Assembly (NCBI RefSeq): GCF_002221505.1 | Contig: NZ_CP011037.1 | Span: 124,001 to 188,000, forward strand | DNA from: Pseudoalteromonas nigrifaciens | GTDB lineage: Bacteria > Pseudomonadota > Gammaproteobacteria > Enterobacterales > Alteromonadaceae | DNA: 64,000 bases | Direction: 5' to 3' | Shown here: positions 1-64,000 of the stretch, piece after piece | Numbering within the stretch: the stretch's first letter is position 1 | Layout of the letters: each line of letters begins with the position of its first letter | Program-made: the position numbers and the translations under genes | The notes under the pieces: model-generated | Database searches by the model: none | Seen by the model: only the letters and a program-made list of their open reading frames with translations | Told to the model about the DNA's origin: nothing

Positions 1-549
1 TACGCCGTTATTTACCGTGTTGTAAATGCGCTCGTTTACGCTGTCGATTTCTGCTTGTAGTGCTTGCGGGTAGTAGTCGTCGGTATTGCCGGTTAGCTCG
101 TTAAACGCGGTATTTAAAATGCGCATGATGTTTGATGATTCGTTATTAACTATAGTATGGGTTTTTTTATCCCATAAAATAGGAATAGTGGCGCGGCCTT
201 CGTAATTGGCATCGGCTTTTAAATACAATTGGTAGGCGTAATCTAGGTTATAAAGCGGATCGCCGTGCTCACCAAATTCCCAGCCATTTTCGAGCATTTC
301 GGGCTTTACTACGCTAAGTGTAATTACGTTTTCGAGTTGCTTTAATTTACGCATTATCATGGTGCGGTGTGCCCATGGGCAAGCTAGCGACACATATAAA
401 TGGTAACGTCCCGCTTCGGGTTTAAATTTGCTATCGGCGGCGTTTGAAATTTGTTGGGTAAAGCGGCTTGCTTGGCGCTCAAACTTACCGCCAGATTTTT
501 TGGTGTCGTACCATTGGTCAACCCATTTTCCGTCTACGATTAATCCCAT
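1..549 (-). CDS. yqjG: glutathionyl-hydroquinone reductase, YqjG/PcpF family (C-terminus outside window)
   Basis: The N-terminal 183 codons are visible; the gene runs off the left edge. The protein starts MGLIVDGKWVDQWYDTKKSG and carries CPWAHR with the catalytic Cys at residue 57, the hallmark of the Xi-class glutathione transferases that reduce glutathionyl-hydroquinones. The start is supported by AAGGAG about 6 nt upstream on the minus strand. It lies downstream of a DoxX gene on the same strand, with a 75-nt gap holding a hairpin, and next to a divergent YhaJ-like LysR gene. E. coli keeps the same trio (yqjF, yqjG, yhaJ) together. Seen: motif, start and neighbours. Inferred: a role in handling quinone or aromatic stress in the cytoplasm. 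Confidence 0.9.
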   Translation of the reverse strand, partial: MGLIVDGKWVDQWYDTKKSGGKFERQASRFTQQISNAADSKFKPEAGRYHLYVSLACPWAHRTMIMRKLKQLENVITLSVVKPEMLENGWEFGEHGDPLYNLDYAYQLYLKADANYEGRATIPILWDKKTHTIVNNESSNIMRILNTAFNELTGNTDDYYPQALQAEIDSVNERIYNTVNNGV

Positions 550-581
550 TATTAACTCCTTAATGTGCTGTAAATGCATAA

Positions 582-607
582 ACACACCGCATAGCTATGT
601 GGTGTGT
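582..607. other. intercistronic hairpin between the DoxX gene and yqjG
   Basis: ACACACC (582-588) pairs with GGTGTGT (601-607), and the bases between form CATAG/CTATG, so the whole 26 nt folds as one stem. Read on the plus strand it is followed by TTTTAAA. Read on the minus strand, which is the direction of the flanking genes, it has one A-C mismatch and no long T run. It may be a weak attenuator or an mRNA-processing hairpin. Confidence 0.4.
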
Positions 608-624
608 GTTTTAAATAACTAATA

Positions 625-1080
625 TTACGCTTTGTTTAAGTTACGGTTAATTACGTTATCAAGTGAGAATTTACCGCCACCTTGGATAACTAAAGCCAGT
701 GTGATTGCTAATAGCGCTAGGCCAAATTCGTAACCGTTGTTGCTCATAAATAAGCCGTTATCAATGTGAGTGGTAAATATAGCCACAACCATAGTAATAG
801 CCAGTACAAAGCTAGCAGGTCTTGTTAGTAGACCAACAATTAAAAATAAGCCACCAAAAAATTCTGCACTACCTGCCATTAAGGCCATTAAAAACCCTGG
901 TGCTAGGCCAATTGATTCCATCCATTGTCCTGTGCCTTCTAAGCCATAACCACCAAACCATGCAAATAATTTTTGTGCACCGTGAGCGGCAAAAATAATA
1001 CCTGCAATAACGCGCAGTGGTACTGCAGCCAGTGATTGTTCAGTTTTAGTGATAACATTAGCAATATTTTTAATAGTCAT
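625..1080 (-). CDS. DoxX-family membrane protein (YqjF-like)
   Basis: The protein has 151 residues from the chosen ATG (MTIKNIANVITKTEQSL). The reading frame is open for 18 more codons, but AAGGGC sits 6-11 nt before this ATG, so the shorter form is preferred. It shows four hydrophobic segments and the DoxX signatures RVIAGIIFAAHGAQKLFAWFGG, split by GLEGTG, and later GLLTRPAS. DoxX proteins are small inner-membrane proteins linked to redox and thiol stress; the exact reaction is not settled. It lies upstream of yqjG on the same strand and divergent from a LysR regulator. E. coli YqjF, a DoxX protein, sits next to yqjG and is controlled by YhaJ, so the arrangement suggests the same regulation here. 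Confidence 0.85.
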   Translation of the reverse strand: MTIKNIANVITKTEQSLAAVPLRVIAGIIFAAHGAQKLFAWFGGYGLEGTGQWMESIGLAPGFLMALMAGSAEFFGGLFLIVGLLTRPASFVLAITMVVAIFTTHIDNGLFMSNNGYEFGLALLAITLALVIQGGGKFSLDNVINRNLNKA

Positions 1081-1183
1081 AATTTTTGCCCTTATTGATG
1101 TTAAGTAAGTATGTTTAATTGAGTATGTAGCCATTGTAGTTGTTGTTATGTAATTAAATAACGCCTATTATTTGCTTGATATG

Positions 1184-1198
1184 TTCAAATAATTTGAA
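1184..1198. promoter_or_regulatory. candidate LysR-type operator in the divergent promoter
   Basis: TTCAAAT and ATTTGAA are perfect 7-bp arms around one central A, and the site contains a T-N11-A core. It lies in the 132-bp divergent region between the DoxX gene and the LysR gene, 14 bp before the LysR start. LysR regulators usually bind such sites in shared promoters. Binding is inferred. Confidence 0.45.
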
Positions 1199-1212
1199 TA
1201 GTTGTTATTTGG

Positions 1213-2112
1213 ATGAAAAAAACCATGAGTACACCTCCTATTAGTATTGAAGCGTTACTGGTGCTTGACGCTATTGAGCATCGTGGCAGTTATGCGGCAG
1301 CCGCAGAGCAATTAAATAAAGTACCTTCGGCGCTGTCCTACATAGTACAAAAACTAGAAGAGCAATTAAACGTGACTTTGTTTCAGCGTCAGGGGCGTCG
1401 TGCTGTGTTGACTCCTGCGGGCAAACATTTACTGACCGAGGGGCGCAAGTTGCTTACGGCGATTAATTCATTGTCGGAGCAAACACAAACAATTGCGAAC
1501 GGCTGGGAGCCAAAAATTCGTATTGCTTTGGATTCTATTATTGATATAAAACCGATATTTACCAGTATAGAGCAGTTTTTAGTAGAGCATAAAAATATTG
1601 AAATAGATGTACAAGAACAGGTAATGAACGGCAGCTGGGAAGTGCTGATTGAAGATAAAGTTGATTTAGTTATTGGCGCGCCGTCGCCAGTGCCGAACCA
1701 AAAAGGCATTCGCGCGGTTAAAATAGATGAGTATCAAAGTGTACTTGTGGTAAATAGCACGCACCCGTTAGCAACGCAGCAGCAACCACTCGATATGAGT
1801 AGCCTTGCTCAGTACCGCAGTGTGATAGTACACGACTCTGCAGAGCAAGAAATTCCATGGTCGGCAAATATAATAGAGGGCACCCAGCGCTTTTTTGTTA
1901 GCTCTGTTGCGCAAAAAATTGCGGCTATTATTGCCGGTATAGGTATTGGTTATTTACCCAAGCGTTTAATTGAGCAGTATATAGGGTCGGGGCAGTTAGT
2001 GGAGGTAAAGCTAACCGAGCAACGACCTTGCCAAGATCTATTTATTGCCTGGAAAATAACTAATAAAGGTAAAGGGTTGCAACGACTTACCTCACTGTTA
2101 CTACAACCTTAA
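1213..2112 (+). CDS. LysR-family transcriptional regulator, YhaJ-like
   Basis: The protein has 299 residues, normal for the family. An N-terminal winged helix-turn-helix (about residues 10-68: EALLVLDAIEHRGSYAAAAE, then VPSALSYIVQKLEEQL, then LFQRQGRR) is followed by a periplasmic-binding-protein-like effector domain to about residue 295. The helix-turn-helix closely resembles E. coli YhaJ, and the neighbours (DoxX plus glutathionyl-hydroquinone reductase) are those of YhaJ. The start is uncertain: ATG at 1213 and ATG at 1225 are both possible and neither has a clear ribosome binding site. Likely role: sensing an aromatic or quinone compound and controlling the divergent pair. Confidence 0.88.
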   Translation: MKKTMSTPPISIEALLVLDAIEHRGSYAAAAEQLNKVPSALSYIVQKLEEQLNVTLFQRQGRRAVLTPAGKHLLTEGRKLLTAINSLSEQTQTIANGWEPKIRIALDSIIDIKPIFTSIEQFLVEHKNIEIDVQEQVMNGSWEVLIEDKVDLVIGAPSPVPNQKGIRAVKIDEYQSVLVVNSTHPLATQQQPLDMSSLAQYRSVIVHDSAEQEIPWSANIIEGTQRFFVSSVAQKIAAIIAGIGIGYLPKRLIEQYIGSGQLVEVKLTEQRPCQDLFIAWKITNKGKGLQRLTSLLLQP

Positions 2113-2203
2113 CGTTGCGCTTTTAAAGCTAACAGCCGTGTAAGGCTGTTAGCTAATAGCTGTATTAAATGTAATTTACTACTTAAAAGCCATGGTAAGC
2201 TCT

Positions 2204-3931
2204 TTATTCTTCTAGGCTTTCATCTAGGGTAATTATAATACCAACGGTAATAATACGGTCGCCAACCATTTCACAAATAGTGAGTTTTACGTCATCAAGT
2301 TCAATAAAGTCATCTACCTTAGGTAAGCTGTTTAGCGAGGTTTTTAGTACTTGCTCTAGCGTATCGTTTGGTTCAGCCGCAATATGAATATCGTAAGAAT
2401 AGGCTATGCTGGCTACGCTGGTATTGCCTTTAACTCTTAGCTCTTTTGCCGAAAGCTCGGTAATATCTTGATCAATCGTGCTTGAAAAAACACAGTCAAC
2501 AAACTCGCGGGTATGCGGTTTTAGTACCATAAATAGCTGATCGTCTGCCTGTAATAACGTAGAGCCGCGCGGGGCAATAATATTATTATTACGACTGATC
2601 ATTGCCATTACTGTGCTATCGGGTAGTGCTAATTGCGATAAACGACGGCCAACAGCGCGTGACATTTTGCCTATGGTGTATTCAACAATATCGGCGTCAA
2701 CATCGCCTAAAGCAGTGATCTCTAACGTGGCTGCGGGAGTCACTGGCGGTGGTAAAGTAAGCTTTAGTTTGCGGGCCATTAAAGCAAGCGTTGAGCCTTG
2801 CAGTGTGGCTGAAATTAACACCACAAAAAATACTACGTTAAATATGAGTTCGGCGCCAGGCAGGCCAAACATAAGAGGAAATATTGCTAAAATAATAGGG
2901 ACTGAGCCGCGTAGCCCAACCCAAGACACTAAGGTGATTTCACGCGCTTTAAAACCAAATAGCGCTAACACCGGAATAACCGCCAAAGGGCGAGCAATAA
3001 ATATAAGCACTAATGCAATGATCAGTCCCTCAAACCACACATCTAATAACGAGGTTGGGTTTATTAATAAGCCCAACACCACGAACATGGTAATTTGACC
3101 TAACCAAGCTAACCCGTCGTGGAATAAAAACGTACTGCGCTGAAACACAAAACGGCTGTTGCCAATAACCACACCGGTAATAAATACCGCTAAAAACCCG
3201 CTACCACCAATGTTTGCGGTAATACCAAATGAGAGTAAACCACACGCAGCAACCAATACCGGATACAAACCGGTAGCAACTAATTGAATTTTATTAATTA
3301 ATTTAACAGAGCTCCAACCCACGGCTAAGCCGACTAATGCGCCTAAGCCCATTTGTGATACAAACATGAGTAATAGGCCTGTGCCTAGCTTCATGTCGTT
3401 TACCAGAACCTCTAGTAAGCCTACGGTTAAAAATATTGCCATGGGGTCGTTTGAGGCACTTTCTATTTCGAGGGTGGCTTTTAGTTTGGTGTTTAAATGA
3501 ATACCGGCATTACGCAGTAGCGCAAATACGGCTGCGGCATCGGTTGAGCCTACAATAGCGCCAAACAATAAGCCTTGTAGCAAAGGAATATCAAGCATGT
3601 ATGCGGCAGCAACTCCAGTTACTGCGCTGGTAATTAGTACCCCAAGGGTGGCCAACACGGAGGCGGGTTTCCAGACTTTTTTTATCGCTTTTAAGGGCGT
3701 TTGCAAACCGCCATCAAATAATATCATTGCTAATGCGAGCGTACCTAAAGAATGCGCCGCTGCTGCATTGTCAAAAAATATGCCTCCGGGGCCATCTTCA
3801 CCAGCGAGCATACCGACCATTAAAAACATTACCAGTACAGGCAAACCGAGACGAGCTGATAATTTACTGGATACAATACCCAGTAAAATTAATACCGCGG
3901 CTAACAATATTATTTGATCAATCAAAAACAT
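2204..3931 (-). CDS. nhaP2: potassium/proton antiporter NhaP2 (CvrA) type
   Basis: The protein has 575 residues, close to the usual 578. The first 390 or so form about a dozen membrane segments of the CPA1 fold, with characteristic stretches such as MVGMLAGEDGPGG, AMILFDGGLQT, FGAIVGSTDAAAVFALLRN and SWVGLRGSVPIILAIFPLM. A cytoplasmic TrkA-C-like domain (about residues 400-490) and an acidic tail follow. The known role of the family is K+ (and other cation) efflux in exchange for H+ across the inner membrane, which limits cytoplasmic K+. It is monocistronic. It adds to the large number of K+ genes in this window but lies well away from the kdp/trk block. Confidence 0.9.
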   Translation of the reverse strand: MFLIDQIILLAAVLILLGIVSSKLSARLGLPVLVMFLMVGMLAGEDGPGGIFFDNAAAAHSLGTLALAMILFDGGLQTPLKAIKKVWKPASVLATLGVLITSAVTGVAAAYMLDIPLLQGLLFGAIVGSTDAAAVFALLRNAGIHLNTKLKATLEIESASNDPMAIFLTVGLLEVLVNDMKLGTGLLLMFVSQMGLGALVGLAVGWSSVKLINKIQLVATGLYPVLVAACGLLSFGITANIGGSGFLAVFITGVVIGNSRFVFQRSTFLFHDGLAWLGQITMFVVLGLLINPTSLLDVWFEGLIIALVLIFIARPLAVIPVLALFGFKAREITLVSWVGLRGSVPIILAIFPLMFGLPGAELIFNVVFFVVLISATLQGSTLALMARKLKLTLPPPVTPAATLEITALGDVDADIVEYTIGKMSRAVGRRLSQLALPDSTVMAMISRNNNIIAPRGSTLLQADDQLFMVLKPHTREFVDCVFSSTIDQDITELSAKELRVKGNTSVASIAYSYDIHIAAEPNDTLEQVLKTSLNSLPKVDDFIELDDVKLTICEMVGDRIITVGIIITLDESLEE

Positions 3932-4519
3932 ATATTATTCTCATTTGTAGCTAAGGGCTGGGTTAGGTCGTTATTGTAAGTTATGCACTAGAGCATGGGA
4001 TAGTAGTTACTCTGCTGCTAAGTATGAACTGGTTTTCATTTTTTAATAGGTAAAATAATAAGCGATAATAAACATGGGTTTGTTTACACAAAAATGTTTT
4101 TAGCTTTTGATATTGTAGCATTATTCTCATTAAATAGGGAGGGCCAGCGTTATAAATAGCAGGTATTAGTAATCTGCTAAAAACTTGCCAAGCTCGGTGT
4201 TAAAGGGCCATTTTTAGATGTCATTTTAGCTCGCGCTTTAGGTTTAATATTTACAGTGAGAGTTTTGGGTCAACTTAGCCGCTTTAGTTTTTAACCTTTT
4301 AGATTGCTTTTTAAATTTGCACTTCGCCTTTGGCACTATTACCACTTAGTAAAAGTCATTTACACAATGAGGGGATTATTTATTAATGCATAAGAAATAT
4401 AATGCTCTACTTATTTTTACTAGCACAGTAATCGTATGCCTAGGTTAAGGCGCGAAAGCAGCACAAGTAAAAAGGATCAGGGGAACTTCCTGATTAACTG
4501 AATTATTACAGAGGTTTTT
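3932..4519. other. 588-bp intergenic region upstream of gshA
   Basis: AT-rich space between divergent nhaP2 and gshA. The only coding signal is a 20-codon frame at 4386-4448 (MHKKYNALLIFTSTVIVCLG, then TAA), which resembles a signal peptide but has a poorly spaced GAGGGG upstream. A small hairpin, ATCAGG (4476-4481) with CCTGAT (4489-4494), lies 26 nt before the gshA start. No RNA gene or repeat was recognised. Confidence 0.4.
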
Positions 4520-6037
4520 ATGACGTTATCCCTAACTCCACGCCTAACACAGTTAGCCAATGCTGATTTGATCCAACCATTGGCGCATATTAAAAGGGGT
4601 ATCGAAAAGGAAGCTTTACGAGTAACTACAGATGGTTTGTTGGCACAAAACCCTCATCCTTATAATTTAGGCTCGGCGCTAACTCATCCTCATATCACTA
4701 CAGATTACTCAGAGTCGTTATTGGAGTTTATTACCCCAGCAGTTGAAAGTATTGATGACACACTCGACTTTTTACAACAATTGCACCGTTATACTGCCAC
4801 TGAACTAACCGCGCAAAATATATGGCCAGCAAGTATGCCGTGTGCGCTTCAAGGTAATGATAGTGTGCCTATTGCTCAATATGGTAGCTCGGTGCAAGGA
4901 CAAATGAAGCACACTTATCGTCGTGGGCTAGATATGCGCTACGGGCGTATTATGCAAAGTATTGCGGGTATTCATTTTAATTTTTCATTACCGGATAGCT
5001 TTTGGCAGGGGTATCAAACTCTACAGGGTAACCAAGACTCGCTTGCTGATTTTCGTTCTGCCCAGTATTTTGCGCTGATCCGTAACTTTCGTCGCTATGG
5101 TTGGTTATTGCTTTATTTATTTGGTGCATCTCCTGCGTTAAGCCGCTCGTTTGTTGATGGCCGCGCGCATCAGTTAGCCAGTTTGGGCAGCGATACGCTT
5201 TATATGCCTTATGCAACTTCGTTGCGAATGAGTGGTTTTGGCTATCAAAACGATGCCCAAGCGAGTTTAAATGTAAGTACCAATAACTTAGCTGAATATA
5301 GCCGCGATTTAACACAAGCGCTTCACACGCCACATGCACCTTATACGCGTATAGGGGTTGAGGTAAATGGTGAAAAGCGTCAGCTAAACGATAATATTTT
5401 ACAAATTGAAAACGAATACTACAGCGATATTCGCCCTAAACGTGTTACCCACGCGGGTGAAACACCACTGCAGGCTATGAACGATCGCGGGGTTGAATAC
5501 ATAGAAGTACGTAATCTCGATATTAACCCCATGTTGGCGCTAGGTATTGATGACACTCAAATTCGCTTTTTAGATACATTTTTACTGTTTTGCTTATTAC
5601 AAGATAGCCCAGAAATTGGCGAGCAAGAACAACAGCGCTTGGCACGCAATCATACCCGTGTGACCGAGCAGGGGCGATGCCCTGATTTACTGCTAGAAAC
5701 TGCTAATGGTGAGCTTAGTCGCAGTGCTTGGAGCGAACAGCTATTTGCAGAGCTAGATGCTATAGCAGAGTTACTTGATCAAGCTGGTAGCGGCTACAGT
5801 GAGGCGATACAACACTACAAGCCATTATTACAACAGCCAGAGCTAACTCCGTCGGGGCTTATGTTGACGCAGCTTGTCGCTAATAATCAGGATCACAGTG
5901 ATTGGGTAGGGCAGCGCGCCACTGAGCTCACTGCACAATGGAAAAAAATGCCACTGAGCGCAGCACAAAGCGATTACTTTAAACAGCTTGTAAGCTCATC
6001 ACACGCAGAGCAGCAAAAGTTAGAGGGTAAGGTTTAG
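4520..6037 (+). CDS. gshA: glutamate--cysteine ligase
   Basis: The protein has 505 residues, against about 518 in E. coli, and belongs to the gammaproteobacterial type 1 family. Recognisable stretches are HIKRGIEKEALRVTTDG near residue 25, DYSESLLEFITP near residue 68, RRGLDMRYGRIMQSIAGIHF near residue 135 and GVEYIEVRNLDINP near residue 330. The enzyme joins L-glutamate and L-cysteine with ATP, the first and limiting step of glutathione synthesis, in the cytoplasm. The start is ATG with GAGG 5-8 nt upstream. It stands alone. Its product feeds the glutathione-dependent enzymes seen at both ends of the window (the YqjG-type reductase and the GST at 53.3 kb). Confidence 0.96.
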   Translation: MTLSLTPRLTQLANADLIQPLAHIKRGIEKEALRVTTDGLLAQNPHPYNLGSALTHPHITTDYSESLLEFITPAVESIDDTLDFLQQLHRYTATELTAQNIWPASMPCALQGNDSVPIAQYGSSVQGQMKHTYRRGLDMRYGRIMQSIAGIHFNFSLPDSFWQGYQTLQGNQDSLADFRSAQYFALIRNFRRYGWLLLYLFGASPALSRSFVDGRAHQLASLGSDTLYMPYATSLRMSGFGYQNDAQASLNVSTNNLAEYSRDLTQALHTPHAPYTRIGVEVNGEKRQLNDNILQIENEYYSDIRPKRVTHAGETPLQAMNDRGVEYIEVRNLDINPMLALGIDDTQIRFLDTFLLFCLLQDSPEIGEQEQQRLARNHTRVTEQGRCPDLLLETANGELSRSAWSEQLFAELDAIAELLDQAGSGYSEAIQHYKPLLQQPELTPSGLMLTQLVANNQDHSDWVGQRATELTAQWKKMPLSAAQSDYFKQLVSSSHAEQQKLEGKV

Positions 6038-6081
6038 CAAAAGAGCAGCTTTTAGGTGTCGGGCTTTAGCTTTTAGATAGA

Positions 6082-6123
6082 TGATACGACCCCGATAAAG
6101 TAAACCGCACTAGGGTCGTATCA
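6082..6123. other. perfect 11-bp inverted repeat downstream of gshA
   Basis: TGATACGACCC (6082-6092) is exactly matched by GGGTCGTATCA (6113-6123), with a 20-nt loop. It lies between the convergent ends of gshA and the next gene. No T run follows on either strand, so it is not a textbook terminator. It could still stop or protect both transcripts. Confidence 0.45.
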
Positions 6124-6218
6124 AGGTCAATACGCCCTATCAAGCTTGGTACTTGGATTTACTTGTAGGTGCGATTTTATATTGGCACTTAACTTACCAA
6201 TGTATAAAACCTTTAACT

Positions 6219-7763
6219 CTATTCTTTAGTTTGCATATTTTTAGCACGCTGCTCGGCTTCGATCAGGGCTTGAGATTTAGGTTCACGTTTTTTCTCTGCT
6301 ATTTTAGGTTTTACCGATGAATTTGGATCCCAGCTATCATCCAGCGATAGGTTAGCAAATGGGTTGCTGTTGTCTATTTGCACATTTTGCTCTTTAGGCT
6401 CAGCTACTGGTTCTGGCTGTTGGTTTGTATCTGCTTTTATTACAGGCTTTGCTTTACTACCTGGTAGCGGTGCATCGGGATCGAAAGTACGTACTTCGGG
6501 CTCTTTAAATTCGTGCTCGGTATTAAATGAAGTTGCTTGCTCTGTGGTGCTGTTTACAGGGGGGTGTATATTCGTTGTTGGTTGCTGCGCAATAATTGGC
6601 TCTGGGCTGATATTGGCGGGCTCAATTGTATTTTGAGCTGGCGTTTGATCATTAATTGCTGCTGGCACTTGTTGAGTAACCTGTTGTTGGCGCTGCTTTT
6701 TAGTAGGCAGTGGTGCATCGGGATCGAACATGCGTACTTCTGGCTCGGCAAAGTCGCTGGCATTTTTTATTCGCTCTAAGGTGTTTTTAGCCGCGGCTTC
6801 AAACTCTGCGGTATTGGGCTCTGCTTTTGTTTTTGTTTTTGTTTTGGGTTTTTCATTACTAAATGTTGTATTTGTTGTTTTAGCTACGGTTTCTGGCTCG
6901 CTAGTACTTGCTTGTGGTTTTGCCAGCGCGGCATCAATTTGCTGCATTGAAACAGATTCTGCCGCAATTTGTGCTGTTGTCGTATTTTGCGTATTTACGG
7001 CGCTAGGGCTTGGCTTAGCTGCCGATTTAACTACTGATTTAACTACTGATTTAGGAGCGGGTGTGGTAACAGCTGGGCTCGTTGGCAGTACTGTTGCCAC
7101 CTCAGAATTACTTTGTTTAGAGCGGCGCATACGTACTAAAACCATTACGCCAATAAGTACTATTAGCAATAATAATAAGCTAGGTAGCAGTAGTGAGGCG
7201 GCGCTTTCGGTGTTTGGTTTTGATACTGGCGTAGGTTTTATATTTGCCGGCTTTTGTGCTGCTGCGATGGGCTCTGCGCTTATTTCTGTAGCGTTTGCCT
7301 GTGTACTTTCAGCCACAGGATTTTTTATATCAGTGCTTTTTACATCCGAACTTTTAATATTGGCAATAGGTTCATCAGTTGTTACTTGGCTTGTTTGACT
7401 AGGGCTTGCTTGTAACTCGGTATTAATACTCGCGGTATTGTCTGTCTCAGAGTGTGTTTTTAAAGGCTCAACAATAGGCGCTTTAACCGACTCAGTAATA
7501 GGCTCGGGCAGTGCCTTCTGCGGCTCTGGATCATTAACAATAGCATGTGGCTTAGGTTTTGGCTGAGTTGGTGTTACTACCGGCTTATTGCAATTTTTAT
7601 TATAGTCGCGCGCGGCATTGCGGTAGCTGCGGCCCGTTTTGTTATTACTGTGCTGCTGCATTTCTTGTTTTATAAGTATGCACATAGCTTGGTTATAGGC
7701 TGCGCTATTAAAGCTATAAAATAGGGCAACACAAAGGGTCAGGCGTGTGAGTATTTTTATCAT
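6219..7763 (-). CDS. proline/threonine-rich single-pass membrane protein with a repeated FDPDAPLP motif
   Basis: The protein has 514 residues and is not recognised. A signal-like segment (1-22) precedes a short Cys-containing region (CILIKQ at 28-33, NKNCNKP near 58). A long, low-complexity Pro/Thr/Ser/Ala segment follows, then one transmembrane helix (about 190-210, LLLPSLLLLLIVLIGVMVLV) with a basic stop-transfer (RMRRSKQ), and then a second disordered, presumably cytoplasmic half. Two copies of EPEVRxFDPDAPLP, at 340-353 and 421-434, are the only obvious repeat. A third acidic patch (NPFANLSLDDSWDPNSS) follows near 467-483. The topology (signal, linker, TM, long acidic tail) recalls FimV-type scaffolds, but no such domain is visible. 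Function unknown. The gene stands alone between gshA (convergent) and dgt (same strand). Confidence 0.8.
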   Translation of the reverse strand: MIKILTRLTLCVALFYSFNSAAYNQAMCILIKQEMQQHSNNKTGRSYRNAARDYNKNCNKPVVTPTQPKPKPHAIVNDPEPQKALPEPITESVKAPIVEPLKTHSETDNTASINTELQASPSQTSQVTTDEPIANIKSSDVKSTDIKNPVAESTQANATEISAEPIAAAQKPANIKPTPVSKPNTESAASLLLPSLLLLLIVLIGVMVLVRMRRSKQSNSEVATVLPTSPAVTTPAPKSVVKSVVKSAAKPSPSAVNTQNTTTAQIAAESVSMQQIDAALAKPQASTSEPETVAKTTNTTFSNEKPKTKTKTKAEPNTAEFEAAAKNTLERIKNASDFAEPEVRMFDPDAPLPTKKQRQQQVTQQVPAAINDQTPAQNTIEPANISPEPIIAQQPTTNIHPPVNSTTEQATSFNTEHEFKEPEVRTFDPDAPLPGSKAKPVIKADTNQQPEPVAEPKEQNVQIDNSNPFANLSLDDSWDPNSSVKPKIAEKKREPKSQALIEAEQRAKNMQTKE

Positions 7764-7832
7764 AAAGTTCAGTAGCGCTTAAGCATCAATAGTTTGATTT
7801 TAAGCGCTAATTTAAAATATATCTACTGTGGG

Positions 7833-9296
7833 CTACTCAATTACCATTAGGCTGCGATATTCGTCGTAGGCAAATTGATCGGTCATGCCGCTTATATAAT
7901 CTTGAATTAACCGGCAGCGGTAATAAAACTCATAGGCGGTAAAGTGATCAGGCTCTTCTTGCATTGCATCTATGGCGTGCTGATAGCTGTTTAAGTGCTT
8001 TTTAGAAAGCTTTTTAACCAGTCGCGATTCTATTAATAAGCGTGAATCGCCATTGAGCGCTCGTTTAAAATCGTCACTGCTTAATAATAGCAGTGGTTTG
8101 TAACAATCGAGCAGGCCGTTAATAATGCGGTAGCCTTGTAGTTCGAGTTTTTCTACTTCTTTGTTTGAAAATACATATTCAAGCGCCACTTGTTTAAGGG
8201 TTATGGTGAGTGCGTGTAAATAGCTGCGATCCTCAAGTAGTGCTTGGTTAAAATCGCCATGATAAATGGGTTCTATGTGTTTAATAAAGCGTTTAGCCAC
8301 ATGATTAACTAACGGATGCAGCAGCGCTACGCGTAAGTATATAAAAAATTCACTATTAAAATTATAAGGTTGTGCGTTGGCACGCTCAAGTGCGTAGTCT
8401 ACGGCTTTATTTACAAAGTCTTGATGTTGGCTGTCGTCGATAGTGAGGTTTATAAGTACTTTTGTATAATGACTTTTAAGCTTTTGGCATAATAGTTCGG
8501 TGCTTATTATGTCTTTTTCTACGGCGTCTTCTATATCGGCTAGGCAATAGGAAATATCATCGGCAGCTTCCATAATATAACTTGCGGGGTGGCGGCAATA
8601 CGGCTGAATTTCAAGCGCAGTTTGCAGTGCCTCTACAAATTTTTTTTCGCTGTAGTAGTAACCGACCTTTTTCATTAAATAATTTTTGTTTTGTGGTATC
8701 TCTTTTTTGTCGAGCCCTGCAGGGCGGGTATATTTTAAAATACCGGCACTTTGGCTGTAGGTTAAATTAAGTAATTGTAATGAGTGAATAATACGTATGC
8801 CTTGGGCATTGCCTTCAAAGCTGCAAATGTCGTGTGCTAGGCTTTTAAAAACAACCCCAATACCAGAATTAGGCTGTTTACAGCGCTCGGGGGTTACACT
8901 TGCTAAATTATTATTAAACCAATGGTTTATGGCGGCTTCACCAAAGTGACCAAACGGCGGATTGCCTATATCGTGCATTAGGCAGGCCATTTCAACTAGG
9001 CTTTCTAACGGCCGCTCTAGCTCGGTGAGTCCGTAGTCTTGCAGCTGCTGATAACTTAGTGATGCAAAAATACGTTGTACTATAAAGCGCCCTACTTGTT
9101 GTACTTCTAACGAGTGAGTAAGGCGAGAACGTACCGCGGCGTTGCGCTCTAGTGGAAACACTTGGGTTTTTTGTTGTAGGCGACGAATAGCGGCGCTGTT
9201 TATAATTCGGCCCCGATCGCTCTCTAGTGCCATTTGTAAGTTAGCGGTAGTGCGATACATACGTGCGGGGGTTATTTTTTTACTAAAATCGATCAT
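7833..9296 (-). CDS. dgt: deoxyguanosinetriphosphate triphosphohydrolase (dGTPase)
   Basis: The protein has 487 residues from MIDFSKKITPARMYRTT; E. coli Dgt has 505. ESDRGRIINSAAIRRLQQKT and VFPLERNAAVRSRLTHSLEV are almost diagnostic. The metal-binding HD motif is MHDIGNPPFGHFGE (HD at 108-109), with a further His in RLTHS (61). The enzyme cuts dGTP to deoxyguanosine and tripolyphosphate. Two adjacent ATGs (9299 and 9296) follow AAGGACAAG. The second has the better 7-nt spacing and matches the family N-terminus. The frame is open a further 10 codons upstream without support. Confidence 0.94.
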   Translation of the reverse strand: MIDFSKKITPARMYRTTANLQMALESDRGRIINSAAIRRLQQKTQVFPLERNAAVRSRLTHSLEVQQVGRFIVQRIFASLSYQQLQDYGLTELERPLESLVEMACLMHDIGNPPFGHFGEAAINHWFNNNLASVTPERCKQPNSGIGVVFKSLAHDICSFEGNAQGIRIIHSLQLLNLTYSQSAGILKYTRPAGLDKKEIPQNKNYLMKKVGYYYSEKKFVEALQTALEIQPYCRHPASYIMEAADDISYCLADIEDAVEKDIISTELLCQKLKSHYTKVLINLTIDDSQHQDFVNKAVDYALERANAQPYNFNSEFFIYLRVALLHPLVNHVAKRFIKHIEPIYHGDFNQALLEDRSYLHALTITLKQVALEYVFSNKEVEKLELQGYRIINGLLDCYKPLLLLSSDDFKRALNGDSRLLIESRLVKKLSKKHLNSYQHAIDAMQEEPDHFTAYEFYYRCRLIQDYISGMTDQFAYDEYRSLMVIE

Positions 9297-9329
9297 CATC
9301 TTGTCCTTTTTTAAGCTGATGACAGGCAT

Positions 9330-9633
9330 AGTTTTAGCGCATCGTCATATGTTTTTCATTAATTTGCTTTAATCTATCAGTTTGTATCTTAAATTAATAT
9401 ATTGCTTTAAGATCGAATTACAAAGCAGGTTTTTAGATGTCAGGTAAAGGTTAGCCAAGTGCGGTGATTGTAGGTAGGCGGGAGTTTACCTCGCGCTGTT
9501 ACTTTGTAGGCGCATAGCTTGCTGGCGCGAAAAGCGTAGCTTTTAATTTTTAGCGCTTTGGTAGAGATGAGCCAAACGTGCTCATTTGCACACATATTTT
9601 ATAAATAAACGTTATGTTAAACAGGGTATTAAA
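9330..9633. other. about 300-bp divergent intergenic region between dgt and the phosphodiesterase
   Basis: No gene was seen. Two short related stretches, TGTAGGTAGGCGGGAG (from 9469) and TGTAGGCGCATAGC (from 9506), begin with the same TGTAGG and continue with GC-rich, partly self-complementary sequence (AGGTA with TACCT; GGCGC twice). A similar TTGTAGGTGCG occurs at 6163. They may be degenerate REP-like repeats. Promoters for both genes should lie here but cannot be placed with confidence. Confidence 0.3.
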
Positions 9634-10854
9634 ATGAAACAGTGGATTGTAAAGGCAATATCGGTTTGCCTTTTATTAGGGATGAGTAATGCGTTTGCCG
9701 CAAAAGAGCAAACGGTAGTACTTATATCAATTGATGGTATGCGCTGGGATTATATAGAAAAACATGGTGCGCCTAATTTAAAAGCAATGGGTGATCGCGG
9801 TGTAAGAGCGCAAAAGTTGATTCCGGTTTATCCTACCAAAACGTTTCCTAACCATCTTTCAATTATTACCGGCTTACTCCCTGTTAATCATGGCATTGTT
9901 GACAATAGATTTTGTGATAAAGCCCGTAATAATGAATGCTATAGCATGGGCAAAGGCTTTACCGATAGTACTTGGGTTAGCGGTACGCCGTTGTGGAACT
10001 TGGCTAAAATGCAGGGACTTAAATCGGCAGTTTATTTTTGGCCTGAGTCGGATGCGCGTTTTAACGGCATGACCCCTGACTACTATTTTCATTACTCGCA
10101 GCATAGTGACTATCAAGACCGGGTTGATCAAATAGTGCAGTGGTTAAGTTTACCTAAAGCGCAGCGCCCGCGGTTTGTTGCAGGTTATTTTTCATTGGTA
10201 GATAGCATGGGACATAAATATGGGCCCGATGCGATTCAAACGCGCGATGCAGTTAAACAACTCGATGAGTTAATGGGGCAGTTACAAGCGCGTTTAAGCA
10301 AATTAGATCAAGAAGTAAACTTAGTGATAGTGTCGGATCATGGTATGGCGCAGCTTGATCCAGCTAAAAGTATATTAGTTAGTAGTTTACCTAAAGATGA
10401 CAACTTTTTAGTAAAAAATACCGGCCCGCGGTTACTTATTTATACAAAACCTGAGGCGGTTAATGCCGATATTGAGGGCTATAAAGCGCGTTTACAACAA
10501 GCAGCTAAAGGACGTTATACGGTATTAACGGCTGAGCAGTTAGCGGGCTATCATTATAATAAAGGCACCCGTGTAGGCGATATTGTAGTGCAAACAACGG
10601 CACCAGCAATATTTGCTAGTTCAGAAAAAGCAGGCCCTATAGGCACCCACGGTTATGCTTATACCGATGATATGGCAGCAACCTTTTTAGCTGTTGGCCC
10701 TGCGTTTAAAAAGGGTATGAGTATTGAGCAAGTTAATAACTTAGATATTTACCCGGTATTGGCAAAAATAATGGGGCTAAAGTTACTTAGTAAAACCGAC
10801 GGCGACGGTAAAAGCTTAATGCCCGCTGTGCAGCGAAAAATGATAGTGCATTAA
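9634..10854 (+). CDS. secreted ectonucleotide pyrophosphatase/phosphodiesterase (alkaline-phosphatase superfamily)
   Basis: The protein has 406 residues from MKQWIVKAISVCLLLGMSNA, a clear Sec signal peptide ending about residue 22. The open frame extends 16 codons further upstream, but ACAGGG precedes the ATG at 9634. The NPP signatures are all present: metal ligand Asp in ISIDGMRWDY (D34), the nucleophile Thr in PTKTFPNHLSIITG (T70), and SDHGM and GTHGY later for metal ligands. Family members hydrolyse phosphodiester or pyrophosphate bonds of nucleotides outside the cytoplasm. Substrate is not predictable from the sequence alone. It probably acts in the periplasm to scavenge phosphate or nucleosides. 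Monocistronic, with a strong terminator 50 bp downstream. Confidence 0.9.
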   Translation: MKQWIVKAISVCLLLGMSNAFAAKEQTVVLISIDGMRWDYIEKHGAPNLKAMGDRGVRAQKLIPVYPTKTFPNHLSIITGLLPVNHGIVDNRFCDKARNNECYSMGKGFTDSTWVSGTPLWNLAKMQGLKSAVYFWPESDARFNGMTPDYYFHYSQHSDYQDRVDQIVQWLSLPKAQRPRFVAGYFSLVDSMGHKYGPDAIQTRDAVKQLDELMGQLQARLSKLDQEVNLVIVSDHGMAQLDPAKSILVSSLPKDDNFLVKNTGPRLLIYTKPEAVNADIEGYKARLQQAAKGRYTVLTAEQLAGYHYNKGTRVGDIVVQTTAPAIFASSEKAGPIGTHGYAYTDDMAATFLAVGPAFKKGMSIEQVNNLDIYPVLAKIMGLKLLSKTDGDGKSLMPAVQRKMIVH

Positions 10855-10902
10855 TCTGTAGTCTAAAAAATAACAGCTTAGGCTGTAAACTACATAATAC
10901 CT

Positions 10903-10928
10903 AAGCGGCTAATTAGCCGCTTTTTTAT
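10903..10928 (+). terminator. rho-independent terminator after the phosphodiesterase gene
   Basis: AAGCGGCT (10903-10910), AATT loop, AGCCGCTT (10915-10922), then a T run. Perfect 8-bp GC-rich stem 50 bp after the stop codon. Confidence 0.9.
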
Positions 10929-11038
10929 GCCTGTAAACTGACATGACTATTTTTCACTCAAATTAGACCTCTTGCTAATTGCAAAGTATTTAACTGCCAC
11001 GTATGTTAAAAATATAACAATAATATATAGAGAAACTT

Positions 11039-12196
11039 ATGGCAGGGATTGATCAGTTAGTTAGCCGTGTAATGGCAGGGTTGGTGGCCGTTATTATTGG
11101 CTTTACCAGCTCAGTAGCACTGATTTACCAGGTGGTTATTGTGCTTGGTGGCACGCCTGAGTTAGTAGCCAGCTGGATTTTAATGCTGGGCTTAGTAATG
11201 GGCAGCACCTCTATTATTTTATCGTATTATTATAAAGTGCCTATATTAATTGCGTGGTCGACTACAGGGGCTGCACTGCTAATTTCTACCGCCGATGGCT
11301 ATAACCTAAATGAGGCCGTAGGGGCATTTATGCTCTGTGCACTATTGGTATTTTTATCGGGAGTGACGGGCTGGTTTGAAAAAGTTATGAACCGTATTCC
11401 CAGTGAGCTTGCCTGTGCCATGCTTGCGGGCGTATTAGTTACTTTTGGCATTGACGTATTTAACTTTATGAACGAATTACCGTTAATGATTGGCTTAATG
11501 GTATTAGTTTACTGCATAGGTAAACGTTACTTTGCACGTTTTACTATGTTAAGTGTACTAATAACCGGCGTATTACTGGCGTGGAATATGGGCCATATTG
11601 ATACCAGCAACTTGCAATGGCAAGCTAGTAGTTTTGCTTATATAGCCCCAAGTTTTAACTTTCAGGCATTTATTAGTATTAGTATTCCTTTATATATAGT
11701 AACCATGACCTCACAAAACTTACCCGGTATTGCAGTACTAAAAGCCCATAATTATAAAGCGCCAATTTCGGCGTCACTTAATGTAACGGGTTTTATTAAT
11801 TTAGTAACAGCGCCATTTGGCACCTATTCAATTAATTTGGCTGCCATAACAGCCGCCATTTGTATGAGTGAAGATGCAGATAAAAACCCCGATAAACGTT
11901 ATTGGGCGAGCATAGCCGGTGGCGTTTTTTATATTATTATGGCGCTGTGCGCAGCAACATTAGTAGCCGTAGTGGCCAGCTTACCGCAAGCATTAATTTT
12001 AGCTTTAGCGGGTATTGCATTATTTGGCACTATTGCTTCAAGCCTGCAGCAAGCACTGCATAGCTCACAATATAGCGAAGCCGCCATAATTACATTTTTA
12101 GTCACCGCGTCAGATTTAACCCTGTGGTCGGTAGGCTCAGCTTGCTGGGGAATTATAGCCGGCGTATTAACGCTATTTATTATCCGTAAGGGTTAA
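11039..12196 (+). CDS. BenE-family transporter (YdcO-like, benzoate/H+ symporter family)
   Basis: The protein has 385 residues and about 12 hydrophobic segments, as in BenE/YdcO. It begins MAGIDQLVSRVMAGLVAVII and has the family feature GFTSSVALIYQVV near residue 20, and SQNLPGIAVLKAH near residue 230, with FGTYSINLAAITAAICMSED near 265. BenE proteins belong to the nucleobase-ascorbate-like transporter fold and are annotated as benzoate:H+ symporters; the substrate here is not shown by context. No aromatic degradation genes lie nearby. A small AGAGC/GCTCT hairpin at 12223-12236 with two Ts follows the gene. The start is ATG with a weak AGAGA upstream. Confidence 0.88.
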   Translation: MAGIDQLVSRVMAGLVAVIIGFTSSVALIYQVVIVLGGTPELVASWILMLGLVMGSTSIILSYYYKVPILIAWSTTGAALLISTADGYNLNEAVGAFMLCALLVFLSGVTGWFEKVMNRIPSELACAMLAGVLVTFGIDVFNFMNELPLMIGLMVLVYCIGKRYFARFTMLSVLITGVLLAWNMGHIDTSNLQWQASSFAYIAPSFNFQAFISISIPLYIVTMTSQNLPGIAVLKAHNYKAPISASLNVTGFINLVTAPFGTYSINLAAITAAICMSEDADKNPDKRYWASIAGGVFYIIMALCAATLVAVVASLPQALILALAGIALFGTIASSLQQALHSSQYSEAAIITFLVTASDLTLWSVGSACWGIIAGVLTLFIIRKG

Positions 12197-12416
12197 AGCA
12201 TCGGGCAAAGGGCATCGAGCTTAGAGCAAAGGCTCTTTAAGTTATTAATTCACAAAGAGGGCATGAGACGCTGCGCTTTAGAGAAGAAAAAGGATTTGGG
12301 CGACGATCTAAGGGCAAAATAAACAGCTATGCTGCTCACGTGTGGGCGCAGCCCGAATGTTTTTCTGATATTAGATTTCTTCTTTTACTGATATCTATTT
12401 TATATGTGTCTTTTCA

Positions 12417-12820
12417 TTCACTCTCATTGTCTGCTTTTTGTGCAAAAGTGTTTAAGCCCACTTATTCACAAAGAGGGTATGAGACGCTGCGCTTTTAGAG
12501 GAATGATAATGGCAAGAACGATGTATTTTATATTTGCTCATTCACTCTAATTGTCTACTTTTTGTGCAAAAGTATTTAAGCCCACTTATTCACAAAGAGG
12601 GTATGAGACGCTGCGCTTTTAGAGGAATGATAATGGCAAGAACGATGTATTTTATATTTGCTCATTTACTCTCATTGTCTACTTTTTGTGCAAAAGTATT
12701 TAAGCCCACTTATTCACAAAGAGAGTATGAGACGCTGCGCTTTTAGAGGAATGATAATGGCAAGAACGATGTATTTTATATTTGCTCATTCACTCTCATT
12801 GTCTGCTCTTTGTGCAAAAG
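12417..12820. repeat. tandem repeat of a 124-bp unit, 3 full copies plus about 32 bp
   Basis: Units begin with TTCACTCT-like sequence at 12417, 12541, 12665 and 12789, giving exactly 124 bp per unit. The last unit breaks off after GTGCAAAAG at 12820. Copies differ at only a few positions (for example CTCTCATTG or CTCTAATTG, GTGTTTAAG or GTATTTAAG). A diverged partial copy (CACAAAGAGGGCATGAGACG and on) lies upstream at about 12249-12283, and a fragment (CACAAAGAGG) lies downstream at about 12839. Each unit carries AGAGGAATGATAATG followed by a short frame starting MARTMYFIFAH, of 13, 37 and 23 codons in successive copies. The whole 700-bp gap between benE and hemH holds no other gene. Confidence 0.9.
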
Positions 12821-12900
12821 ATCGTTAAGTGATTTATGCACAAAGAGGCGAAGGGCTTCGAGCCTAAAGCCTGATACCTAAATCTGCTCTTTTACTGCCT

Positions 12901-13920
12901 TTAAAGCATTGGTTTTAATATATCAAACATGGCGTCTATGTGATCGTCTCGCTCGTTTAGTGCAGCAATGTAACGGTATTTCTCACCGCCGGCATGTTCA
13001 AAAATTTCACGGTTTTCGCCCTCTAACTCCTCGAGGGTTTCTAAGCAGTCAGCACTAAACGCGGGGCTAATTATGGCAATATCTTTTATGCCTTGTGCAG
13101 GAAAGCTTTCAAGGGTAGCGTCGGTATAAGGCTTTAACCATTCTGCTTTACCAAAGCGGCTTTGAAAGGTACTTATTACTTGGTCTTTATCAAGGCCAAG
13201 CTTTTCGATTACTAAACGTGTGGTTTGTAGGCATAAACAGTGATACGGATCGCCTCGTTCTAAAAATAGTTTAGGCATACCATGGTACGAAAAAACGAGT
13301 TTTTGTGGCATACCATTGGCTGCTAAATCTTCGCTAATACTGTTAGCTAACGACTCTATGTAACGCGTGTTTTTGTGATAGCCGTTTATAAAATGCAGCT
13401 CAGGAACCCAGCGCCATTTACGCAGCACGTTTGATACCGCGTCAAAGGTTGAGCCCGTAGTTGGGCTTGAGTATTGTGGGTATAACGGTAATACAATTAT
13501 GCGCGTAAGGCCTTTATCGCGAAGTTGTTCCAACCCAGCTTCAATTGAAGGATTGCCGTAACGCATAGCCATAACCACTTCGGTATTGGTATAGCCATGC
13601 TCTTTTAATAGCGCATTTAATTTTAGGCTTTGCTGGCGAGTAATATGGGTAAGTGGTGAGCCGTTTTCGGTCCATATACTTTCATAAAGCTTGGCAGAGC
13701 GTTTTGGGCGAATACGTAAAATAATACCATGGAGAATAATCATCCATACAAAACGTGGTATTTCTACAATACGTGGATCTGATAAAAACTCACGTAAATA
13801 AGTACGCAAAGCACTTGCTGTTGGCGCATCAGGGCTGCCTAAGTTGGTGAGTAATATGCCTGTTTTTTGATTGAAACGCCCATCATGGGGATTATCGGTA
13901 ACGGCAGAAAATCGCGACAC
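12901..13920 (-). CDS. hemH: ferrochelatase
   Basis: The protein has 339 residues from a GTG start (VSRFSAVTDNPHDGRF). AAGGAG lies 6 nt upstream of this GTG. An in-frame TTG five codons earlier overlaps the ribosome binding site and is therefore rejected. Family signatures are KTGILLTNLGSPDAPTA near residue 20, LPLYPQYSSPTTGST near 144 and LVFSYHGMP, whose His (about 213) matches the catalytic metal-handling His. The enzyme inserts Fe2+ into protoporphyrin IX, the last step of haem synthesis, at the inner membrane face. No [2Fe-2S] Cys cluster is visible at the C-terminus. Single gene. Confidence 0.95.
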   Translation of the reverse strand: MSRFSAVTDNPHDGRFNQKTGILLTNLGSPDAPTASALRTYLREFLSDPRIVEIPRFVWMIILHGIILRIRPKRSAKLYESIWTENGSPLTHITRQQSLKLNALLKEHGYTNTEVVMAMRYGNPSIEAGLEQLRDKGLTRIIVLPLYPQYSSPTTGSTFDAVSNVLRKWRWVPELHFINGYHKNTRYIESLANSISEDLAANGMPQKLVFSYHGMPKLFLERGDPYHCLCLQTTRLVIEKLGLDKDQVISTFQSRFGKAEWLKPYTDATLESFPAQGIKDIAIISPAFSADCLETLEELEGENREIFEHAGGEKYRYIAALNERDDHIDAMFDILKPML

Positions 13921-14411
13921 GTTATGCTCCTTCAAGCAAAATATTCAGAAATAACTATTAAGGCATAGTGTAACGAAAAAAAGCACTGTTTAGATCAATC
14001 ATTTAGTTGTTTTAATTATAATTTTAAAAAATCAGCACGATTAGATACTTTGAGGTTATTACTTTTTATATAAAAACTAAAAAACCTGCCATTTTAGTGC
14101 ACTGTAAACACCAGGTTACAGGCTGTAAAGATAAGTAACCATGGTTTGGCTGTAAAATGAGCAGTCAGTGAGTTGAAGGTCAGTGTAAACAATACGTTAA
14201 CTTTTTAATATTTAAAATAAAATGCCGAGTTGCTGGTATTTTAATCTATTTAAGGTGTTAATTTTCTATTTTAGAAGTTATTTGCATACATAGACTAATT
14301 ATTTATGTATTTTAGTATCTTTTTATTTACATATGTTCTAGGATGTTGGCAGCAAGGTTTGTATGTAACAACCTTTTATAAATTATAAGAACACAAAACA
14401 GGGTCGTCACT
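13921..14411. other. 490-bp AT-rich region upstream of the TonB-dependent receptor
   Basis: Divergent space between hemH and the receptor. Very AT-rich, especially 13968-14100 and 14195-14340. No clear Fur box, hairpin or small gene was found. Expected to hold the promoters and any operator for both genes. Confidence 0.4.
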
Positions 14412-16955
14412 ATGTCAACATATCGTTTAAACACACTCGCTGTTGCCGTTGCTTTTGCTTTTAGCGCGCCAAGCATGGTTAACGCACAAGAAGCACCGGT
14501 TAAAGCTGTAAAAAATATTGAGCAAATATCAGTATTAGGATCACGCGTATCAAATCGTACTTCTACTGAATCTTCATCTCCTATTGATTTAATTGACGCG
14601 GACGATCTAAATAAAGGTGGCTTTACCGAACTTGGGCAAAGCTTACAAGCAACCGCACCTTCATTTAACTTTTCGCGTACGCAAGTATCTGACGGCTCTG
14701 ATTTATTTAGACCTGCCACTTTACGTGGTTTACAGCCAGATCAAACACTAGTATTAATAAATGGTAAGCGCCGTCATAATCAAGCCATTTTTGGTTTAAC
14801 CAGTACGGTTGGTGGTGGTTCAGCGGGCACCGATATGAATGCGATTCCGCTAGTTGCTTTAAAAGGTGTTGAAGTACTACGCGATGGCGCTGCAGCACAG
14901 TATGGCTCTGATGCTATTGCAGGGGTTATTAACTTATCGCTTAACAATTCAACCGGCGTTACTACAGGTTATGTACAATATAGCGAAACCGGCGAAGGCG
15001 ATGGCGAAACAGTATCGGTTGGCTTAAATCGTGGTTTTGATTTAGGCAGCGAAGGTGGATTTATTAACCTATCACTTGAGCACCGTGATGCACAAAGCAC
15101 TAACCGTGCAGAGCGCGATATTGGCGGCTCACTTGATGTAGCACCTGGTACGCTTTCTAAAGATGTACGCTGGAGCCAAGGTAATGCAGAGAGCGAATTT
15201 ACCTCACTATTTTATAATATGGCACTGCCAGTTGGTGGCGATAATGAACTTTACTCATTTGGTGGCTATTCTGAACGTACCGCTTTAGGTAATGGTTTTT
15301 ACCGAAACTTTAATGAAGCTGGCAAAAACGTAACTCAAGTATACGCAGATGGTTTTTTACCGCAGATTTTTAACGAAGCACAAGATATTTCACTTGCACT
15401 TGGACTTAAAGGCGAAATTAATACCGACTGGGGATACGATGTATCGGCGGTGTATGGTGAAAACCAATACGACTTTACTTCACGTAACAGCATTAATGCC
15501 TCGTATGCGGCAGAGTATGTTGCTAATAACCCAAATGCGAGTGACGCTGATATAGCGGCTAATGCGGGCCCAAGTGGTGGGTATTCAGGTGGTTTCCGTT
15601 TTGATCAAACTACAGTTAATGCCGACATTAATGGCATTATAGATATTGGTCGTAGTGAGCCTCTTTATTTGTCGTTTGGCGCAGAGTACCGTAAAGAAAA
15701 TTACGAAATAGTCCCAGGGGAAGAAGCTTCTTATGCGTGTGGTTTAGCTAATATGGATACCTCGTATCCGTCAGTTAACGATCCTAATCAATTTGCAGAG
15801 TGTGGTTTTCAAGCTTATAACGGTTTGCGCCCTGAAGCGTCAAATTCACAAAGCCGCGACAGTTATGCATTTTATGTAGATGCTGAAACCATGATCACCG
15901 ATGCATGGAACGTAAGTGGTGCACTGCGCTACGAAGATTTCTCGGATGCAGGCGATGATTTAATTGGTAAATTAGCAACGCGTTATGAGTTTAATGATGA
16001 CTTTGCCGTGCGCGCTGCTGCATCTACAGGCTTTAGAGCACCGTCGTTACAACAAAGTGGCTATACAGCGTTTACCACTAACTTAGGCTCAGACGGCACG
16101 TTAAGCCAATCGTTTACAGCAACCACAGGTTCGGCATTTCCTTCTGCTTTAGGGGTTAATAGTTTAGAGCTAGAAACATCTAAAAACTTAAGCGCAGGCT
16201 TTGTTTATGATGTAACCAGCGAGCTTTCGTTAACGGTTGATTTTTACCACGTAGAAATTAAAGACCGTATAACGCTAGGTAGTTTATTATCAGCAGATGA
16301 TGTGGCATTTAGTGCAGAGGCAGTTGCTGCATTACAAGCAACCGGTGCAGTGCAAGCAAACTATTTCTCAAATTCTTTAGATTCAACTACGCAAGGTGTT
16401 GATATTATTGCATCTTACCGTACTGAACTGGACGGTGGTAACTTAGGTATTACTTTTGCGGGTAACCTAAACGAAACTAAAATTGATAATGTAAATGCAG
16501 CACCCGGTATTCCAAAAAATGTCGCGCTTGATGATATACAAAGCAGCTTTTTAACAGACGGCCAACCAGGTGAGCGTGGTACGTTAACCTTTGATTATGA
16601 GCGCGATGCTTATAGTTCAATGATACGCTTTAACTACTTTGGCGAAACCGATGTTAAATACTTTGCTAACGACCATATTTCGTTACCTGGGTTTTTATCA
16701 CCTACGGGTTCATTTAAGCCTACCAGCACGGTTGAGTCAGCAGTATTGGTTGACTTAAACGTGACTTACCAAATTAACGATACGTTTGCTGTATCGGTTG
16801 GTGCTGATAACGTATTTGACGAAACGCCAGATGAATTAGGTGATGATGAAGTACTTAACTTTATCTCTAATGGCGGATTTAAATACCCATTACGTGCCGT
16901 ACCTTATGGTTTTGATGGCCGTAGCTACTATGCAAAATTAAGCTTTAGCTTTTAA
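14412..16955 (+). CDS. TonB-dependent outer-membrane receptor
   Basis: The protein has 847 residues. A signal peptide ends at about A25 (SMVNA before QEA). IEQISVLGSR near residue 36 is a plausible TonB box. The plug domain runs to about residue 175 (ATLRGLQPDQTLVLINGKRR, EVLRDGAAAQYGSDAIAGVI), and the rest is a 22-strand-type barrel ending in YYAKLSFSF with the C-terminal aromatic typical of outer-membrane barrels. Proteins of this form import siderophores, haem, vitamin B12 or sugars using TonB energy. The ligand is not evident. Two Cys pairs (near residues 440-470) could form extracellular loop disulfides. Adjacent hemH is divergent, which is weak support for an iron or haem ligand. Monocistronic, with a terminator. 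Confidence 0.93.
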   Translation: MSTYRLNTLAVAVAFAFSAPSMVNAQEAPVKAVKNIEQISVLGSRVSNRTSTESSSPIDLIDADDLNKGGFTELGQSLQATAPSFNFSRTQVSDGSDLFRPATLRGLQPDQTLVLINGKRRHNQAIFGLTSTVGGGSAGTDMNAIPLVALKGVEVLRDGAAAQYGSDAIAGVINLSLNNSTGVTTGYVQYSETGEGDGETVSVGLNRGFDLGSEGGFINLSLEHRDAQSTNRAERDIGGSLDVAPGTLSKDVRWSQGNAESEFTSLFYNMALPVGGDNELYSFGGYSERTALGNGFYRNFNEAGKNVTQVYADGFLPQIFNEAQDISLALGLKGEINTDWGYDVSAVYGENQYDFTSRNSINASYAAEYVANNPNASDADIAANAGPSGGYSGGFRFDQTTVNADINGIIDIGRSEPLYLSFGAEYRKENYEIVPGEEASYACGLANMDTSYPSVNDPNQFAECGFQAYNGLRPEASNSQSRDSYAFYVDAETMITDAWNVSGALRYEDFSDAGDDLIGKLATRYEFNDDFAVRAAASTGFRAPSLQQSGYTAFTTNLGSDGTLSQSFTATTGSAFPSALGVNSLELETSKNLSAGFVYDVTSELSLTVDFYHVEIKDRITLGSLLSADDVAFSAEAVAALQATGAVQANYFSNSLDSTTQGVDIIASYRTELDGGNLGITFAGNLNETKIDNVNAAPGIPKNVALDDIQSSFLTDGQPGERGTLTFDYERDAYSSMIRFNYFGETDVKYFANDHISLPGFLSPTGSFKPTSTVESAVLVDLNVTYQINDTFAVSVGADNVFDETPDELGDDEVLNFISNGGFKYPLRAVPYGFDGRSYYAKLSFSF

Positions 16956-16980
16956 TATTTAATAGCAGCTAAACAGTAAC

Positions 16981-17010
16981 AAGCGCAGTTATTTACTGCG
17001 CTTTTTTTTG
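16981..17010 (+). terminator. rho-independent terminator after the TonB-dependent receptor
   Basis: AAGCGCAGT (16981-16989), TATTT loop, ACTGCGCTT (16995-17003), then eight Ts in total. Perfect 9-bp stem. Confidence 0.93.
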
Positions 17011-17133
17011 CCTTAATTTTATACAAATGAGGGCTGTGAAATAGGGGGGGAAGGGGGAGTGACATATTTTTTAAATGGCGCTTTAAATCACTTGCAAGCT
17101 TGTAAATTAAGCATACAATCGCCATATATAATT

Positions 17134-17328
17134 AACCTGAACTTTGGATAATAAATATATCTCAAGCAGCTACTTTCAGCGCTAACTGCGTTGAATTTAC
17201 TTGCAATAGGCCAGCTATTGACGCGTAAATTCGCCTTGTTTTCACTGAAAATCTCTGGCTAGAGAAAATAAATTTAAATATAACTATGATTTAGTACGTT
17301 AGTAAATCTCTTAACCAGAGTTCAGGTT
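17134..17328. repeat. fold-back (MITE-like) intergenic repeat, copy 1
   Basis: A 195-bp element with imperfect terminal inverted repeats: AACCTGAACTTTGG at the left end and CCAGAGTTCAGGTT at the right. The middle folds too: GAATTTAC (17193-17200) with GTAAATTC (17225-17232), and CAATAG (17204-17209) with CTATTG (17215-17220). A second copy of identical length lies at 55140-55334. By eye the two differ at about 13 positions, with no indels. No open frame is present. It sits between the receptor terminator and arfA, 45 bp before the arfA start. Confidence 0.88.
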
Positions 17329-17373
17329 AAGTAACATACAATCTATTTTATAATTAGTTGGTTTATAGGAAAA

Positions 17374-17577
17374 ATGATGACTAAAAAATCGAAAACAAAA
17401 ACGGCCACTAACAGCGCCGTAGATACTGGCCGCGGTGTTATAAGGCACAATGCGTTGGCTGCACTGGTTACCTCTAAAGTGTTTAAACCACAAGTGGTTA
17501 AAGCTAAAAAAGGTAAAGGCTCTTTTAAGCGCAGCAACAAGCATTCAGGACAAGAGTCCTATTTAATCGCCGCTTAA
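17374..17577 (+). CDS. arfA: alternative ribosome-rescue factor ArfA
   Basis: A 67-residue basic protein. RGVIRHNALAALVTSKVFKP (residues 20-39) followed by KKGKGSFKRSNKHSG (45-59) matches the conserved ArfA core (DNAIEALL then NKKGKGSYMRKGKHG in E. coli). ArfA enters stalled ribosomes on non-stop mRNAs and recruits release factor 2. TAGGA precedes two adjacent ATGs (17374, 17377); either could start it. The hydrophobic tail present in unprocessed E. coli ArfA is missing: the frame ends 8 residues after the core. A long-range stem covers the 3' end of the gene (separate entry). This resembles the RNase III-cleaved hairpin that makes E. coli arfA mRNA itself non-stop, though here the stop codon sits at the hairpin base. 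Confidence 0.85.
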   Translation: MMTKKSKTKTATNSAVDTGRGVIRHNALAALVTSKVFKPQVVKAKKGKGSFKRSNKHSGQESYLIAA

Positions 17578-17578
17578 A
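17524..17578 (+). promoter_or_regulatory. stem-loop covering the 3' end of arfA
   Basis: TTTAAGCG (17524-17531) pairs perfectly with CGCTTAAA (17571-17578). This encloses a second perfect stem, AGGAC (17547-17551) with GTCCT (17556-17560), closed by an AAGA loop. The stop codon (TAA, 17575-17577) lies in the closing stem. Hairpins at the arfA 3' end are known in E. coli to cause RNase III cleavage or termination and to yield a non-stop message. Function here is inferred. Confidence 0.55.
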
Positions 17579-17742
17579 TAGCTGTGATCAAATAGGGCTT
17601 TTGCTAATGCTTTTAGTTATTAGAGATTAGGTACTAGCTTAACTTATTACTTTCGCCTCGCACTTGTTGCTAATAGTGCTATGTAAACTTCCACCTTCAG
17701 CTAGCCTAGTCTCTACCTGAAACTTAATGCCTGAGCGCTGTT

Positions 17743-19242
17743 TTATTTTAACCTCGTTACTTTTACTTTAATTTTACCGGCGTTAGCGCCATAAAATTTG
17801 CTTAAGTCGTTGGCAAATGGAGTAAATTCGCCTGATTGCACTATTTTAACATCTGCGCCGTCGGCTATTGCAAATAAGTTCTTGTCACTTTTATTAATAG
17901 CGCCAATTAACGAAAACCACTGTGCATTTGGCAGTCGTCTAAATGGCTCGAGCAATGCCATAGAGATTTCTTTTACGCCAAGTTGCACGTCATCGCGGTG
18001 CCAGCCAAGCGCAGTACATTTTATACCGTCGTCGAACCAATACTGATCATGGTAAGGGGTAAAGCGATACGTTGCGCCTTGCTCTAGCATTAAACCAGTG
18101 GCGTTGTAGGCTTCACTGGCAAATACCACCACATCTTGGCTTTGCTTTACTGCCAGTACGCTCATATTTTGGTTAGCAAGCATAATATGTGCACTTAACC
18201 CGGTAAAACTAAGTTGGGTATTATCGTTATAGATTATTTTATAAGGCAGGTTTTTAAGTGACTCTGGGCGGTAACTGGTGAGTTTGTTAATGCGTTCGGC
18301 CACGCTGTGGTGCACTAATGGCTCAAGGGGACTTGGTTCGTTATCTATCAGTGCATAGCATTCTCTATCTACTAGTTTAAAAAATGGGTTAAACCAAAAA
18401 TAATTTTGCTGATGGCTTAATGCCAACGGGTCGGGTGTAATTGTTATATCGTCTTGCGCGATTACTTTATTGTTAGGTAGTAAGGCTATATAGTCAATAT
18501 CGTGACTGGTTAAAAAGGTGATATTTAACGGCTGCGAGATTAACCACTCTATTGCATAGCGTAAGCAAATATCGGCTAAACCATCGCGATAGTAACCGCC
18601 ACCAATATCAGAATGCGCACCGGCAAACCACAATTCGGTAATGTTGCTTTGTTGGTTCATTAGTGTGGGTTCAAACGCGCGACGCTTTTCATCCAGGGCT
18701 ACAAAATGTAAGGCTTGAGTAACATTACTTGCTATGGTGTGGTTTTCAAAAATTACATGCTCTGCGCCACGGGTCGCTTTGGTTATTTTTGATAAACCAA
18801 TAGAGGCAATAGTGTCAAATACACACAGGTATACTTGCTCACTTATTAATGGTTCTAATAATTTTGCTAAGCGCCTAGCGAGTGCAGCGCCTCGGCTAAA
18901 ACCAGTTAATAAGACAATGTCGCCTAGCTTATAATGGCTTTTAAAATCACTTAGGGCTTGTTTTAAAATGCTAGCTACATCGTCGTTACGTGGTGCGAGT
19001 GTTTGATTTAAAAAACGTTTTAAGCGGCTGCCTTTAGTACCAATACCTTGATAATAAAAACTAAGTTGATTGGTTAATTTAGTATTAGGAGAGTTATTAA
19101 GTTGTCCGCCAGCGAGTAAGTGTAGTTTAAGAATATTAGAAATACTGCTGTCTTCTTTAAAATGATCAGCACTAAACTGCTCGGCGTCTCTAGGCTCAGC
19201 ACCGGTGCCATCAAAGTTAAAAATGAGTGTTTTAGCCGTCAT
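17743..19242 (-). CDS. DUF2235 alpha/beta-hydrolase (Tle1-like phospholipase domain)
   Basis: The protein has 499 residues. MTAKTLIFNFDGTGAEPRDA matches the N-terminal FDGTxN-type signature of DUF2235. FYYQGIGTKGSRLKRF near 62, the GxSxG nucleophile elbow GFSRGAA (Ser117), VFDTIASIG near 143, and WFAGAHSDIGGGY (Asp in HSDIGG near 215) complete the domain, which ends about residue 320. The C-terminal 180 residues are not recognised. The family includes type VI secretion phospholipase effectors (Tle1), but no signal peptide, VgrG, PAAR or immunity-like partner is seen nearby. The ribosome binding site is unusually strong (AGGAGGT, 9 nt spacing). It could be an orphan effector or a housekeeping lipase-like enzyme. 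Confidence 0.82.
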   Translation of the reverse strand: MTAKTLIFNFDGTGAEPRDAEQFSADHFKEDSSISNILKLHLLAGGQLNNSPNTKLTNQLSFYYQGIGTKGSRLKRFLNQTLAPRNDDVASILKQALSDFKSHYKLGDIVLLTGFSRGAALARRLAKLLEPLISEQVYLCVFDTIASIGLSKITKATRGAEHVIFENHTIASNVTQALHFVALDEKRRAFEPTLMNQQSNITELWFAGAHSDIGGGYYRDGLADICLRYAIEWLISQPLNITFLTSHDIDYIALLPNNKVIAQDDITITPDPLALSHQQNYFWFNPFFKLVDRECYALIDNEPSPLEPLVHHSVAERINKLTSYRPESLKNLPYKIIYNDNTQLSFTGLSAHIMLANQNMSVLAVKQSQDVVVFASEAYNATGLMLEQGATYRFTPYHDQYWFDDGIKCTALGWHRDDVQLGVKEISMALLEPFRRLPNAQWFSLIGAINKSDKNLFAIADGADVKIVQSGEFTPFANDLSKFYGANAGKIKVKVTRLK

Positions 19243-19403
19243 TGCATATTACCTCCTAAGCTTTTTTACTTTATACCCAAAGCAAGCCTTTGAAATGCTG
19301 AACTTTGCATTTTGAGATGGTTTGGATATATAACGTAAAAGTGTTAAATATTAATGACAGCGGTAATAAATTCACCGCTGTGGTGTTTAAACTCTGCAAA
19401 ACT

Positions 19404-20708
19404 TTAATGTAACTTCATTTTAGGGCGTACCACGCGCAGTATTTTTTCGCTGATCCACAAGGCAAAGGTTTTTGCACTGCCGTGAATGGCGCGTTGATGC
19501 ATGCGATAGAGCGAAATATACATAAAGCGGGCAATTTTACCTTCAATAAAAAAGCTATTACTGGTGAGATTACCCATTAAATTACCAACTGTACTGTAGC
19601 GAGACAGATTAACTAAAGAGCCGTGATCGCTGTACTTAAAGCCACTCAATGGTTGCTGTTTTAATGTGGCTATAAGATTTTTTTCAACACATTGCGCCAT
19701 TTGATGCGCCGATTGCGCCCGCGGTGGCACTTGTTTGCCGTCGGCTTGGGTAAAGGCGCAGCAATCGCCCAATACAAAAATGCTGTCATCAACCGTGCTT
19801 TGTAAAAATTGGTTAACTTGAATTTGATTGCTGCGAGTGAGCTCAAAAATACCTAGGTCTTTAATAAAATCAGGAGCTTTTACTCCTGCAGCCCAAAGCA
19901 TAATATCGGCATTAATGTGCTCATCGTCTTTGGTAATGAAGCCGTGCTCGGTGGCCTCTTTTACTTGCGTTTGTTCGCGTACATTAACCCCTAATTTTAG
20001 CAGCTCGCGCTTGGCACTAACGGCAATGCGCTCGGGCAGTGCGGGTAAAATACGTGGCCCGGCTTCAATTAAATGAATATGTAAACGTTTGGACGACATA
20101 TTAGTTAAGCCGTATAGCTTTAATAACTCAGAAACATGATACAACTCAGCCGAGAGTTCTACACCGGTTGCGCCGCCGCCCACAATGGCAATGTTTAAAG
20201 ATTGTTGTTGATTGTCGTCTTGGTGCAGGCGGGTAAAACTGTCGAGTAACGAATGCTGAAAGCGCTCTGCTTGCTGATTAGAATCTAAAAAATAGCAATG
20301 CTCTTTTATACCAGGGGTATTAAAGTCGTTACTTACGCTGCCTATGGCAATAACAAGATGGTCGTAGCGCACGTTGCGCTCGGGTAAAATAGTGTGGCCT
20401 AATTCGTCATAAAGTGGTGCGAGGGTAATAGTTTTATTGCTTTGGTCAATATTACAAAATGTACCAAGCTGAAAGCGATAATGATGTTTAGCAGCATGAG
20501 CGCTGTACACTACGCCATCTAAATCTGGGTCAATAGAACCGGTCGCTACTTCGTGCAGTAACGGCTTCCATATGTGGGTGCGGTTTTTATCTATGAGTAG
20601 TATGTCTGCGTGTTTTTTCTTTCCTAGTTTATGTCCTAGTTGGGTTGCAAGCTCTAATCCGCCAGCCCCACCGCCAATAACGACGATTTTAGGTGTGGTA
20701 ATATTCAT
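19404..20708 (-). CDS. ndh: type II NADH:quinone oxidoreductase (NDH-2)
   Basis: The protein has 434 residues, equal to E. coli Ndh. It has two Rossmann dinucleotide motifs (VVIGGGAGGLELATQLG at 9-25 for FAD; IAIVGGGATGVELSAELYH near 172 for NADH), HLVIAIGSVSNDFNTPGI near 125, and GDCCAF near 308 for the FAD site. C-terminal amphipathic and basic stretches (near 375-434) probably anchor it to the membrane. It passes electrons from NADH to quinone without pumping ions. Divergent from recQ across a 273-bp gap with an ATACCCAA/TTGGGTAT inverted repeat (20730-20737 and 20771-20778). Confidence 0.94.
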   Translation of the reverse strand: MNITTPKIVVIGGGAGGLELATQLGHKLGKKKHADILLIDKNRTHIWKPLLHEVATGSIDPDLDGVVYSAHAAKHHYRFQLGTFCNIDQSNKTITLAPLYDELGHTILPERNVRYDHLVIAIGSVSNDFNTPGIKEHCYFLDSNQQAERFQHSLLDSFTRLHQDDNQQQSLNIAIVGGGATGVELSAELYHVSELLKLYGLTNMSSKRLHIHLIEAGPRILPALPERIAVSAKRELLKLGVNVREQTQVKEATEHGFITKDDEHINADIMLWAAGVKAPDFIKDLGIFELTRSNQIQVNQFLQSTVDDSIFVLGDCCAFTQADGKQVPPRAQSAHQMAQCVEKNLIATLKQQPLSGFKYSDHGSLVNLSRYSTVGNLMGNLTSNSFFIEGKIARFMYISLYRMHQRAIHGSAKTFALWISEKILRVVRPKMKLH

Positions 20709-20981
20709 AACGCTGCCTTTAAAAATAATATACCCAAATAATCTATGTAGAATTATTTTTTTGAGGTTACTTGGGTATGAATCAAGTTATTTTGGCAAAG
20801 GCTAAACTCATTATTTATATGGCTATATTCTGCGCCTAAATAAAGGATGTGTCAGCAAAAAATAATGAATAAGTTATACTCACACTTTTAAAGCTAAATA
20901 GTGTGTATCTTTATACTTACTTAGGTTTTACCGTGTAGGAATATTTTTCCTTTTGAGGGAAATATTTAAACAGGATATTTT

Positions 20982-22931
20982 ATGACCCCTTCATTAATTC
21001 AATCACTTGAGCAACACTTTGGCTTTAATCAGTTTAGAGGCGGGCAGCAGCAAACCATAGAGCAGCTGTTAAATGGGCAATCGTCGTTGGCTATATTTCC
21101 CACCGGCTCGGGTAAGTCTTTGTGTTATCAATTAACCGCGTTGCATTTACCACATTTAACCTTAGTGGTGTCGCCATTATTGGCATTGATGAAAGATCAA
21201 ATTAGCTTTTTAAACAGCAAAGGTATTTATGCTGCCAGCCTTGATTCGAGCCAAGACCAAATGCAAAGCAGCACAGTAATGAACGATGTTCGCAGCGGTA
21301 AAATTAAAGTCTTAATGGTGTCGGTTGAGCGCTTTAAAAATGAGCGTTTTAGAGAGTTTATTAACCAAATAGCAGTGTCTATGTTGGTTGTTGACGAAGC
21401 GCACTGTATTTCTGAGTGGGGACACAACTTTAGACCCGACTACTTAAAACTACCACGCTACCGTGAAGAGCTTAATATTCCGCTGGTATTATTATTAACC
21501 GCCACCGCGACTAAAAAAGTAAAGCGCGATATGGCCGAGCGCTTTGCCATTGCCCCAGAATGCATTGTACAAACCGGTTTTTACCGCGCTAATTTAGACT
21601 TAAGTGTGCTGAGTGTAAAAACGGCGGATAAAAATACTGAGCTTACTGAAATTGTCCGTGCGCAAACCGGCCCCGGTATTGTGTATGTCACGCTGCAGCA
21701 AAGTGCTGAGCAAGTGGCCAATATGTTAAGCGCACAGGGCCTGCAAGCGGTGGCGTATCATGCAGGGCTTGAAGACACCCTACGCGGGCAAATTCAAGAT
21801 GATTTTATGGCAGGAAAAATAAATGTAGTGGTCGCCACTATTGCCTTTGGCATGGGGGTTGATAAATCAGATATCCGTTTTGTTATTCATTATGATTTAC
21901 CAAAGTCGATTGAAAACTACAGCCAAGAAATTGGTCGTGCAGGGAGAGACGGACAACCATCGCAGTGTTTTACATTGGCCAATTTAGATGGCTTAAACAC
22001 GGTTGAAAACTTTGTTTATGGCGATACCCCAGAGCTTAGCGGTATTGAGCATGTGATCAACGATATTCGCCAACACCAAAGCGATCACTCAAAAGAAAGT
22101 CAGCAATGGGAAATGCAAGAATACAGCCTTTCAAGTGATAGTAATATTCGCCAATTAGCGCTTAAAACCTTGTTAGTACAATTGGAAATGCAAGGTGCAA
22201 TAACACCACTTTATGCTTATTACGCCGACTTTAAATATAAGTTTTTGGTTGATAAAGCCGCTTTACTTGGTCACTTTGATGCTGATAGACAAGCATTTTT
22301 ACAGTTAATATTTAGCCATACCCAATTTAAAAAAATCTGGGGCACACTAAATTTTGACACGCTTACCCAAGCCGCTCAGGTGGATCGCAAACGCGTTGTT
22401 GCAGCGCTTGATTATTTAGCAGAGAAGAATTTAATAGCACTTGAAACAAAGCGAATCACCCAAGTCTATCAAGTACATAATGAGGTAATCAATAACCCTG
22501 AGCTGGCTAAGCAATTACACAGCTATTTTGTTGATAAAGAGCAAGCTGAAATTAAGCGTATTGCGGCACTTATTCGCTTTTTCGAGCTTAAAACATGTTT
22601 GAGCTATAACCTTGCTCGTTATTTTGACGACCATCAAGCGCCACAGCAATGCGGCCATTGCTCAGTATGTAGAGGCCAAGCTGTAACACTTGAATATTCA
22701 CTCGCTCATAGCTTTGCTAACGATGCTGTAATTTATCAAAAGGTTGATGAGTTACTTAGTCACCTCGCCAGTAAAGGTATACATAATATAGGTATTGAAA
22801 CCCAATGCCGCTTTTTAGCGGGAATGAGCGTACCGTTATTTGCGCGTAACAAAGTGCGTCAACTCAGTGGTTTTGGTTTGTGTGAGCAGCAGCGTTACAG
22901 TGAAATAAAAACGAAATTACTGGCGCGTTAA
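20982..22931 (+). CDS. recQ: ATP-dependent DNA helicase of the RecQ family
   Basis: The protein has 649 residues. Superfamily 2 motifs are clear: FRGGQQQTIEQLL (Q motif, near 18), PTGSGKS (Walker A, 40-46), DEAH (138-141), TATATKK near 183, and the motif VI QEIGRAGRDGQPS near 321. A zinc-binding subdomain follows (C at TCLSYN, then CGHCSVC near 560-568). A short winged-helix-like region is present, but no typical HRDC domain is visible at the C-terminus. RecQ helicases unwind recombination and replication intermediates. Divergence from E. coli RecQ in the C-terminus suggests a RecQ-like paralogue, so the symbol carries some risk. A GGCTTA/TAAGCC stem (22952-22973) separates it from the next gene. 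Confidence 0.88.
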   Translation: MTPSLIQSLEQHFGFNQFRGGQQQTIEQLLNGQSSLAIFPTGSGKSLCYQLTALHLPHLTLVVSPLLALMKDQISFLNSKGIYAASLDSSQDQMQSSTVMNDVRSGKIKVLMVSVERFKNERFREFINQIAVSMLVVDEAHCISEWGHNFRPDYLKLPRYREELNIPLVLLLTATATKKVKRDMAERFAIAPECIVQTGFYRANLDLSVLSVKTADKNTELTEIVRAQTGPGIVYVTLQQSAEQVANMLSAQGLQAVAYHAGLEDTLRGQIQDDFMAGKINVVVATIAFGMGVDKSDIRFVIHYDLPKSIENYSQEIGRAGRDGQPSQCFTLANLDGLNTVENFVYGDTPELSGIEHVINDIRQHQSDHSKESQQWEMQEYSLSSDSNIRQLALKTLLVQLEMQGAITPLYAYYADFKYKFLVDKAALLGHFDADRQAFLQLIFSHTQFKKIWGTLNFDTLTQAAQVDRKRVVAALDYLAEKNLIALETKRITQVYQVHNEVINNPELAKQLHSYFVDKEQAEIKRIAALIRFFELKTCLSYNLARYFDDHQAPQQCGHCSVCRGQAVTLEYSLAHSFANDAVIYQKVDELLSHLASKGIHNIGIETQCRFLAGMSVPLFARNKVRQLSGFGLCEQQRYSEIKTKLLAR

Positions 22932-22976
22932 ATTCACTCAGGTATGCTAGGGGCTTATTCTTAAAAGTAAGCCTTT

Positions 22977-23303
22977 ATGCCCCAGATTGTTCACCCCGAT
23001 GAAACCGTCATTGCAGTAAAAAATATTACATCAGCCCCTGAGCCTGTTACTTGTGCTAACTGCCAAGCATGTTGTTGTCAGCTTGAGGTGCGTATTGTGA
23101 CCGACACTGGCGTGCCGTTTCATTATATTGAATATGATAAATGGGGCAGCGAAGTGATGAAACGCGCCGATGATGGTTGGTGCCAAGCACTCGACCGCAA
23201 TACCTTAATGTGTTCAATCTACGAAAACCGCCCGTTAGTATGCCGCGAATTTGAAATGGCATCGGACGAGTGCATCACCGAGCGTGACCTTGCAGGGATC
23301 TGA
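22977..23303 (+). CDS. YkgJ-family cysteine-cluster protein
   Basis: The protein has 108 residues. Eight or so Cys residues follow the family pattern: CANCQACCC near residues 25-33, GWCQAL, MCSIYENRPLVCREFEM and DECI. YkgJ-type proteins (PF03692) have a Cx2CxxCCC-type cluster thought to bind zinc or an iron-sulfur centre. Their function is unknown. The order behind recQ (45-bp gap, same strand) suggests possible cotranscription. There is no signal peptide, so it is likely cytoplasmic. Confidence 0.85.
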   Translation: MPQIVHPDETVIAVKNITSAPEPVTCANCQACCCQLEVRIVTDTGVPFHYIEYDKWGSEVMKRADDGWCQALDRNTLMCSIYENRPLVCREFEMASDECITERDLAGI

Positions 23304-23391
23304 TGGTTGCTTTAGCAGTAGAATACTAAGTGATTGAATCATAATCACTATTCGGCTATGGTTGGTAACTCAACAATAACATTAAACAATC

Positions 23392-23772
23392 ATGCATAAA
23401 ATAATCACTATTGTGTCAGTTACTTTTCTTAGCTTTATTATATGGGTCATATATCAAGCTAATACGGGGCAACATAGTATTTTCTTTGAGCTTGTTAGAA
23501 GTATCCCTTATGGCGATAAAGTAGGGCACTTTTGTTTATTTGGTTTGCTTACTCTAGGTGCTAATTTTGCGTTTAAGCTAAAATCATATTCAGTATTGTC
23601 ATGCAATTTGTATATTGGTTCGAGCGTCGTGTTTCTATTCGTTTTATTGGAAGAGCTAAGCCAATACTTCATACCTAGCAGAACCTTAGACATCGCTGAT
23701 CTACTTGCTGATGCTTTAGGTATCCTCACTTTTAGTTTGATAACCAAGCTGATAAATAAAGGTTCGCGATGA
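23392..23772 (+). CDS. VanZ-like membrane protein
   Basis: The protein has 126 residues with four hydrophobic segments. Family signatures are IPYGDKVGHFCLFGLLTLG near residue 40 and VLLEELSQYFIPSRTLDIADLLADALG near residues 83-109, the standard VanZ-like (PF04892) layout. The function of such stand-alone VanZ proteins is not established; VanZ itself gives low-level teicoplanin resistance. Separated by 88 bp from the YkgJ-like gene. It marks the last ordinary gene before the accessory block. Confidence 0.87.
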   Translation: MHKIITIVSVTFLSFIIWVIYQANTGQHSIFFELVRSIPYGDKVGHFCLFGLLTLGANFAFKLKSYSVLSCNLYIGSSVVFLFVLLEELSQYFIPSRTLDIADLLADALGILTFSLITKLINKGSR

Positions 23773-24193
23773 CGAGTTTTGTTAGCTTACATTAGTTGAT
23801 TACTGCAAATGAACAGCTTTTTCCCCTGCATATAAAGCGCTGGTTTGAAGGTTGTTTTGTCGTTAGTTTATAAATGTATTGATAGTTAAATTTTATTCAA
23901 TTCAATTCTGCCCCATTCGCCAAACTCATATTCACTATGTCGAATCTCAACCACCATGATTAATTTTCGGGTTTTTTCCATAAATTTAAAATGGGTGTCT
24001 TCGTAACTTTCTTCTTTATTACATGTTATTTGTGATCGAGGCGATTTATTACTTTGCTCACACTAGTAAGCACTTAGTGGCAAAAAGTGCCGATGGAGAG
24101 TTTGCTATGCTCGCCTCGGCAGAATAGGAGCTTGCAGTTTCTAAATAAGCGGCCCTAACGAGCAACGTCATAATTTGCTCGCCACTTTCATTT
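23773..24193. other. 420-bp region with remnant coding sequence, no intact gene
   Basis: On the minus strand, a frame from about 24055 to 23886 reads like protein (…KEESYEDTHFKFMEKTRK, then EYEFGEWGRIELNKI and TAA) but lacks a good start and is preceded by a stop. It may be the tail of a lost gene. Just upstream on the same strand a 37-codon frame (MTLLVRAAYLETASS…, 24169-24056) follows the apbE remnant. Neither is convincing as a living gene. Confidence 0.3.
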
Positions 24194-24660
24194 CTAGGGG
24201 TATTGTGGCTGAGTGAGGGTAATGGCGCGGTTATGTTGCAGCGCTGTTGAGCTGTATTCAGTAAAAGTATCCTGATGTTGATCAATAAATAATACCGATA
24301 ACCCGTATTGCTTAGCAACATCCATACCTGCTGCGGAGCCTAGGCACAATAATGCTGTTGACCATGCATCGGCTTCGCTCAGATCATCATGAAACACAGT
24401 AACCGACACCGTGCTATGCGACACGGGCGCTAAACGACGTGCATCAATAATATGGCTATAACGGTTACCTGCCTGATCATAATAATGCCGATAGGTACCC
24501 GAGGTCATAATGGCGAGCGGCTCAGGCTTGATAACGTCAACAATTTTTTGTAGTTGCTGTTGCTGGGGTAATGGCTTATCAATTGCGATACGCTAGTGTC
24601 TGCCATCAGGTTTGCTATCTTGGGTTTGTAGTTCACCGCCAATTTCAATCAGGTAATTAA
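24194..24660 (-). pseudogene. apbE: C-terminal part of a broken apbE (FAD:protein FMN transferase)
   Basis: Read on the minus strand this is NYLIEIGGELQTQDSKPDG, RH, stop, RIAIDKPLPQQQ, then IMTSGTYRHYYDQAGNRYSH, IIDARRLAPVSHSTVSVTVF and ADAWSTALLCLG. It aligns throughout with the intact ApbE at 38885 (NYLIEIGGE with DYLVEIGGE, IMTSGTYRHYYD with IMTSGTYRHYFD). Where the intact copy has Trp (SFWRIAIE), this copy has TAG (24594-24596), so a nonsense mutation adds to the IS insertion. The DARTG motif is changed to DARRL. ApbE attaches FMN to flavoproteins in the periplasm; this copy cannot. Confidence 0.9.
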
Positions 24661-24664
24661 ACAT

Positions 24665-25268
24665 TGATAAACCCCCAGCTCAGCTGGGGTGACTCGCATA
24701 GGTTTGACCGTGACAACGGTAGGGGTATCTTCTTTGCTCGACCAAAAGTAAAGAGGAAATAACCTATGCGAGACTATAAGAGTTTGTCTCATACTCGTTG
24801 GGATTGTAAGTACCATATTGTATTTATCCCCAAAAAGAGACAAAAGTTGATTTATGGAGCGATTAGGAAGCATTTAGGTGAGACGTTTCATGAATTAGCT
24901 AAAAGAAAAGGGGTAATAATCGAAGAAGGGCATTTAATGAAAGATCACGTTCATATGTGTCTGAGTATACCCCCAAAATTTGCAGTTTCTAATGTTGTCG
25001 GTTATTTGAAAGGAAAAAGCGCAATTTCGATAGCAAAAAACTTTCGAGGGCGACAACGAAATTTTAATGGGGAAAACTTTTGGACTCGAGGTTATTTTGT
25101 ATCGACAGTTGGTTTAGATGAAAATATGGTTATAGATTATATTCGAAACCAAGAAAAGGATGATGAACACCGAGATCAATTAAAGTTTCAAGTGTAGTTC
25201 GCCTTGGGCGTTTTCTTTAGCCCTTTGAGGGCGTAATCAAATAAGCCTCCGGCTTTGCCGGAGGTCAG
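24665..25268 (+). mobile_element. IS200/IS605-family element (IS200 group) inserted in apbE
   Basis: A single small HUH transposase gene lies between two end hairpins. The left end has CCCCAGC (24673-24679), TCA, GCTGGGG (24683-24689). The right end has CCTCCGGC (25246-25253), TTT, GCCGGAGG (25257-25264). There are no terminal inverted repeats and no evident target duplication, as expected for this family. No tnpB is present. Exact boundaries are uncertain by a few bases because no duplication marks them. The two apbE parts flank it in the right order. Confidence 0.85.
24766..25197 (+). CDS. tnpA: IS200-type transposase TnpA (HUH/Y1)
   Basis: A 143-residue Y1 transposase. The HUH pair is HVH (61-63, in KDHVHMCLSIP) and the likely catalytic Tyr is Y125 (in VIDYIRNQE). 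N-terminal HTRWDCKYHIVFIPKKRQKL is typical of IS200 TnpA. The family cuts and rejoins single-stranded DNA at hairpin ends. AGAGGAAATAACCTATG gives a good start. It looks intact, so the element may still be mobile. Confidence 0.95.
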   Translation: MRDYKSLSHTRWDCKYHIVFIPKKRQKLIYGAIRKHLGETFHELAKRKGVIIEEGHLMKDHVHMCLSIPPKFAVSNVVGYLKGKSAISIAKNFRGRQRNFNGENFWTRGYFVSTVGLDENMVIDYIRNQEKDDEHRDQLKFQV

Positions 25269-25829
25269 TTAACTGCTAATACCATAGTTTGGCAATATCC
25301 ACTAAACGCTGTACTGAATAGCCTTGCGCGATTGATGATAAATCAATACTAACAGCAGGATGGCTTTTGGCAAGTTGCTCAGTTGCGACGATATTAACTG
25401 AGTTGAGACCAATATGTGGGGCAAGTTGTGCCCGTTGGGAATTGTAAGCTGTTGATCACGAAACCCCCACAATGAAAAAAGCGGGGCAATGGTTAAATCG
25501 TAACAACCTGATGTAGCCTCACTTATTTGTTTTGCGATAGTAACGAGCTGGACAATTTCAGGCCCCACATTGATAGCATCCGTTGTGTGTTGTTGATTAA
25601 ATTTTTCGATAATAGAATCATTACGATAATTAGACATTAAGCTGTCTATACGCTGTAACTCTTGCTCTACTGCCCGCAGAAAAGCGGGTTGACTAATCGG
25701 TTGTTCGCTCCAGTAACGAACATGATAAGTCGTGCCTTGCGCCGCGCCTGAAAAAGACTGCACTTGCTCTGTTGGCTGACAGCCCAGTAAACAAACGGCG
25801 ATAGCTAATAGCATCAGTGTGGTTTTCAT
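25269..25829 (-). pseudogene. apbE: N-terminal part of the broken apbE
   Basis: It starts MKTTLMLLAIAVCLLGCQPT with a lipobox (LLGC), then SGAAQGTTYHVRYWSEQP, LMSNYRNDSIIEKFN and GCYDLTIAPLFSLWGF, matching the intact paralogue at 38885. After LWGFRDQQLTIPNG (about 25435-25445) the frame shifts. The continuing homology (PHIGLNSVNIV, then VSIDLSSIAQGYSVQRL) is in another frame and stops at the IS200 boundary. So the gene carries a frameshift, an insertion and a nonsense codon. It is divergent from kdpF. Confidence 0.9.
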
Positions 25830-25903
25830 TCAAATTCACCTCTTAAATAATGTCGCTAAATTGTAACCTCTACAGCTACTTTTTTGCGCGGCGTTGCATC
25901 ATT

Positions 25904-25922
25904 TTTACGAAATCTTTACGCC
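25904..25922 (+). promoter_or_regulatory. candidate KdpE-like box upstream of kdpFABC
   Basis: TTTACG occurs at 25904-25909 and again at 25915-25920, 11 bp apart, within TTTTTACGAAATCTTTACG. This lies about 80-100 bp before kdpF. OmpR-family regulators, KdpE included, bind direct repeats about one helical turn apart, and the E. coli KdpE site is T-rich with TTTACA-like halves. Inferred only. Confidence 0.35.
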
Positions 25923-26000
25923 TTCGGCGACTATCAATCTGGAAAATTTACACCGATCCCACCTATTGTACAGCCTTAAGTTTTCTCACTAAGGAACGTT

Positions 26001-26081
26001 ATGGGCTGGTTATTGTTATTAATACTTGGCGTGTTAAGCGCCATTTTGATTGTTGCCATGTTGGCACCTGAAAAGTTTTAA
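26001..26081 (+). CDS. kdpF: KdpF, small subunit of the Kdp K+ ATPase
   Basis: 26 residues (MGWLLLLILGVLSAILIVAM, then LAPEKF), a single transmembrane helix, matching KdpF (about 29 residues). AAGGA lies 6 nt before the ATG. It stabilises the KdpFABC complex in the inner membrane. It is followed by kdpA after 10 bp. It is too short for most automated gene calls. Confidence 0.88.
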   Translation: MGWLLLLILGVLSAILIVAMLAPEKF

Positions 26082-26091
26082 GGAATCACTG

Positions 26092-27822
26092 ATGGAAGTG
26101 CTACTAATATTTACATTAGCTGTGCTGTTAGCATGGCCATTGGGTCGTTACATGACCGGTATATTCTCTGCGGGATCACACTGGAGTGATAAGGTTTTTT
26201 TGCCAATAGAAAATGGCATATTTAAACTACTGGGTATTAACCCACGTCATGGCATGACATGGAAAAGTTACGGTATCGCGTTTTTGTTAAGTAATTTAGT
26301 GCTCGGCATTATCGCCTATTTACTGTTGCAATTTCAGCATATATTGCCCCTTAACCCTAATGATATTGAGGCATTAGATTGGGACTTGGCGCTGCATACG
26401 GCGGTTTCGTTTTTAACCAATACAAATCAACAGCACTATTCTGGGCAGGCTCAGCTGAGTTATTTAAGCCAAGGCTTTGTCATTCTTACCTTGCAGTTTG
26501 TTACTCCGGCAATGGCATTGGCGGTTTGTGTTGCGGTATTACGCGGTATGTTAGGAGGCCGTAATGCAACAACCGCAAAAGAAGGTGAAGAGCGTAACTT
26601 AGGTAATTACTATCAAGATACCGTGCGTGCAGTGCTGAGACTGATGCTGCCACTGGCTGCGATTGTTGCACTTGCGCTAACCAGTCAAGGCGTGCCTTCA
26701 AGTTATCAGGCGAGTCCAACGGTGGACGTGGTTGAACAACAACAAACGTTGAGCGAACAAATGATCCCACTAGGGCCGGTTGCGGCTATGGTCTCAATCA
26801 AGCAATTAGGCACTAATGGCGGCGGCTGGTTTGGCCCTAACAGTAGTAATCCTTTAGAAAACCCAACCCCAGTCAGTAACGCGATTCAAACCATTGCCTT
26901 GGTATTGGTGCCGATGGCGGTGGTGTTTATGGCCGGTGGCCTATTGCGCCGACAAAAATTTACCTTGTTATCGCTTGCGGTCATGGGATTGCTTAGCTTG
27001 GCCTTTATTGGTGCCGCTGTTTATAGCGAGCAGCAGCCTAATGCCGCCTTTGCTGGGTTAGCTCAAGAGGCCGGAAATATGGAGGGTAAAGAAGTTCGCC
27101 TTGGGATTGACTTATCGGCGCTCTGGGCCACGTTTACGACTCAAACATCTAACGGCTCTGTGAATGCCATGCATGATTCACTTAATCCGATTGCCGGGCT
27201 TGTTACCCGCTCGGGGATGTTGATCAATGGTATTTGGGGCGGTATTGGATGTGGTTTTGTGAACTTTCTGGTGTATGTGTGGTTAGCGGTATTTATTGCC
27301 GGCTTGATGATTGGCCGCACCCCTGAAATTTTTGGTCGTAAGTTAGAAAAGCGTGAACTCAGTTGGTTAGGCGTGCTCTTAGTGCTGCCAAGTGCAGTGA
27401 TTTTAACCTTTACTGCGATCACAGTGGCATTTCCTACATTAACAGGCAATAGCAACCCAGGCTTACATGGCGTTGCCCAAGTGTTTTATGAGTACACCTC
27501 TGCCTTTGCAAACAATGGTTCTGGTTTTGAAGGACTAGGGGATGACACCACATGGTGGAATCTAAGTTGTGTGGTGGTACTAATCTTAGGCCGTTATGTC
27601 CCTTTGGTTATTCCACTACTAATTGCTGGTTCGTTAGCGAAAAAGCGTCAAGTGCCTACCAGTGCCGGTACTTTACCACTGTATAACGTCACTTTTGCTG
27701 TCACTTTAATTACAGTGATCCTGATTATTAACTTCCTGTCATTCCTACCGTCTATGGTATTGGGTCCGATTGGTGAAGCTCTTGAGATATCACAGCAAGC
27801 CGCTGTGGTGCTAGCGCAATAG
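26092..27822 (+). CDS. kdpA: potassium-transporting ATPase subunit A
   Basis: 576 residues from MEVLLIFTLAVLLAWPLGRY, with AAGGA 8 nt upstream; a longer frame from 26050 overlaps kdpF and lacks a ribosome binding site. It is a member of the superfamily of K+ transporters, with four pore repeats. Filter regions are visible in FLTNTNQQHYSG near 100, KQLGTNGGGWFGPNSSNPLE near 225, TRSGMLINGIWGGIGCG near 345 and SAFANNGSGFEGLG near 460. It binds and selects K+ in the high-affinity Kdp pump. First large gene of the kdp operon. Confidence 0.96.
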   Translation: MEVLLIFTLAVLLAWPLGRYMTGIFSAGSHWSDKVFLPIENGIFKLLGINPRHGMTWKSYGIAFLLSNLVLGIIAYLLLQFQHILPLNPNDIEALDWDLALHTAVSFLTNTNQQHYSGQAQLSYLSQGFVILTLQFVTPAMALAVCVAVLRGMLGGRNATTAKEGEERNLGNYYQDTVRAVLRLMLPLAAIVALALTSQGVPSSYQASPTVDVVEQQQTLSEQMIPLGPVAAMVSIKQLGTNGGGWFGPNSSNPLENPTPVSNAIQTIALVLVPMAVVFMAGGLLRRQKFTLLSLAVMGLLSLAFIGAAVYSEQQPNAAFAGLAQEAGNMEGKEVRLGIDLSALWATFTTQTSNGSVNAMHDSLNPIAGLVTRSGMLINGIWGGIGCGFVNFLVYVWLAVFIAGLMIGRTPEIFGRKLEKRELSWLGVLLVLPSAVILTFTAITVAFPTLTGNSNPGLHGVAQVFYEYTSAFANNGSGFEGLGDDTTWWNLSCVVVLILGRYVPLVIPLLIAGSLAKKRQVPTSAGTLPLYNVTFAVTLITVILIINFLSFLPSMVLGPIGEALEISQQAAVVLAQ

Positions 27823-27841
27823 CAGTATGCAGGTGAATAAA

Positions 27842-29842
27842 ATGAATAATACATCAAAATTAACACAAGCCAGTTGGCAGGCTTTTGCCAAACTTCATCC
27901 TAAACTGGCGGTTAAAAACCCCGTTATGCTAGTCGTGTGGGTGGCCACCCTGTTAGCTATGGTTATGACGGTGCAACAGTTTGTTGCCGGTGACAATATT
28001 GCGTTTGCTCTGGCAAGTAGTTTAGTGCTGTTTTTTACTCTATGGTTTGCCAATTTTGCGGAGGCCATTGCCGAAGCTCGAGGACGCGATCAAGCGAGTA
28101 GTTTAAAAGCAACGCGTCGAGACTTAACTGCTTTACGGGTTGATGGTAAAACGCAAAGCCAGATTTCTGCAAGTCAATTAAAAGCCGGTGATATAGTTTT
28201 GGTTCACAGTGGTGAGCTGATCCCAGCCGACGGTGAAATTGTCACCGGTGTGGCAACTATCAACGAATCGGCATTAACCGGTGAATCAGCGCCGGTACTT
28301 CGCGAAGCGGGTACCGATCATTCCGGTGTTATTGCCGGTACTAAAGTGCTAAGTGGCACAATTACAGTGCAAGTAACCGCAGAATCAGGAAACAGCTTTC
28401 TTGATAAAATGATCAGCCTAGTTGAAGGCACTAACCGTCAAAAAACACCTAATGAACTCGCCTTAACGGTACTGTTGGCTGCCCTGACTTTAGTGTTTTT
28501 AATTGCTGTTGCCACTTTACCGGCAATGGCGGGGTTTGTTGGTATTGAGCTGGATTGGTTAATGTTAATTGCACTGGTGGTGTGTTTAATTCCTACCACT
28601 ATTGCAGGCTTGTTACCGGCGATTGGGATTGCGGGTATGAACCGTGCTTTGGCTGAAAATGTTATTGCAAAGTCAGGTAAAGCCGTTGAAGTTGCTGGTG
28701 ATATTGACACCTTACTACTTGATAAAACAGGCACGATTACCTTTGGTGATCGCCAAGCAACAGCGTTTCTACCAGTCTCAGGTGTTGCTGAAAGTGAATT
28801 AATTGCTGGTGCACTTTGGAGTTCATTGCAAGATCCCACTCCAGAGGGGAAATCAATTGTTCAGCTTGCTAAGCAAGATGAATACAGCATTCCAACGTTA
28901 ACTGAGCAAGATGAGTTTACCCCATTCAGTGCGCAAACGCGTCTTTCATCAATACAACTAGCAAGCGGTGAATGCTGGGTAAAAGGGGCAACTGATGCGG
29001 TAAAAAATTGGGCGCAACAACGTGACCTCACAGTGCCAAAAAGTTTAGATTCAATCGTCACGCGCGTTGCACAACAAGGTGCGACCCCTTTGGTGGTTGC
29101 CAGCGAGAAAGGAATTTTAGGGGTTATTCAACTGTCTGATGTGATCAAACCTGGTGTTGCCGAGCGCTTTGCTGAGTTAAGAGCATTGGGCGTACGTACT
29201 GTCATGATCACCGGTGATAACCCTATCACGGCTGGTGCAATTGCGGCCGCGGCAGGGGTGGATGACTTTGTGGCTGAGGCAAAACCTGAAGATAAACTTG
29301 AGCTGATCCGCAAAGAGCAAGCACAAGGTCGACTCGTAGCTATGGTGGGCGATGGCACGAATGATGCGCCTGCACTGGCGCAAGCAGATGTGGGTTTAGC
29401 CATGAATTCAGGCACGCAAGCTGCGAAAGAGGCGGGTAACATGGTGGATTTAGATTCCGATCCCACTAAATTACTTGCTGTTGTTGCGGTGGGTAAACAA
29501 ATGTTGATCACCCGTGGCGCATTAACCACCTTCTCATTAGCAAACGATGTAGCAAAATACTTTGTGATTGTACCTGCGGTGTTCGCCAGTGCAATGCCAA
29601 GCATCAATGCGTTAAACATTATGCAGTTACCCGATCCGAAAATGGCTGTGTTGTCGGCTCTGATATTTAATGCAGTGATTATTCCAGCCCTAATTCCACT
29701 GGCATTAAAAGGTGTGAAAATTAAGCCTATCAGCGCAGAAAAGCTGCTACGCAACAATATGTTGATCTTTGGTCTGGGCGGGATTGCGCTGCCGTTTATC
29801 GCCATTAAAGTGATTGACCTACTACTTAACGGAGTATTTTAA
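27842..29842 (+). CDS. kdpB: potassium-transporting ATPase ATP-binding subunit B (P-type ATPase)
   Basis: 666 residues from MNNTSKLTQASWQ; AGGTG sits 6 nt before this ATG, and an in-frame ATG at 27827 is less well placed. The phosphorylation site is DKTGTITF (Asp294), with TGES at 146-149 (the Ser whose phosphorylation inhibits E. coli KdpB), and VKGA, MITGDNPITA and MVGDGTNDAPALAQADVG in the P and N domains. It drives K+ transport by KdpA by ATP hydrolysis. Confidence 0.97.
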   Translation: MNNTSKLTQASWQAFAKLHPKLAVKNPVMLVVWVATLLAMVMTVQQFVAGDNIAFALASSLVLFFTLWFANFAEAIAEARGRDQASSLKATRRDLTALRVDGKTQSQISASQLKAGDIVLVHSGELIPADGEIVTGVATINESALTGESAPVLREAGTDHSGVIAGTKVLSGTITVQVTAESGNSFLDKMISLVEGTNRQKTPNELALTVLLAALTLVFLIAVATLPAMAGFVGIELDWLMLIALVVCLIPTTIAGLLPAIGIAGMNRALAENVIAKSGKAVEVAGDIDTLLLDKTGTITFGDRQATAFLPVSGVAESELIAGALWSSLQDPTPEGKSIVQLAKQDEYSIPTLTEQDEFTPFSAQTRLSSIQLASGECWVKGATDAVKNWAQQRDLTVPKSLDSIVTRVAQQGATPLVVASEKGILGVIQLSDVIKPGVAERFAELRALGVRTVMITGDNPITAGAIAAAAGVDDFVAEAKPEDKLELIRKEQAQGRLVAMVGDGTNDAPALAQADVGLAMNSGTQAAKEAGNMVDLDSDPTKLLAVVAVGKQMLITRGALTTFSLANDVAKYFVIVPAVFASAMPSINALNIMQLPDPKMAVLSALIFNAVIIPALIPLALKGVKIKPISAEKLLRNNMLIFGLGGIALPFIAIKVIDLLLNGVF

Positions 29843-29844
29843 CC

Positions 29845-30438
29845 ATGAATAGATTACATCATAGTTCTGGACAGGCACCGTGGCGTCCTGCAATCGGCTT
29901 GGCTGTTAGTATGTTGGTGATTTGCGGCGGCTTTTATGCGGCGATTATAACTGGCCTTGGCGGTCTGTTATTTCCCACTCAAGCAACAGGCAGTTTAGTG
30001 ATGGTTGAAGGAAAAGCAATGGGATCGGCGTTAGTCTCCCAGCCATTTACGAGTACCGTGTATTTTCATGGCAGACCAAGCAGCGCTGATAATGACCCTA
30101 TGGCAACGGGGGGCAGTAATTTAGCGCCATCAAACCCTGAGTTACGCGATAGAGTAGCGCAGCAAAGCGCTGCACTGGCTTCGACTTATCAACTTGAGCC
30201 TGAACAGTTACCGGTCGATTTGCTGGCCAGCTCTGGTTCGGGCGTAGACCCTCACATTAGCCCAGCCGCTGCGGCGTTACAGGTGGAGCGTGTAGCGCAA
30301 GCTCGGGGGATCAGCACAGAGCAAGTATCGCAATTGGTTGCGCAATATAACGAGCCTGCACAATGGGGCATTTTTGGTCAGCCTCGGGTTAATGTGCTGC
30401 TATTAAATTTAGCACTTGATAACAATTACCCTCTATAA
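29845..30438 (+). CDS. kdpC: potassium-transporting ATPase subunit C
   Basis: 197 residues. One N-terminal transmembrane helix (about 16-38), then a periplasmic domain with VEGKAMGSALVSQPF near 54, YFHGRPSSAD near 73, LLASSGSGVDPHISPAAA near 126 and WGIFGQPRVNVLLLNLAL near the end, all KdpC signatures. It starts 3 nt after the kdpB stop, so translation is probably coupled. KdpC assists ATP binding and assembly of the pump. Confidence 0.96.
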   Translation: MNRLHHSSGQAPWRPAIGLAVSMLVICGGFYAAIITGLGGLLFPTQATGSLVMVEGKAMGSALVSQPFTSTVYFHGRPSSADNDPMATGGSNLAPSNPELRDRVAQQSAALASTYQLEPEQLPVDLLASSGSGVDPHISPAAAALQVERVAQARGISTEQVSQLVAQYNEPAQWGIFGQPRVNVLLLNLALDNNYPL

Positions 30439-30449
30439 ATTAATTAGTT

Positions 30450-30477
30450 AGTCGATTGTGATGCGGGACAATCGACT
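30450..30477 (+). other. hairpin between kdpC and the porin gene
   Basis: AGTCGATTGT (30450-30459) pairs perfectly with ACAATCGACT (30468-30477) around an 8-nt loop. No T run follows, so it is more likely a stabilising or processing hairpin than a terminator. It would separate the pump message from the porin/kdpDE message. Confidence 0.5.
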
Positions 30478-30535
30478 GCCGCTCTCGTCTTAGTACAGAA
30501 CGGTTTCTCTCCCGCTTTTTTATAGGAAAACAATA

Positions 30536-31024
30536 ATGCGTTTTATACTTTCTTTAGTAACGGCTACAACCGTAATGACCAGCGCTGGCGTCGTGGCGGC
30601 CCCTTTCAGTAGTGAAGGCTCTGTAACCTTAGCATCTAATTATTATTTTCGTGGTATTTCGCAAACTGAGCAGGGGCCTGCAATTCAAGGTAGCGTGAGT
30701 ATTAATCATCAGGATGGTTGGTACGCCAGTGCTTGGGGGTCAAATATTCGCTTTGGTGAAGGCAGTATGGAACTGGATTTATCACTGGGTCGTAATTGGG
30801 CTTTAGATGAAAACTGGGCTTTAGATATGGGGCTAGTACAGTATCGATATCCAGAAGGTGATAATGAGACTACAGGCTATAACTACATGGAAGGTTACGC
30901 TAAGTTAAACTATCAAGATTGGCAACTTGGTTTAGCACTAAGCGATAGTTATTTTGGTAACGATGTGGGCAAATTTTGGTATTTATCGCTTGATTGGCAA
31001 CAAACATTAACCAGTCACGGCTAG
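30536..31024 (+). pseudogene. N-terminal part of a TorF-type porin, cut by an ISAs1 element
   Basis: It starts MRFILSLVTATTVMTSAGVV with a signal peptide (to about VAA at 22), then EGSVTLASNYYFRGISQTEQ, DGWYASAWGSNIRFGEG and beta-barrel alternation, which is the TIGR02001/TorF putative-porin pattern. Real sequence ends at 31014; the next three codons to the TAG belong to the IS. Removing the IS and one target duplication joins it in frame to 32248-32488 and gives a 239-residue barrel ending in AAKSF. It lies between kdpC and kdpD, an unusual position in a kdp operon. Confidence 0.9.
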
Positions 31025-32239
31025 CGCATTTTAATCCCAGACTCTAGCAGGGTTGAGCGGTAATCATCGTCTAGCCCTGCCATTTTCTTTTTCCTCGCCA
31101 TACTTGCTGACTTAGATGCATCTTGTTTAAAAAGCGCCATGGCTATCTTTCGCATTACATTAAACATTAATGGCCCTTGAAGTTTGCGTATTCTCGATTC
31201 ATCTTCTCTGAAGTTCATATCAAGCATCCAATGCATGCTTTCAACCTGCCAGTGACTGCGTACCGCATTGAGTACTTGCGCTGCATTTAAGTCTAATGAA
31301 CTTATATACCAGCGTGTTTCAGTGGTATCCGACCCTGCCGACTTATCATGAACTTCAGCCCTGACCTTAATAATACTCGTTAAGCCAGGCCAACGATAAT
31401 CCTTGCCTAGCCAGCTTTTATCTATAAGTAACTGCTGGCATGTACGTGTTTCAACACGCCCATGTCCTGAGCTTATTTCGGTATGTTCATCACAATTATG
31501 CTTAGTTAACCTTTCACGCTCGCACTTGTGCCACCACGCTTCTAGTTCCTTTTGCATGCCTGAATGATTACCTTTAAGTGCAAGAATATAATCTGCTTTT
31601 TGTTGGATGATTTGTTTTGCTATTTCTTGTTGGCATCCCATCGCATCTAACGTAATGATACTGTTTTCAATATCGAGCAGGGTGAGTAATTCTGGTATTG
31701 CGGTGATTTCATTTGTTTTATTATCAACAGCCGTCTGCCCAAGCACTAACTGGTGTTGGCAACTCCATGCACTGACCGTGTGTAAGGCACTTTTTCTGTC
31801 TTTTGTGGTAAATGAACGCCGTGCGGTTTTGCCATCGATAGCGATGATATCTGCACCTGTAGTTTCAATCAGTGATGATATCCAAGATTGAAATGCCCTT
31901 TCTATTTCATTTGCTTTTAACCGACACATGACGCGAGCAATCGTGTCATGTTTTGGAATTCCTGCGTTGAACGTACCGTATTTTTTTAACCAATCAAGCT
32001 TTAGGTGCCCAAAGTCTTCAATATCTTCCCATCCTTCTGCACCAGAGAGTACAGCGCTAATAGCAAGGAGAAGAATATCGATAAGTTCATGCTTTTTACA
32101 ACGTTCAATGCGAGGATCTGTAATTGAATTAAAATGTTTCAGAAAAGTAGTGCTCATATTTATGCGACCAAGTAATTATTATGCCTTGATCTGATCACTA
32201 CTTGCTCTATAAGTTCAATTTATAATGATCTTGCCGTGA
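31015..32239 (-). mobile_element. ISAs1-family insertion sequence
   Basis: 1225 bp. The ends are TCACGGC at 31015 and GCCGTGA ending at 32239, and the element is flanked by a perfect 8-bp duplication, TTAACCAG (31007-31014 and 32240-32247). It holds one full-length transposase gene on the minus strand. Intact ends and intact gene suggest a recent insertion. Confidence 0.95.
31021..32157 (-). CDS. ISAs1-family transposase
   Basis: 378 residues. The N-terminal DDE_Tnp_1-associated region (HFNSITDPRIERCKKHELID, then LLLAISAVLSGAEGWEDIED) is followed by a DDE catalytic core: Asp in IIAIDGKTARRS, Asp in ITLDAMGCQQEIA, and Glu in NFREDESRIRK. These are standard for ISAs1 transposases. The gene fills nearly the entire element. 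Confidence 0.95.
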   Translation of the reverse strand: MSTTFLKHFNSITDPRIERCKKHELIDILLLAISAVLSGAEGWEDIEDFGHLKLDWLKKYGTFNAGIPKHDTIARVMCRLKANEIERAFQSWISSLIETTGADIIAIDGKTARRSFTTKDRKSALHTVSAWSCQHQLVLGQTAVDNKTNEITAIPELLTLLDIENSIITLDAMGCQQEIAKQIIQQKADYILALKGNHSGMQKELEAWWHKCERERLTKHNCDEHTEISSGHGRVETRTCQQLLIDKSWLGKDYRWPGLTSIIKVRAEVHDKSAGSDTTETRWYISSLDLNAAQVLNAVRSHWQVESMHWMLDMNFREDESRIRKLQGPLMFNVMRKIAMALFKQDASKSASMARKKKMAGLDDDYRSTLLESGIKMR

Positions 32240-32488
32240 TTAACCAGTGAGCTACAGCTAAATTGGCATTTAGGGTACAATCAATTCGATAATGATCAAG
32301 AGTTTAAAACTTTTTTAGGCTCGCCAGTGATGGATGGCTCAGGGTATACTGATTGGGGGCTGACGCTGTCGACTGAGCAACTAGGGCTAACTTGGTCAGT
32401 TGGCTATGTTGGCAATTCAATTGCCAGTGATGCCTGCGCTGATATATGCGATAACCGTTTGCTATTAAGTGCAGCAAAAAGTTTTTAA
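32240..32488 (+). pseudogene. C-terminal part of the TorF-type porin
   Basis: Begins with the second target duplication. Reading on from 32248 gives ELQLNWHLGYNQFDNDQEFK, then GYTDWGLTLSTEQLGLTWSV and CDNRLLLSAAKSF, stop. Alternating hydrophobic residues and a final Phe fit the last strands of an outer-membrane barrel. It joins in frame with the part at 30536-31014. The stop lies 21 bp before kdpD. Confidence 0.88.
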
Positions 32489-32509
32489 TTCCACTGAAAA
32501 GGAACTGTC

Positions 32510-35179
32510 GTGGCCGTTGATCCTCGTAACCAAAAAGCCGATGCGCTACTAAAAATCTTGCAACAACATCAAGGTGGGCAACTAAAAATTTTTATTGGTG
32601 CCGCCCCTGGCGTTGGAAAAACCTGTGCTATGCTTAATGCGGCCAGAGAATATATGCAACAAGGCGCGTCGGTAAAAATAGGTTTGATTGAAACCCACGG
32701 CAGAGCCGAGACGCAACGTTTACTCGAGGGCTTTGATATTTTACCTCGACGTGAAATTAGTTATCACGATCAACAACTGAGTGAATTTGATCTAGATGCC
32801 GCATTGGCAGCCAAACCGCAACTGATTTTGGTCGATGAACTCGCTCATACCAATATTCCCGGTAGTCGCCATAAAAGGCGCTATCAAGATATCGCCGAAT
32901 TGCTGGAAGCGGGCATTGATGTGTATACCACGATGAATGTGCAGCATATTGCCAGCCTCAACGATTTGGTATTACAGATCAGTGGTGTTAGGGTTAAAGA
33001 AACCGTACCTGATCAGTTTATTGACCGCGCTCAGCAACTGGTGTTCGTCGATTTAGCTCCTAATCATTTATTGGACCGCCTAGCCCAAGGGCAAGTGTAT
33101 CTTGGCGACTATGCCGAACAAGCGATACAGCAATTTTTTCAATTAGAAACGTTAACCGCACTGCGTGAAATGGCGATGAAGCGGGTGATCGGGCATGTTG
33201 ACGATCAACTAAAAAATGAACAAGAAGCCAAAGCGCGCAGTAACGATTATTTAATTCAAGATAAGGTGTTGGTGTTGATCTCGAATCGCCGTGATCATGA
33301 ACACCTTATTCGTATTGGCCGACAAATGGCAGAAAAACGCCACACACCTTGGATTGTGGTGTGGGTGGACACTGGAAAAATACATAACCAGCTTGAGCAA
33401 AAACGATTGCAATCGGCTTTTGCATTGGCAAAAGAGCTGGGAGCAGAAACCGATACATTACGTGGTCCCTCCAGCATACAAACTATTTTACCCTATATTA
33501 GTGAACATAGGATCAATACCGTGTTAGTGGGCGCGGGCACTAAGCGGCGCTTGCAACCATGGCGTAAACCTTTATATCAACAATTAATCAATAGCGGTTT
33601 ACCGATAGAAGTGTCGGTTTGGCAAGCCAGTAAACGCCAGCACAAGTACGTAACAGAAGCCGCTCCGTCACTGGCATTTGGCCAAAAAATGGGCTATTTG
33701 TTTGGTTCACTTTTGGTTGCTGTAGCCAGCGCGGTTGCACTTGCATTATCAAGTTGGTTGCAAAGTGGTAACTTAGTACTGGTGTATGTATTAGCTGTGG
33801 TATTTTGTGGCTTAAAATACGGCGCGCGGCCTGCGATTTTTACCGCTTTATTGTCATTTCTAAGTTTTAACTTTTTTCTTACCGATCCGTATTACACCTT
33901 TTTCGTTAATAAAAATGATGATATTGCCACCTTACTGTTTTTATTTGTGATTGGTGTTGTGTGTGGGCCTGCGGCATCGCGTATTCGTCAACAGTTCTTA
34001 TTATTAAAAGAGGCGAATCGTTATACTGAGCTGCAACGTGATTTTGCTCAGCAATTAACGGTGATCAATCAAGCCGATGAATTGTGCCTAACCTTGGCTG
34101 GGCAGTTACAGCAAGCACTGGACTGCCCAGCTCATGTGGTGGTTTTTGAGCATCATCAGCAACAGATCAGCCCTCGTTTAGGGCAGCCTTTACAGTCACT
34201 TGATCAAGCTATGGTTGATTGGTGTTATGCCCACAATCAAATGGCTGGTCGTTTTAGCGATACCTTAAATGCCAGTGATTGGACGGCATTTCCAATACAA
34301 GCTGATAATAAATCGATTGCAGTACTATTGCTAAAGTTTGCCAAAGAGCAGCAGGTGTTCACAGAGCAAGATAACAATTTGATCCGTACCTTTGTACAGC
34401 AAATGGTTAATGTGTGGCAACGTATTCATCTTAATAATGAGCTTGAAGCATCGACTCGCAAAGCGGAAATGGAACAGCTTCGTTCGGCATTATTAGCCTC
34501 AGTATCCCATGATTTACGTTCACCTTTGTCTGCCATGATGGGCTCGGCAGAAAGCTTAAAAGTACTCGATAAACAGCTATCAGCGCAAGACAGAGTGGAT
34601 TTACTTGAAACCATCATACATGAAAGCCGACGTCTTGATCGTTACATTGAAAACTTGCTCGATATGACCCGCTTAGGTCATGGTACCTTAAAATTAGAGC
34701 GCGATTGGGTGCCTGTGGCTGATATTATTGGCAGTGCTAAACTGCGCTTAAAATATTTATTTCCTGATATTGAAGTGGACTATCAAGAGCAAAAAAACTT
34801 GCCTTTGCTGTATGCTCATGCGGCTTTGTTAGAGCAAGGCATTTTTAATATTTTGGAAAACGCAGCAAAATACAGCCCAATTGATGAGCCGGTGATCATT
34901 ACTGCGAATCAGGATGGCCGACTGTGTCGCATTGAAATCGAAGATCATGGCCCTGGTATTGCTGAAGAATTACAAGAAAAAGTATTTGATATGTTTTACG
35001 TGGTCGCCGATGGTGATAGTAAACGGCACAATACCGGTATGGGCTTAGCCATTTGCCGTGGTATGATTGCGGCTCATGGCGGTAAGGTTAAGGCTGATAC
35101 AGCCCGCTCTGGCAGTGGTTCGCGTTTTATTATTGAACTGCCCTTACCCGATCCCCAAGACATCCCAGTAAGAGGTTAA
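32510..35179 (+). CDS. kdpD: sensor histidine kinase KdpD
   Basis: 889 residues from a GTG start with AAGGA 6 nt upstream. Order of domains: KdpD N-terminal domain with Walker A GAAPGVGKT (30-38) and LVDELAHTNIPGSRHKRRYQ; a universal-stress-protein-like domain (about 250-370); four transmembrane helices (about 395-500); a GAF-like segment; HisKA with the phospho-acceptor His667 (SVSHDLRSPLS); and a HATPase domain (NILENAAKYSP, DHGPGI, GMGLAICRG). It senses low K+ and ionic stress and phosphorylates KdpE. Confidence 0.97.
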   Translation: MAVDPRNQKADALLKILQQHQGGQLKIFIGAAPGVGKTCAMLNAAREYMQQGASVKIGLIETHGRAETQRLLEGFDILPRREISYHDQQLSEFDLDAALAAKPQLILVDELAHTNIPGSRHKRRYQDIAELLEAGIDVYTTMNVQHIASLNDLVLQISGVRVKETVPDQFIDRAQQLVFVDLAPNHLLDRLAQGQVYLGDYAEQAIQQFFQLETLTALREMAMKRVIGHVDDQLKNEQEAKARSNDYLIQDKVLVLISNRRDHEHLIRIGRQMAEKRHTPWIVVWVDTGKIHNQLEQKRLQSAFALAKELGAETDTLRGPSSIQTILPYISEHRINTVLVGAGTKRRLQPWRKPLYQQLINSGLPIEVSVWQASKRQHKYVTEAAPSLAFGQKMGYLFGSLLVAVASAVALALSSWLQSGNLVLVYVLAVVFCGLKYGARPAIFTALLSFLSFNFFLTDPYYTFFVNKNDDIATLLFLFVIGVVCGPAASRIRQQFLLLKEANRYTELQRDFAQQLTVINQADELCLTLAGQLQQALDCPAHVVVFEHHQQQISPRLGQPLQSLDQAMVDWCYAHNQMAGRFSDTLNASDWTAFPIQADNKSIAVLLLKFAKEQQVFTEQDNNLIRTFVQQMVNVWQRIHLNNELEASTRKAEMEQLRSALLASVSHDLRSPLSAMMGSAESLKVLDKQLSAQDRVDLLETIIHESRRLDRYIENLLDMTRLGHGTLKLERDWVPVADIIGSAKLRLKYLFPDIEVDYQEQKNLPLLYAHAALLEQGIFNILENAAKYSPIDEPVIITANQDGRLCRIEIEDHGPGIAEELQEKVFDMFYVVADGDSKRHNTGMGLAICRGMIAAHGGKVKADTARSGSGSRFIIELPLPDPQDIPVRG

Positions 35180-35184
35180 CCTGC

Positions 35185-35862
35185 GTGTCGGCACATATTT
35201 TAGTTGTAGATGACGAATTTCAGATCCGTAAAATGTTGCGAATTGCACTGAAAAGTGTCGGTTATGAGGTCTGTGAAGCTGAATCAGTGAGTACTGGGTT
35301 GGCAGCAGCTGTTCGCCAACAACCAGATTTAGTTATTTTGGATTTAGGCTTGCCAGATGGCGATGGCTTAGCGCTATTAGCCGAAATTCGCAGTTTTTCG
35401 AGTGTGCCGGTGATTGTGTTATCAGTGCGCAGTGCAGATCTCGATAAAATCAAAGCCCTTGATATTGGCGCGCAAGATTATGTTACTAAACCGTTTAGCG
35501 TGGAAGAGTTATTAGCTCGGGTGAGAGCCCAGCTGCGAGACCGATTTCCAGATAAAACCGCCTCTGTACTTGATGATGGTCATTTAAAAATTGATTTAGC
35601 GCGGCGTTTAGTGACCTGTAACGGCAAATTAGTAGAACTGACTCCAAAAGAATATGCGGTGCTTGCCAAGCTTGCTCAACATCGACAATGTGTTATTACC
35701 CAAAAACAGCTGTTAGAACATATTTGGGGGCCAAGTCATGCACAAAATACCCATTATTTACGTATTGTGGTCAGTCATATTCGCCATAAAATAGGCGATG
35801 ATCCAACCACGCCACGTTATTTGATCACCGAAGCGGGTATCGGCTATCGCTTAATGTTGTAA
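35185..35862 (+). CDS. kdpE: response regulator KdpE
   Basis: 225 residues from a GTG start, 5 bp after kdpD. A receiver domain with acidic pair DDE (9-11), phospho-acceptor Asp53 (ILDLGLPDGDG) and Lys in VTKPFS, then an OmpR-type winged helix (ELTPKEYAVLAKLAQHR, GIGYRLML). It activates kdpFABC. An alternative partner system of the same type lies at 45.1-47.1 kb. Confidence 0.95.
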   Translation: MSAHILVVDDEFQIRKMLRIALKSVGYEVCEAESVSTGLAAAVRQQPDLVILDLGLPDGDGLALLAEIRSFSSVPVIVLSVRSADLDKIKALDIGAQDYVTKPFSVEELLARVRAQLRDRFPDKTASVLDDGHLKIDLARRLVTCNGKLVELTPKEYAVLAKLAQHRQCVITQKQLLEHIWGPSHAQNTHYLRIVVSHIRHKIGDDPTTPRYLITEAGIGYRLML

Positions 35863-35970
35863 AGTTGTGTGTTCTATAGCAAGTCAAAGATGAGCCAACA
35901 TACTGCGTGCAGATTCAATACTTATTACTAAGTTGTAAATAAGTATAAATGATTATACCATATATCTCTA

Positions 35971-36075
35971 ACCTTAGGGGAGTAGTCTCTCAGCTCTACT
36001 GAGATAATCGTCAACAGTCCCCGAACAGCAGTTCGTGGCGGTTATGTCCAAATTGGATTGACAAGACTTAAGGCA
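35971..36075 (+). promoter_or_regulatory. manganese (yybP-ykoY) riboswitch aptamer
   Basis: The 5' end has CCTTAGGGGAGTAG (35972-35985) and the 3' end GACAAGACTTAAGG (36060-36073); CCTTA and TAAGG form the basal stem. GGGGAGTAG and AAGACTT-type ends are the conserved core of the yybP-ykoY class, which binds Mn2+ between two docked loops. Inner elements fit: CTCAG/CTGAG hairpin (from 35990), the conserved TCGTCAA, GAAC/GTTC and TCCA/TGGA hairpins, and GTCAA/TTGAC closing. It precedes an operon of uppP, a cation exchanger, mscS, apbE and corA. Recognised from pattern, not from a covariance search. Confidence 0.8.
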
Positions 36076-36130
36076 AGTGTCGCTCTCGGGGTGGAGGGTT
36101 TCGCTTGTCTTTGTTCTTGCCGCCCCAAGG
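36072..36130 (+). promoter_or_regulatory. expression platform of the riboswitch
   Basis: Three mutually exclusive pairings are possible. GGCAAG (36072-36077) pairs with CTTGCC (36116-36121). GGGGTGG (36088-36094) pairs with CCGCCCC (36120-36126). CCCCAAGG (36123-36130), which contains the ribosome binding site of the leader frame, can pair with the aptamer's own CCTTAGGGG (35972-35980) with one bulged A. The aptamer 5' strand would thus either form its basal stem or hide the ribosome binding site, which suggests translation turned on by metal. Mechanism inferred. Confidence 0.5.
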
Positions 36131-36138
36131 AACTGTTC

Positions 36139-36201
36139 ATGAAGATATTCAAAAGCCAATGCGTACGCCCTAATACAGGGGATATGCATGGATTCTATTA
36201 A
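36139..36201 (+). CDS. 20-codon leader peptide frame overlapping the uppP start
   Basis: The frame reads MKIFKSQCVRPNTGDMHGFY then TAA. AAGGA (36127-36131) lies 7 nt before its ATG, a better ribosome binding site than that of uppP. Its last codons overlap the uppP start (36188) in another frame by 14 nt, so ribosomes finishing it would stop next to the uppP ATG. It begins just after the riboswitch expression platform. Unrecognised; may act only through its translation. Could be chance. Confidence 0.45.
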   Translation: MKIFKSQCVRPNTGDMHGFY

Positions 36202-36988
36202 TGCTATTTTACTTGGCATCGTTCAAGGTATTACAGAATTTTTACCGATTTCTAGTTCTGCTCATTTGATTTTGGCACCCTTGTTCGCTGGATGGCAAGA
36301 CCAAGGCGTAGCATTTGATCTTGCAGTACATGTTGGAACGTTGTTTGCTGTACTGCTTTATTTTAGAAAAGATGTTAAAGAATTAACCCGAGATGGATTG
36401 TTGTCGTTACAACATCGTCAATGTGTTGGACAGGGAAAACTCGCGTTTTTTATAATGGTTGCAACCATTCCCGCTGTATTAGCTGGGTTATTGTTGATGG
36501 ATCTTATCGATAATCAACTGCGCTCAGTAGCTATTATTTTTGCCACTACATTGTTCTTTGGTCTTTTATTGGGATGGGCTGATTGGAAACCCAATAAACA
36601 GCGTCAGTTAGACGATTTGAAATTCAAAGATGTGCTTTTTATCGGCGTCGCGCAAGCGGTTGCGCTCATTCCTGGCACATCACGCTCTGGGGCTACCATT
36701 ACCATGGCTTTATTGCTGGGACTAAGCAGAGAAGCCTCGTCTCGCTTCTCCTTTTTGTTAGCAATACCCATAACTGCGCTCGCCTCTGCCGCAAAACTGA
36801 TAGATGTCGCTCAGTCAAACGCAAGTGTTGACTGGCTGGCTTTCCTTATTGGGGGCATTACATCATTTTTGATGGCATTAACAGCAATTCACTTTTTCTT
36901 AAAATGGTTAAATCAGTTCGGTATGTGGCCCTATGTCATATATCGCATCCTCTTAGCTGGCCTAATTTACTTTTTCTTTTTAACGTAA
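36188..36988 (+). CDS. uppP: undecaprenyl-diphosphate phosphatase (UppP/BacA)
   Basis: 266 residues with eight or so membrane segments. Signatures: GIVQGITEFLPISSSAHLIL (residues 11-30) and LIPGTSRSGATITMALLLGL near 159-178, the two re-entrant active-site loops. It recycles the lipid carrier undecaprenyl pyrophosphate for peptidoglycan and other envelope polymers, and the family is divalent-cation dependent. It is the first large gene after the Mn riboswitch and the leader frame, with AGGGG before its ATG. uppP under such a switch is unusual. The next gene follows after 9 bp. Confidence 0.95.
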   Translation: MDSINAILLGIVQGITEFLPISSSAHLILAPLFAGWQDQGVAFDLAVHVGTLFAVLLYFRKDVKELTRDGLLSLQHRQCVGQGKLAFFIMVATIPAVLAGLLLMDLIDNQLRSVAIIFATTLFFGLLLGWADWKPNKQRQLDDLKFKDVLFIGVAQAVALIPGTSRSGATITMALLLGLSREASSRFSFLLAIPITALASAAKLIDVAQSNASVDWLAFLIGGITSFLMALTAIHFFLKWLNQFGMWPYVIYRILLAGLIYFFFLT

Positions 36989-36997
36989 GGTAACACT

Positions 36998-37966
36998 ATG
37001 ACACTCGCGATTTTAGCCATTTTAGGTGGCTTTATTTTATTGGTTTGGAGCGCTGACCGCTTTGTTGATGGTGCGGCCGCGACTGCAAAATATGCTGGCA
37101 TGCCGTCACTGCTAATTGGAATGGTCATTGTTGGTTTCGGTACGTCTGCGCCTGAAATGGTGGTCTCTGCCATGGCGGCCATTGATGGCAATCCTGATTT
37201 GGCCCTTGGTAATGCGCTGGGTTCAAATATTGTTAATACCGGATTGATACTGGGTATTACCGCCATTATTACGCCAATTTTAGTGCAGTCAAAAATAGTC
37301 AGAAAAGAAATCCCATTATTATTACTGATAAGTTTAGCGCTGGGTTATTTTCTTTGGGATGGCGCGTTAACTCGTGTTGAATCAATCCTTCTTTTGGTAG
37401 GTTTTTTTACCTTAATTGGCTGGAGCATATACTCTGCCATGAAAGGCAAAGGAGACATATTAGAAGGCGAAATGGACCAAGAACTGGCAGAACACGCCAT
37501 GCCGATAAAAAAGGCGGTTTTTTGGCTAGTACTTGGGCTGGTATTACTGATAGTGAGTTCGCGAGTACTTGTCTGGGGAGCGGTTAGTATTGCAGAAGCA
37601 CTGGGTGTGAGTGATTTAATTATCGGTTTAACAATTGTCGCATTGGGCACCTCGCTACCTGAATTAGCCGCATCCATCATTGCGGTTAGAAAAGGTGAGC
37701 ATGACATCGCTATTGGCAATGTGGTGGGGTCGAACATGTTTAACTTACTGGCAGTAACCGGTATTGCCGGAGTCATATCACCCATGACTAATTTGTCTTC
37801 TGATGTGCTATCTCGCGACTGGTTGGTTATGATGGGCTTGACACTCGCGTTACTATTCATGGCGTATGGCTTTCGTGGCGCTGGACGGATTAACCGATTT
37901 GAAGGTGCGGGCTTGTTGGTCGCATTTTGTGCTTACAATGTCTGGTTAGTTTCGTCTGTTATTTGA
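36998..37966 (+). CDS. calcium/sodium antiporter (CaCA family, YrbG/CaxA-like)
   Basis: 322 residues, ten hydrophobic segments in two inverted halves. Alpha-repeat motifs are GFGTSAPEMVVS and LALGNALGSNIVNTGLILG in the first half, and ALGTSLPELAASIIA and AIGNVVGSNMFNLLAVTG in the second. The family exchanges Na+ (sometimes K+ or H+) for Ca2+; some members may move other divalent ions. Its place behind a Mn riboswitch suggests that it could export Mn2+ or Ca2+. AAGGT precedes the ATG. 9 bp after uppP. Confidence 0.93.
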   Translation: MTLAILAILGGFILLVWSADRFVDGAAATAKYAGMPSLLIGMVIVGFGTSAPEMVVSAMAAIDGNPDLALGNALGSNIVNTGLILGITAIITPILVQSKIVRKEIPLLLLISLALGYFLWDGALTRVESILLLVGFFTLIGWSIYSAMKGKGDILEGEMDQELAEHAMPIKKAVFWLVLGLVLLIVSSRVLVWGAVSIAEALGVSDLIIGLTIVALGTSLPELAASIIAVRKGEHDIAIGNVVGSNMFNLLAVTGIAGVISPMTNLSSDVLSRDWLVMMGLTLALLFMAYGFRGAGRINRFEGAGLLVAFCAYNVWLVSSVI

Positions 37967-38036
37967 TAACGACATTTAAAAATTAAGAAATTTGCATTTG
38001 AATTCGCTTCAAATGCATATAAAGAAAGAGATATAT

Positions 38037-38888
38037 ATGAAAGATTCACTTATTCAATTTTGGCAAAGTCATTCTGAGACAATAATAGCACTCGGTTATA
38101 ATTTAATTTTAGCGATTGTTATTTTGGTGGCTAGCTCATTGATAGCAAGAGCAGTACGTAAGGCGATTAAAAATACCAACTCTAAGCTGAATAAAATTGA
38201 CGCGACCCTGATACCGATCTTTTCAGCGGTTGCCAGTTATGCGGTATATGTCATTGGTGGTGTATTTATTTTAGATATCTTTGGCGTAAATACCGCGAGT
38301 CTTATCGCTCTGGTTGGTGCCGCAGGCCTAGCAGTTGGTCTTGCGCTTAAAGATACACTCAGCAACATCGCTGCTGGGATCATGCTATTGATATTACGAC
38401 CTTTTAAAACTGGGGATTTTATCGAGTTTGGCTCAACCCAAGGGACAGTAAAAGAAATCAGTTTATTCACTACAGTGCTTGAAACCATAGATGGATTGTA
38501 CATTGCCTCGCCGAATAGCGTCTTGTGGGGTAATAACATCAAAAACTTCACGCGCAATGGTAAGCGACGAATGGATATTGTTGTGGGTATTTCCTATTCA
38601 GACTCGATAGATGACGGGTTTAAAATATTGCAGGCTGTAGCAGCAAATGAATCAAGATTGATGACTGAACCAGCGCCTCAAGTCATGGTTGCATCCATGG
38701 CCGATAGCGCAGTAAATATTCAGCTTAGAGCATGGGCAACAAATGAAAACTATTGGTCTGCTTATTGGGATTTGAATAAACAAGTAAAAGAAGCCGTTGA
38801 AGCGGCTGGTCTAACGATCCCTTTTCCACAACGCACACTGCACGTTGTGTCTGAGCAACGTTTATCTACTGTAAAGGATAAGTCATGA
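38037..38888 (+). CDS. mscS: small-conductance mechanosensitive channel MscS
   Basis: 283 residues from MKDSLIQFWQSHSETIIALG; the frame extends 15 codons upstream without a ribosome binding site, whereas AAAGAG precedes this ATG. Three transmembrane helices; TM3 has the Gly/Ala-rich pore helix GAAGLAVGLALKDTLSNIAA, then GIMLLILRPFKTGDFIEFG starts the beta domain. E. coli MscS has 286 residues. It opens on hypo-osmotic shock and releases ions. Its last 4 nt overlap apbE (ATGA). Confidence 0.94.
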   Translation: MKDSLIQFWQSHSETIIALGYNLILAIVILVASSLIARAVRKAIKNTNSKLNKIDATLIPIFSAVASYAVYVIGGVFILDIFGVNTASLIALVGAAGLAVGLALKDTLSNIAAGIMLLILRPFKTGDFIEFGSTQGTVKEISLFTTVLETIDGLYIASPNSVLWGNNIKNFTRNGKRRMDIVVGISYSDSIDDGFKILQAVAANESRLMTEPAPQVMVASMADSAVNIQLRAWATNENYWSAYWDLNKQVKEAVEAAGLTIPFPQRTLHVVSEQRLSTVKDKS

Positions 38889-39907
38889 AGCGATTAACTT
38901 TGGTGGTGTTAATCAGCTTAATGCTTGGCTTGGTGGCGTGCTCTAAGCCTGTTGAGGTAAAAATGTTAAGTGGCGCTGCACAAGGCACCACTTGGCATGT
39001 TTCAGTGTGGAGCAACTCCGCAATTGATACCGAAAGATTACAGGAAGAGATAGAAGCTGAGTTCCTGCGAATTGATAAAATGATGTCGAATTACCATTCA
39101 GACTCAGTCATTGAGCAGTTTAATCGCAGTGAAAACCCTCAAGCTATTGAAGTTGGGGAAGAAATTGTCAGCTTGGTTAACATTGCTCGACAAGTGAGTC
39201 AGGCAACCAATGGCTGCTATGACTTGACCGTTAAGCCGCTCTTTGATTTGTGGGGGTTTAGCAAAGATGTATTTAATGCCCCCTCTGAAACAGACATCCA
39301 AAATGCCATAAAAAAAATTGGCCTAAGTTATCTTACTTCACCAACACAAACCAGCCTGTTAAAAAAACAGCCAGAATTAAGTGTTGATCTATCCTCGATA
39401 GCACAAGGTTATAGTGTGTCGCGTATTGCAAAGGTAGTTGAGAGCGCTGGAATAACCGATTACCTAGTTGAAATAGGTGGTGAGATGCAAACTCGCGGGC
39501 ACAAACCAGATGACTCGTTCTGGCGCATTGCGATAGAACGCCCCTTACCTGGCGATAGGGTTGTTCAAAAAGTGATTGATATTAAGCAGGATGATTCAAT
39601 TGCTATTATGACGTCAGGCACTTACCGACACTACTTCGATGAACAAGGCAAGCGCTTTAGTCATGTTTTGGATGCACGAACAGGCAAACCGGTTACTCAC
39701 TCTACCTTATCTGTTACTGTACTTCATGACGACCCCACGCAAGCAGATGCGTGGTCAACAGCCCTACTGTGTCTCGGTGAAAGTGACGCTATACGAGTCG
39801 CTAACGAACATGGCGTTGCCGCTTTTATTGTGAGGGAAGAGAAGGGTTCGCTAATCGAGAGCAGCAGTAATGCGTGGAATACGATGAAAAATATAGGGGT
39901 AAACTGA
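38885..39907 (+). CDS. apbE: FAD:protein FMN transferase (intact ApbE)
   Basis: 340 residues. A lipoprotein signal with lipobox LVAC (Cys19), then SGAAQGTTWHVSVWS, MMSNYHSDSVIEQFN, GCYDLTVKPLFDLWGF, SIAQGYSVSRIAKV, LVEIGGEMQTRG, MTSGTYRHYFDEQG and FSHVLDARTG, the standard ApbE order. It is Mg2+-dependent and attaches FMN to Thr/Ser of exported flavoproteins. No FMN-acceptor gene (NqrC/RnfG type) is in the window. A broken paralogue lies at 24.2-25.8 kb. Coupled to mscS (4-nt overlap) and corA (1-nt overlap, TGATG). Confidence 0.95.
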   Translation: MKRLTLVVLISLMLGLVACSKPVEVKMLSGAAQGTTWHVSVWSNSAIDTERLQEEIEAEFLRIDKMMSNYHSDSVIEQFNRSENPQAIEVGEEIVSLVNIARQVSQATNGCYDLTVKPLFDLWGFSKDVFNAPSETDIQNAIKKIGLSYLTSPTQTSLLKKQPELSVDLSSIAQGYSVSRIAKVVESAGITDYLVEIGGEMQTRGHKPDDSFWRIAIERPLPGDRVVQKVIDIKQDDSIAIMTSGTYRHYFDEQGKRFSHVLDARTGKPVTHSTLSVTVLHDDPTQADAWSTALLCLGESDAIRVANEHGVAAFIVREEKGSLIESSSNAWNTMKNIGVN

Positions 39908-40863
39908 TGTTAAGACTATTCTCAATTCATCAGAATGTTATTCAGGAAATTGAACATGATGCTGAAAATCTATCTAGTGTCATAAATGGCGCGCAATGGA
40001 TTGATGTTCATGAGCCTAATGAATTTGATCGTTCGTTATTGATGGAGCTATTGCATACAGAGCTTCCTGAATCCAACGATATTGAAGAGATTGAAGCATC
40101 AGCACGCTGTTTTGTTGATAAATCCGGTATTCATATCCATTCGTTGTTTATGACGCAGTCTGAGGGACGTCATCAGACGGTAAGTGTTGCGTGTATTTTA
40201 CAGAAAGAACGATTGATCACGATCCGCGATGGCGATATTGCAGACTTTCGTTTGCTGAGAATGCGAGCGCGTCGTGGGCAAGTGGAGTCCCGTTCGCCGC
40301 AAGACTTGCTAGTGACATTATTGGAACAAAAAGTTGAGAATCACGCTGACTCGCTGGAAGACTTACATCGAGAGTTAGAGGCCGTAAGCTATTTAGTATT
40401 GGAAGATGAGACATCCGAACTGGAAGACGCAATAGGAAAGCTGGCTAGACTGGAAGACACAAATGGTAAAATCCGTCTGTGTTTAATGGATACACAACGA
40501 GATATCTCATTTTTACTCAGGCACTTGACTGTTCAATCGTCAGAACAGGAAACGCTTAGAGAAATCATGCGGGATATTGAGACCTTGATGTCACATACCA
40601 CCTTTTTATTCGATAAAATCAATTTTTTGATGGATTCAACACAAGGTTTTATCAATATAGAACAAAATAAAATTATAAAGATTTTTTCTATTGCAGCCGT
40701 CGTGTTTTTGCCTCCAACGCTTATCGCTAGTATGTATGGGATGAATTTTGAATTTATGCCAGAGCTTAAGTGGGCATTCGGTTATCCATGGGCTATTGGG
40801 TTAATGATTGCTGCGGGTTTTTCACCTTACTTGTATTTTAAACGCAAGGGGTGGCTTAAATAA
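39907..40863 (+). CDS. corA: magnesium/cobalt transporter CorA
   Basis: 318 residues from MLRLFSIHQNVIQEIEHDAE (E. coli 316). The frame could begin 11 codons earlier inside apbE, but the ATG overlapping the apbE stop fits coupling. A long acidic and helical cytoplasmic domain is followed by two C-terminal membrane helices, with the selectivity signature YGMNF (MYGMNFEFMPE) between them. It mediates Mg2+ (Co2+, Ni2+) entry. Last gene of the riboswitch operon. It would supply divalent cation, whereas the exchanger upstream probably removes one. Confidence 0.94.
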   Translation: MLRLFSIHQNVIQEIEHDAENLSSVINGAQWIDVHEPNEFDRSLLMELLHTELPESNDIEEIEASARCFVDKSGIHIHSLFMTQSEGRHQTVSVACILQKERLITIRDGDIADFRLLRMRARRGQVESRSPQDLLVTLLEQKVENHADSLEDLHRELEAVSYLVLEDETSELEDAIGKLARLEDTNGKIRLCLMDTQRDISFLLRHLTVQSSEQETLREIMRDIETLMSHTTFLFDKINFLMDSTQGFINIEQNKIIKIFSIAAVVFLPPTLIASMYGMNFEFMPELKWAFGYPWAIGLMIAAGFSPYLYFKRKGWLK

Positions 40864-40899
40864 TGGAATTGTGAATAGTAAATAAGCTGGCTCAGCTTC

Positions 40900-41112
40900 T
40901 TAGTCCAAGATGGCCATAAACACTGGCCAATTTCTTGTGATTAGTTCGTTTGACGTCAAACTAATTTTATTTTGCAAAACTTGAAGCAGTGGCGTTTTCC
41001 CCAGTGTGGTTTGCAGAAAACGCTTGTTTTTCTCCTGCGAACTTTCCACCATAACGGCGCAACAATTCAAAACAGCCCAAGCAAAGTGAATATTAATATG
41101 CTTTATATTCAT
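40900..41112 (-). CDS. possible 70-residue protein, not recognised
   Basis: MNIKHINIHFAWAVLNCCAV and then ESSQEKNKRFLQTTLGKT and LQVLQNKISLTSN. No family recognised, no signal peptide and no clear ribosome binding site. It fills part of the 520-bp gap between corA and the trk operon. It may be a remnant. Between 41113 and 41344 nothing else was seen. Confidence 0.25.
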   Translation of the reverse strand: MNIKHINIHFAWAVLNCCAVMVESSQEKNKRFLQTTLGKTPLLQVLQNKISLTSNELITRNWPVFMAILD

Positions 41113-41344
41113 GATTTTTTGTTCTGAAAATAATGTCTAAATGAACTGACCGATACACAAGACTTCAACAACTAATAGGGCGCTTTTTATGATAACAATA
41201 AAAATACCTGGCGGGACAACTAAGATTATAACAGACAACGTTGCTAGCCCTTTTTATTAACAATGTATTACAACCCTTGTCCTAAAATTATTTTTTCGTC
41301 TTTGTGATATTTTATTTTAAACGGGTATTGTTTGGTATTTGGAC

Positions 41345-41380
41345 AACTCGGGTAATTTGATAAGGCTAATTACCCGAGTT
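41345..41380. terminator. strong inverted repeat between corA and the trk operon
   Basis: AACTCGGGTAATT (41345-41357) and AATTACCCGAGTT (41368-41380) form a perfect 13-bp stem with a 10-nt loop, 5 bp past the last gene of the minus-strand trk operon. The T content after the stem is modest on either strand. Likely bidirectional terminator. Confidence 0.7.
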
Positions 41381-41384
41381 TTAG

Positions 41385-42749
41385 TTAACCAATAGAGAGT
41401 TGCGCGCTTGGGTACCTTAGTTTTTTACTACGTGGACTTGCTAAAAAATAGGCGATTGTTAGCGGACCTATTCTGCCCATAAACATTAAAAACATAATGA
41501 TAAATTCACCTATTGGTGACAGCGAACCTGTTAAACCTCGAGATAAGCCAACAGTGCCTATTGCTGATACCGCTTCGAATGCAATATCAATAAAAGGTGC
41601 ATCTTCGACTAACAATAAAACGAAAATAGCAAGCCAGGTAACTCCTGCAGAAATAATAGTTAAAGCTAATGCTTTATACACAGATTCTTTGTCTATTTCT
41701 CGGCGTAACACAGTGATCCCTTTATCACGTCTGAGGTAGCTATAGGTTGCTAATATTAAAACAATAAACGTAACGACCTTTATGCCACTTGCGGTACTCA
41801 AAGAGCCGCCACCAATAAACATAAGCATCATAGTTAAAGCGGTGCTGGCATTTTTTAATTCTTCAATAGCAATGGTATTGAATCCCGCAGTACGGGGAGT
41901 GACAGCTTGAAACCAAGCAGCTAACCATTTACCTACTTCAGACAGTGGTTGCAGTGTTTTTGGATTATCGTATTCAATCGCGTAAATAAGCAATAATGCA
42001 ATAACGTTAATAATAACTGTGCTGATCAACATTAATTTACTGTAAGTACATAGTTTTGCCCAACGTTTCGATTTATATAAGTCCATTAATACGGTAAAGC
42101 CTAAACCACCAATTATAAACAAACCAGTTATAGTAAGGTTAATCACAGGGTCGGCCACATATGCCATTAAACTGTTTGGGCTCAATGCAAAGCCAGCATT
42201 ATTAAAAGCACTAATAGTATAAAATACTGCATGCGCAAATGCTTTTAGCCAGCCCATTTCTTGGCCCCAATATAAGGTTAAAATGGTAATACCAAGGCTT
42301 TCTACTAGCAGTGAAAATAATAAAACTGACTTAGCAGTGCTGACCAAAGTAGAAGTATCGGTTTGATTATAAGCCGCTTTAGTAATAGTTTTTTGCATAA
42401 ATCCGACTTTGTTACCAAGTGCTATCAGTGTGACCACAGCAAACGTCATCAGTCCTAAACCACCGAGTTGAATCAATAGTGCAATAACACCTTGCCCAAA
42501 GGCGGTAAACGCAGAGCCGGTATCCACAACAACCAACCCGGTTACAGTAACAGCAGACGTTGCCGTGAATAAACTTTGTTCCCAAGAAATAGGAATATGT
42601 GCAGCAAAAGGGAGTTTAAGTAATATTGCACCCAGCAATATTAAAAAAATAAAACCAGTGCTTAATATAACCGGAGGTGCGGCGTTTAATTTTTTATTTC
42701 CTCTTGGCTTTCGCTCAATTGGAGTTTGTAGGGGATGCCACTGAACCAT
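41385..42749 (-). CDS. TrkH/KtrB-family potassium channel subunit (KtrB-like)
   Basis: 454 residues with eight TM segments and four pore loops: TATSAVTVTGLVVVD near 62, ISAFNNAGFALSP near 176, TPRTAGFNTI near 285 and VSAIGTVGLSRGL near 395. Each filter has a conserved Gly. Sequence and length are nearer KtrB than E. coli TrkH. The basic N-terminal tail (ERKPRGNKKLN) is unusual. It forms a K+ uptake channel (Na+-dependent in Ktr systems) gated by a TrkA/KtrA ring. Last gene of the operon, 3 bp after trkA. Confidence 0.9.
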   Translation of the reverse strand: MVQWHPLQTPIERKPRGNKKLNAAPPVILSTGFIFLILLGAILLKLPFAAHIPISWEQSLFTATSAVTVTGLVVVDTGSAFTAFGQGVIALLIQLGGLGLMTFAVVTLIALGNKVGFMQKTITKAAYNQTDTSTLVSTAKSVLLFSLLVESLGITILTLYWGQEMGWLKAFAHAVFYTISAFNNAGFALSPNSLMAYVADPVINLTITGLFIIGGLGFTVLMDLYKSKRWAKLCTYSKLMLISTVIINVIALLLIYAIEYDNPKTLQPLSEVGKWLAAWFQAVTPRTAGFNTIAIEELKNASTALTMMLMFIGGGSLSTASGIKVVTFIVLILATYSYLRRDKGITVLRREIDKESVYKALALTIISAGVTWLAIFVLLLVEDAPFIDIAFEAVSAIGTVGLSRGLTGSLSPIGEFIIMFLMFMGRIGPLTIAYFLASPRSKKLRYPSAQLSIG

Positions 42750-42752
42750 AGT

Positions 42753-43406
42753 TTATACCAGCCTTGGTGCAATATGTTTTAATTCAGCTCTATTACCTGT
42801 TAATAGTAAGCTATCACGTTCATTCAGGCTAAAGTGGTGTTCAAGTTTTACAAATGTTTGTTTGCCACGTTTTACCAGTAACGGCTCTATTTCGCCTTTA
42901 AGATCTTTTAATAGTTGGCCAATCGTTACACCGTGTAAATTAGGTTTTATATGAACTTCAACAACATACAATCCATTCCCTAAGGCTATATAATCGTTCA
43001 CCATCGGGTAATTAAGCGCTTGTGCTACGCGTACGCCCATTTCTTCTTCTGGATGAATAATCCGTGTAACACCCAGTTTAGAAATAATAGTATGGTGGGC
43101 TTTAGTGCTCGCTTTTACCCATATTTGCTCAACCGCTAGGTTCTTTAATGCAAGCGTACACAGAATGCTCGATTGCATGTCTTCACCAATGGCCACTAAA
43201 ACGGCTTGGCTATTGGCTAAATCAAGCTCTTTAAGTGCGGCTTCATCGGTGGAGTCGCATACTACGGTTTCAGATAAATGCTCGACATATTTCTCAGCGA
43301 GCTTAGGGTTGCTATCAACCCCTGTGACTGTATGCCCTAAATGAATTAACTCAAGACTTGCAGCGATACCAAATCGTCCGAGTCCAATAACAGTAAAGTG
43401 AGCCAT
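42753..43406 (-). CDS. TrkA/KtrA-type regulatory subunit (RCK domain)
   Basis: 217 residues. TrkA-N Rossmann fold with GLGRFGIAASLELIHLGH (8-25) and acidic residue VDSNP, then a TrkA-C domain (VEVHIKPNLHGVTIGQLLKD from about 150). One RCK unit, as in KtrA; E. coli TrkA has two. It binds NAD(H)/ATP and gates the partner channel. It lies between two different channel genes, 12 bp after the upstream trkH stop and 3 bp before the KtrB-like gene. Confidence 0.93.
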   Translation of the reverse strand: MAHFTVIGLGRFGIAASLELIHLGHTVTGVDSNPKLAEKYVEHLSETVVCDSTDEAALKELDLANSQAVLVAIGEDMQSSILCTLALKNLAVEQIWVKASTKAHHTIISKLGVTRIIHPEEEMGVRVAQALNYPMVNDYIALGNGLYVVEVHIKPNLHGVTIGQLLKDLKGEIEPLLVKRGKQTFVKLEHHFSLNERDSLLLTGNRAELKHIAPRLV

Positions 43407-43418
43407 AATTTTCCTTTA

Positions 43419-44873
43419 TTATTTTTGCCAAAAAGCACGTGTAAATAATGCAAATACGGTAAAGTATTCTAATCGTCCTACGATCATAGCGATAGAGAGA
43501 ATAAGTGTCCCTGTGTCTGTAACAGGTTGAAAATTTGAACCAACTTCACCAAATCCAGGGCCCAGCACATTTACACAGGCAGCTACCGCTGTAAATGCAC
43601 TCCAAAAATCAAGACCTGTAGCCATTAATAATAAAGTAAAAAGTAGGCTTGAACCTGCAGCAAAAGTCATAAATGCCATAATGGCATGGCGAATATCTTC
43701 TGTTACAGAAATACCTTGGTATTTAATGGTAAAAATAGCTCGCGGGTGTATAGTTTGTTTAATATTTAGATTAATTATTTTGGCAACAATAATATTACGT
43801 ATAATTTTATTTCCTCCTGCTGTTGAACCTGCGCACCCGCCTAAATAACCTACAAAAACAAGCAAAAATCCCGCTACAGGAGGCCAGTCGGTGTAGCCTG
43901 CGGCACCAAATCCTGTACTGGTAATAAAAGAGATTATATGAAACATAGAAAAGCTAAATGCCTCTAATGTATTTGTATAGGTATCTTTTAATAACAGCAA
44001 TGAAGTTAAAAGAGCTGTTAATACCATGATTATGTAAATGAAGTATCGGGTTTCTTCATCGTCATAGTAACCACGTATACTTCTTTTATGTGCAACACGA
44101 AAATGCAAACCAAAGTTTACAGCCCCAGCGATCATAAATAAATTTGAGATCCATAGTAATAAATGACTTTGGTAGTACCACATACTGGCATCATGCGTTG
44201 AAAACCCCCCAGTTGAAACTGTGGTAAAAGCATGCGCTATCGCATCATAAAAGCTCATGCCACCTACATAATAAGCTAAGGTACAGAGTAGAGTAATTGT
44301 TAAGTAAACACCCCATAAATAATGAGCGGTACTGGCAACTCGAGGAGTTAATTTTTCGTCTTTAATGGGGCCTGGGGTTTCTGCTTTTAGTAGTTTCATA
44401 CCGCCTACATTCAGCATAGGTAAAATGGCGACAACAAAAATCACAATTCCGAGTCCACCCATCCATTGTAAAAATTGTCGATAAAGTAAAAAGGTAGGGG
44501 GCATACCATCAAGATCTGAAAGTATTGTAGCGCCCGTTGTGGTTAGCCCACTTATGGATTCAAAAATACCGTCAACAATGCTTACATCAGTGACTAAAAT
44601 AATCGGTATTGCACCTAATATGCCAATTACAGCCCATGTGATGGTTGCATAAATAAGGGCATCTCTGAAATTAGCTTTTGCTAAGTTGGCCTTACGTAAA
44701 TTTATTAATAAAAGTAAGGCAATAAAAAATAGGCTAGCACCGGGGGCTATAAAACTAGTAACTACACGATCTTTGAAAACAAATAGCGAAAGCGCAGCAA
44801 AAATTAATTGCACACTCGCCATCCAAATTATAGGAAAGGCGAGTAGCCTTAACGTCACTCTCCAATTTATCAT
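43419..44873 (-). CDS. trkH: TrkH-family potassium uptake protein
   Basis: 484 residues from MINWRVTLRLLAFPIIWMAS, with AAGGCG 8 nt upstream; a further 15 codons are open but unsupported. E. coli TrkH has 483. Filter loops: SGLTTTGATILSDLD near 103, TTVSTGGFSTHDASMW near 217, ITSTGFGAAGYTDWP near 325, and CVNVLGPGFGEVGSNF near 435. Also LRQFLQWMGGLGI-like (YRQFLQWMGGLGIVIFVVAI). It imports K+ with H+. First gene of a trkH-trkA-ktrB-like operon. Confidence 0.93.
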   Translation of the reverse strand: MINWRVTLRLLAFPIIWMASVQLIFAALSLFVFKDRVVTSFIAPGASLFFIALLLLINLRKANLAKANFRDALIYATITWAVIGILGAIPIILVTDVSIVDGIFESISGLTTTGATILSDLDGMPPTFLLYRQFLQWMGGLGIVIFVVAILPMLNVGGMKLLKAETPGPIKDEKLTPRVASTAHYLWGVYLTITLLCTLAYYVGGMSFYDAIAHAFTTVSTGGFSTHDASMWYYQSHLLLWISNLFMIAGAVNFGLHFRVAHKRSIRGYYDDEETRYFIYIIMVLTALLTSLLLLKDTYTNTLEAFSFSMFHIISFITSTGFGAAGYTDWPPVAGFLLVFVGYLGGCAGSTAGGNKIIRNIIVAKIINLNIKQTIHPRAIFTIKYQGISVTEDIRHAIMAFMTFAAGSSLLFTLLLMATGLDFWSAFTAVAACVNVLGPGFGEVGSNFQPVTDTGTLILSIAMIVGRLEYFTVFALFTRAFWQK

Positions 44874-44975
44874 TACAGCGCCTTTTAAATATGAAAACGT
44901 GACATACACACAACACAAATTAAGTAAGTTAGAATATGACTAAATGCAATGGAAAAGTCAGCGCTGGGTATGAAG

Positions 44976-45030
44976 CTTTATAAAGATTTAATGAATAAAG
45001 TAAAAAACTTTATAAAAATTTTATAAAGTT
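44976..45030. promoter_or_regulatory. phased CTTTATAAAG palindromes in the trkH / sensor-kinase divergent promoter
   Basis: CTTTATAAAG is exact at 44976-44985. CTTTATAAAA (45008-45017) and TTTTATAAAG (45019-45028) together form a 25-bp perfect palindrome (12-bp arms, AACTTTATAAAA at 45006-45017). Spacings between copies are 32 and 11 bp, near whole helical turns. This lies in the 206-bp gap between the trk operon and the KdpDE-like system. A likely operator for the neighbouring OmpR-type regulator. Confidence 0.55.
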
Positions 45031-45079
45031 AACGTTAAAAAGATAGTAACCTAGTCTGGCAGTAGTAGAGGAATGACGA

Positions 45080-46405
45080 ATGAGCCAATTACAGGCTAAA
45101 TCAAATAGGTGTAAAGCATTTTTTTTAGCGGTAGCTATGCCATTTATTGTGGCTATGGTTATTTATCCTTTTAAAAACTGGTTTACCACCACAGACATTG
45201 TAATGCTGCAGTTGTTATGGGTTACATGGGTTGCTGTGCGAAGCAATCGCCGAGTCGCTGCCTTAACCACTTTGGTGAGTGTTGCCTGTACTGACTGGTT
45301 TTTTGTTTTACCCTATTTTACTTTTCATATTGAAAACATTGAATATTTAGTAACCTTCACGGTTATGCTTATTGTTGGGCTTGTTATTAGCCAGCTAGCA
45401 GGGGAGCTCAATACTAAAGTCAGAGATGTGCAATTACATGCCAGTAATAGCCGCACCTTGTATGAACTGGCCAAAGACCTAAATAGCCTAGATACGCTGG
45501 ATGAACAAAAAAAGTACTTTGTACAGCGGATCGGTAAGCATTTAAATGCATCTTGCATATTTATGCCTGCAGCACCGCGAGGCAACAGTGAATTTATATT
45601 ACTTAGTGAGGCTAACCCGAGCTGGGGCGGGTTTAATTTTACTAAACGGTTAACGCAAGGGCAAAAAGCCTTTGCTGATACCGCTATTTCGCTGCTTTAT
45701 CAAGTACATGAAAAAACGTTATTACGCCAGCAGTCGGCTGCTATTTCGGTGCAAGCGGAATTAGAACGCGCTAAAAATGCACTTTTACGTAGTTTGTCAC
45801 ATGATTTACGCACACCACTGGCAACCATTATGGGCGCATCCAGCATGCTTGCAGATGATGAAATTACCCTCAGTGACAGCGTGATAAAAGAGCAAGCGAG
45901 TAATATTTATGAGCAAAGTAAAATACTTAATCAGCACTTTGATAAAGTCATGGAGTTAAGCCGAGTTAATAAAATGGGTGAAAACCTATGTTGGCAAACA
46001 ATAAACTTACAAGCATTACTCAGTGAAGCCAAAGCTCGCAGACAGCAGCAACTCACTCATTTTGTTATAGATACCAATATAGACGCTCAGTCAAAATGCG
46101 CAGGGGATGTGACTTTATTAGAAATTGCGCTGGCTAATATGCTCGAAAATGCATGGCGTTATGGTGATGGGAAGGTGAGCGTTGAATTTACGCAAAGTAG
46201 CAATCAGCAAAAGGTATGTTATCAGTTACTTCTCACTAATAACGTGATCACTAAAGCGCAAACAAGTAGCGATGAAGGCGTTGGGCTGGGCAGTATTATT
46301 TGTGATGTGGTGGCTAAATTTCACCAAGGTACATTTACATTAACAATTAACAACGAGACACAGATGGCGTACGCAAAATTGATCTGGGAAAAAGACAATG
46401 ACTAA
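45080..46405 (+). CDS. KdpD-like sensor histidine kinase lacking the KdpD/USP domains
   Basis: 441 residues. It begins directly with four transmembrane helices of the DUF4118 type (about 14-110) as in the C-terminal half of KdpD, then a GAF-like linker, HisKA with His241 (SLSHDLRTPLATIMGASSML) and a HATPase domain (ANMLENAWRYGDG, GVGLGSIICDVV). Half the size of the KdpD at 32.5 kb. Its 8-nt overlap with the response-regulator gene makes a two-component pair. It is divergent from trkH-trkA-ktrB, so it probably controls K+ uptake by that operon. Confidence 0.9.
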   Translation: MSQLQAKSNRCKAFFLAVAMPFIVAMVIYPFKNWFTTTDIVMLQLLWVTWVAVRSNRRVAALTTLVSVACTDWFFVLPYFTFHIENIEYLVTFTVMLIVGLVISQLAGELNTKVRDVQLHASNSRTLYELAKDLNSLDTLDEQKKYFVQRIGKHLNASCIFMPAAPRGNSEFILLSEANPSWGGFNFTKRLTQGQKAFADTAISLLYQVHEKTLLRQQSAAISVQAELERAKNALLRSLSHDLRTPLATIMGASSMLADDEITLSDSVIKEQASNIYEQSKILNQHFDKVMELSRVNKMGENLCWQTINLQALLSEAKARRQQQLTHFVIDTNIDAQSKCAGDVTLLEIALANMLENAWRYGDGKVSVEFTQSSNQQKVCYQLLLTNNVITKAQTSSDEGVGLGSIICDVVAKFHQGTFTLTINNETQMAYAKLIWEKDND

Positions 46406-47066
46406 AATCTTAATATTGGAAGACTCTCCCCCTTTACAAAGCTTTTTAAAAACCTTGTTGCAAGCCAGTGGTTACGAGCTAAGTATTTGTGATAAAGGCT
46501 TAGATGGTTTTGCACGTTTAAGTGAGCAAAGTTATGATCTTGTGTTATTAGACTTAGGCTTGTTAGATATGGACGGTCAAGACTGGCTGATTGAGTTTCG
46601 ACAATGGAGTGCCTTACCTGTTTTGGTGCTGTCAGCGCGAGATGGCGAAGTTGAAAAGGTAACCGCGCTTGATAATGGAGCAAATGACTATATTACCAAA
46701 CCGTTTAGCGCGAATGAGTTACTCGCCAGAATTCGGGTGTTATTGCGCACCCAAAGTCAGCCGAGTGTGGCGTTTACCTGTGGGAATATAAAAATAGATC
46801 CACAAAAGCACATAGTAACCACCTCGGGGAATGAGATAAAACTGACTAAAAAAGAGTACGCAATATTATTATTGCTGTTTCAAAATAAAGATAAAGTACT
46901 CACTCATAATGCAATTTTAAGCCATATTTGGGGAGCGCAGTACATAAACCGCCCTGAATATGTGCGAGTACATGTAGCGCAGCTCAGACAAAAACTAGAA
47001 GCTAACCCTGCTAGTCCAAAATACATATTAACTGAACCCGCTGTGGGTTATCGGTTGGTCGATTAA
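46398..47066 (+). CDS. KdpE-like OmpR-family response regulator
   Basis: 222 residues. Receiver domain with ILEDSP, phospho-acceptor Asp52 (LLDLGLLDMDG) and YITKPFS. OmpR-type DNA-binding domain: IKLTKKEYAILLLLFQNKDK, PAVGYRLVD at the end. It resembles KdpE (35.2 kb), so the block has two KdpE-type regulators. It overlaps the kinase gene by 8 nt. The phased palindromes at 44976-45030 are its most likely targets. Confidence 0.92.
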   Translation: MTKILILEDSPPLQSFLKTLLQASGYELSICDKGLDGFARLSEQSYDLVLLDLGLLDMDGQDWLIEFRQWSALPVLVLSARDGEVEKVTALDNGANDYITKPFSANELLARIRVLLRTQSQPSVAFTCGNIKIDPQKHIVTTSGNEIKLTKKEYAILLLLFQNKDKVLTHNAILSHIWGAQYINRPEYVRVHVAQLRQKLEANPASPKYILTEPAVGYRLVD

Positions 47067-47237
47067 ACAATAAGAACTTTTCAGTCTGCTCTACAACTCA
47101 GCGAGTCTGATAAATTATATTAATAACGTCATCGCAGTTATTTTAATACCCCGCTTTTGCATTAATTTCTACACAATTCATTTGCCTAGAAAGTTTTTAT
47201 AGTCTAATTTTTAAGCTTAATACTTCAGATCCTCAGG

Positions 47238-49382
47238 ATGTTGGCTTGCTTGTTTAAGCCTAAAATTATGCGACTACCACTCATACACTCTTTGCAAGGA
47301 AAGATGCTGCTGTATTTGGCATTGCCCGTCATGCTCATTATTGCCAGTATCTTGAGTTATTGGTATTCAACTAGCCTTAATCAGGCTGTTATACAAGCAA
47401 AACTAAATTTAAGCCAGACGGCAGATACGATTGCCGCGAAAGTAAATGAAGAAACGCAATTAGCGGTACGCACTACAGAGATTATGGCCTTAGCACAGCA
47501 AAATGGGTTGTTTGGTGATAGAGAGGCAAGTATTAATTTTGTTCGTGCAGTGCTTAAAATGAACCCTTCATTTGTGGGGGCTTCGTTTGGTTATGAGCCT
47601 AATGCCGATAATCAAGATCAAGCCTATATTAATGCTCCACCGTTAAAAGAGGGCGTTTATGTAGACCAAACTGGCCGTTTTTTACCTTATTGGCATCGTG
47701 ATTTTAATGACTCTGAACGTTTGTTACTTGAGCCCTTGGTCGATATGGAATCAAGTCTTTATTATGAGGGAGTACGTCAACAGTTTTTACGTGATGGTAA
47801 TACCGAGACGATGATCACTGAGCCTTACGTTTATGAGGGAAGAATGCTGGTTGAACAAAGTTCGCCAATTATTATTAATGGCGAATTTGTCGGTATGGCA
47901 AGTGTAGATAGAGCACTTACTGATATAACGGAATTCTTACAAACCATAAAGCAGCAACTAAAAATTGATGTTTTGTTACTCAGCCAACGTGACAACGTGA
48001 TTGCCACGACATTAAATCATTCAGGACTAAAAACGAAAGCCATTTTAGACACAGATTATGCAAGTATAGCCAAACAGCTAAAATCACAGGGGCAAGCAAG
48101 AGAAATATTATCTGCTAACGATCCTTTTGATTCTGGAATATTCTATTTTGATAAAGCCAAGGTTGCCACTGGGCATTGGACAGTGATAGTGCGTCGCTCT
48201 GAAACCGATATTATTGGGCCTATTCAAGCGCAATTTAGCCCATTATTGGCAGCGGCTTTTGCAAGTGTATTACTGGTGTTTTTACTCTTTTGGTATTTTA
48301 TTAACCGAACAACCAAGCGTATTAATATTGCGATTAAATCTGTTGAACAGCTAGCTAATGGAGATTTATCTATTCATGTTCAAAAGTATATGACTCAAAA
48401 GGATGAGCTTGGCACCATGTTTAGAAGCTTTGAGCGTTTAATTAAAGCCAGTAAAGATATTGATCAGGTTTGCTCTGCGATTGCAGCTGGGGATTTTTCT
48501 CAAACAGTTTCTAAGCGCAGCCCTTATGACAGTTTAAGTGATTCTATTAATTTAATGTCGAGTAAACGCCATGAGGCAGAGCAGGCTCTACTTGAGCAAA
48601 CCATAGAGCTTCGTCGCACTCAGCAGGAGCTTGTTGAAGCAGAGAAAATGTCTTCACTTGGAAGTTTAGTCAGTGGTGTGGCACATGAGGTGAATACACC
48701 GTTAGGTGTTTGTGTGACAGCGACATCTCATTTGCGAGAAATGTTAATCGAAACTAAAAACAAAGTGGCTTCTGGCACCTTAAGTAAAACAGAGTTTAGT
48801 GAGTTTATTAGTGAAGTTGATTTAAGCTGTGACATTTTGCTAAAAAACATGCAACGTGCCGCTGATTTAATAAGCAGTTTTAAACGTGTAGCGGTTGATC
48901 AAACAACCGAAGAATTACGTAATTTGTATGTAAGTAGTTATTTTAATGAGGTGCTAAAAAGCCTCTATCATACCCTTAAAGCAACACCGGTTGATATTAC
49001 CATTAGTGCAACGGAGCCTGAGCCAGAAGTGTATTCTGATCCCGGTGCCTTAGCGCAAATTTTCACTAATTTAGTAATGAATTCAATTATTCACGGTTTT
49101 CAAAATGGTAGAAAAAAAGGGCAGATAAGTGTTCATATTGAGTACTCAGACTCTGTCTGTATTCATTATCAAGACAGTGGTCAAGGCATGACAGATGAAG
49201 TTCAGAAAAAAGTGTTTGACCCGTTTTACACTACAAATAGAGCGGGTGGCGGCAGTGGCTTGGGGATGAATATTGTTTATAACCTCGTAGTTCACCGCCT
49301 GAAAGGGCAAATTGCAGTAAAGCAAAAAGAATCCACAGGCGTTTATTTTTTCACTCAATTTCCGGTAACGCCACCGAATTAA
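47238..49382 (+). CDS. Cache-domain sensor histidine kinase
   Basis: 714 residues (ATG at 47238; ATG at 47268 also possible). TM1 about 22-42, a periplasmic double-Cache-like domain (about 45-330: SFVGASFGYEPNADNQDQAY, then YWHRDFNDSERLLLEPLVD), TM2 about 333-356, HAMP (about 357-410), a coiled coil, HisKA-like with His483 (SGVAHEVNTPLGV) and a HATPase (NLVMNSIIHGF, GGGSGLGMNIVYN). It senses a small extracellular ligand. It lies 19 bp before a REC-DUF3369-HD-GYP gene, now broken by IS66, so its output is probably lost or rewired. Confidence 0.92.
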   Translation: MLACLFKPKIMRLPLIHSLQGKMLLYLALPVMLIIASILSYWYSTSLNQAVIQAKLNLSQTADTIAAKVNEETQLAVRTTEIMALAQQNGLFGDREASINFVRAVLKMNPSFVGASFGYEPNADNQDQAYINAPPLKEGVYVDQTGRFLPYWHRDFNDSERLLLEPLVDMESSLYYEGVRQQFLRDGNTETMITEPYVYEGRMLVEQSSPIIINGEFVGMASVDRALTDITEFLQTIKQQLKIDVLLLSQRDNVIATTLNHSGLKTKAILDTDYASIAKQLKSQGQAREILSANDPFDSGIFYFDKAKVATGHWTVIVRRSETDIIGPIQAQFSPLLAAAFASVLLVFLLFWYFINRTTKRINIAIKSVEQLANGDLSIHVQKYMTQKDELGTMFRSFERLIKASKDIDQVCSAIAAGDFSQTVSKRSPYDSLSDSINLMSSKRHEAEQALLEQTIELRRTQQELVEAEKMSSLGSLVSGVAHEVNTPLGVCVTATSHLREMLIETKNKVASGTLSKTEFSEFISEVDLSCDILLKNMQRAADLISSFKRVAVDQTTEELRNLYVSSYFNEVLKSLYHTLKATPVDITISATEPEPEVYSDPGALAQIFTNLVMNSIIHGFQNGRKKGQISVHIEYSDSVCIHYQDSGQGMTDEVQKKVFDPFYTTNRAGGGSGLGMNIVYNLVVHRLKGQIAVKQKESTGVYFFTQFPVTPPN

Positions 49383-49401
49383 TTAATAGCAGGGTGTGTT
49401 T

Positions 49402-49914
49402 ATGGAGTGGTTACAAGATGATGTAGTGTCAGATAAAGCGGTTGCCAACAGCAATGCTAAGCCATGGAAAATCTTAATTGTTGATGACGATGACTCTGTG
49501 CATCATGTAACTCAACTTGCAATGAAGCGCTTTGAATTTGAGCAACGCCCTGTTGAACTACACAGTGTTTACAGTGCATCTGAGGCGAAAGAGAAACTAC
49601 AAAGCTCAGAACGTTACGCATTAATTTTACTAGATGTCGTAATGGAAACAGAACATGCAGGATTAGATCTTGCGCGATTTATTCGCCAAGACTTACAAAA
49701 TGGTTATAGTCGAATTATTTTGCGAACAGGTCAGCCTGGGGTTGCGCCTGAGCGCAGTGTTATTCGCGATTATGATATTGATGGCTATAAAGCGAAGAGC
49801 CAACTGCAAAGCCAAGATCTTGAATTGATTTTTTATACCTCTTTACGAGCCTACCGCGATATTTGTATGCTACAAACTCACCGCTATAATTTAAAAAGAC
49901 TAATAAAAGCGTAA
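49402..49914 (+). pseudogene. N-terminal (receiver) part of a REC-DUF3369-HD-GYP regulator, cut by IS66
   Basis: Starts MEWLQDDVVSDKAVANSNAK (AGGG upstream; an in-frame GTG two codons earlier is less likely). The receiver domain has IVDDDDSVHHVT and phospho-acceptor Asp78 (LLDVVMET). It enters the DUF3369 region (LRTGQPGVAPERSVIRDYDI) and ends at KRLIKA where IS66 begins (49911). Without IS and one duplication it joins in frame at 52264 (KRLIKA then ISTITQIGDL), restoring a 511-residue protein. The fragment may still be translated as a lone receiver. Confidence 0.93.
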
Positions 49915-49935
49915 GCGCGCATTTAAGCAGTGCGC

Positions 49936-51480
49936 TTAGCTATAATCGAAGTCTAGCTGCACATTCCACGGCATTAGGTCGGTAAAATCATCATCACCCT
50001 CATCTCGATTCGGCAACGTTTTAAATAAATGCACAAAGTAGTAATAAGGATTGATGTCATTGGCACGGCAGGTCATCACAATACTATAAAGTATCGCGCT
50101 GGCCTGAGCACCATTAACCGATTTTGAGAATAGCCAGTTTTTTCTACCAGTGGTAAACGGCCGAATATCTCGCTCAGTAATATTATTATCAATCCCTAGT
50201 TCGCCATCTTCACTATACCGCATTAATTTCGGCCATTGATTAAGCGTGTATTTTATCGCTTTGCCAATATAACTCCCCGCCGTTACTTTACCTTCGGCTT
50301 CATCAAGCCACGCTTTAAAGTGCATTAATATGGGTAAGGCTTTTTCTTGTCGTAACTGATACCGCGCTTGAGGAGATAACTGTTTGTTTTTAGCGTGGGT
50401 TTCCAGTTTATATAATTGGCTGATAAAGCTGATGGCTTTATGCGCTCGACCTTTGTTTTTCGACTCTGCTTTTAAGGCATCGTTATATTTGCGTCTAGCG
50501 TGTGCCCAGCAACCAACAGGGGTAATGCCTTCAATACCGTCATAAACACGGTAACCGTCGCACTGTAAATAGCCTTGATAACCGGCAAGAAATTCTTTTG
50601 CGCAAGCGCGACTTCGACCTGCTTGGTAATCGTAAATCACGACAGGCTCACGGCTGACCTCATTGCTGCGATAAACCCACATGTAGGAATTGCTGCTAGG
50701 GTTGTCACCTTCATCTAACACTTGTGTACGGGTTTCATCGGCACATAAACTATGCTCACTAAGCAAGTGACGTTGCATGGCTGCCACTAAGGGGCTGATT
50801 AGCAGGCCCGCTTTAATACACCAATTAGCTAATGTTCCGCGCGATAGTTCAAGGCCGCCACGGCCCAGTATGTCAACGAAACGATAAAGCGGTAAGGCAT
50901 CGCAGTATTTGCCCGTAACAACCGCCGATAACGCTTCTGGACTCGCAATGCTGCCAGGAATAGGCTGCTTGGGTTTAGGCGCGGTGATTATTTTACTGGC
51001 CAATTGTTCATGCTCGCAATGTCTGCAAGCATATTTAAATTGTTTGTGCTTAATGACACTGACTTTCGCCGGAATAATCTTCACTTGCTCGCTGTCTTCA
51101 CTACCACATTGATGTAGTTGTTCACCGCAACACTGACACGTTAACTCGGTTAAGGTGTGCTCAACTTCTTCTCGTTCAAAGTGCTCAGCCAGTATTTGTT
51201 TACCTTTCTTATGGTGTTTAGGCGGCTCAGTCGTTTTATGCTGCTCCGCTTCGTTGAAGGTACCTCGCGGGGCTTTTTCACTTTTTTTACCGTATTTTTG
51301 GGATTTACTTAACTTAAGCTCAGCAAGCAAGTGGTCAATCCGCGATTGCATTTCAACCTTATCTTCTTGCAGTGAAATTTTATCTTTTTCTAAGCCATCA
51401 AGCTTAGCCTGCATAAGTGCAAGCTGATTTTGTAGTTCGGTGATGAGAATAGTGTCTGGCATTTTAATAGCATGACACAT
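49936..51480 (-). CDS. tnpC: IS66 transposase TnpC
   Basis: 514 residues. A coiled-coil N-terminus with leucine heptads (ITELQNQLALMQAKLDGLEK), a zinc-finger-like Cys set (CQCCGEQL, CRHCEHEQ), and a DDE core: Asp in LCADETRTQVLD, Asp in QCDGYRVYDG and Glu in NNITERDIRPFTTGRKNWLF. C-terminal NDINPYYYFVHLFKTLP is typical. Catalytic protein of IS66. Confidence 0.97.
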   Translation of the reverse strand: MCHAIKMPDTILITELQNQLALMQAKLDGLEKDKISLQEDKVEMQSRIDHLLAELKLSKSQKYGKKSEKAPRGTFNEAEQHKTTEPPKHHKKGKQILAEHFEREEVEHTLTELTCQCCGEQLHQCGSEDSEQVKIIPAKVSVIKHKQFKYACRHCEHEQLASKIITAPKPKQPIPGSIASPEALSAVVTGKYCDALPLYRFVDILGRGGLELSRGTLANWCIKAGLLISPLVAAMQRHLLSEHSLCADETRTQVLDEGDNPSSNSYMWVYRSNEVSREPVVIYDYQAGRSRACAKEFLAGYQGYLQCDGYRVYDGIEGITPVGCWAHARRKYNDALKAESKNKGRAHKAISFISQLYKLETHAKNKQLSPQARYQLRQEKALPILMHFKAWLDEAEGKVTAGSYIGKAIKYTLNQWPKLMRYSEDGELGIDNNITERDIRPFTTGRKNWLFSKSVNGAQASAILYSIVMTCRANDINPYYYFVHLFKTLPNRDEGDDDFTDLMPWNVQLDFDYS

Positions 51481-51519
51481 GGGAAAGATCGTTCAAGTAA
51501 AAAAAACGATCTGGTTAAT

Positions 51520-51873
51520 TTATATCACTGATAACCCTGATAAAGTTGAGTGGCGGGTTTTATTATTTACCGGTAAGCCAGATAATAACCATTGTAACTG
51601 CCGTTGTTCAATCCCCATGGCTACGTGTGCTTGAGCATGATTTGGCCATTGAAATCGTCCTTGCTCTAAGCGACGATAATAAAGCCAAAAACCATTGGTA
51701 TCCCAAAACAAAATTTTTAATTTATCGCGTTGTTTATTACAAAAAACGAACCACGCTTGGCTTAAAGGATCGAGAGATAGGGTATCGCTGACAATAATAC
51801 TTAACCCATTGATTGATTTTCGCATGTCGGTGAATCCCGTGACCAAGTAAACTTGGTGGGTGCAAGGTGTCAC
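51520..51873 (-). CDS. tnpB: IS66 accessory protein TnpB
   Basis: 117 residues; HQVYLVTGFTDMRKSINGLS and ILFWDTNGFWLYYRRLEQGR are the classic TnpB (Orf2) signatures. GTG start that overlaps the tnpA stop by 4 nt (GTGA), showing coupled translation. Needed for transposition in IS66 elements but of unclear function. Confidence 0.96.
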   Translation of the reverse strand: MTPCTHQVYLVTGFTDMRKSINGLSIIVSDTLSLDPLSQAWFVFCNKQRDKLKILFWDTNGFWLYYRRLEQGRFQWPNHAQAHVAMGIEQRQLQWLLSGLPVNNKTRHSTLSGLSVI

Positions 51874-52175
51874 AGTACGCTCAATAATTTGGCGAGTGCT
51901 TGGTGCGCTAATGTCGACTCGAAGTCTATTTGATAGCCGTTTGGTGTGGTGAGTTTAATGATTGAAGGGTGTGTAAAGGCTTGCTCATGAATAACAAACG
52001 GGATCACCTGTTGCTTTTTAACCCTTATCGTTTCGTCAGAAAGGCGTTTACGCCAAACATAGAAAGTCGATGCGTTAATGTTGTTATCACGACAAAATTG
52101 AATGATGGCTAAACCACTCGATTTTTGCTGCTCAAAAATGCCTTGCCAGTGTTTTATTTTTTGCTGTTTATTCAT
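51870..52175 (-). CDS. tnpA: IS66 accessory protein TnpA
   Basis: 101 residues; KIKHWQGIFEQQKSSGLAII and FCRDNNINASTFYVWRKRL form the helix-turn-helix of the IS66 Orf1 family. GAGGT lies upstream of ATG. It lies first in the IS66 gene set and probably binds the element's ends. Confidence 0.95.
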   Translation of the reverse strand: MNKQQKIKHWQGIFEQQKSSGLAIIQFCRDNNINASTFYVWRKRLSDETIRVKKQQVIPFVIHEQAFTHPSIIKLTTPNGYQIDFESTLAHQALAKLLSVL

Positions 52176-52255
52176 AATTACCTCAGGTTAATATGCTGAG
52201 TAAATTATGCATAGGTAGCATTAATATTGGTATGTGGGTTTAATTGCGCGCTTAC

Positions 52256-53290
52256 ATAAAAGCTATCTCTACCATTACCCAAATTGGTGACTTGGTAGAG
52301 TTTACCTCTGTTGTCATGGAAGAGTTAAAACTTGTACTGAATATGAGCTCGGCCAATTTATATATTGATGCGCCTAAAGTATTTGGTATTTGTCAGTTAG
52401 ATGAAAAGTTGCAAATGATTGAAGGGGAAGTCTCAGGTATACATCTGTTCACGGGAAGTGGTATTGATAGTATTCCGAAAAAGCATCAAGAGTACTTTTT
52501 AAGGGCGAAACAAACCAAGCAGAATTTTATTGCAGAAGATCATTATGTTTATTTTCATCATTCACAAAAAGGTCTAGATTCAATACTCGCATTTCAATCA
52601 TTGCAACCGGTTAAAAAAGAAGCGCAACAGCTTGTTGACTTGTTTTTGGGCAATGTTGTTCTCACATTTGAAAGTTTATTATTAGCTAATTCAATTGAAG
52701 AAACCCAGCAGCTGGCTATTTCACTGATGGGAGGTGCCATGGAGTCGCGCTCCAAGGAAACGGGATCTCACGTAATTAGGGTTGGCTTATATGCAAAATT
52801 ACTCGCGCAGCTGCATAATCAAAATCAAGCGTACTGCGATAAAATTAGCCTAGCTGCGCAATTACATGATGTAGGAAAGGTAGGTGTACCAGATCTCATT
52901 TTAAACAAGCCGGCAAAATTAGATGCTGACGAGTGGGAAATTATGAAACAGCATACCACTAAGGGCTGGGAAATTCTCAAAGGGACAGCTAATCCTGTTA
53001 TTGATATGGCTGCAAACATTGCGATTGATCATCACGAGCGTTGGGATGGAGCCGGTTATCCGCACGCAAAAAAACAGCAAGAAATCAGTTTAGAGGGACG
53101 AATTACTGCGATTGCTGATGTGTTTGATGCGTTATGTTGTCGCCGTTGTTATAAAGAGCCTTGGAGTATGGATGACGCAAAAGCGGAAATAATTAAAGGT
53201 GCAGGTAATCATTTTGATCCAAACTTAGTTGCACTTTTTGAAGCACATTTTAATGATTTTAAACAAATCTACCTGGATAGGCCTGAATAG
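52256..53290 (+). pseudogene. C-terminal DUF3369 and HD-GYP part of the IS66-broken regulator
   Basis: Reads IKAISTITQIGDLVEFTSVV through the rest of DUF3369 and into an HD-GYP domain: SKETGSHVIRVGLYAKLLAQ, LHDVGKVGVPDLILNKPAKL (HD), HTTKGWEIL, and HHERWDGAGYP (the GYP motif), then IADVFDALCCRR. HD-GYP domains degrade cyclic di-GMP. Metal and GYP residues are intact; only the promoter-side receiver has been cut off by IS66. A start inside the IS end could allow receiver-free expression (frame open from 52244). Confidence 0.93.
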
Positions 53291-53341
53291 AAAAGCGGGC
53301 ATCGCTTTGACTGTGAAACCACAATCAAAGCGAAAGGTAGG

Positions 53342-53959
53342 TTAGTCGTACTTGGCTTCTAACTCGTTAGCGGTATGAAATTTTTCATGAGATTGTAATT
53401 GCTCATCGTATTTAACCAGGTTTTTAAAGTGCTCTAACTGGCCTGCATTTTTAACGATTTCAACAATAAACGACATCATAAAATCGGCACCGGTTAGGGT
53501 CTCGCCCACTAAATAACGCTTGCCTTCAAGACGGCTGTTAAAATAGCTAATCACTTTAGCGGTTTCTGCATCAGCATAGCCCTCTAAAAACTGGGTTTTA
53601 GCACCATCTTTTTGCACAAACATTTTGAGTAAAAGCGGTAAAATTGCTGAGCTTTCTGCAAAATGTAACCATTGCTGGTAGTCAACGTAATCAGGGGTGC
53701 TTGCTTTTGGGGCAAATTTACCTTTGCCATATTTAGTGATCAGGTAATCTGTGATAGCGCCAGACTCGGCAATCACTAAGCCATCATCTTCTATAACTGG
53801 CGATTTACCCAGCGGATGCACATTTTTAAGCTCATCAGGGGCTAAAAAAGTCTCAGTGTTACGTTGGTAAGCAACAATTTCGTAATCGACCTCAAGCTCT
53901 TCTAGTAACCAAATAATACGTTTAGAGCGAGATTTATTTAAATGGTGTAGTTTAATCAT
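53342..53959 (-). CDS. glutathione S-transferase family protein
   Basis: 205 residues. Thioredoxin-like N-terminus (IKLHHLNKSRSKRIIWLLEE, then VHPLGKSPVIEDDGLVIAES with the cis-Pro and ESxAI glutathione-binding pair) and an all-helical C-terminal domain (LTGADFMMSFIVEIV). AAGGAAG precedes the ATG closely. Cytoplasmic conjugation or peroxidase activity likely; substrate unknown. It precedes the oxidoreductase gene by 48 bp in plus-strand order (both minus strand), and may be cotranscribed with it. Confidence 0.92.
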   Translation of the reverse strand: MIKLHHLNKSRSKRIIWLLEELEVDYEIVAYQRNTETFLAPDELKNVHPLGKSPVIEDDGLVIAESGAITDYLITKYGKGKFAPKASTPDYVDYQQWLHFAESSAILPLLLKMFVQKDGAKTQFLEGYADAETAKVISYFNSRLEGKRYLVGETLTGADFMMSFIVEIVKNAGQLEHFKNLVKYDEQLQSHEKFHTANELEAKYD

Positions 53960-54007
53960 TTTCTTCCTTATTGAGCTGTGTTGAATTACAACACAGCCTG
54001 AATGTTA

Positions 54008-55036
54008 TTATAGTGGGCTGTTAATCTTTACTACGGTTTTACCAAAGTTCTTCCCACTGATCATATCGTTAAATGCACTGATGGTGTTTTCAATGCCTTC
54101 TACTAGATGTTCGCGGTATTGAATTTTTCCGTCTTGTAGCCATTTTTGCATGTCGTTTGCAAATTCGTCATAGCGGTGGCCGTAATCATCAAAAATAATA
54201 AAGCCTTGCATTTTGATGCGCTTAGTTAGTAATTGCCCCATTAGCATGCCCATGCGGTCTGGGCCCTCAGGCAAGCTGGTCGCATTATATTGCGATACCA
54301 AACCACAGATAGGCACGCGCGCTGAGGTATTAAGCAAAGGTAATACGGCGTCAAACACTTTTCCGCCCACATTTTCATAATAAACATCAATACCTTGGTC
54401 ACATGCTTTTTCTAATTGTTCGGCAAAGTCATCGGCTTTGTGATCAATACAGGCATCAAAACCTAATACTTCTACTGCGTGCTTACATTTTTCACTGCCA
54501 CCGGCAACGCCGACGACTCTACAGCCTTTAATTTTTGCAATTTGGCCAACGGTAGCGCCCACAGGGCCTGTTGCTGCAGCAACGACCACGGTTTCACCTG
54601 CTTTAGGTGCACCAATATCAAGTAATCCCATATAAGCGGTAAAGCCCGGCATTCCCATAATACCTAGTGCATACGAAGGATTAGCAGGCTCTTTGCCTAA
54701 TTGCATTAACCCTTCGCCGTTGCTAATAGCGTAGTCTTGCCAACCAGTGTAAGCCAATACCCATTCGCCTTCGCTAAAGGAGTCGTTTTTAGACTCTTGA
54801 ACTTGGCATACAGTTGCCCCAACCATCACGTCGCCAACATTTACTGGGTCGGCATACGATTTAGCGTCGCTCATGCGGCCACGCATGTAAGGGTCAAGGG
54901 ATAAGTAAATGGTACGCAGTAATACTTCACCATTTTTTAATGGCGGCAGCTCTAGTGTTTTTAATGCAAAGTTTTCATCGGTAGGAGCACCGTGTGGGCG
55001 TGATGCTAACGTGAGTTGTCGACTGGTTACTGACAT
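54008..55036 (-). CDS. NADP-dependent medium-chain oxidoreductase (CurA/leukotriene-B4-dehydrogenase-like)
   Basis: 342 residues. LRTIYLSLDPYMRGRMSDAK near 40 is the zinc-free MDR signature of CurA/YncB-type enone reductases; AAATGPVGATVGQIAKIKGC near 155 is the NADP-binding motif; YYENVGGKVFDAVLPLLN near 238 follows. Such enzymes reduce alpha,beta-unsaturated ketones or quinones. Upstream of, and on the same strand as, the GST gene, hinting at electrophile detoxification. Confidence 0.93.
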   Translation of the reverse strand: MSVTSRQLTLASRPHGAPTDENFALKTLELPPLKNGEVLLRTIYLSLDPYMRGRMSDAKSYADPVNVGDVMVGATVCQVQESKNDSFSEGEWVLAYTGWQDYAISNGEGLMQLGKEPANPSYALGIMGMPGFTAYMGLLDIGAPKAGETVVVAAATGPVGATVGQIAKIKGCRVVGVAGGSEKCKHAVEVLGFDACIDHKADDFAEQLEKACDQGIDVYYENVGGKVFDAVLPLLNTSARVPICGLVSQYNATSLPEGPDRMGMLMGQLLTKRIKMQGFIIFDDYGHRYDEFANDMQKWLQDGKIQYREHLVEGIENTISAFNDMISGKNFGKTVVKINSPL

Positions 55037-55139
55037 ATAAAATCTCCAATAGATGAGTGAACTACTTTGATCTGAATGTTTTAGTTTGTGTTTAAAGCAA
55101 AGTTGAAACTAAACAATAATGCGCAGATAAGTAGTAAGA

Positions 55140-55334
55140 AACCTGAGCTCCGGATAATAAACTTATCTCAAGCAGCTATTTTCAGCGCTAACTGCGTTGA
55201 ATTTACTTGCAATAGGCCAGCTATTGACGCGTAAATTCGCCTTGTTTTCACTGAAAACCTCTGGCTAGAGAAAATAAAATCAAATATAACGATGATTCAA
55301 TACGTTAGTAAATCTCTTAACCAGAGCTCAGGTT
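55140..55334. repeat. fold-back (MITE-like) intergenic repeat, copy 2
   Basis: Same 195-bp length as copy 1 (17134-17328). Left end AACCTGAGCTCCGG, right end CCAGAGCTCAGGTT. Compared with copy 1, the change GAACT to GAGCT on the left is matched by AGTTC to AGCTC on the right, so end pairing is kept. Inner stems (GAATTTAC/GTAAATTC, CAATAG/CTATTG) are identical. It lies in the 481-bp gap between the oxidoreductase gene and anmK; the rest of that gap shows no gene. Confidence 0.88.
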
Positions 55335-55517
55335 AAGTATGTATATCTTAATACAGGAGTTTTGGGCACACGGTTAAAAAATCAACCCCAAGGTGTGAGT
55401 ATTTACTCTAAGGTGAGTTTATAAGTGGATTAACTGATTTCTATAGCGCTATAACTTTTATTTAAACTACTCTAAAATGAATGCTATTAACTTAACAACA
55501 ATAGATGCGAAATTATT

Positions 55518-56723
55518 ATGCACCCACACATTAGTAAGCTTTATAACAGTGCGTTAAAGCCAAGCCGATTAATTATAGGCCTAATGAGTGGTACCTCGTT
55601 AGATGGGCTTGATGTTGCCTTATGTAAAATAACTGCCGCGGGTGTGCATACCCAAATTGAGGTTTTAAAGTTTACTACGGTTGATTATAGCGATGATTAT
55701 AAAACAAAAATAAAGCAGGTATTCGCCAAGCGTGAATGCAACTTAGAATACCTTACGTTACTGCACCCTTGGGTTGGTAAATTACATGGTGACATGGTTA
55801 ATCAGTGTTTAAAAAGCTGGCAGATAAACCCAGCCAACATAGACGTAATAGCCAGCCACGGACAAACTATTTACCATTGCCCTAAAAGCCAGCATCAGTA
55901 TAACGACTTTAACAATGGCACTTTACAAATTGGCGATAGCGACCAAATAGCCGTTACTACAGGTATTACTACCATTGGCGATTTTCGGCAAAAGCATATA
56001 GCAGCAGGCGGCGAGGGCGCACCACTTGCCGTGTATGGTGATTATTTGTTTTTTTCAAGCTCTGACGAAAACCGTATTTTACTTAATATGGGCGGTATAG
56101 CTAACCTCACTTTTTTACCCCAAAATGGCGATAGCAGTGCAGTATTTAGCTCTGACATTGGCCCATGCAATACCATTATGGACGCCTATGTGCAGCGTTA
56201 TTTTAATAACATGCATTACGATGAAAACGCTGCGATAGCGAAAGCGGGCGTTATTAATACTGCGTTACTAACAGCGCTTTGCGACAATCATTTTTTAACC
56301 CTAAAAATGCCAAAAACCACTGGCCCTGAAGTGTTTAATTTAGCTTATTTAGAGGCTGCGCAACAGGCTTCAAATACCCAAAAGTTAAGTCATCAAGACG
56401 TAATGGCCACCTTAAGCCGCTTTACCGCAGAGGTTATTGCTAATGCGTTAAATACGTGCGTAAAAATGGCGCCCAATAGTGTGGTGTATGCCAGTGGCGG
56501 CGGCATTCACAACTTACTCTTAATGCAACATTTGGTAACGCTTTGTCCGGCTATTAAAGGTTTTAAAAACACTCACGCATTAGGAGTTGATCCCGACGCG
56601 AAAGAAGCGGTGCTTTTTGCTATTTTAGCTAACGAATGCCTAGCCGGTGAGCAGCTACACCTTAATAATAAAGCTCAAGGAATTGCAGGCGTTACTATGG
56701 GTAAAGTGAGTTTTGCAGATTGA
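55518..56723 (+). CDS. anmK: anhydro-N-acetylmuramic acid kinase
   Basis: 401 residues. GLMSGTSLDGLDVALCKI (residues 21-38) is the phosphate-binding signature, then VIASHGQTIYHCP near 113, TTIGDFRQKHIAAGGEGAPL near 151, and VVYASGGGIHNLLLM near 322. It converts 1,6-anhydroMurNAc plus ATP to MurNAc-6-phosphate in peptidoglycan recycling, in the cytoplasm. Monocistronic. It links functionally with uppP (cell-wall carrier recycling), though far away. Confidence 0.95.
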   Translation: MHPHISKLYNSALKPSRLIIGLMSGTSLDGLDVALCKITAAGVHTQIEVLKFTTVDYSDDYKTKIKQVFAKRECNLEYLTLLHPWVGKLHGDMVNQCLKSWQINPANIDVIASHGQTIYHCPKSQHQYNDFNNGTLQIGDSDQIAVTTGITTIGDFRQKHIAAGGEGAPLAVYGDYLFFSSSDENRILLNMGGIANLTFLPQNGDSSAVFSSDIGPCNTIMDAYVQRYFNNMHYDENAAIAKAGVINTALLTALCDNHFLTLKMPKTTGPEVFNLAYLEAAQQASNTQKLSHQDVMATLSRFTAEVIANALNTCVKMAPNSVVYASGGGIHNLLLMQHLVTLCPAIKGFKNTHALGVDPDAKEAVLFAILANECLAGEQLHLNNKAQGIAGVTMGKVSFAD

Positions 56724-57360
56724 AACCACATATTCTAGGCTTAATTTTTAACCTTAATTTTTTAGGTGAGACCTAGCCAAACTCACTGTTTGGCCTTTGC
56801 ATAACTGCGACTTACTGTTATAGGGTAAGCTTATTTTTTTGCGCTGCCATTAGCGTGAATATTGTTTTGTAGTAATTAATTGCAGCTGCGCTTTAATTAT
56901 TATAAAAATGTTATTGCTTATTTACTTTTTAAAGATGCACCAATCCTCCCTTAGTTTCGCTCCTCAGGCCTTAGTGGTGCACTTTTATAACTAAAAAGAC
57001 CAAACCCATCCAAATCAACTATGCGCTTTTTTAAAACATAAGGCATAGTTATTAAATGCAGTGTAAATGGGCTGTTAATAACTATTTTTGACTATATATA
57101 TTCATATAATCTGAATGTATATTCATTTCTTAGTTGACTCAGCGTTATTTTACGGCTAGTTTTTATCCCCCTTTGATTAAAGTTTTCACTAATAAATACT
57201 GCACTATACTAATTCAAAAAGATTTTACAGTGGCTGTTTTAGGCATTTTAACGATTTTTTGAATGAGATAAGCGCATACCTCGAGTATATAAAAATATAT
57301 GACTTAATTAGTAAGCACAATTTAGCTGATAGCAATAGGCTGATGAAATAGGAATAAGTA
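56724..57360. other. 637-bp regulatory region upstream of gltB
   Basis: No gene seen. It holds an inverted repeat of TGCACCA (56936-56942) and TGGTGCA (56975-56981) with a CT-rich loop and CTTTT after it, which could end anmK transcription; and a pair of ArgR-like boxes (57089-57127). The last 230 bp contain AT-rich promoter-like sequence. Confidence 0.5.
57089..57127. promoter_or_regulatory. tandem ARG boxes (ArgR operator) upstream of gltBD
   Basis: The right box has TGAATGTATATTCA (57112-57125), a near-perfect match to the ArgR consensus TGAATWWWWATTCA. The left box (57091-57104, ACTATATATATTCA) matches in its right half. The centres are 21 bp apart, the canonical spacing of paired 18-bp ARG boxes. 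ArgR control of gltBD is known in E. coli and Pseudomonas. Located about 235 bp before the gltB ATG. Confidence 0.6.
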
Positions 57361-60300
57361 ATGAATGATATGAGCAAAAAATCCCAAGGTCTTTATCGCG
57401 CTGAATTTGAACATGACAGTTGCGGCATTGGCTTTGTCGCTAACCTTAAGGGTAAAAAGTCACACGATATTATCGAAAATGCACTCACCATGCTCAGCTG
57501 CATGGAACATCGTGGTGGAACAGGGTTTGACGTTAAAAGTGGTGATGGTGCTGGTATTCTTATTCAAATTCCTCATGAGTTTTTCCGTCAAGAAACCGCA
57601 AAGCTAGGGTGGACGCTGCCAAGCGCCTTAAACTATGGTGTGGGGATGATTTTTTTCCCGCGCGATAAAGCACTTAGCGACGCGTGTAAAAAAATACTAA
57701 ATCAAAATATTGCCGAACTGGGTTTAACCTTAATAGGGTATCGGGATGTTCCGGGCGATAACTCTATGTTAGGCGCGGCTTCATTTGAAAGCGAGCCAAA
57801 TATTGAGCAAGTGTTTATTGCTAAGCCGCAAGCGCTAAGCGCACAAGAATTTGAACGTAAGCTGTTTGTGCTGCGTAAATACACCTCGCATAAAATTAAT
57901 GGTTTAGATTTCACCGAACGTGACGAATTTTATGTAACCTCAATGTCATCTACCAAAATTGTTTATAAAGGCCAGTTTACTACCGAGCAAGTGCGCCAGT
58001 ATTACCTTGATCTGCAAGACGAGCGTACTATTTCGGGAATGGCGATGTTTCATTCTCGCTTTTCAACCAATACTTTTCCTGCTTGGCGCCGTGCGCAGCC
58101 GTTTCGTTATATAGCCCACAATGGTGAAATTAATACGGTACGCGGTAATATTAACTGGATGAATGCTCGTGAGGCATTGTTTAGCTCGGTTAATTTTAGC
58201 GATGCTGAATTGAATATGTTAAATCCGGTGTGTAATAACGATAACTCAGATTCGGCTAATCTTGATATGGCTATTGAGCTATTAGTGCTCAGCGGGCGGT
58301 CTTTGGCGCAAGTAATGATGATGATGGTGCCAGAAGCATGGCAAACACAAACCAATATGGATGCCACCAAGCGCGCATTTTACGAGTATTATGCCTGTAT
58401 TATGGAGCCATGGGATGGCCCAGCATCTTTATCGTTTACCGATGGCAATGTTATTGGTGCAACCCTTGATCGTAATGGTTTGCGCCCTTCGCGTTACTTG
58501 TTAACCGAAGATGGCACGCTAGTGATGGGCTCTGAAACCGGTGCATTGTGCGTTGATCAATTAACGGTTGTTGAAAAAGGGCGTTTGCAACCGGGTAAAA
58601 TATTTATTGCTGACTTAGAGCAAGGTCGCATTATTAGTGATGACGAAGTAAAACAACACGTTAGCTCGGCTCAGCCGTATGCTCGTTGGTTAGCTGAAAA
58701 CAAAATTGAATTAGACAATTTACCCGTTCCTAGCGCGTCTTTTGCCCAGCCGCCATTGGCAGAGCTGCGAAAAATACAAAAAGCATTTGGTTACACCAGC
58801 GAAGATCTTAACCTAGTACTAGCGGGTATGGTTGGTACGGCTAAAGAGCCACTAGGCGCTATGGGTACCGACACGCCGCTTGCAGTGCTGTCGCATCGCC
58901 CGCAACAATTATCACATTATTTTAAGCAGTTATTTGCGCAAGTAACCAACCCACCTATTGACCCTATTCGTGAAGAATTGGTTATGTCGTTGCGCGGTTA
59001 TATTGGCCGCTCACTTAACTTGCTCGATGAAACACCTGGGCATTGCCATAAGGTTGAAATAGAACAGCCTGTATTGACCAATGAGCAATTACGCAAACTA
59101 CAGTATATAGATAACAATCATCTTCAAGCTAAAACGATCGACATTACTTTTAAAGCCAGCGGTGGGCCAGGTGCACTAAAAAGAGCACTGGATCGTATTT
59201 GTTTATATGCCAAAAATGCCGTTGAAGATGATTATGAAATACTCATTTTAAGTGACCGTGGCGTAGACAGCGACCATGTTGCTATACCTTCGGTATTGGC
59301 AACAGCTGCGGTGCATCACTATTTAATTCGTGAAAAACTACGCTCATCTGCCGATATAATTTTGGAGTCGGGTGATATACGCGAAACGCATCATTTTGCT
59401 ACTGTTATTGGTTATGGCGCTGCGGCAGTTAACCCGTATTTAGCCCTAGAGAGCATGTATGGTTTACGTGATGAAGGCGTACTTGATACTAACTTAACGA
59501 ATGAACAAATTACCCAAAAATACACCAAAGCGGTAGGCAGCGGCTTGTTAAAAACCTTCTCTAAAATGGGTATTTCAACGCTACAGTCGTATTTAGGTGC
59601 GCAAGTTTTTGAAGCCTTAGGCATTAACTCAGAGGTTATTGATCAGTACTTTACCGGTACGGTTAGCCGCATTGAAGGCTTAAGCCTAGATCAAATTGCC
59701 CAAGAGGCGCTATTACGCCACCGTGAGGGTTTCCCTGAGGCCAACCGCATTGCTATAGATAAACTACTGCCTACAGGCGGAGAATACTCGTGGCGTCATG
59801 ATGGTGAACGGCACTTATTTAATCCCACGGTAATTCGTTTACTGCAGCATTCAACAGCCAGTAATAATGTTGAGCAATTTAAACAGTATGCAAAAACGGT
59901 GGACGATCAAAGTAAAGAAGCCTTTACCTTAAGGGGTTTATTACAATTGAATAGCGATCGTCCTGCTATTGCCTTGAGCGAAGTGGAACCGGTTGCCAAT
60001 ATTTTCAAACGCTTTGCCTCGGGTGCCATGTCGTTTGGCTCAATTTCGTGGGAAGCACACACTACTTTAGCCATAGCTATGAACCGCATTGGCGGTAAAA
60101 GTAACAGCGGTGAGGGCGGCGAAGACCCAATTCGTTATACTGCGCTTGAAAATGGCGATTCGATGAATTCGCGAATTAAACAAGTGGCTTCGGGTCGTTT
60201 TGGTGTTACTAGCCATTATTTAGCGAATGCCGATGAGCTACAAATAAAAATGGCGCAGGGCGCAAAACCGGGCGAAGGTGGGCAATTACCCGGCGATAAA

Positions 60301-61968
60301 GTAGATGCATGGATTGGTAAAACTCGTGGCTCTACGCCAGGGGTGGGCTTAATTTCGCCGCCGCCACACCATGATATTTATTCTATTGAAGATTTATCGC
60401 AACTTATTTTCGATCTTAAAAACGCCAACCGTGACGCGCGCATTAACGTTAAATTAGTATCAGAAGCAGGTGTAGGTACGGTTGCATCGGGTGTGGCAAA
60501 AGCCTATGCCGATGTGGTACTGATTGCGGGCCACGATGGCGGCACCGGTGCGTCACCACTGAGCTCAATTAAACATACGGGCTTACCGTGGGAACTGGGT
60601 TTGGCTGAAACGCATCAAACTTTGGTGCGTAATAAACTGCGTAGCCGTATTACGGTACAAACCGATGGGCAACTTAAAACGCCACGCGACTTAGCCATTG
60701 CAACGCTACTTGGTGCAGAAGAGTATGGTATGGCTACCACAGCATTGGTGGTTGAGGGATGTATTATGATGCGTAAGTGTCATTTAAATACTTGCCCAGT
60801 TGGTATTGCCACACAAGATAAAGGCCTGCGCGACAAGTTTACTGGTCGTGCCGATATTTTAGTGAACTTTTTTACCATGATGGCAGAAGGTTTACGCGAA
60901 ATTATGGCTGAGCTTGGTTTTAGAAGTATTGAAGAAATGGTAGGCCAAACTCAGTGCCTTACACAGCGCAAAGATGTTGACCATTGGAAGTATCAAGGCG
61001 TTGACTTAACACCACTATTGCACAAAGCAGAGTGCGCTGAAAACGAAACTCTGTATCAATCAATAAAGCAAAAGCATTTAATCGACGACATTATCGATCG
61101 CAAAATGATCAAAGATGCTCAAGCGGCACTAGAGTCTGGGCAAAGTGTGGCGCTTGAATACGATGTGATTAACACCGACAGAACCATAGGGGCGATGATC
61201 TCTAACGAAATCTCTAAAAAGTACCATGCAGATGGCTTACCGCAAGATACTATTAAGGTTAAGTTTAACGGCTCGGCGGGGCAAAGCTTTGGTTGTTTTT
61301 CAACCAAGGGTTTGCGTTTTGAACTTGAAGGCGATGCTAACGATTACTTTGGTAAAGGACTTTCTGGCGCAAATTTAGTTGTGTACCCTAGTAAACAAGC
61401 CAAGTTTGCTGCAAGTGAAAATATTCTCATTGGTAATGTGGCCTTTTTTGGAGCAACTTCGGGTAGCGCCTTTATACGCGGTATAGCGGGGGAGCGTTTT
61501 TGCGTACGTAACTCGGGCGCAACAGCCGTTGTTGAAGGTGTGGGGGATCACGGTTGTGAATACATGACCGGCGGTAAAGTTGTTATTTTGGGCGCAACTG
61601 GTCGAAACTTTGCTGCAGGTATGTCGGGCGGTGTTGCTTACGTACTTGATGTAAATAATGACTTTGCGGCTAAATGCAATATGGAAATGGTTGCACTTGA
61701 AAGTGTAGATACCGATGCTGAAAGCCACGAATTAAAAGCTTTAATTAGCCAACATCTTGATGCTACAGGTTCAGATGTTGCCAGTGATTTATTAAAAGAT
61801 TGGGACAGCAATGTTAAGCGCTTTGTTAAAGTAATGCCGATTGATTACAAACGCATGCAAGGTTATATGAATGATGTACGCAGTAGCGGAAAATTCACCT
61901 CGGAATATGATATTGCCGTTGAAGCATTCGACATTCATTTAAACAACATAGCTAGCGCTAAAGCTTAA
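57361..61968 (+). CDS. gltB: glutamate synthase (NADPH) large subunit
   Basis: 1535 residues, close to the family size. The catalytic Cys of the glutamine-amidotransferase domain is Cys21 ([15 protein letters not shown]) after a short propeptide. [20 protein letters not shown] follows. FMN-binding synthase domain from about 850 ([34 protein letters not shown]) with the 3Fe-4S Cys set [13 protein letters not shown] near 1140. C-terminal GXGXG beta-helix ([10 protein letters not shown], [19 protein letters not shown]). It makes two glutamates from glutamine and 2-oxoglutarate. AGGA precedes the ATG by 7 nt. Confidence 0.97.
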
Positions 61969-61988
61969 GCTGCCAAGGAGAATATATT

Positions 61989-63479
61989 ATGGGAAATCCA
62001 ACAGGGTTTATCAACGTAGGTCGTGCCTTGCCAACTGAGCGTAACGCAGGTGAACGTTTAATTGACTGGCTGGAAGTATATGAAGAAATACCACAAGCAG
62101 ATGTAGAGCAGCAAGCTTCGCGTTGTATGGATTGTGGCGTGCCGTTTTGTCAGTCGGCAAAATCAGAATTTGCACCGGCAGTAGCTGGGTGTCCGGTAAA
62201 TAATGTAATACCGGAGTGGAATGACTTAATTTATCGCGGCCGCTGGCAAGATGCAGTAGAGCTATTGCATAAAACCAATAACTTTCCTGAGTTTACTGGG
62301 CGTGTATGCCCAGCCCCTTGTGAGGGGGCATGTGTACTGGGTATTAACGCCGATCCGGTGGCTATTAAGTTACATGAAAAAGAAATTATTGATCATGCCT
62401 TTAAGCAAGGTTGGGTGGTTGCTGAGCCACCTGCATCTCGCACTGGTAAAAATGTAGCCGTAATTGGTTCGGGCCCAGCGGGCCTTGCCGCTGCAGCACA
62501 GTTAAATAAAGCTGGCCATATGGTTACTGTATATGAGCGCGCCGACCGCATTGGTGGCTTGCTAATGTATGGTATTCCAAACATGAAGCTACAAAAAGAA
62601 TTAGTGCAACGTCGGGTTGATATTTTAGCCCAAGAAGGCATTGTTTTTGTTACTAATACTGAAGTAGGCAAAGACATTAGTGTGGCGCAGTTAGAAACTG
62701 ACTTTGACTCAGTCGTGTTATGTATTGGTGCCACAGTACCGCGCGACTTACCCGTTGCAGGGCGCGAGCTTAACGGTGTGCATTTTGCGATGGACTTTTT
62801 AACAGCCAATACCAAAAGCTTGCTCGATAGCGAACATCAAGACGGAGCGTTCATTAATGCGAAAGGCAAAAATGTAGTGGTTATAGGTGGCGGTGATACC
62901 GGCACCGATTGTATTGGTACTGCGCTTCGCCATCAGTGTAAAAGTGCTATTCAGCTAGAAATTATGCCTCGTCCACCCGAGCAACGCGACGAGAGCAGCA
63001 ATCCTTGGCCACAATGGCCGAAACGTTTGTTGGTTGATTACGGCCAAAAAGAAGCTATTGCAGTACAAGGCCAAGATCCACGTCAATATTTAGTGATGAC
63101 TAAAAAAATTGAAAGTGACGGGCAAGGTAATGTTAAAGCTGTGCACACTGTAGATATTACTTGGCAACTTAACGATAAAGGGCAAATGGTGCCACAAGAA
63201 GTAGCGGGCAGTGAAAAGATAATTCCTGCCGATATAGTACTGATTGCTATGGGCTTTATGGGGCCAGAAGGTGGCCTTGTTGCACAATTTGGTTTAGAGC
63301 AAGATGCTCGCTCTAATATTGCAGCACAGTACGATAAGTTTGCTACAAGCAAGCCTGGCGTATTTGCCGCAGGCGATAGTCGTCGCGGACAAAGCTTAAT
63401 TGTGTGGGCAATAGATGAAGGTCGACGCTGCGCGCGTGAGGTTGACAGCTATTTAATGGGTAAAAGCTATTTGCCTTAA
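61989..63479 (+). CDS. gltD: glutamate synthase small subunit
   Basis: 496 residues. N-terminal Cys clusters for 4Fe-4S centres ([10 protein letters not shown] at 45-54, [23 protein letters not shown]), the FAD motif [20 protein letters not shown] near 158, [20 protein letters not shown] and the NADPH motif [18 protein letters not shown] near 296. It passes electrons from NADPH to GltB. AAGGAG precedes ATG; 20 bp after gltB, so one operon. Confidence 0.96.
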
Positions 63480-63536
63480 AGCGATTACAAGTCTGTAAAC
63501 TTTAACTGCTTTAAAAGTTAAAACCATCTATTATAG

Positions 63537-63578
63537 CAAGCCCTACCGCATTAATTATGCAAGGTGGGGCTTGTTTTT
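63537..63578 (+). terminator. rho-independent terminator after gltD
   Basis: CAAGCCC (63537-63543) pairs with GGGCTTG (63567-63573), with inner ACC/GGT and GCAT/ATGC pairing, followed by TTTTT. Separates gltBD from ilvD. Confidence 0.85.
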
Positions 63579-63626
63579 ATAATTTGTTCTATTAATAAAC
63601 CTTGTAAAAAGTAGGTAAGGTAAGAA

Positions 63627-64000
63627 ATGACTTCTGAAAAACCACGTAAATATTCACAAAAAATTGTAGATGGTAGCGCTCAGGCTCCTAGTCGTTCTAT
63701 GTTACGAGCGGTAGGTTTTAATGATGACGATTTTAAAAAGTCTCAAGTTGGTATTGCCTCTACATGGTCTATGGTAACGCCGTGCAATATGCACATTAAT
63801 ACACTTGCCGAAGAAGTGGGTAAAGGCGTAGATAGCGCCGGTGCGAAAAGCGTTATATATAATACCATTACCGTATCCGATGGTATTTCTATGGGCACCG
63901 AAGGGATGAAATATTCTTTAGTATCACGCGAAGTAATTTGCGACTCAATAGAAGCGGTATCGGCGGGTATGGGCCACGACGGTATTATTGCTATTGGCGG
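63627..64000 (+). CDS. ilvD: dihydroxy-acid dehydratase (N-terminal part, runs off window)
   Basis: The first 124 codons are seen: [20 protein letters not shown], then [40 protein letters not shown] and [20 protein letters not shown]. Cys53 in TPCNMH is a likely iron-sulfur ligand. IlvD dehydrates dihydroxy-acids in branched-chain amino-acid synthesis. The form with TPCNMHI differs from E. coli IlvD (GHVHL) and belongs to the other common clade. AAGGTAAG precedes the ATG. Confidence 0.92.

Follow-up and report, generated by a model that had tools for sequence, protein, structure and literature searches.

Predicted manganese riboswitches of the yybP-ykoY family are examined here at a locus that raises an unusual question: why should such a switch stand in front of uppP, a gene for undecaprenyl-diphosphate phosphatase? 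The locus lies in a 64,000-nucleotide stretch of DNA from Pseudoalteromonas nigrifaciens, which we call the window. The original prediction placed a whole operon (uppP, a cation exchanger, MscS, ApbE and CorA) under this switch. The explanation that we favor, and to which we assign a probability of about 0.7, is that a Mn2+-responsive translational ON riboswitch controls a short leader ORF and, through it, a coupled operon of the CaCA exchanger type in which an extra uppP is included.

The aptamer and the genes behind it

At the Rfam gathering thresholds, no match was found in the whole 64-kb window. With Infernal at E ≤ 10, region 35860-36200 matched RF00080 alone among 4227 Rfam families (35975-36129, plus strand; model positions 11-177; 40.9 bits, E 7e-10), and a different class of ion switch was dropped as a candidate because no other family matched there. 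The yybP-ykoY core that had been recognized by eye was therefore recovered by the covariance search, though under the gathering score of 45. The same genome carries a switch in front of a GDT1/UPF0016 gene (Pfam PF01169) that scores even lower, at 36.6 bits, so that a score below the cut-off is weak evidence against the aptamer in the window. The aptamer is predicted at 35972-36073 (+) from this match and from an alignment of 16 loci with the same switch sub-type, described below. Its P1 helix is formed by CCUUA (35972-35976) and UAAGG (36069-36073), and its L1 core, GGGGAGUAG, occupies 35977-35985. The predicted Mn-contacting adenosine of L3 is A36016, the equivalent of A48 in the X. oryzae aptamer, which contacts Mn2+ via N7 in solved structures (excerpts of PMC6754395). 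Both the GGGGAG core of L1 and the invariable L3 adenosine are kept. The aptamer folds with a z-score of -4.13, and one of 200 dinucleotide shuffles folded equally well.

The predicted gene order was confirmed by Pfam (BacA/UppP, Na_Ca_ex, MscS, ApbE, CorA) and NCBIfam, with uppP, the exchanger gene and corA passing NCBIfam cut-offs, and mscS and apbE passing only those of Pfam. The uppP gene (36188-36988, +) scored 265.5 bits against Pfam BacA, 360.3 bits against NF001393 (cut-off 284) and 234.8 bits against TIGR00753 (cut-off 217.5); its product matched PDB 5oon with an E-value of 1.4e-40, and 6cb2 is another solved relative. Judged by family score, the product is a predicted UppP/BacA equivalog, and it differs from the known enzymes in that its gene is an extra copy behind a predicted metal switch. 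The CaCA cation exchanger gene (36998-37966, +) scored 238.8 bits against TIGR00367 (cut-off 179.65), and its product is homologous to NCX_Mj (E 1.3e-34); the difference from known CaCA exchangers is again the predicted Mn2+ switch in front. The genes that follow on the same strand are an mscS-type channel gene (38037-38888, for which ATG 38037 was preferred over TTG 37992), apbE (38885-39907) and corA (39907-40863), whose ATG at 39907 overlaps the apbE stop. Nine nucleotides separate uppP from the exchanger gene and 70 separate the latter from the mscS ATG, with overlaps after that. Two observations weigh against the explanation that we favor: we detected no sigma-70-like promoter on the plus strand from 35800 to 36426, and one lies inside uppP at 36427. 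Promoter-like sites numbered 16, near the shuffle mean of 13.1, and terminator-like sites numbered 9 compared with 4.8 (sd 2.3) in shuffles.

The usual target of the switch sub-type

A survey with RF00080 (E ≤ 0.01, strict filters) matched 36 of 108 genomes of the genus, and R1, a model of the window's sub-type built from seven loci, gave matches in 44 of the 395 genomes of the family at E ≤ 0.01. From both searches we picked and examined 52 loci. The first gene belonged to UPF0016 in 36 of them and to CaCA in 14, and it was uppP or a uppP-like frame in two, namely the window and locus L158. The sub-type itself is represented by 16 loci from 14 genomes and 6 genera, and a CaCA exchanger gene comes first in 14 of these. 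Where the sequence was long enough (13 exchanger loci, G1133 being left out), an mscS gene follows the exchanger gene in 11, the exceptions being G870 and G1141; the CaCA-mscS order also occurs in P. donghaensis HJ51. Judged by gene position, we conclude that a CaCA exchanger is the ordinary target of the switch sub-type. These 14 loci, together with a closely related locus that lacks uppP and, over the 10 kb covered, corA (L085 of genome G006, below), speak against a switch made for uppP. The analysis thus supports the original prediction as to a Mn2+ aptamer by sequence, uppP as the first large gene and the other genes close behind it, and does not support the notion of a switch specially built for a uppP operon.

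A search for the sub-type beyond the family, over 369 genomes of the class, matched one, the window's own (E ≤ 1e-9, strict filters; a sample without genome G025). A supporting case comes from G025, which belongs to another family: there a distant CaCA gene also stands behind an RF00080 match over the cut-off. That gene is 38% identical to the window's, and the RF00080 match scores 54.3 bits. The locus appears in our set as both L009 and L087 and scores 50 bits with R1. Within the genome of the window, we observed a second sub-type switch at C2:23441 (locus L186, G000:C2:22000-32000; R1 116.8 bits), which precedes a CaCA-mscS pair. L186 was absent from the RF00080 list and was found by R1, so counts based on RF00080 alone may be too low. 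In some genomes of the genus, a switch precedes an MntP-family gene (L007, L049, L052 and L095, the last assigned by Pfam).

The leader ORF and two predicted folds

The original prediction missed a 20-codon leader ORF that lies between the switch and uppP (36139-36201, +). Its ATG is located 7 nt after a Shine-Dalgarno sequence, and its end overlaps the uppP start by 14 nt. Every sub-type locus whose first gene is intact (15 of 15) has a leader ORF. The leaders begin with ATG or GTG 4-7 nt past the end of the switch model and stop 1-19 nt inside the first gene, and their lengths range from 20 to 80 codons overall and from 30 to 80 at exchanger loci. All 14 sub-type exchanger loci share a single frame offset, and the offset in the window differs. 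In shuffles with the frame offset taken as given, the overlap arose by chance at frequencies of 0.02-0.38 per locus, for loci that are related. The product of the per-locus frequencies was about 2e-9 for 11 loci, after reduction of near-identical pairs to one and again with the offset given, a value that makes the case look stronger than it is, given the kinship of the loci. At L158, the start of the remnant continues into the uppP-like frame, leaving no separate leader. Purine-rich stretches also precede the starts of the first genes themselves, and both re-initiation and direct initiation are therefore possible.

Switches before UPF0016/GDT1 (MneA) genes belong to the same family, are common in these genomes and include the one in the window's genome; in a published screen, 328 of 333 strains that carry a UPF0016 gene were reported to have a yybP-ykoY switch (excerpts of PMC7380456). 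They differ from the switch in the window in the target family and in that the first gene follows closely, with no comparable leader. A scan for overlapping frames gave no comparable leader ORF in any of the 36 UPF0016 loci; 32 had no overlapping frame at all, and in four an 8-10 codon frame begins ahead of the Shine-Dalgarno and overlaps the gene start by 1 nt. The ATG of the UPF0016 gene itself lies 2-8 nt past the model end in 29 of the 36 and 16-45 nt past it in the remaining 7. At the distant CaCA locus of G025 (L009), a comparable leader is likewise missing, and the gene starts 7 nt past the end of the R1 model. We also considered that leader ORFs might be eroded uppP genes. This was rejected for 13 of 15 intergenic stretches, which scored like shuffles; the nearest to an exception among them was L157, whose score was equalled or exceeded by 25 of 300 shuffles. 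The two stretches that outscored all 300 shuffles in likeness to uppP were L158 and L164.

By complementarity and folding, the predicted switching strand is CCUUAGGG (35972-35979, +), which comprises the 5' strand of P1 and L1. It is complementary to two partners: the P1 strand UAAGG, giving the ON fold, or the platform CCC(C/U)AAGG, giving the OFF fold. In the OFF fold, a predicted anti-P1 hairpin, AAGGCAAGUG...CGCUUGUCUU (36070-36111, +), would sequester the 3' strand of P1. This hairpin was predicted in 15 of 16 loci, L161 being the exception, when the downstream arm was folded by itself; the support comes from single folds, as the MAFFT columns are misaligned there and covariation is not countable. 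In the ON fold, the platform arm GGGGUGG (36088-36094, +) can pair with CCGCCCC (36120-36126), the 3' arm that runs into the leader Shine-Dalgarno, AAGGA (36127-36131, +). The sequence CCC(U/C)AAGG is present in 13 of 16 loci and deviates in L162, L163 and L186.

Free folding gave the OFF state as its minimum in 15 of 16 loci, the Shine-Dalgarno being mostly paired; in the same-genome paralogue, L186, the Shine-Dalgarno was open in the minimum-energy fold. The anti-Shine-Dalgarno helix is nearly invariant: four of its seven pairs never vary, and at column pair 8/174 a single change from A-U to G-C is seen, the two bases being unpaired in 4 of the 15 distinct rows. Taken alone, this helix showed covariation no higher than shuffles (170 of 500 as high). 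For the platform helix, 91.1% of cells were paired across the 16 loci, with two pairs changed on both sides and the window's own pairs in a register one column off. When P1 and platform were scored together, 90.3% of cells were paired in the 16 loci and five cells had changed on both sides. None of 500 shuffles was as high in paired cells or in covariation score, and 105 of 500 had at least as many pairs with changes on both sides. Partners slid by two or three columns gave covariation scores of 0.145 and 0.115, higher than the 0.099 of the unshifted register. Constrained ON folds of seven sequences lay 6-16 kcal/mol above OFF without ligand. The Shine-Dalgarno was fully free in none of the seven, and in the constrained ON fold of the window all four Shine-Dalgarno bases fell inside a small local hairpin. 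This may have arisen because the sequences ended just past the Shine-Dalgarno. On these fold models, we regard the OFF state as well supported and the ON state as less so.

The complementarity, the leader ORFs and the gene order suggest how the switch might work, and we infer from them its direction and the coupling. Without Mn2+, CCUUAGGG would pair with the platform around the Shine-Dalgarno (CCGCCCCAAGGA) while a separate hairpin would occupy the 3' strand of P1, and translation would be blocked. Binding of Mn2+ would close the aptamer and allow P1 to form, so that the Shine-Dalgarno could load ribosomes. These would read the short leader, which stops just within the first gene, and that gene would be translated by coupling or re-initiation. 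As the extra uppP lies between the leader and the exchanger gene, it would come under the same control, and mscS, apbE and corA would follow behind these two. The switches of E. coli mntP and alx are of the same aptamer family; Mn2+ turns their expression on, more strongly at alkaline pH (excerpts of PMC9603457), and the control of mntP is stated to be translational (abstract of PMC11647493). In published descriptions these switches act directly on the exporter gene, whereas in the window a leader ORF intervenes.

Origin and possible role of the extra uppP

The type of uppP found in the window occurs in one of 108 genomes of the genus (E ≤ 1e-74), and an intact uppP in one of the 16 sub-type loci, which is the window. 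Each of 24 same-genus relatives has a uppP copy 43-50% identical to the window's, and two have a second, more distant one. The window's genome (three contigs, among them 3.5 Mb and 0.68 Mb) has two other uppP genes, at C1:2735280 and C2:354755, and these further copies are 49% and 35% identical to the window's. Locus L085 of G006 is 95.2% identical to the window up to 36141 and 92.6% identical over 37012-39825; between these matching flanks it has 166 nt and no uppP. It keeps apbE (87% identity), and no corA was found in the 10 kb covered. Among the best 120 of 1366 uppP proteins, the nearest were 85% and 75% identical, followed by others at 66-73% (Marinobacter, Thalassospira and others), with homologues at 69-70% in a methane-oxidizing endosymbiont and a Methylococcaceae MAG. 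The G+C content of uppP, 0.414, compared with 0.418 for the window, gave no sign of a foreign base composition. A plasmid source was considered and set aside, as all 27 plasmid records matched at E ≤ 1e-40 were below 60% identity. R1 was searched over 20 loci (18 uppP loci plus L009 and L087) and matched only L009 and L087. One uppP that is 66% identical to the window's has an identical DNA sequence in two genera (L152, G809:C5:6000-18000, and L153, G852:C5:1-4399); in L153 it is placed between two identical same-sense DDE transposase genes, as in a composite transposon.

Remnants of uppP were found behind the switch in two other genera. In G1104, the frame after the switch begins like uppP and ends as the end of CaCA, as expected from an internal deletion. 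Two of 31 genomes of that genus matched R1 at E ≤ 1e-15, the other match being a 70-bit UPF0016 switch. In G870, the last part of uppP, with its stop, lies directly before the CaCA gene. The remnants scored 186 and 86, respectively, compared with best values of 56 and 53 in 300 shuffles. Among 84 sequences compared, the G1104 remnant was closest to the window's uppP, and the G870 remnant scored about equally with the whole clade. From the intact copy and the two remnants, we conclude that the order switch-uppP-CaCA existed in three genera; uppP may have been gained several times, or the whole operon may have moved. The proposed survey of uppP genes downstream of such aptamers yielded the window and the degenerate cases L158 and G870, and no other intact case among the 16 sub-type loci.

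Related gene groups also occur without the switch. An operon of uppP, apbE and corA is found in L070, L071 and G248, and uppP adjoins a CaCA gene in G478 (L140); no RF00080 match was detected in L070-L074 at E ≤ 0.1. In a small sample of 12 uppP contexts taken from 46 class-level rows, homologues of the window's operon genes were present in two, L138 and L140. Judging by gene order, the window operon looks like a CaCA-mscS pair nested in a uppP-apbE-corA cassette. In another class, a Hyphomonas MAG has corA, mntP (Pfam Mntp), CaCA and uppP in a row (L074, NZ_NCJT01000034.1, 2368-5810), which places uppP beside a gene for Mn export.

What uppP does under the switch can be explained in two ways. 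It might serve a function in an operon for Mn2+ stress, selected for lipid-carrier recycling linked to Mn2+, to which the exchanger, CorA and ApbE also belong. The place of uppP between switch and exchanger gene in three genera would fit, as would the switchless uppP-apbE-corA operons and the copies beside CaCA or beside corA-mntP-CaCA. BacA is, moreover, a metal-dependent enzyme (excerpts of PMC4641660). Still, two of the three occurrences behind the switch have decayed, leaving the window as the sole intact case among the 16 loci, and partner genes appear in only the two contexts above; we consider selection for this role unlikely, and the proposed tie of Mn2+ to lipid-carrier recycling or flavinylation is at the level of the possible. 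That same decay, and the presence of this uppP in a single genus genome, would be expected of a mobile passenger which entered a permissive site behind the leader ORF and has no Mn2+-related role. The 66% identical relative shared between G809 and G852 at the DNA level, next to DDE transposase genes and with no R1 match, points the same way. A passenger accounts less easily for an intact frame with a good family score, for a G+C content like that of the window, or for the same place in three genera, which exceeds random expectation unless the whole operon moved. We take the passenger explanation seriously while holding it at somewhat under even odds. Within the leader-ORF explanation that we prefer, the overlap of leader and first gene would make the site a landing pad, so that any gene that inserts behind the leader, as uppP would have done here, would at once be metal-controlled. 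On this basis we tentatively suggest that the Mn2+ switch sub-type acts through a small, sequence-variable leader ORF that hands ribosomes on, and that insertion behind it gave lineages of one family a Mn2+-induced extra lipid-carrier phosphatase; we would bet slightly against this whole chain of events.

In the explanation that we favor, the exchanger is probably an exporter of Mn2+ (or of Ca2+ that Mn2+ has disturbed), a role read from the place of its gene, and the extra UppP may plausibly offset activity that is lost when Mn2+ competes for the metal site of the enzyme. E. coli BacA performs best with Ca2+; Mg2+ restores it fully and Mn2+ only in part (excerpts of PMC4641660). A variant aptamer could instead sense another ligand, such as Ca2+, which would match the exchanger. 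The L3 loop reads AACAGUC, in place of AACAUAC, in 12 of the 16 sub-type loci (AACAUAC and AACAAUC occur in two each), and the associated genes belong to a Ca2+/Na+ antiporter family. We find another ligand highly improbable, as L1, the adenosine that contacts Mn2+ and the C after it are all kept, L161 and L162 have the consensus AACAUAC before the same gene, and in L. lactis, too, the loop is different beyond the adenosine (excerpts of PMC6754395).

The literature searched, with most subscription papers outside it, contained no link of uppP or undecaprenyl to a yybP-ykoY switch, no manganese riboswitch with a leader peptide and no yybP-ykoY switch in Pseudoalteromonas. In Vibrio, mneA and terC lie behind a yybP-ykoY switch, and no CaCA or uppP gene is named in excerpts of PMC13274385. 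If our explanation is true, CaCA exchangers would join the targets of Mn2+ riboswitches, as would, in a single intact example, the recycling of the cell-wall lipid carrier. The riboswitch family would also gain an indirect architecture, from switch to leader ORF to coupled gene. In addition, one control site is seen to have held the same gene in three genera, with decay in two. The operon itself lies amid K+ transport genes: kdpC, a DDE transposase gene (31021-32157), kdpD and kdpE flank it on one side (29845-35862 of the window), and TrkH/TrkA-like K+ uptake genes flank it on the other (41385-44918).
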